Of a DNA stretch of 18,917 nucleotides, positions 1-18,917 are shown piece after piece (within the stretch, counting starts at the first letter, position 1; each line of letters begins with the position of its first letter). The notes under the pieces were generated by a model. The model worked only from the letters and a program-made list of their open reading frames with translations. It was not told the origin of the DNA and searched no databases. This DNA comes from Thiobacillus sp. Lineage in GTDB: Bacteria > Pseudomonadota > Gammaproteobacteria > Burkholderiales > Thiobacillaceae. A program made the translations under genes and the position numbers. The stretch covers positions 1 to 18,917 of the forward strand of contig NZ_JANJXQ010000082.1 of NCBI RefSeq assembly GCF_024708915.1, given 5' to 3'.

Positions 1-98
1 ACGCCCGGCGGCCCCCACAGCATCACCGGGGTATGGTGGCCGTCGGCGGCGCTGTCGAATTCGCGGTCGAGGATGGTTTCGATGTGGGAAGGGCGCAT
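1..98 (-). CDS. MoxR-like AAA+ ATPase, N-terminal fragment
   Basis: This is the first 32 codons of a minus-strand gene that runs off the left edge. The start ATG lies at 96-98 on the complement. The visible protein begins MRPSHIETILDREF and reaches VMLWGPPGV at the edge. GPPG is the beginning of a Walker A (P-loop) motif, and a hydrophobic strand followed by WGPPG very near the N-terminus is typical of MoxR-type AAA+ ATPases, chaperone-like proteins often encoded beside von Willebrand factor A proteins. The lysine of the P-loop, Walker B and sensor regions all lie outside the window, so the subfamily is inferred from little sequence. The direction away from the Nudix gene means the 99-474 region holds its promoter, but I see no convincing one. 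Confidence 0.6.
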   Translation of the reverse strand, partial: MRPSHIETILDREFDSAADGHHTPVMLWGPPG

Positions 99-474
99 GG
101 TCGATCAGAACAACGTAAGTGGCCCTAAATGATAATCGCTCGCGGACTCGCATTCCACCCGTAAAGGGTAGGCCGTGGTTGTAAAGCCACTATTGACACG
201 GTCCGATGATGTTTGAACCCGCATTGTATTTCTCACGGAATCATGCTTTGACCGGTTCGTTGGCCCGTCTCAATAGAACGCTGTTTTCAATGCTTATTGA
301 TTCGGCCTCCCGCGCTGCCACGCACAGCCCGGGCAGACCGAACCTTGATCCCGCTTCAAACTTCATCTGGCCGAATCAATAAAGTGTCAACAACCACGCA
401 CCCGCTTCTCCCTTGCTTGAGGTGGGGGGATTTTGTTACCGTGGAACGCAACTCGACCCATTGTTGGATGCAGC
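99..474. other. non-coding region between MoxR-like and Nudix genes
   Basis: This roughly 376-bp stretch is less GC-rich than its surroundings and has no open frame with coding character. Visible in it are two small hairpins in tandem, ACCC/GGGT at 157-169 and GTGGTT/AGCCAC at 175-190 (one G-U pair), whose loops both begin GTAA. A 14-bp inverted repeat (294-382) is listed separately. TTGACA at 193-198 has no -10 partner at normal spacing. No RNA gene or clear promoter was recognised. Confidence 0.6.
294..382. repeat. 14-bp perfect inverted repeat around 61 bp
   Basis: TTATTGATTCGGCC at 294-307 is exactly complementary to GGCCGAATCAATAA at 369-382. The 61 bp between contain no ORF. The pairing does not extend past the arms on either side and no obvious target-site duplication flanks them. 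It could be the ends of a small non-autonomous (MITE-like) element or a large stem-loop. There is no poly-T tract to make it an intrinsic terminator. Confidence 0.6.
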
Positions 475-1008
475 ATGAATTTTTGCAGTGAATGCGGCAG
501 CGCAGTAATGCTGTGCGTGCCGACCGGCGACCACCTGCCGCGCTACGTGTGCCCCGAATGCGGCACCATCCATTACCAGAATCCCAAGATGGTGGTCGGC
601 TGCATTCCCGAGTGGGAAGACAAGGTATTGCTGTGCCGCCGCGCCATCGAACCCCGGTACGGCCTGTGGACGCTGCCGGCCGGCTTCATGGAAAACGGCG
701 AGACCACACTCGAGGGCGCCGCGCGCGAAACCTGGGAGGAAGCCAGGGCACGCATCGAAATCGGCGGGCTGTACACCCTGTACAACGTGCCGCACGCCAA
801 TCAGGTTCATTTCCTGTTCCGCGCCCGGCTGCTGGATCTGGACTTTCAGCCCGGGATCGAATCGCTCGAAACCCGATTGTTCGCCGAAGCCGACATTCCC
901 TGGGACAAAATTGCCTTCCGCACCGTGCGTGCCACACTGGAACAGTATTTCAGCGACCGCCGCGCCGGCTCATTCGACTTTCATTTCGGCGACATCCGCA
1001 CGCGCTGA
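475..1008 (+). CDS. zinc-ribbon Nudix hydrolase
   Basis: This predicted 177-residue cytoplasmic enzyme would hydrolyse a nucleoside diphosphate linked to another moiety (ADP-ribose, NADH or a sugar nucleotide; the substrate cannot be told). The N-terminus holds a zinc ribbon of two CxxC pairs, C4/C7 and C26/C29, like that of NudC-type NADH pyrophosphatases. The Nudix box runs from G70: G70, E76, R84-E85 and E88-E89 are all present, giving the metal-binding REx2EE core, but the usual glycine after EE is R91. The start at ATG 475 was chosen because it puts the first zinc-ribbon cysteine at residue 4. An earlier in-frame TTG at 433 would add residues with no family character. A weak GGA lies about 6 bases before the ATG. 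It converges with the minus-strand gene ending at 1018, only 9 bp away, with no clear terminator between them. Confidence 0.85.
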   Translation: MNFCSECGSAVMLCVPTGDHLPRYVCPECGTIHYQNPKMVVGCIPEWEDKVLLCRRAIEPRYGLWTLPAGFMENGETTLEGAARETWEEARARIEIGGLYTLYNVPHANQVHFLFRARLLDLDFQPGIESLETRLFAEADIPWDKIAFRTVRATLEQYFSDRRAGSFDFHFGDIRTR

Positions 1009-1017
1009 GGTCCAGGC

Positions 1018-2526
1018 TCAGGCGGCGGCGGCGAACTGCTCCCGCCCCACCACGTCCATCCCCACGCGCAGCCAGTCTTCGTGGCTTTCCTGCACTTCGC
1101 CCAGCCGCAGACGGTATACCGTATCGCCGTCGCGCAGCATCAGCGGCGCACCCAGGCGGTAATGGGTCCGGGGAAGCAGCAGATTGCTGACACCCTGCTC
1201 AGGGTGGGTCATCGGCAGAAAGACCGCCCAGGTCTTTTCGCCCGTCACGCCCGGCACATCCGTTTCGAAATAGATTTCCACCCGCTTGGGATGGCGCGAC
1301 AGGCGTTGCGTACCCACCAGATGCCGGCCGTCCTCCTGGCGATTCCAGCGTATTGCCAGCAATTGCCAGACGTTTTCCGATGGATCCCAGCTCACTGCCA
1401 CCAGGTGGCCATGCGGCAGCGCCGGCTCTTCGGACAGCGCAAAGCCCATGCCCTCCGTGCTCTCGTCGCGCAGCATCCAGGGCTCCAGGGCCGGGCGTCC
1501 CTTGGCGGTTTCGGGCTGGGCCAGTGCCGCCAGAATGTTATCCATGCCTGCGGCCACCCAGACCCGGCCGAAACGATGCGTACGCTGACGGTTACGGCGA
1601 ATTCCGCCGCGTTCGATCAGGCTTGCCACTTGGCGGGTAAGCCCGTTATCCGCCTCCGCCGCCGGGGTTTGATCCAGCGATTTCAGGTGATCGACCAGCG
1701 GCCGCAGCGCAAAATAACGCAGCCGGCGGCCCTGTACCCATTCGCTGTCCAGCATGCAGGCGCCTTCGCTCAGCGAAAGGTCCACCATATGCGTATGCAG
1801 TTCGCGCTGCGGCACGGCCGCTGGCAGGGGCAGCGGCTCGTAGCCCTCGATAATCTGTGCAATCGATTCGATTTCCTGCGCCCGGTAGCCCAGCGGATGC
1901 ACCAGGCCCATCAACACCACCAGCGTGTATTCGCGTGCGCAATGCGTGGTGCGCGCGTTGATCTGCACTTCCTGCATGGCGAAACCGTCGCGCTCGACCA
2001 GGCGGTAAAGCTTGTGCACCCGCCGCCAGGCCGACGCGGGCGGATTGCGCGCCTGATGATAATCCCAGCGCATGACCAGGCCGGCATAACGCAGCGCGCG
2101 GGTGGCAATCGCGGCGGCAAACGGTTTGAGTTCCGCACTGGCCTGACCCCGGTAAGCCTGTTTCAGCATGCCGAGCCAGGCCTCCGCCAGCAGCGACCAG
2201 AACATCCATGACTCGCGCCACAGCGCCTCGCGTGCCAGGCGAAACGCAGCCTGATTACGCACATACTGCTCGACGATGCGCAACTGCAGGGGCAACCCCG
2301 CCTCTTCCAGCTTCATCAGTAACTGCATGCGGCTGAGCGTGGCCGTCTCATTCTCCGCATTGAAGCGTTCCAGCCCTTCGACCAGCGCATGATGCGCATC
2401 GTAATCCGAATTCGCATGCAGGCTTTTCAGCCATTTTTCAATCGCCTTCACAGAGGCGAACGGTGATCTCGCTTCAGCTTTTCTGCGGCGGGTAATCGCG
2501 CTCAACATTTCAAATAAATCACTCAT
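1018..2526 (-). CDS. uncharacterised protein with PilZ-like signature
   Basis: This 502-residue predicted cytoplasmic protein has no signal peptide or membrane segment, and I do not recognise it as a named family. The N-terminal half looks helical and rich in charged residues and tryptophan. Further on, an RxxxR cluster (R311-R315) is followed about 40 residues later by DESTEG (354-359), which fits the [D/N]xSxxG half of a PilZ c-di-GMP-binding signature, and then by beta-rich sequence (HGHLVAVSW, LLAIRW, GTQRLSRHP). The spacing is longer than in standard PilZ domains, so c-di-GMP binding is only an inference. The start at 2526 gives MSDLFEML. An upstream in-frame ATG at 2568 would add 14 residues and would place the GTAACA inverted repeat inside the coding region. 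No strong Shine-Dalgarno is seen for either start. Both neighbours are on the plus strand, so it is probably monocistronic. Confidence 0.75.
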   Translation of the reverse strand: MSDLFEMLSAITRRRKAEARSPFASVKAIEKWLKSLHANSDYDAHHALVEGLERFNAENETATLSRMQLLMKLEEAGLPLQLRIVEQYVRNQAAFRLAREALWRESWMFWSLLAEAWLGMLKQAYRGQASAELKPFAAAIATRALRYAGLVMRWDYHQARNPPASAWRRVHKLYRLVERDGFAMQEVQINARTTHCAREYTLVVLMGLVHPLGYRAQEIESIAQIIEGYEPLPLPAAVPQRELHTHMVDLSLSEGACMLDSEWVQGRRLRYFALRPLVDHLKSLDQTPAAEADNGLTRQVASLIERGGIRRNRQRTHRFGRVWVAAGMDNILAALAQPETAKGRPALEPWMLRDESTEGMGFALSEEPALPHGHLVAVSWDPSENVWQLLAIRWNRQEDGRHLVGTQRLSRHPKRVEIYFETDVPGVTGEKTWAVFLPMTHPEQGVSNLLLPRTHYRLGAPLMLRDGDTVYRLRLGEVQESHEDWLRVGMDVVGREQFAAAA

Positions 2527-2541
2527 GGCTGGCGTCGATTT

Positions 2542-2559
2542 GTAACAAATGCCTGTTAC
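2542..2559. promoter_or_regulatory. GTAACA-N6-TGTTAC dyad, possible operator
   Basis: GTAACA (2542-2547) and TGTTAC (2554-2559) form a perfect 6-bp dyad separated by 6 bp, 16 bp upstream of the preferred start (2526) of the minus-strand PilZ-like gene. The size and symmetry suit a dimeric helix-turn-helix repressor site. No regulator is encoded beside it and no -10/-35 pair was identified, so the function is inferred from position only. Confidence 0.25.
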
Positions 2560-2755
2560 CAGCACCATTTATGCCAAACGCAGGGTCGAAGGGTACCCAC
2601 GTCAACGCATTGGTTTTGTTCGGATTCGGCGGAATTTCCTGCACACCGAGCCAGACGGATTAACGAAAAACCGACACCTGTTGATGAAGCCGCGTCAATC
2701 CGGACACGTGAACGCAGTCGTTGCCGGCGCCCCGCACAAACCAGAACGAACCCGC

Positions 2756-2761
2756 TACAAT
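2756..2761 (+). promoter_or_regulatory. probable -10 element of tRNA-Ser promoter
   Basis: TACAAT (5 of 6 matches to TATAAT) ends 9 bp before the first base of the tRNA-Ser gene, a suitable distance for transcription to begin at or just before the mature 5' end. I do not see a good -35 hexamer 16-18 bp upstream; TTGCCG at 2721 is too far away. Confidence 0.4.
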
Positions 2762-2770
2762 GCGCGCCGT

Positions 2771-2860
2771 GGAGGTGTGGCCGAGCGGTTTAAGGCACCG
2801 GTCTTGAAAACCGGCGATGGTGCAAGCCATCCGTGAGTTCGAATCTCACCGCCTCCGCCA
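2771..2860 (+). tRNA. tRNA-Ser (UGA anticodon)
   Basis: A 90-nt class II tRNA with CCA encoded. The acceptor stem GGAGGTG pairs with CGCCTCC (one G-U pair), followed by discriminator G and CCA. The anticodon stem CCGGT/ACCGG (2798-2802/2810-2814) closes the seven-base loop CTTGAAA with anticodon TGA at 2805-2807, reading UCA serine codons. The T arm carries GTTCGAATC. The long variable arm between the anticodon and T arms (GATGGTGCAAGCCATC) is as expected for tRNA-Ser. It is not followed by an integrase or phage gene, so there is no sign that it is an integration site here. Confidence 0.96.
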
Positions 2861-2929
2861 GCCGAATGACCGGGACACCCCAGCAGGGCGTTTTTGTTGT
2901 GCCGCCCCAACTGATGCGAGAATCCACGG

Positions 2930-3787
2930 ATGGCACATACCTTGCCCCTCACGCCCCGCAACCACGACCGCGACAGCGCGGGGATGACCTATGTCTATCC
3001 CGTCGTGTCGCGCCGCGCCGGCGGAGTGTCGGTCGGAATCAATCTCAACCCAAATAACGCGTGCAACTGGGCGTGCGTGTATTGCCAGGTGCCGGACCTG
3101 GCGCGCGGCACAGCGCCCGAAATCAACCTGGCGCAGCTGGAGACCGAACTGCGCGCGATGCTGACCGCCATCCTCCACGGCGATTTCATGCAAGCGCGCG
3201 TTCCCGAGGAGGCACGGCGGCTCAACGACATCGCGCTGTCCGGCAACGGCGAGCCGACCAGCGCCAGAGCCTTTCCGCAAGTCGTCGAACTGATCGGCCG
3301 GGTGATGGCGGATTTCGATCTGGCCGGCAAGATCAAGCTGGTGCTGATCACCAACGGCAGCCTCGCGGACCGCCCGCGCGTGCAGGGCGGCCTGGAAAAA
3401 ATGGCGGCCTTGAATGGCGAAGTCTGGTTCAAGTTCGACCGCGCAACCGCAAGCGGCATGCGCAGCATCAACCAGACACGGACGTCGCCCGACAGGCAGT
3501 TGGAGCGGCTTGCCGTGGCCTCCCATCTGTGCCCGACCTGGCTGCAAACCTGCATGTTCGCGCTCGATGGCGCGCCGCCTTCCGACGCGGAACAGGCGGC
3601 CTATCTGTCTGCGGTCGAACGCATCCGGATGCAGCAGATTCCGCTGCAAGGCGTGCTGCTGTATGGCCTCGCGCGGCCATCGATGCAGCCGCAGGCCGGC
3701 CGCCTGTCCGCGCTGCCCGCCGCGTGGCTCGAAGCGTTTGCCGAAAAAATCCGTGCGGCCGGCCTGCCGGTAAAGGTGTCGCCATGA
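2930..3787 (+). CDS. radical SAM protein of unknown substrate
   Basis: This 285-residue protein carries a radical SAM cluster motif CNWACVYC with cysteines C45, C49 and C52 (CxxxCxxC), which would bind a [4Fe-4S] cluster and S-adenosylmethionine. SGNGEPTSA at about 104-112 matches the SAM-amino-group binding (GGE-like) region, and VLITNGS further on is a typical barrel strand. No C-terminal SPASM-type cysteine cluster is seen, so only one cluster is predicted. The reaction cannot be told from the sequence. ATG at 2930 was chosen as the first in-frame start; the Shine-Dalgarno is weak. The stop overlaps the start of acpS (ATGA), so the two are probably translationally coupled. In many proteobacteria this slot before acpS is held by pdxJ. 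Confidence 0.8.
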   Translation: MAHTLPLTPRNHDRDSAGMTYVYPVVSRRAGGVSVGINLNPNNACNWACVYCQVPDLARGTAPEINLAQLETELRAMLTAILHGDFMQARVPEEARRLNDIALSGNGEPTSARAFPQVVELIGRVMADFDLAGKIKLVLITNGSLADRPRVQGGLEKMAALNGEVWFKFDRATASGMRSINQTRTSPDRQLERLAVASHLCPTWLQTCMFALDGAPPSDAEQAAYLSAVERIRMQQIPLQGVLLYGLARPSMQPQAGRLSALPAAWLEAFAEKIRAAGLPVKVSP

Positions 3788-4194
3788 TCCACGGCATCGG
3801 CACCGATCTGCTCGACGCCGAACGCATCCGCAGCGGCCTCGCCCGCTTCGGCGAGCATTATGCAGACCGCATTCTCGCCCCGGCCGAGCACGCCGGGTAT
3901 TACGCCAGCCCTGACCCGGCGCGCTTTCTGGCCAAATGCTTCGCGGCCAAGGAAGCGTTTGCCAAGGCGGCAGGAACCGGGCTGCGCGCGCCGGTGAGCT
4001 TGCGCAACGTCGCCGTGCTGCGCGACGCGCAAGGCAAGCCGCATATCGAATGCGCGCCCCGACTTGCCGCCTGGCTGGCCACGCGCGGCGTTACGGCGCA
4101 TCATGTTTCGCTGTCGGACGAAGGCGACTTCGTGCTGGCCTTCGTCGTGCTGGAACAAACCGGCCCTCACCCCAACCCACAGGAGCGCGCATGA
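3784..4194 (+). CDS. acpS: holo-[acyl-carrier-protein] synthase
   Basis: AcpS transfers 4'-phosphopantetheine from coenzyme A to the conserved serine of apo-ACP, making the active carrier for fatty acid synthesis in the cytoplasm. This 136-residue protein has both family signatures: GIGTDLLDAERI at 4-15, with the Mg-binding aspartate D8, and FLAKCFAAKEAFAKA at 48-62, with the metal ligand E57. The length fits the family (about 120-140). The start ATG overlaps the radical SAM stop by 4 nt (ATGA), and its own stop overlaps the nagZ start in the same way. The acpS-nagZ order is common in betaproteobacteria and supports the call. Confidence 0.95.
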   Translation: MIHGIGTDLLDAERIRSGLARFGEHYADRILAPAEHAGYYASPDPARFLAKCFAAKEAFAKAAGTGLRAPVSLRNVAVLRDAQGKPHIECAPRLAAWLATRGVTAHHVSLSDEGDFVLAFVVLEQTGPHPNPQERA

Positions 4195-5270
4195 CGCTTG
4201 GCCCCTTGATGCTCGACGTGGCGGGCACCGAATTGACCACCGACGACCGCCGCCGCCTGAGTCACCCGCTCGTCGGCGGGGTGATCCTGTTTTCCCGCAA
4301 CTACCGCGACCCGGCGCAGCTGGCCGCGCTGACGGCCGAGATCCGCGCGCTCAAACCGGCGCCGCTGCTGATCGGCGTCGACCACGAAGGCGGCCGGGTA
4401 CAGCGCTTCCGCGAGGGCTTCACCCGCCTGCCGCCAATGCGCAGCTTCGGCGAAATCTGGAATACGCATCCGCAGCGTGCGCGCGAACTGGCGCGCGAAA
4501 CCGGCTACGTGCTGGCGAGCGAACTGCGCGCGCACGGCGTCGATTTCAGCTTTGCGCCGGTGCTCGATCTGGATTACGGCGCCTCCAGCGTAATCGGCGA
4601 CCGCGCCTTTCACGGCAACCCGCACGCGGTGTTCGAACTGGGGCAGGCGGTGATGCTGGGCATGAAGGACGCCGGCATGGCCGCCTGCGGCAAGCACTTT
4701 CCCGGTCACGGCTTCGTGGCGGCGGATTCGCATGTCGCCATCCCGGTGGACGAGCGTAGCCTGGCCGCTATCGCCGTCGCCGACCTCGTCCCCTTCCGGC
4801 TGATGATCGAAGCGGGGCTCGCGGCGATCATGCCCGCACATGTCGTCTACCCCCAGGTCGACGACCGGCCCGCCGGATTTTCGCGCATCTGGCTGCACCA
4901 GCTGCTGCGCCAGCAACTGGGATTCGACGGCACGATTTTCAGCGACGACCTCTGCATGGAGGGTGCCGCGGTGGCAGGCGGCGTGGTCGAACGCGTGGCG
5001 GCTGCGCTCGATGCCGGCTGCGACATGGCGCTGGTATGCAACCGCCCCGATCTGGCCGACGAAGTGCTGGCCAAACTGCAGGTGGACTGGCCCGCTCCCG
5101 CGCGCGCGCGGCTGGCGCGCATGCACGGCCATCCGCATCCGCCGACGATGACCGCACTGCGGGAATCGGCGCGCTACGTCGATGCGCTGCACCACATCGC
5201 CGGACTGGGGCAGGATTCCGCCGACCTCAACCTGCACGTCGATCCAACGGATTACTGTGGACGTGCATAA
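4191..5270 (+). CDS. nagZ: beta-N-acetylhexosaminidase (NagZ, GH3)
   Basis: NagZ removes the N-acetylglucosamine from anhydromuropeptides during cytoplasmic recycling of peptidoglycan, and in species with inducible AmpC beta-lactamase its product feeds the AmpR signal. The 359-residue protein has the GH3 hallmarks: GVDHEGGRVQRF at 62-73, KHFPGHG at 168-174, the catalytic Asp-His pair D179/H181 on the flexible loop, and the nucleophile within FSDDLCMEGA (D252 or D253). The length is close to the E. coli enzyme. The start is fixed by the ATGA overlap with acpS and by AGGAG about 5 bases upstream. Its 3' end overlaps the start of the CDF transporter gene. Confidence 0.95.
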   Translation: MTLGPLMLDVAGTELTTDDRRRLSHPLVGGVILFSRNYRDPAQLAALTAEIRALKPAPLLIGVDHEGGRVQRFREGFTRLPPMRSFGEIWNTHPQRARELARETGYVLASELRAHGVDFSFAPVLDLDYGASSVIGDRAFHGNPHAVFELGQAVMLGMKDAGMAACGKHFPGHGFVAADSHVAIPVDERSLAAIAVADLVPFRLMIEAGLAAIMPAHVVYPQVDDRPAGFSRIWLHQLLRQQLGFDGTIFSDDLCMEGAAVAGGVVERVAAALDAGCDMALVCNRPDLADEVLAKLQVDWPAPARARLARMHGHPHPPTMTALRESARYVDALHHIAGLGQDSADLNLHVDPTDYCGRA

Positions 5271-6198
5271 GCACGATCACCCGCACGGCGAGGGCGGACA
5301 CCACGTACACGCAGCGGTCCCCGACGGCAATGGCAAGCTGGCCGTTGCCCTGCTGCTGACGCTGTCGTTCGCCGCGATCGAGGCGGTAGCCGGCTGGTGG
5401 TCGGGTTCGCTCGCGCTACTGTCCGATGCGGCGCACATGCTCACCGATTCCTCCGCGCTGGGGCTGGCCGCCGGCGCCGCCTGGCTGGCGCGCCGCCCGC
5501 CCAGCGCGCGCCATTCCTACGGGCTGGTGCGCGCCGAAGTGCTGGCCGCGCTGCTCAACAGCCTGGTGATGCTGGTCCTGATCGGCTACATCGTGCACGA
5601 GGCCATCGATCGCCTCGGCGCCGCCCCGCGTGAGATTGCCGGCAACGCTGTTATCGGCGTCGCCGCCATCGGCCTCGCGATCAATCTCGTCGTCGCCTGG
5701 GTGCTCTCGCGCGGCGAGCACACCTTGAACAGCCGTGCCGCGCTGCTGCATGTTCTGGGCGATGCACTCGGCTCGGTGGCGGCGATCACCGCCGGCATCG
5801 TCATCGTCGCCACCGGCTGGACGCCGATCGACCCGCTGCTGTCGCTGTTGGTGGCGGCGCTGATCCTGGTCTCGGCGTTGCGATTGCTGCGCGAAGTCGT
5901 GCATGTGCTGATGGAGGGGGTGCCCCTGCATGTCCGTCTCGATGCCGTCGGCCACGACCTGGCCGCGCTCGAAGGCGTGTTGCGGGTACACGACCTGCAT
6001 GTATGGACCCTGTCGTCCGGCACCATCGCCTTGTCCGCCCACCTGGAAATCCGTACCCTGGCCGACTGGCCGGCCATCCTCGCTGCCGCACGCCAAACCA
6101 TGGACACGCAGCACGGCATCCGCCATGTCACCCTGCAGCCCGAAGTGCCGGCAGCGGCGCCGCTGGTGCGCGCACCCTATCACCCCCCCCACCCCTGA
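5257..6198 (+). CDS. cation diffusion facilitator, CzcD/ZitB-like zinc exporter
   Basis: This predicted inner-membrane exporter (313 residues) moves divalent metal, probably Zn2+, out of the cytoplasm in exchange for protons. A histidine-rich N-terminus (HKHDHPHGEGGHHVH, 4-18) precedes about six membrane segments and a cytoplasmic C-terminal domain (HDLHVWTLSSG). The two metal-site motifs are SDAAHMLTD in TM2 (H60, D64) and HVLGD in TM5 (H165, D169); HxxxD in both is the zinc-type arrangement. It begins inside nagZ. I chose GTG at 5257 because ACGGA lies a few bases upstream and it keeps the whole His-rich segment; GTG at 5263 is the alternative. Coupling to nagZ looks translational. An 8-C run near the stop (6183-6190) affects only the last few residues. 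Confidence 0.9.
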   Translation: MDVHKHDHPHGEGGHHVHAAVPDGNGKLAVALLLTLSFAAIEAVAGWWSGSLALLSDAAHMLTDSSALGLAAGAAWLARRPPSARHSYGLVRAEVLAALLNSLVMLVLIGYIVHEAIDRLGAAPREIAGNAVIGVAAIGLAINLVVAWVLSRGEHTLNSRAALLHVLGDALGSVAAITAGIVIVATGWTPIDPLLSLLVAALILVSALRLLREVVHVLMEGVPLHVRLDAVGHDLAALEGVLRVHDLHVWTLSSGTIALSAHLEIRTLADWPAILAAARQTMDTQHGIRHVTLQPEVPAAAPLVRAPYHPPHP

Positions 6199-6231
6199 AT
6201 ACCTTTTCTGCAAAAAGTCGTACGTTGGCGC

Positions 6232-6262
6232 TTGACATACAAATGAGAATCGTTATTATTCG
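6232..6262 (+). promoter_or_regulatory. sigma-70 promoter with overlapping Fur box before hemP
   Basis: TTGACA at 6232-6237, a 16-bp spacer and TATTAT at 6254-6259 make a near-consensus sigma-70 promoter, the best in the window. The spacer and -10 are covered by AAATGAGAATCGTTATTATTCG (split here as AAATGAGAAT at 6241-6250 and CGTTATTATTCG after it), which resembles the Fur operator built on GATAAT units. The same AAATGAGAAT unit recurs on the opposite strand in the bfd promoter. Iron-replete repression of hemP and the genes behind it is therefore likely. Confidence 0.75.
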
Positions 6263-6292
6263 TAACACTTAAAACAGTAACAAACGTGTCGA

Positions 6293-6511
6293 ATGAACCC
6301 CGATCAACTCGAAGCAGACGCCGACACCATGCGAACGCACCCTTCTTCATCCAGCCGTTTACCGGTCGAGCCCAGGCAACGGGTTTTTCCGTCGGACATT
6401 ATCCCAACGAGTCTTTTATTCCAGGGCCATCAGGAAATCCTGATTAGCCACCAAGGCGAACACTACCGCCTGCGCATAACCAAGAACGGAAAACTGATTC
6501 TGACGAAGTAG
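6293..6511 (+). CDS. hemP: hemin uptake protein HemP family
   Basis: This is a 72-residue small protein whose C-terminal half carries the HemP signature: [11 protein letters not shown], then [15 protein letters not shown] ending at the stop. HemP/HmuP proteins are small cytoplasmic proteins found beside haem and siderophore uptake genes; in some betaproteobacteria and rhizobia a member acts as an activator needed for haem receptor expression. The first 35 or so residues are Ser/Pro-rich and unconserved in appearance. ATG at 6293 was used; ATG at 6329 is a possible later start, and neither has a clear Shine-Dalgarno. As the first gene behind the Fur-type promoter, it heads the iron operon and could have a regulatory role. 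No haem receptor, hmuTUV or haem oxygenase is present in this window. Confidence 0.88.
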
Positions 6512-6635
6512 CACGCACACCCTTTTCTGCTGCCTGAAAATGGAATTCCCTACAGCCCTGCCAGGCAGGATCGCCGCCAGCCTCGGACTGCGGCCCCGGC
6601 CGGCATCATTTGCAATTGAACCAGGTATGCCCGGG

Positions 6636-7418
6636 ATGACCGCCACGCTTACTGTTTCGCCGGAATACAAAAACGATCGCGACACGGCAACGGCACGCAG
6701 CGCCCGCTCGACATTCCAGCGCACGCGCATTTCACCCCTCCCGCTTCTCACGGTAAGCCTCGCTCACGCCGGTTTGCTCGGCCTGCTGCTGTTCGCCGCC
6801 GACACACCGCAACCCATTGCGCCGCCGCGGCCGCTGACGATCAGCCTGATCACACCCGAAGCCGCAAAACCACAGCCGGCGCCGCAACCCAAGCCGCGGC
6901 CGCAGCCCAGACCGGCGCCCAAACCACAGCTGCCTGAACCGGTAGTCAAGCCGCTGCCGCCGCCGATACTGGCGGCCAAACCGACGCCTACCCCTGCGCC
7001 GCAGCCGGCGTTCGAAGAAGTGCCCGTGCCGGCTCCCGTAGCCAAACCGGCGCCCGTACCTGAGCCGGTGTCGGCGCCCGAAACAGTACCGGTGCCGGTG
7101 GCGGCCGAAGCCAGCAAACCTGCGCCGGCGCCGCCCACGCCGCCACGCCAGGCGGATTACCTGGCCAATCCCAAGCCGCACTATCCGCCGCTGTCGCGGC
7201 GTCTGGGCGAGGCCGGCACGGTGCGCCTCAACATTCTGGTCAACCCGGACGGCAGTGTCGCGCGCCTGGAGCTGGCGCAAAGCAGCGGCTATCCGCGCCT
7301 CGACCGCTCCGCCATGGAGACGGTTCAGTCCAGCTGGAAATTCGAGCCCGCCCGCCAGGGCGGCAAGCCGGTGGCCGCCTGGGTCATCGTGCCGATCCAA
7401 TTCACTCTCAGGAGCTAA
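6636..7418 (+). CDS. tonB: energy-transducing protein TonB
   Basis: TonB spans the periplasm and passes the energy of the ExbB-ExbD proton channel to outer-membrane receptors. With this start the protein has 260 residues: a membrane anchor at about 35-55 (PLPLLTVSLAHAGLLGLLLF, with the histidine typical of the TonB anchor), a long Pro/Lys/Ala-rich periplasm-spanning region (about 57-165), and a C-terminal domain with YPPLSRRLGEAGTVRL, DGSV and SSGYPRLD. ATG 6636 was chosen because AGG lies about 11 bases upstream and it leaves a reasonable cytoplasmic tail. An in-frame ATG at 6540 would give 292 residues but has no Shine-Dalgarno. exbB begins 3 bp after the stop. It would serve both receptors encoded downstream. 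Confidence 0.92.
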   Translation: MTATLTVSPEYKNDRDTATARSARSTFQRTRISPLPLLTVSLAHAGLLGLLLFAADTPQPIAPPRPLTISLITPEAAKPQPAPQPKPRPQPRPAPKPQLPEPVVKPLPPPILAAKPTPTPAPQPAFEEVPVPAPVAKPAPVPEPVSAPETVPVPVAAEASKPAPAPPTPPRQADYLANPKPHYPPLSRRLGEAGTVRLNILVNPDGSVARLELAQSSGYPRLDRSAMETVQSSWKFEPARQGGKPVAAWVIVPIQFTLRS

Positions 7419-7421
7419 GTC

Positions 7422-8177
7422 ATGGAAACCGCAACACATCCAACCCAGCTGGGCTTCGCCCATTTCCTCGCACAGGCCGACGGCCTCGCGCATTTTCTGC
7501 TCGTCGTGCTGCTCGCGATGTCGGTCATCACCTGGTATCTCATCGCCAGCAAGAGCATTGCCAACTGGCGCATGAAGAAGCACGCGCAGGCTTTCCTGGC
7601 GCGCTTCTGGGATGCGCCCGGCCTGGCCTCGGTGGCCGAATACCTGCAGGGCCACGGCATCAACGACCCGTTCTCGCATCTCACCCACCACGGTCTCAAG
7701 GCCGCCGAGCAGTTCCGCAACAAGACCGGCCAGCGCCTGGTCGAGTCGGGTTCGGAAGACGAATTCCTCACCCGCGCGTTGCGGCGGGCGATCAACCAGG
7801 ACACCGCGCGCCTGGAATACGGTCACACCATGCTGGCGTCGATCGCGTCGTCGGCGCCCTTCGTCGGCCTGTTCGGCACGGTATGGGGCATTTATCACGC
7901 GCTGGTCAACATCGGCATGAGCGGCTCGGGCAGCCTCGACCAGGTCGCCGGCCCGGTCGGCGAGGCGCTGATCATGACCGCACTGGGCCTGGCCGTCGCG
8001 ATCCCCGCGGTGCTTGCCTACAACTTTTTCAACCGCGCCAAGCGCAGCATGCTGTCCGATGTCGACGGCTTCGCACACGACCTGTTCGCCTTCATGTCCA
8101 CCGGCGTGCGCAACAACACCCGCGTCGACAACGGCGCAGTGCGCATCTACAGCGCACCCGCGGCAAGGGGCGCGTGA
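7422..8177 (+). CDS. exbB: biopolymer transport protein ExbB
   Basis: ExbB is the pentameric inner-membrane scaffold of the TonB motor (MotA/TolQ/ExbB proton channel family). The 251-residue protein shows the expected three membrane segments at about 22-43, 137-160 and 176-200, with a large cytoplasmic loop between the first two. The signature APFVGLFGTVWGIYHA (145-160) and the glutamate within GPVGEALIMTALGLAVAIP (E181) are intact. AGGAG sits about 8 bases before ATG 7422. The stop overlaps the exbD start by one base (TGATG), so the two are translationally coupled. The C-terminus after the last helix is about 50 residues, longer than in E. coli ExbB. Confidence 0.95.
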   Translation: METATHPTQLGFAHFLAQADGLAHFLLVVLLAMSVITWYLIASKSIANWRMKKHAQAFLARFWDAPGLASVAEYLQGHGINDPFSHLTHHGLKAAEQFRNKTGQRLVESGSEDEFLTRALRRAINQDTARLEYGHTMLASIASSAPFVGLFGTVWGIYHALVNIGMSGSGSLDQVAGPVGEALIMTALGLAVAIPAVLAYNFFNRAKRSMLSDVDGFAHDLFAFMSTGVRNNTRVDNGAVRIYSAPAARGA

Positions 8178-8596
8178 TGGCCTTCGGCGGACTCGCGAAC
8201 GACAGCGGCGACGGCGACAACGCGGAGATCAACATGATTCCGCTGATCGACGTGATGCTGGTGCTGCTGGTCATCTTCATCATCACCGCGCCGCTGATGA
8301 CGCATGCGGTCAAGGTCGACCTGCCGCAGGCGTCGAGCCAGCCGAACGAGGTGAAGCCCGAAACGATCAATCTCTCGATCAAGGCCAACGGCACGGTGTT
8401 CTGGAATGCCGAGGCGGTCGACGCCGCGGCGTGGCAAACCCGCATGGCCGCCGCCGCGCAGCAGACCCCGCAGCCGGAAATCCATCTGCGCGCCGACGGT
8501 GACCTCGCCTATCGCCATGTCGCGCAGATCATGGCCGACGCCGCGCGTGCCGGTCTCGTCAAGCTGGGATTCGTGACCGACCCCCACACTCAATAA
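8177..8596 (+). CDS. exbD: biopolymer transport protein ExbD
   Basis: ExbD is the single-span partner in the ExbB5-ExbD2 motor that feeds TonB. This 139-residue protein has a short cytoplasmic N-terminus ending in AEINMIPLIDVMLVLL, a membrane helix at about 21-40 with the essential proton-carrying aspartate D25, and a periplasmic C-terminal domain (EIHLRADGDLAYRHV, then VKLGFVTDP). The start overlaps the exbB stop (TGATG); GTG three bases earlier is also in frame. A short hairpin and an SD-overlapping hairpin lie between it and the receptor gene. Confidence 0.95.
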   Translation: MAFGGLANDSGDGDNAEINMIPLIDVMLVLLVIFIITAPLMTHAVKVDLPQASSQPNEVKPETINLSIKANGTVFWNAEAVDAAAWQTRMAAAAQQTPQPEIHLRADGDLAYRHVAQIMADAARAGLVKLGFVTDPHTQ

Positions 8597-8608
8597 GGTT
8601 TCACTACA

Positions 8609-8627
8609 GGACGCAGTCGTCCGTTTT
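8609..8627 (+). terminator. weak hairpin plus TTTT after exbD
   Basis: GGACG (8609-8613), loop CAGT and CGTCC (8618-8622) are followed by G then TTTT (8624-8627). The stem is only 5 bp and the T tract is short, so at most it would be a partial terminator or attenuator lowering transcription into the receptor gene. Confidence 0.3.
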
Positions 8628-8632
8628 CAACC

Positions 8633-8697
8633 CCAGCCAGCCAACCGCATGCCTTGCGTCAAGCCAGCCAGACATATCTGACGCAAGGGAGCAAGCA
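8633..8697 (+). promoter_or_regulatory. structured leader of FecA-like receptor, hairpin over the SD
   Basis: CCAGCCAGCCAA (8633-8644) is followed by a perfect 10-bp stem, CCTTGCGTCA (8652-8661) with TGACGCAAGG (8679-8688). The 17-nt loop begins AGCCAGCCAG. The 3' arm includes the first half of the Shine-Dalgarno AAGGGAG (8685-8691). The same plan, with different arm sequence, occurs before the second receptor gene. It could control ribosome access; the ligand or trigger is unknown. As DNA the dyad could alternatively be a repressor site. Confidence 0.55.
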
Positions 8698-10782
8698 ATG
8701 AACCGTATCACCCGTACTTTCAGGCAGCAGGGCACGGCCCGTGCACTCACCCCATCCCGGCTGGCCGTGGCCGCCGCCTTCGCCCTCAATTTCCCAGCCC
8801 AGGGGATTGCTGCCCAAGCCGAACTGCCGCGCATCGACGTCATCTCGGGCGGCGAAGAAGCCATTGCCAAACAGCCGGGTTCTGTCTCGATCGTCGACAA
8901 AGCGCAACTCGAACGTATCCAGCCGCTCTCCACCGAGGACGCCCTGCGCAAGGTTCCCGGTGTACACATCAAGGGCGAAGAAGAAACGGGTATTGTCGCC
9001 AATATCGGCATTCGCGGCCTGAACGCGGCAGACTACAAGTCGCTGATCCTCGAAGATGGCGTGCCCGTCGCTCCCGGCCTGTTCGTTGGTAACGGCCGCT
9101 ACTACAATCCGCGCATCCAGCGCATGGACGAAATCGAAGTACTGAAGGGCGCCGCTGCGCTGCGCTACGGCCCCAACACCATCGGCGGCGTCGTCAACTA
9201 CAAGACCAAGGATCCCATCGACGGCTTCGCCGTCTCGGGCCGCGCCGGCACGCACAACTATCGCGAAGCCACCATCGAAGCAGGCGGCTCGACCCCTTCG
9301 GGAGAAGCCAGGGCCGGTTTGTTCTACACCCGCGCGTCGAGCGACGGCTTCCAGGACAAAGCGTTCGATATGCAGGACTTCATGCTCAAGGCCGGCATGG
9401 CGCTGGGCGACAACCAGTGGCTGGGCGCGAAATTCACGTATTACGAAAACGACGCCAATATTTCCTATCGTGGCCTGTTCCTTGGCGAATACAACGCCGG
9501 AGCCGAGTACAACCCCGCGCCGGATGACTACTTCCTGACCGAACGCAAATCGCTCGACCTCAACCATATGTGGGAAATCCGTCCCGGCATGAGCCTCAAC
9601 AGCGTGGTCTACTGGAGCGAGATGGTCCGTGACTACTGGCGTTTCGCTATCGACAACGCTGCCTCGACAGCCGCCGGAAGCTGGGTTTACACCAACGCTG
9701 TCAACGGCAACAACCGCGCCTTCGACCGCATCGGTCTGGATTCCCGCCTCACTGTCGCCAACCAGCTATTCGGTGTGGCCGGCGAGGCCGAAATCGGTGT
9801 GCGCGTGATGCAGGAAGAGATGGTCGATCAGGGTATCGCCGCGACCCGCGCCAACCCGCGTACCGGCACGATCAGCTCCGACCGTGTCGATTCCGCCACC
9901 AGCTACGCCCTGTTCGCACAGAATCGCTTCGATGTGACCGACAGGCTCTCGATCACCCCCGGCCTGCGGATTGAAAGCTACAAGCAAGAGCATGAAGACC
10001 TCAAGAACAATGCCAACAACGGCGACAGTTCGAACACCGAATACCTGCCCGGGATCGGCGCGACCTACAAGCTGAACCCCGCTGCCCAGCTTTACGGCAG
10101 CGTCTACAAAGCGTTCTCGCCGCCGCTCAACTCGCAGTCGATCGTGACGGGTCTCGATCAGCAACTCGATGCCGAACATTCCATCAACGTCGAATTCGGC
10201 GTGCGCGGCCAGAGCGGCGCGCTGCGTTACGAATTCACCGCGTTCCAGATGGATTTCGACAACCAGATCACCCCGGCCATCTCCGGCGGTCTGGCGAATG
10301 CGAACGCCGGCAGCACCCTGCATCGCGGCCTGGAAGGCGCACTGGGTTACCGCTGGAACAACGGCTTCAGCGTGGACGGCAACCTGACCTGGATTCCGGT
10401 TTCGGAATACCGCGAAAATCGCGGCGGCGGCATCAACGACGGCAACCGCCTGCCTTACTCGCCGGAATTCCTGGCGAACCTGAGCCTCGGCTACGCATCG
10501 GGCCCGGTCAACGCCGCACTATCGTGGAATTACGTCGACGAGCAATTCGGTTCCGGCGACAACACCACGCCGATTGCCGGCAGCGGAAACGCCATCTGGT
10601 CGGGCCTGATTCCGAGCTACACCACCGTCGATCTCACCGGCAGCTACGACGTCAACAAGCAGCTCAAGCTCTTTGGCGCGATCAAAAACCTGACCGACGA
10701 GCGCTACATCGCCAGTCTGCGCCAAGGCATCTATGCCGGCCCGGAACGGGCATTCGAGGTCGGTGCGAAATACACCTTCTGA
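8698..10782 (+). CDS. TonB-dependent outer-membrane receptor, FecA-like
   Basis: This 694-residue outer-membrane receptor is predicted to import a ferric chelate (FecA-type receptors take ferric dicitrate, but the ligand here is not certain). It has a signal peptide of about 40 residues, a TonB-box-like RIDVISG at 45-51, a plug domain from about 55 to 170 (EDALRKVPGVHI, IRGLNA, RMDEIEVLKGAAALRYGPNTIGG) and a 22-strand-type barrel ending in the aromatic terminus KYTF. There is no N-terminal signalling domain and no FecI/FecR pair beside it, so it is a plain transporter rather than a transducer. ATG 8698 has AAGGGAG 6 bases upstream, part of which lies in a hairpin. It sits 101 bp behind exbD, and the tonB-exbBD genes would energise it. 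Confidence 0.9.
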   Translation: MNRITRTFRQQGTARALTPSRLAVAAAFALNFPAQGIAAQAELPRIDVISGGEEAIAKQPGSVSIVDKAQLERIQPLSTEDALRKVPGVHIKGEEETGIVANIGIRGLNAADYKSLILEDGVPVAPGLFVGNGRYYNPRIQRMDEIEVLKGAAALRYGPNTIGGVVNYKTKDPIDGFAVSGRAGTHNYREATIEAGGSTPSGEARAGLFYTRASSDGFQDKAFDMQDFMLKAGMALGDNQWLGAKFTYYENDANISYRGLFLGEYNAGAEYNPAPDDYFLTERKSLDLNHMWEIRPGMSLNSVVYWSEMVRDYWRFAIDNAASTAAGSWVYTNAVNGNNRAFDRIGLDSRLTVANQLFGVAGEAEIGVRVMQEEMVDQGIAATRANPRTGTISSDRVDSATSYALFAQNRFDVTDRLSITPGLRIESYKQEHEDLKNNANNGDSSNTEYLPGIGATYKLNPAAQLYGSVYKAFSPPLNSQSIVTGLDQQLDAEHSINVEFGVRGQSGALRYEFTAFQMDFDNQITPAISGGLANANAGSTLHRGLEGALGYRWNNGFSVDGNLTWIPVSEYRENRGGGINDGNRLPYSPEFLANLSLGYASGPVNAALSWNYVDEQFGSGDNTTPIAGSGNAIWSGLIPSYTTVDLTGSYDVNKQLKLFGAIKNLTDERYIASLRQGIYAGPERAFEVGAKYTF

Positions 10783-10809
10783 CCCTGCGTCACGACTTCC
10801 GGGGAAAAC

Positions 10810-11036
10810 GTGATCGTCACCATTGACAACCTATCGACCTCCGGCGCGCTGGCGGCAATCCGCCCACAGCCCACCGAGGCGAACCGGGCGGCTGCCCTGT
10901 CGGCCGGCGCGCAGACCGCGCGCGTCAAGAAACCCGGCAACACCCGGAGGACGAGCTACAACTGCGCGGACTCCGGCTTCCCATCATGCGCGCGTTCGAC
11001 CACAGCAAGCTGCTGCGCAAGCGGACGGATCGCTGA
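10810..11036 (+). pseudogene. small gene with apparent frameshift, unknown function
   Basis: From GTG 10810 (GGGGAA just upstream) one frame reads VIVTIDNLSTSGALAAIRPQ and continues to about 10943 with strong G/C at third positions. After that this frame loses coding character, while the frame starting at 10944 gains it and reads PEDELQLRGLRLPIMRAFD, then HSKLLRKRTDR and a stop at 11034-11036. Joined by a -1 shift the product would have about 75 residues, with a basic C-terminus. I do not recognise either half. It lies between the FecA-like receptor and feoA in the same orientation, so it may be an iron-linked small protein that is broken, mis-sequenced or read by recoding. No canonical slippery heptamer is seen in frame near the switch. 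Confidence 0.4.
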
Positions 11037-11063
11037 GTCCCGCCCGTTCTTTTTCCTCTCGCC

Positions 11064-11300
11064 ATGCCAACCCTGAACCAAGCCGCCCTCCTCGCACCCT
11101 GCCGTGTTGCCCGCGTCGACGCTCCGCAAGCCTCGCCCGAGTGGCGAACCTGGCTCGAAGAAATCGGCTTCCTGCCCGGTGAACAGGCGATGCTGATGGC
11201 GCGCGCGCCGGGTGGCGATCCGCTGGTCGTGCGCGTTGGCGGCTCGACCTTCGCGTTGCGCTGCGCCGAGGCCGCGTGCGTCGAAATCGAGGGCGGCTGA
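11064..11300 (+). CDS. feoA: ferrous iron transport protein FeoA
   Basis: FeoA is a small cytoplasmic SH3-like protein needed for ferrous iron uptake through FeoB. The 78-residue product has the FeoA layout: a short N-terminal strand with CRVARVDA, the conserved central WLEEIGFLPGEQAMLMARAP (the L-x-E-x-G-x-x-P-G turn at about 31-40), then DPLVVRVGGSTFALRCAEAACVEI with the typical G-x-x-x-A-L-R ending. Length matches the family (about 75-85). feoB starts 2 bp after its stop, so the pair is surely co-translated. No feoC is found. The Shine-Dalgarno for ATG 11064 is poor, so its translation may depend on the small ORF upstream. Confidence 0.92.
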   Translation: MPTLNQAALLAPCRVARVDAPQASPEWRTWLEEIGFLPGEQAMLMARAPGGDPLVVRVGGSTFALRCAEAACVEIEGG

Positions 11301-11302
11301 CC

Positions 11303-13174
11303 ATGCACACCGCCGTCGTCCATCTGCACCCCGCCGGGCCGCTCGTTGCGCTCGTCGGCAACCCCAACTGCGGCAAGACCGCGCTGTTCAACCGCTTGAC
11401 CGGCAGCCGGCAAAAGGTCGCCAACTACGCCGGAGTGACGGTCGAACGCAAGGAAGGCCGCTTCGCCCTGCCCTCCGGCAAGATGCTGCGCCTGCTCGAC
11501 CTGCCCGGCACGTACAGCCTGCACCCGCGTTCGCCCGATGAACGCGTGACCGCCGACGTGCTCGCAGGCCGCGCGAAGGGCGAAAAACGTCCCGATCTCG
11601 CCGTCGTCGTCGTCGACGCGACCAACCTGCGCCGGACCTTGCGCCTCGCGCTCGCGGTCAAGCGCACCGGCCTGCCGATGCTTGTCGCGTTGAACATGCT
11701 CGATCTGGCCAGGCAGCGCGGCCTCACCATCGACGCTGCGCGGCTCGCCGACGCGCTCGGCGTGCCGGTGGTCGAAACCGTCGCCGTCGAAGGCGGCGGC
11801 GCCGACGCCCTCGTGTGCCAGCTCGACGCCGCCGCCCTGTGGCAGCGCCCCGCCGCGCCCGTATCGGCGGACGCCGCGGTCGAAGCCGACCATGCCGTCG
11901 TCGCACGCCTTCTCGCCGAGCTGGGCCTGGACCGTGCCGCACCGCACCTGCCGTCCGACCGCATCGACCGCGTCGTGTTGAACCCGCTGCTTGGCCTGCC
12001 GCTACTCGCCGTCGTGCTTTTCTTCGTGTTCCAGGCCGTGTTTTCCTGGGCCGAAGCGCCGATGGGCTGGATCGAAGCGGCGACCGGATGGGCCGCTGAG
12101 GGCATCGGCAGGCTGTTGGCGGACGGCTGGTTCAAGAGCCTCGTCGTCGACGGCGTCATCGCCGGCGCGGGCGGCGTCGTCGTCTTTCTGCCGCAGATCG
12201 TCATCCTGTTCTTCTTCATATTGGTATTGGAGGAGTCGGGCTATCTGCCGCGCGCGGCCTTCCTGCTCGACCGCCTCATGGGCGGCGTCGGCTTGTCGGG
12301 GCGCTCGTTCATCCCGTTGCTCTCCAGCTTCGCCTGCGCCATCCCCGGCATCATGGCTGCGCGCACCATCTCGAACCCCAGAGATCGCCTGGTCACCATC
12401 ATGATCGCGCCGCTCATGACCTGCTCGGCGCGTCTGCCGGTCTACGCGCTCCTGATTGGCGCGTTCATCCCGCGCCGCGAAGTCGGCGGCTTCGAATTGC
12501 AGGGGCTGGTGCTGTTCGCCCTTTACGTCGCCGGCATCTCCGGCGCGATGCTCATCGCGTGGCTCGCCAAGCATCTCACCGGCCACGGTTTCAAAGCGCC
12601 GCTGATGATGGAGCTGCCCGCCTACCATCTGCCGCGCGTACGCAACGTCGCAATCGGCCTGTGGCAGCGGATCAAGATCTTTCTGCGCCGGGTCGGCGGG
12701 ATCATCCTGGCGCTCACCATCCTGCTGTGGTTCCTGTCGAGCTACCCTGCGCCGCCCGTCGGCGCGACCGGCCCCGCCATCGAATACAGCCTCGCCGGCA
12801 CCATCGGCCGTGCGCTCGAAGCCGTGTTCGCGCCCATCGGCTTCAACTGGCAGATCAGCGTTTCACTGATTCCAGGGCTGGCTGCGCGCGAAGTCATGGT
12901 CGGTGCGCTCGGTACGGTATACGCGCTCTCCGCCACCGGTAAAGAAACCGGCGCGCTCACGACGCTGATTGCGGGCCAGTGGAGTCTCGCCACCGCCTTG
13001 TCGCTGCTCGCCTGGTTCGTCTTCGCGCCGCAATGCCTCGCCACGCTGGCCACCGTCAAGCGCGAAACCGGCGGCTGGACCATGCCGCTGATCATGGCCG
13101 GGTATCTGTTCGCCCTGGCGTATCTGGCTTCGTTCATCACCTACCGCCTGGCGCTCGCGGCAGGCTGGGGATAG
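11303..13174 (+). CDS. feoB: ferrous iron transporter FeoB
   Basis: FeoB is the inner-membrane Fe2+ transporter with an N-terminal G-protein domain. The 623-residue protein has G1 GNPNCGKT (19-26), G2 in VTVERKEG, G3 DLPGTYSL and G4 NMLD, followed by a helical GDI-like spacer, and then a membrane domain of two Gate repeats: the first holds SFACAIPGIMAARTI, the second the matching GLAAREVMVGALGTVYAL. It is shorter than E. coli FeoB (773), mainly in the loops, and ends shortly after the last helix. The start ATG 11303 lies 2 bp after feoA; a longer in-frame start would overlap feoA by 25 nt without family support. Its position between two receptors that handle ferric iron is notable. Confidence 0.95.
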   Translation: MHTAVVHLHPAGPLVALVGNPNCGKTALFNRLTGSRQKVANYAGVTVERKEGRFALPSGKMLRLLDLPGTYSLHPRSPDERVTADVLAGRAKGEKRPDLAVVVVDATNLRRTLRLALAVKRTGLPMLVALNMLDLARQRGLTIDAARLADALGVPVVETVAVEGGGADALVCQLDAAALWQRPAAPVSADAAVEADHAVVARLLAELGLDRAAPHLPSDRIDRVVLNPLLGLPLLAVVLFFVFQAVFSWAEAPMGWIEAATGWAAEGIGRLLADGWFKSLVVDGVIAGAGGVVVFLPQIVILFFFILVLEESGYLPRAAFLLDRLMGGVGLSGRSFIPLLSSFACAIPGIMAARTISNPRDRLVTIMIAPLMTCSARLPVYALLIGAFIPRREVGGFELQGLVLFALYVAGISGAMLIAWLAKHLTGHGFKAPLMMELPAYHLPRVRNVAIGLWQRIKIFLRRVGGIILALTILLWFLSSYPAPPVGATGPAIEYSLAGTIGRALEAVFAPIGFNWQISVSLIPGLAAREVMVGALGTVYALSATGKETGALTTLIAGQWSLATALSLLAWFVFAPQCLATLATVKRETGGWTMPLIMAGYLFALAYLASFITYRLALAAGWG

Positions 13175-13254
13175 GCATTGCCATTCGTCGCTTCACAACC
13201 AGCAGCGCGACCTGACCATTACATGCGTTCAATCAAGCAAAAATTTCTCAACCG

Positions 13255-13312
13255 CCAGCCAGCCAAGCGTTTTGCTCCGCCAGCCCGTTATTTTCCAATC
13301 AGGAGCAAATCC
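13255..13312 (+). promoter_or_regulatory. structured leader of Fiu-like receptor, hairpin over the SD
   Basis: CCAGCCAGCCAA (13255-13266) is followed by a perfect 8-bp stem, TTTGCTCC (13271-13278) with GGAGCAAA (13302-13309). The 23-nt loop begins GCCAGCCC. The 3' arm contains GGAG of the Shine-Dalgarno AGGAG (13301-13305), 7 bases before ATG 13313. The layout repeats that of the first receptor leader, with arms of different sequence but conserved pairing. The remaining 80 bp back to feoB show no Fur box and no clear promoter. Confidence 0.55.
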
Positions 13313-15556
13313 ATGTCGCACGCACGTTCACGCCCGCCTTCGGGCACCCTTCGCCAGCTGCTGGCGCGCATCCAGCCGGCCGCCGCGGCCCCTGCGGCGG
13401 CCTCGCTGGCTTTCATGATGCTGGCCCCCGCCGCCGCGCTGGCGCAACCCCCCGCAGCGGCCGAAACCACTCTGGCCACGGTGCAGGTAGAGGACACCGC
13501 CGATCCCATGACCGTCAATAACGGCTACCAGGCGACCGAGACCCGCGTCGGCAAAACCAGGCAGGATCCGCACGACGTCCCGCAAGCGATCACCACGCTC
13601 ACCAACCAGCTGATGGAGGAGCAACAGGTCGGCAGCCTGCGCGAAGCGCTGCGCAATGTGTCCGGCCTGACCTTCAACGCCGCCGAAGGCGGCCGCGCGG
13701 GCGACAACATGATGCTGCGCGGTTTCTACACCTTCGGCGACATGTACCTCGACGGCATCCGCGATACCGCGCAGTACAACCGTGAAACCTTCAACCTGGA
13801 GCAGGTCGACGTGCTGCGCGGCTCCGCCTCGATGCTGTTCGGCCGCGGCCAGGCCGGCGGCGTCATCAATCTGGTCAGCAAGACGCCGAAGCGCGCCGAT
13901 GCCTACAAGCTGACCGGCAGCGTCGGCACCGACGGCTACACCGAAGCCACGGCCGATCTCAACAAGCGCATCGGGCAGGACGCCGCCGTGCGGGTCAACC
14001 TGATGAAGCGCGACGAAGACAGCTGGCGCGAGAACCCGGTCACCGGCGCCCAGCCGGAAGTCGATCGCGGCGGCGTGGCGGTGAGCCTGGCGCTGGGGAT
14101 GCAGACCGACAACGCGTTCATCCTGTCGCATCAATTCACCCGCAACCGCGACATCCCCGACTACGGCTTCTCGTTCGACAATGCCACGCGCCGCCCGAAC
14201 AGCAACTTCTCGCCGGACACCTTCTGGGGCATCGACGCCAACTTCGACGACAGCGACGTGAACATCAGCACCGCGACGTGGACGCACCGCTTCTCGCCGA
14301 CAAGCGAACTGCGCACCACCGTTCGTTACGGCGATTACGAGCGCAGCTACTGGGCCCGCACACCCAATGCCACCACGCCGCCGAACGCGATCGGCCTGAT
14401 CGGCACCAATGCCGGCCCGACGCGCTCGATGGACTACGAGACCGTCACGGTGCAATCCGACTACAACACCCGTTTCCGCGCCCTCGACATGAAACACGAA
14501 CTGGTCGCCGGCATCGAGTATCTGCACGAGGACAGCCATCGCAGCGGACTTCGCAATCTCGGCGGTACGACGGTGGGCAATCCGCCGCTGTTCCAGCCCT
14601 ACGTCGAGAACACCACGGGCGCGGTCAATTTCACCGGCGATTCCTACGCGATCTACGTGCAGGACACGGTCGAGTTCATGCCTTTCTGGAAAGCCACGCT
14701 GGGCGCCAGGCGCGACGAGCTGAATGCCGATTACTCCAGCGCCACCTCGCCCAGTCTGGAGTATGGGGAGTGGAGCTACCGCGCGGCGCTGTCATGGCAG
14801 CCCAACGATAGCGCGCACTACTATCTCGGCTACAGCGATTCGTTCAGCCCCACCGCCGACCTGTATCAGCTGACCGTCACGCCGCAGCCGCCCGAAACCA
14901 GCCAGGTGGTCGAGCTGGGAGCGAAATGGATGTTCTTCGACGGTGATCTCGCGTTCCGCACCGCCCTCTACCGCGCCACCAAGCACTGGGAGCGCAACAC
15001 CGATCTCGAATCGACGGCCTCGATTCTCACCCGGAAACGGCGTACCGACGGACTGGAATTCGAACTGGCAGGCCGCATTACGCCCAGCTGGGAGGTGTTT
15101 GCCGGGGTTGCGCTGATGGATGCCGAGATCCTCGACACGGCCGAAAACATCCATGCCACGACCGGGGTCATCACCAAGGGCAACCTCGGCTACATCGGCC
15201 AGCGGCCGCGCAATACGCCCGAATACACCTTCAATTTGTGGAGTACCTACAAGCTGGGCGGCGGCTGGAAGATCGGCGGCGGCGTCGAGGTCAAGGGCGA
15301 CCGCTACGGCTACAACCCGAGCGGCACGGGCGCGATTCCCACCCTGCCTGGCGGCACCGCTTTCCACCCCAACACCGCACCGTCCTACGACCGCTGGGAT
15401 GCCATGGTCGCCTACGATCAGAAGGACTGGGGCGTTCGCCTGAACGTCAGGAACGTGTTCGACGAAGTCTATTACGACGCGATCTACGACAACGGCCCGT
15501 TCACCGTTCCAGGCACCAACCGCGCCTTCATCCTCACCGGCGAACTGAAGTTCTGA
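13313..15556 (+). CDS. fiu: TonB-dependent siderophore receptor, Fiu/PiuA-like
   Basis: This 747-residue outer-membrane receptor is most like the catecholate-siderophore receptors Fiu and PiuA, which take up iron bound to monocatechols. It has a signal peptide of about 44 residues ending in AALA, a TonB-box-like LATVQVE at 54-60, a plug from about 80 to 190 (HDVPQAITTLT, LREALRNVSGLTF, MLRGFYTFGDMYLDGIRD, VDVLRGSASMLFGRGQAGGVIN) and a barrel ending in ELKF. The start at 13313 follows AGGAG by 7 bases; an earlier in-frame ATG (13178) would put the signal peptide too far in. The next gene is piuC, the same pairing as fiu-ybiX in E. coli and piuA-piuC in pseudomonads, which supports the siderophore call. 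The exact ligand is unproven. Confidence 0.9.
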   Translation: MSHARSRPPSGTLRQLLARIQPAAAAPAAASLAFMMLAPAAALAQPPAAAETTLATVQVEDTADPMTVNNGYQATETRVGKTRQDPHDVPQAITTLTNQLMEEQQVGSLREALRNVSGLTFNAAEGGRAGDNMMLRGFYTFGDMYLDGIRDTAQYNRETFNLEQVDVLRGSASMLFGRGQAGGVINLVSKTPKRADAYKLTGSVGTDGYTEATADLNKRIGQDAAVRVNLMKRDEDSWRENPVTGAQPEVDRGGVAVSLALGMQTDNAFILSHQFTRNRDIPDYGFSFDNATRRPNSNFSPDTFWGIDANFDDSDVNISTATWTHRFSPTSELRTTVRYGDYERSYWARTPNATTPPNAIGLIGTNAGPTRSMDYETVTVQSDYNTRFRALDMKHELVAGIEYLHEDSHRSGLRNLGGTTVGNPPLFQPYVENTTGAVNFTGDSYAIYVQDTVEFMPFWKATLGARRDELNADYSSATSPSLEYGEWSYRAALSWQPNDSAHYYLGYSDSFSPTADLYQLTVTPQPPETSQVVELGAKWMFFDGDLAFRTALYRATKHWERNTDLESTASILTRKRRTDGLEFELAGRITPSWEVFAGVALMDAEILDTAENIHATTGVITKGNLGYIGQRPRNTPEYTFNLWSTYKLGGGWKIGGGVEVKGDRYGYNPSGTGAIPTLPGGTAFHPNTAPSYDRWDAMVAYDQKDWGVRLNVRNVFDEVYYDAIYDNGPFTVPGTNRAFILTGELKF

Positions 15557-15565
15557 GCCTGCTTT

Positions 15566-15620
15566 CCCTGCCGATTCATTGGCAGGGATAGGGCGCTGCC
15601 CACGCGGCGCCCTATCCCTG
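15566..15620 (+). promoter_or_regulatory. two overlapping hairpins between receptor and piuC
   Basis: CAGGGATAGGGCGC (15583-15596) pairs perfectly with GCGCCCTATCCCTG (15607-15620). The stem can grow inward by three more pairs (one G-U) to 17 bp with a CCAC loop. An alternative 7-bp stem, CCCTGCC (15566-15572) with GGCAGGG (15581-15587), uses part of the same 5' arm, so the two exclude each other. No T tract follows, so this is not a standard terminator. The big stem ends 2 bases before the piuC Shine-Dalgarno (AGGAG 15623-15627). It may protect an mRNA end or tune piuC against the receptor. Confidence 0.6.
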
Positions 15621-15635
15621 ACAGGAGACCCGACC

Positions 15636-16319
15636 ATGCTGCTGCATATACCCAACGTACTCGACGCCGCCGCCCTCGCCCGCTGCAGCGCGCTGCTCGA
15701 CCGGGCCGACTGGACCGACGGTCGCGTCACCGCCGGTTCGCAGGCCGCCACGGTCAAAAACAACCTGCAACTGCCGGAAGCCAGTCCGCTCGCCCAACAG
15801 CTGCGTGCGGTCGCGTTGGAGGCGCTGTCGAAGAATCCCAAATTCTTCAGCGCCGCCCTGCCCAAGCGCATCTATCCGCCGCTGTTCAACCGCTACGGCG
15901 GCGAAGCCAACTCCTTCGGCAACCACGTCGACAACGCCATCCGCACCCATCCGGCCAGCGCCCAGCACGTGCGCACCGACCTGTCGTTCACGCTGTTTCT
16001 CAATGATCCCGCCGACTACGACGGCGGCGAACTCATCATCGAGGACGGCATGGGCGGGCGGGCGGTCAAACTGCCGGCGGGCCACCTCATCCTCTACCCG
16101 TCGTACAGCGTGCACCGCGTCGAGGCGGTGACGCGCGGCGCGCGGCTGGCGTGCTTTTCCTGGCTGGAAAGCATGGTGCGCGAGCCGCAACAGCGCGAAT
16201 TGCTGTACGAACTGGACATGAGCATCGTCGCCCTGCGCGGCGAGCAGGGCGAGACCGATACCGCGGTGCGGCTGACCAGCTGTTACCACAACCTGATGCG
16301 GATGTGGGCGACGGTGTAG
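15636..16319 (+). CDS. piuC: PKHD-type Fe(II)/2-oxoglutarate hydroxylase (PiuC/YbiX)
   Basis: This 227-residue cytoplasmic dioxygenase belongs to the PiuC/YbiX family, made under iron limitation and thought to act on siderophore-derived or receptor-linked substrates; the true substrate is not settled. The iron facial triad is H97 and D99 in FGNHVDNAIR and H160 in YPSYSVHRVEAV, with R170 in TRGARLACFSW as the 2-oxoglutarate-binding arginine. The jelly-roll core reads DLSFTLFLNDPADYDGGEL. The length equals the E. coli protein (about 225). ATG 15636 was chosen for AGGAG 8 bases upstream and the family N-terminus MLLHIPNVL. It follows the Fiu-like receptor gene by 79 bp, the conserved partnership of the family. 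Confidence 0.93.
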   Translation: MLLHIPNVLDAAALARCSALLDRADWTDGRVTAGSQAATVKNNLQLPEASPLAQQLRAVALEALSKNPKFFSAALPKRIYPPLFNRYGGEANSFGNHVDNAIRTHPASAQHVRTDLSFTLFLNDPADYDGGELIIEDGMGGRAVKLPAGHLILYPSYSVHRVEAVTRGARLACFSWLESMVREPQQRELLYELDMSIVALRGEQGETDTAVRLTSCYHNLMRMWATV

Positions 16320-16435
16320 CCGGGCGCGGCCATGGCGGAGGCCATGTGTATCCTGCGGCCGACGCATGGCGAGGCCACGCGCCGACGCTGTCGCTCTTTC
16401 CTTTGCCAGTGCAGCGCCGCGCTTTCTTTTTGTTA
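16320..16435. other. piuC-bfd spacer with two similar small palindromes
   Basis: CATGGCGGAGGCCATG (about 16331-16346) is a 6-bp stem with a GGAG loop, and a near copy, GCATGGCGAGGCCACGC, follows about 20 bp later. Neither is followed by a T tract. They may mark the 3' end of the piuC message. The bfd promoter begins immediately after. Confidence 0.35.
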
Positions 16436-16463
16436 TTGACAATTATTCTCATTTATATAAAAT
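16436..16463 (+). promoter_or_regulatory. sigma-70 promoter with Fur box before bfd
   Basis: TTGACA at 16436-16441, a 16-bp spacer and TAAAAT at 16458-16463 form a good promoter 35 bp before the bfd start. The spacer holds CAATTATTCTCATTTATA, whose complement contains AAATGAGAATAATTG, the same AAATGAGAAT unit as in the hemP promoter, consistent with a Fur operator. Bfd is Fur-repressed in enterobacteria and pseudomonads, so repression by iron fits. Confidence 0.72.
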
Positions 16464-16497
16464 CCTATTCAACCGATGCAACAGCTGGAGAGTCACC

Positions 16498-16707
16498 ATG
16501 TACGTCTGCCTTTGCCACAGCGTCACCGACACCGATATTCGCCGGCTTGTGCGTACCGAGGGCGTATGCTCGATGCGCGAATTGAGCAGGCAGCTGGGTG
16601 TCGCCACCCAGTGCGGCAAGTGCGGCTGCTGCGCCAGGGAAGTGCTGCGCGACGCCGTACATGCGGCGCGCAGCGAAGCAGGCTGCGCCGCACTCGCGGC
16701 AGCCTGA
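16498..16707 (+). CDS. bfd: bacterioferritin-associated ferredoxin
   Basis: Bfd carries one [2Fe-2S] cluster and passes electrons to the haem of bacterioferritin so that stored Fe3+ is reduced and released. The 69-residue protein has the ligands C4 and C6 in MYVCLCHSVTD and C39 and C42 in QCGKCGCC, the CxC-x32-CxxC pattern of the family. Extra cysteines C24, C44 and C45 are also present. ATG 16498 follows GGAGAG by about 6-7 bases. It is transcribed from a Fur-type promoter while bfr follows 176 bp later with a possible promoter of its own, so iron release can be induced without making more storage protein. Length is typical (about 64-73). Confidence 0.95.
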   Translation: MYVCLCHSVTDTDIRRLVRTEGVCSMRELSRQLGVATQCGKCGCCAREVLRDAVHAARSEAGCAALAAA

Positions 16708-16768
16708 CCCCCTCGCTCCCATACCCGATTCGCCTTCCCCGGGCGCCGCCGAATCGCCGCGACGGCGC

Positions 16769-16796
16769 TTGCTTTGCAGGCCCGTATACCTAGAAT
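16769..16796 (+). promoter_or_regulatory. possible sigma-70 promoter for bfr
   Basis: TTGCTT (16769-16774), a 16-bp spacer and TAGAAT (16791-16796) give a plausible promoter about 90 bp before bfr. No Fur-like sequence overlaps it, in contrast to the bfd promoter. A 7-bp inverted repeat, CGATTCG (16726-16732) with CGAATCG (16750-16756), lies between bfd and this site and may mark the end of the bfd transcript. Confidence 0.4.
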
Positions 16797-16883
16797 GCCG
16801 GGTGAACCTGTATTGCCCTTTGACCGGGCATGCGTCCTGCCGCCGGCCCGCTTGCAGACATTTCCAACCATCGGGAGAACGCC

Positions 16884-17363
16884 ATGAAAGGCGACAAGAA
16901 AGTCATCCAGTATCTGAACAAGACCCTGACGGTGGAGCTCACTGCCGTCAACCAGTATTTTCTGCATGCGCGCATGTACAAGAACTGGGGGCTGACCGCA
17001 CTGGGCAAGCACGAATACGAGGAATCGATCGAGGAGATGCGGCACGCCGACAAGCTGATCGAGCGCATCCTCTTTCTGGAGGGGCTGCCCAATCTGCAGG
17101 ACCTCAACAAGCTGATGATCGGCGAGAACGTGCCCGAGTGCCTGGCATGCGACCTCAAACTCGAGAACGCCGGCCGGGTGCTGTATATCGAAGCGATTGC
17201 GCATTGCGAAGCGGTCAAGGATTACGTCTCGCGCGAAATCCTGGTCGGCATCCAGGCAGACACCGAAGAACACATCGATTATCTGGAAACCCAGCTCGAC
17301 CTCATCCAGCGCATGGGCGAACAGAACTACATGCAAACCGCTGCCGGCCCGATTGAAGGCTGA
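16884..17363 (+). CDS. bfr: bacterioferritin
   Basis: Bacterioferritin forms a 24-subunit shell that oxidises Fe2+ and stores it as a mineral, with haem between subunit pairs. The 159-residue protein aligns without gaps to E. coli Bfr over nearly its length. The haem ligand M52 is present, and of the ferroxidase ligands E18, E51, H54, E94 and H130 are present, but position 127, normally glutamate, is threonine (ADTEEH at 125-130). That could weaken the di-iron centre or mean that the protein works with a second subunit type, as in bacteria with paired Bfr subunits. No second bfr gene lies here. ATG 16884 follows GGGAG by 6 bases and gives the standard [12 protein letters not shown] start. It lies directly behind bfd, its electron donor. 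Confidence 0.95.
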
Positions 17364-17383
17364 GCGCAGTCCGCCATACCCCC

Positions 17384-17455
17384 AACGTCCCCCAGCGGGA
17401 CATACGACTGCCCGGGCTTCGGCCCGCGGCAGAGGAAATCCCCGCGTGGGACGTT
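17384..17455 (+). promoter_or_regulatory. structured leader of the glycosylase gene
   Basis: A C(TTCG)G tetraloop hairpin, CTGCC-C-GGGC against GCCC-GC-GGCAG (17408-17432, one bulged C), has its 3' end on the AGAGGA Shine-Dalgarno-like sequence (17431-17436). Around it AACGTCCC (17384-17391) is fully complementary to GGGACGTT (17448-17455), which ends 2 bases before the ATG and contains the nearer ribosome site GGGA. A competing short stem GTCCC/GGGAC (17387-17401) is also possible. There is no T tract. Translation control of the following gene is inferred. Confidence 0.45.
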
Positions 17456-17457
17456 TT

Positions 17458-18087
17458 ATGCCTGCCAGCTTCGATCCGGATTGCCGCACCTGCCCGCGTC
17501 TCGCCGCCTTTCTCGACGAGGTGCGCGCACGCCACCCCGATTATCATGCCCGTCCGGTACCTGCCTTCGGCGACCCCGCGCCGGGCCTGCTGATCGTCGG
17601 CCTCGCCCCCGGCATGCACGGCGCCAACCGCAGCGGGCGCCCCTTCACCGGCGACTACGCCGGCGTGCTCTTGTACGAGACACTGCACCGCTTCGGCTAC
17701 GCCAGTGCGCCGCAATCGCTGTCGGCGGACGACGGCTTACAGCTCATCGGCTGCCGCATCACCAACGCGGTGAAATGCCTGCCGCCCGCCAACAAGCCGG
17801 AACCGGGCGAAATCCGCGAATGCAACCGCTATCTCGCCACCGAACTGGCCGCTCTGCCCGGGCACGCCGGCATCCTGGCGCTGGGGCAGATCGCGCATCA
17901 GGCGGTGCTGCGCGCGCAGGGCCTCAAGCTCAAGGATTACCCCTTCGCCCACGCCAGCGACTATCGCCTGCCCGACGGCCGGCGGCTGGTCAGCAGCTAC
18001 CACTGCTCCCGCTACAATACCCAGACGCGCCGCCTCACCCCCGAGATGTTCGCGGCGGTGTTCGAGAAAATTCAAGCCAAGGACTGA
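17458..18087 (+). CDS. uracil-DNA glycosylase, family 5 (UdgB)-like
   Basis: This predicted base-excision repair enzyme of 209 residues would remove uracil and perhaps other deaminated bases from DNA. Four cysteines, C9, C12, C107 and C122, fit the [4Fe-4S] cluster of family 4/5 glycosylases. Motif A reads GLAPGMHGANRSGRPFTGD (48-66), the family 5 form in which the polar catalytic residue of other families is replaced by Ala/Gly-rich sequence. Motif B, usually HPSxxN with a following TGRLT, is HCSRYNTQTRRLT (182-194), so the proline is C183 and the glycine is Arg. ATG 17458 was used; GTG 17446 is in frame behind a stronger AGAGGA and is a real alternative. The tautomerase gene begins 2 bp after the stop. 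Confidence 0.85.
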   Translation: MPASFDPDCRTCPRLAAFLDEVRARHPDYHARPVPAFGDPAPGLLIVGLAPGMHGANRSGRPFTGDYAGVLLYETLHRFGYASAPQSLSADDGLQLIGCRITNAVKCLPPANKPEPGEIRECNRYLATELAALPGHAGILALGQIAHQAVLRAQGLKLKDYPFAHASDYRLPDGRRLVSSYHCSRYNTQTRRLTPEMFAAVFEKIQAKD

Positions 18088-18089
18088 CC

Positions 18090-18275
18090 ATGCCCGTCGT
18101 CACCATCAAGCTCGCCGGTTCGCTCACCCGCGCGCAGAAACAGAAGGTCGCCGAGGAAATCACCGCCACGCTGGAGCGCCACGCCGGCAAACCGGCGTCG
18201 TATACCACCATTGCGTTCGAGGAACTGCCGGACGAGAACTGGGCGATCGCTGGAAAACTGCTGGATGAGGAATGA
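18090..18275 (+). CDS. 4-oxalocrotonate tautomerase family protein
   Basis: This 61-residue small enzyme has the tautomerase fold. After loss of the initiator Met it begins PVVTIKLAGSLTRAQKQKVA, with the N-terminal proline that acts as the catalytic base in the superfamily. Length matches the 4-OT subgroup (about 60-76). GKPASYTTIAFEELPDENWAIAG, with a conserved late tryptophan, also fits. Genuine 4-OT acts in meta-cleavage of aromatics, but no catabolic genes lie here, so the physiological substrate is unknown. It is 2 bp behind the glycosylase stop and probably in one transcript with it. A long palindromic repeat begins on the very next base after its stop. Confidence 0.88.
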   Translation: MPVVTIKLAGSLTRAQKQKVAEEITATLERHAGKPASYTTIAFEELPDENWAIAGKLLDEE

Positions 18276-18361
18276 TTTTTATCCGCGAAGTACGCGAAGG
18301 AACACGAAGAAAGACTTAACGATTTTACTTCGCGCCTCTTCGCGTACTTCGCGGATAAAAA
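18276..18361. repeat. 86-bp palindromic repeat of CGCGAAG type
   Basis: The 24-nt arm at 18276-18299 (TTTTTATCCGCGAAG then TACGCGAAG) is perfectly complementary to 18338-18361. The interior also pairs in part (for example CGAAG 18305-18309 with CTTCG 18328-18332). Within the arm CGCGAAG recurs about every 9 bp. Dispersed palindromes built on GCGAAGnACGCGAAG with flanking T/A runs are scattered between genes in many bacterial genomes, so this is probably a REP/MITE-like element. It may also shield the 3' end of the preceding message or act as a barrier to readthrough, but it is not a standard terminator because the 3' side is A-rich on this strand. Confidence 0.8.
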
Positions 18362-18371
18362 AGTTTTGCAA

Positions 18372-18917
18372 GTGAGTATCACCAAGGACTTTCTCGCCTC
18401 GCTGCCCACCCTGCCCGGCGTCTACCGCATGGTCGATGTGGCCGGCGCGGTGCTTTACGTCGGCAAGGCGAAGGATCTGAGGAAGCGGGTCTCCAGCTAT
18501 TTCCAGAAAACCGACCAGAGCCCGCGCATCCGGCTGATGCTGAAAAGCGTCGACCATATCGACACCACGGTGACGCGCACCGAGGCCGAGGCGCTGCTGC
18601 TGGAAAACAACCTGATCAAGGAGCTGAAGCCGCGCTTCAACATCCTGTTCCGCGACGACAAGTCCTACCCCTACCTGCTGCTGACCGGGCACCGTTTTCC
18701 GCGCCTCGCCTATTTCCGCGGCACGCCGAAGAAGAACGACCAGGTGTTCGGACCGTATCCAAACGCCTATGCGGTGCGCGAAAGCATCCAGCTGCTGCAG
18801 AAGGTGTTCCAGCTGCGCACCTGCGAGGACAGCGTGTTCGCCAACCGCTCGCGGCCGTGCCTGCTGTATCAGATCAAGCGCTGCACCGCACCCTGCGTCG
18901 GCCACATCGCGCCCGAC
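18372..18917 (+). CDS. uvrC: UvrABC excinuclease subunit C, N-terminal part
   Basis: UvrC makes both incisions around DNA damage in nucleotide excision repair. The window holds the first 182 codons and the gene runs off the right edge. The N-terminal GIY-YIG nuclease domain that makes the 3' cut is complete: GVY 16-18, [12 protein letters not shown] from 29, and the [21 protein letters not shown] helix segment with its catalytic glutamate. After it come four cysteines spaced C-x11-C-x7-C-x3-C, as for the [4Fe-4S] cluster found in UvrC. I used GTG 18372; TTG two codons earlier is an alternative that gives MQVSITKDF. No clear Shine-Dalgarno is seen, and the palindromic repeat ends only 10 bp upstream, so its promoter would have to lie further back or within the repeat. 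Confidence 0.95.

Follow-up and report, generated by a model that had tools for sequence, protein, structure and literature searches.

HmuP-responsive elements with a candidate Shine–Dalgarno hairpin precede two siderophore-type receptor genes of Thiobacillus sp. and may form a HemP-operated RNA switch

The window analysed here, an 18,917-nucleotide stretch of Thiobacillus sp. DNA (contig NZ_JANJXQ010000082.1), carries in this order hemP, tonB, exbB, exbD, a first TonB-dependent receptor gene, a putative feoA, feoB, a second TonB-dependent receptor gene and a gene for a PKHD-type hydroxylase, the frame between the first receptor and feoB having been judged by eye to be feoA. The following features of this region are used below.

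6232..6259, + strand: sigma-70-like promoter upstream of hemP, TTGACA-16-TATTAT (consensus match)
6244..6258, + strand: Fur-box-like site overlapping the hemP promoter (consensus match)
6293..6511, + strand: hemP, encoding a small regulator of the HemP/HmuP/ChuP family, 72 aa (Pfam PF10636, E = 1.2e-17)
6540..7418, + strand: tonB (PF03544)
7422..8177, + strand: exbB (PF01618)
7883..8596, + strand: exbD, open frame as listed, overlapping exbB (PF02472 at residues 112-234)
8698..10782, + strand: first TonB-dependent receptor, ferric-chelate/siderophore type (PF00593, PF07715)
13313..15556, + strand: second TonB-dependent receptor, Fiu-like siderophore type (PF00593, PF07715)

The true start of exbD probably lies further downstream than that of the listed frame. 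Both receptors scored above the cut-off of the siderophore-receptor model TIGR01783 (223.5 bits), with 241 and 242 bits, respectively, and both stayed below the cut-offs of the heme-receptor models TIGR01785 and TIGR01786 (for TIGR01785, 150 and 77 bits at a cut-off of 316.85). Relatives of HemP were found in the PDB, namely 2jra (E 3.1e-5) and, more weakly, 4ynx and 2loj; the deposits of the solved relatives 2jra and 4ynx contain two chains each. The closest genome found was that of Thiobacillus sp. 65-1402 (L055), whose first receptor is 96% identical. On the + strand between 6100 and 15700, the promoter ahead of hemP was the only sigma-70-like match, with none near either receptor, the chance expectation for such sites in the stretch scanned being 1.4. 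A Fur-box scan allowing up to three mismatches to one 15-mer revealed sites before hemP (6244) and at 16437 and no match upstream of either receptor, so that the Fur control presumed by the first-pass annotation to underlie receptor expression is only partly supported.

The leaders of the two receptor genes share one arrangement:

8633..8642, + strand: repeat 1 of the first leader, CCAGCCAGCC
8646..8658, + strand: short spacer hairpin of the first leader, CGCA-UGCCU-UGCG, between both repeats (predicted -4.4 kcal/mol, shuffle p 0.03)
8652..8661, + strand: 5' arm of the predicted Shine–Dalgarno (SD) hairpin, first leader, CCTTGCGTCA
8662..8669, + strand: repeat 2 of the first leader, AGCCAGCC, on the 5' side of the loop
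8679..8688, + strand: 3' arm of the SD hairpin, first leader, TGACGCAAGG, running into the SD (AAGGGAG, 8685-8691)
13255..13264, + strand: repeat 1 of the second leader, CCAGCCAGCC
13271..13278, + strand: 5' arm of the SD hairpin, second leader, TTTGCTCC
13279..13285, + strand: repeat 2 of the second leader, GCCAGCC, one letter short of AGCCAGCC and starting the loop
13302..13309, + strand: 3' arm of the SD hairpin, second leader, GGAGCAAA, with the SD inside

The stems comprise 10 bp (8652-8661 with 8679-8688) and 8 bp (13271-13278 with 13302-13309), both without mismatch, ahead of receptor ATGs at 8698 and 13313, and the inter-repeat spacers, 19 and 14 nt as parsed, contain the anti-SD arms. 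Predicted minimum-energy folds of short as well as longer stretches included both stems, and thus the coordinates and folds confirmed the earlier description of the two leaders in all its parts (motif, stem, loop start, SD arm and ATG). The exact 12-mer has two copies in the window, one in each leader; with up to two mismatches it gave six matches against a shuffle mean of 2.3. The fold of the first leader is weak by itself (9/200 and 11/200 shuffles of two stretch lengths folded equally well), and that of the second was not significant (46/200 and 28/200). Neither window fold is significant singly, and the evidence beyond chance is comparative. An Rfam search of the whole window at gathering scores yielded tRNA only and matched neither leader.

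Judged by its letters, the direct repeat AGCCAGCC...AGCCAGCC is the published HmuP-responsive element (HPRE) and not a new motif; the first-pass statement that no element of this form had been described is thus not supported, and hemP itself is also encoded in the window. Both leaders carry a GCCAGCC-type direct repeat near the ATG and upstream of a TonB receptor, and the same genome has a HemP/HmuP/ChuP gene (6293-6511). The site of the repeats, and the absence of a further promoter match ahead of the receptors, would agree with their being part of the 5' untranslated region of the mRNA. The HPRE is credited to Amarelle et al. (2019) in PMC9131926, where the quoted HPRE of Chromobacterium violaceum chuR contains the identical pair of 8-mers, separated by 3 nt. 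A heme receptor downstream, as in the first description of the HPRE, is absent here, both window receptors being of the siderophore type; this feature was not taken as defining, because C. violaceum vbuA is a siderophore receptor gene with an HPRE. The likeness to the HPREs of Ensifer meliloti shmR and of C. violaceum chuR and vbuA consists in AGCCAGCC...AGCCAGCC shortly upstream of the ATG of a TonB receptor together with a HemP/HmuP/ChuP gene, whereas the window leaders differ from these in their 19 and 14 nt spacers with an anti-SD arm, and in that both receptors are of the siderophore type. According to PMC9131926, ChuP, a heme-binding member of the HemP/HmuP family, is required for full expression of one heme and one siderophore receptor, chuR and vbuA transcript levels drop in C. 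violaceum lacking ChuP, chu DNA probes were not shifted by ChuP, and members of the family activate expression post-transcriptionally in two species, C. violaceum (ChuP) and E. meliloti (HmuP, cited there). Its mode of action is disputed among the accounts given in PMC9131926, PMC9241770 and PMC11442138, namely DNA-acting activator, repressor and post-transcriptional activator; action at DNA is reported for Burkholderia multivorans and Bradyrhizobium, and repression for Stenotrophomonas.

Leaders of this type were searched by repeat patterns and pairing tests, with the reversed pattern as a control. In the genomes of 14 relatives, the paired repeat gave 27 matches, some of them overlapping, in 12 genomes, and the reversed control one. 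A loose pattern, AGCCAGCC N6-24 GCCAGCC, matched 112 of 117 genomes, many matches being plainly coding; it was dropped as too noisy and replaced by CAGCCAGCC...AGCCAGCC...ATG. The repeats with ATG were found in 58 of 117 genomes of the G001 family (two control matches in total), 52 of 160 of the G009 family (control 3), 70 of 300 in a draw from the order (3), 10 of 81 of the G014 family (1) and 21 of 369 in a draw from the class (5), raw counts that include coding matches, which seemingly prevail in the class and G014-family draws, where few usable leaders were obtained. Regions were taken for a selection of the listed matches (52 in the G001 family, 37 in the G009 family and 20 in the order), in addition to the search loci. 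From a first set of 71 candidate leaders, 11 were removed by hand because they had no ATG or SD as called or lay inside a gene, leaving 60. An automatic filter (ATG, SD-like letters, an open frame of 100 aa or more, and removal of duplicates by the last 38 nt) left 99 rows, to which the order draw added 20, giving 119; L188 and L206 occur twice among the 99 and L371 twice among the 20, which correspond to 97 and 19 distinct leaders. The second leader of the window was counted once, as L055, the last 38 nt being identical, and no row was removed for absence of a hairpin. Genome sampling was uneven and related leaders are not independent, for which tests with one leader per protein group are a partial repair.

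Filtered HPRE leaders were present in 36 of the 117 G001-family genomes, and 35 of these 36 have hemP, G109 being the exception; among the 81 genomes without a filtered HPRE, hemP is present in 51 and missing, like the HPRE, from the remaining 30 (Fisher p 2.7e-5). When the pattern was left unfiltered, hemP accompanied the HPRE in 50 of 58 genomes and occurred in 36 of the 59 others (Fisher p 0.0018), i.e. 50 genomes had both, eight the HPRE only, 36 hemP only and 23 neither. In seven genomes (G016, G028, G050, G052, G063, G116 and G124), the HPRE starts 8-25 nt past the end of the hemP match on the same strand, as would be expected if the site is recognised within the transcript of the hemP operon. 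The distance between the repeats varied widely among leaders. HPREs were also found in Gammaproteobacteria, a class without HPRE according to PMC9241770: in Marinospirillum (L052, before two HemS/ChuX genes and two receptors), Ectothiorhodospira (L007) and Thiomicrorhabdus (L013).

As to the genes behind the filtered leaders, 67 of the 99 rows stand before genes whose products are related (BLASTP, E at most 1e-5) to the first receptor (30), the second receptor (14) or a P19 iron transporter (23). One member each of 30 of the 33 protein groups was scanned with Pfam, and 24 of the 30 belonged to an iron or outer-membrane family above cut-off: TonB receptors (13), PF10634 iron transport (2), HemS/ChuX (2), OprB porins (2), TonB (2), DUF6662 (one group, seven loci), ferritin (one group, two loci) and a siderophore-interacting protein (one group, a single locus of the class draw, L238). 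Of the remainder, one had a sugar-porin match under its cut-off and five had no family. HPREs thus also precede genes for siderophore-type receptors, P19 transporters, porins, DUF6662, bacterioferritin and TonB, and in these targets, as in their occurrence in some Gammaproteobacteria, the relatives extend what is known of HPREs. For DUF6662, an outer-membrane family of unknown function in Pfam, the HPRE gives a functional hint.

Pairing of the spacer with the region extending from repeat 2 as far as the ATG was then compared in silico over all leaders. For the 60 leaders of the first set, the mean energy of a spacer with its own SD side was -12.2 kcal/mol; the mean of 10,000 permutations was -8.4, and none fell below -9.65. 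After the automatic filter (n=99), the values were -10.9 against -8.0 kcal/mol, reached in 0 of 20,000 permutations; a G009-family sample (n=36), drawn after the hairpin idea had been formed, gave -8.8 against -7.4 kcal/mol (5/20,000). When each protein group was represented by a single leader (n=33), the observed value was reached in 1 of 20,000 permutations, and other choices of representatives gave 4, 1 and 0 of 5,000. Part of this signal is composition, because a control with the upstream stretch also exceeded its permuted value (-8.8 against -7.9 kcal/mol, reached in 5 of 5,000). Shuffling the spacers is a cleaner test than swapping them, and by it SD-side pairing was significant (p<0.05) in 35 of 99 rows and pairing with the upstream control in 6 of 99, the corresponding numbers in the order sample being 7 and 0 of 20; with one leader per group the excess was smaller (9/33 against 3/33). 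Overall, 41 of 119 rows showed significant SD pairing and 78 did not, corresponding with one leader each to an average of 9.4 of 45 protein groups. In L005, L013, L161, L200, L202 and L213, the repeats are present and the hairpin is weak or missing. In the predictions, the SD letters stood open less often in the HPRE leaders (median 0.25, n=99) than upstream of 76 control genes located at 13 of the same loci (0.39, p 2.7e-4; p 0.011 with one per group), even though the control stretches have the higher G+C content.

The arms vary freely, from TCCCATGGATC/GATCCATGGGA in L184 to GGACTTCTCC/GGAGAAGTCC in L149 and GCCTCCTT/AAGGAGGC in L367, and L187, whose receptor is 79% identical, has TTTGCTCT/AGAGCAAA where the second leader of the window has TTTGCTCC/GGAGCAAA. 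For 18 of the 30 FecA-type leaders, chosen by eye as alignable with broken stems such as that of L011 kept, six ungapped stems were perfect, seven had one mismatch and five had two or more; T-A to G-C changes (clean in L312) and A-T to G-C changes (L207, L215) were seen, and the covariation was weaker than hoped. Twelve leaders of a P19/OprB type (L269, L304 and 10 of the 23 that precede P19 genes, selected by eye for a shared SD end) displayed a 14-bp hairpin over the whole GGAGG, with repeat 2 itself within the stem. In this set, 94% of the cells were paired (2/500 shuffles reach that), three pairs had changed on both sides (13/500), and seven further pair types occurred, a number reached by 99/500 shuffles. 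The SD hairpin is thus real as a class, with some compensatory changes, and composition accounts for part of the signal. The covariation originally read from the window could not have been established by two perfect stems, which are too few, and it is the comparison over relatives that turned out positive overall; the proposal of a shared leader element whose SD-covering hairpin is kept with different arms gained support from both the permutation and the shuffle tests.

The spacer can also fold on itself. Such self-folding was significant (p<0.05) in 31 of 119 rows, in an average of 9.7 of 45 protein groups when each was represented by one leader, and in 6 of 33 with one leader per group of the filtered set. 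The CGC and GCG letters of the short hairpin vary little or not at all among the 18 aligned leaders, and the longest match between its loop and the SD region was 3.13 letters, against 2.89 for shuffled loops (0/300, n=78). Both hairpins reached p<0.1 in 29 of 119 rows, including the first leader of the window and the L055 copy of the second, where the short hairpin is weak (-1.5 kcal/mol). In the first leader, CGCA-UGCCU-UGCG stands against the SD pairing CCUUGCGUCA:UGACGCAAGG, and the clearest exclusive pair is that of L367, CGGGC-CUCCUU-GCCCG against GCCUCCUU:AAGGAGGC; as the short and the SD hairpins share letters, they are mutually exclusive there. The short hairpin places both repeats side by side.

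The HPRE, then, is published, and the comparison adds the wider targets, the SD hairpin as a class and the exclusive short hairpin. The abstract of the 2019 paper by Amarelle and colleagues reportedly mentions a predicted RNA structure element, so that the hairpin or part of the mechanism may be anticipated there.

On this basis, we consider it probable that both window leaders are HPREs serving as RNA sites for post-transcriptional activation by HemP, with the two exclusive hairpins as its off and on states, and the post-transcriptional element supposed in the first-pass annotation is to that extent made probable by the leader comparisons. This reading builds on what can be read in the DNA, i.e. 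the repeats, hemP, their co-occurrence, the SD pairing and the alternative hairpin as classes, and some compensatory changes. Upon iron shortage, Fur would release the hemP operon and HemP would be made. In the off state, the long hairpin would pair the spacer with the ribosome-binding site; in the on state, the short hairpin between the repeats would tie up the same anti-SD letters. HemP, possibly as a dimer, would grip both repeats, favour the short hairpin and so free the SD. In leaders of the P19/OprB type, where repeat 2 lies in the stem, HemP bound there would be a direct competitor of the SD pairing; heme might furnish an input or have some effect of its own. The proposed direction in this organism, activation, is in line with the reports of HmuP and ChuP as positive regulators. 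We counted the presence of hemP in 35 of 36 genomes with filtered HPREs in favour of an explanation by HemP, and the reports of DNA-acting or repressing HemP elsewhere and the 51 genomes with hemP and no filtered HPRE against the switch. The more general proposal, that HPREs are a protein-operated two-state RNA switch in which HemP binding exchanges the SD-masking hairpin and the short hairpin between the repeats, which holds the anti-SD, frequently in the loop, across the whole iron regulon, is advanced tentatively.

Other explanations share part of this evidence. The HPRE could be an RNA site through which HemP acts on mRNA stability or on the recruitment of another factor, the SD hairpin being separate and optional; we regard this as rather unlikely, although repeats retained without a clear hairpin (L005, L013, L202) would fit it and the fall of chuR and vbuA transcripts in C. 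violaceum without ChuP agrees with stability as well as with translation (PMC9131926), because in three samples the 5' arm between the repeats paired with the SD region more often than shuffled sequences did. Control of transcription by HemP, alone or with Fur or Irr, through the repeats as DNA sites would accord with the HemP/HmuP reports from B. multivorans and Bradyrhizobium. We hold it to be improbable, given that the repeats lie near the ATG and in many cases immediately downstream of hemP, that their distance varies widely, that neither receptor has a nearby + strand sigma-70-like promoter or Fur box match, and that ChuP gave no shift of chu DNA probes (PMC9131926).

Chance, in the sense that AGCC repeats are common in high-GC sequence and the hairpins accidental, could account for the looser pattern in 112 of 117 genomes with its many plainly coding matches, for the sparse class-wide draw (21/369 genomes) and for the weakness of each window fold by itself, but it is extremely improbable in view of the two matches of the reversed pattern in 117 genomes as opposed to the real pattern in 58, the 24 of 30 protein groups in iron or outer-membrane families, and the permutation results. 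A pair of short C-rich sites close to the SD is a common layout of small-RNA targets; a small RNA with GGCUGGCU stretches that pairs with the repeats nevertheless seems very improbable, as HPREs track hemP, the published regulator is HemP/HmuP/ChuP, and Rfam at gathering scores gave only tRNA in the window.

Compared with other systems, the HemP-operated switch favoured here would resemble CsrA/RsmA-type leader control in employing a small protein and two short RNA sites, one of them in the loop of a hairpin near the SD, and would differ in protein family and motif and in that the effect of the HPRE would be activation. With RNA thermometers and riboswitches that exchange anti-SD and SD pairing it would share alternative hairpins masking or freeing the SD, in contrast to which the leaders had no Rfam match at gathering scores and the proposed input is a protein on flanking repeats. 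The leader anatomy offers a concrete and cheaply testable mechanism for the disputed action of HemP and marks the genes that HemP should control. If the mechanism is true, one small heme-binding protein would set the translation of receptors, P19 transporters, porins, DUF6662 proteins, bacterioferritin and TonB, and non-model bacteria would possess an SD switch that is under the control of a protein and responds to the supply of iron.

Between exbD and the first HPRE (HmuP-responsive element, the direct repeat in the leader of the first receptor gene), the window carries at 8608-8630 a hairpin, GGACG-CAGT-CGTCC, followed by GTTTTC, with a predicted energy of about -6.6 kcal/mol. Resembling hairpins were also found at four loci from relatives (L001, L002, L003 and L055, the last from Thiobacillus sp. 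65-1402). Weak termination or attenuation is a possible role for this structure, although it was not among the hits of the terminator scan. The leader of the first receptor gene has itself a nearly identical counterpart in the closest relative, G001, where it precedes an additional receptor (L084) and shows the pairing of CCTTGCGTCA with TGACGTAAGG.

Downstream of the first receptor, the stretch up to the feoA-like frame (10809-11060) is devoid of a clear gene, and the short frames that it contains in two registers might represent a decayed small gene. A second Fur-box-like site is located at 16437-16451, upstream of a frame which, judged by eye, encodes a putative bacterioferritin-associated ferredoxin.

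Among the relatives, HPREs also lie upstream of bacterioferritin-like genes at L249 (product PF00210), L266 (same protein group as L249) and L363 (so called by resemblance), an odd target for an iron-uptake activator, as bacterioferritin is a storage protein. Outer-membrane proteins of the 'ADENLLGYV' type were repeatedly encountered downstream of HPREs, at 11 loci: that of L179 is a DUF6662 protein (Pfam), L184, L139, L140, L190, L200 and L212 encode members of the same protein group, and L352, L354, L360 and L361 were assigned by resemblance. Their recurrence behind HPREs hints at a part for these proteins in iron or heme uptake.
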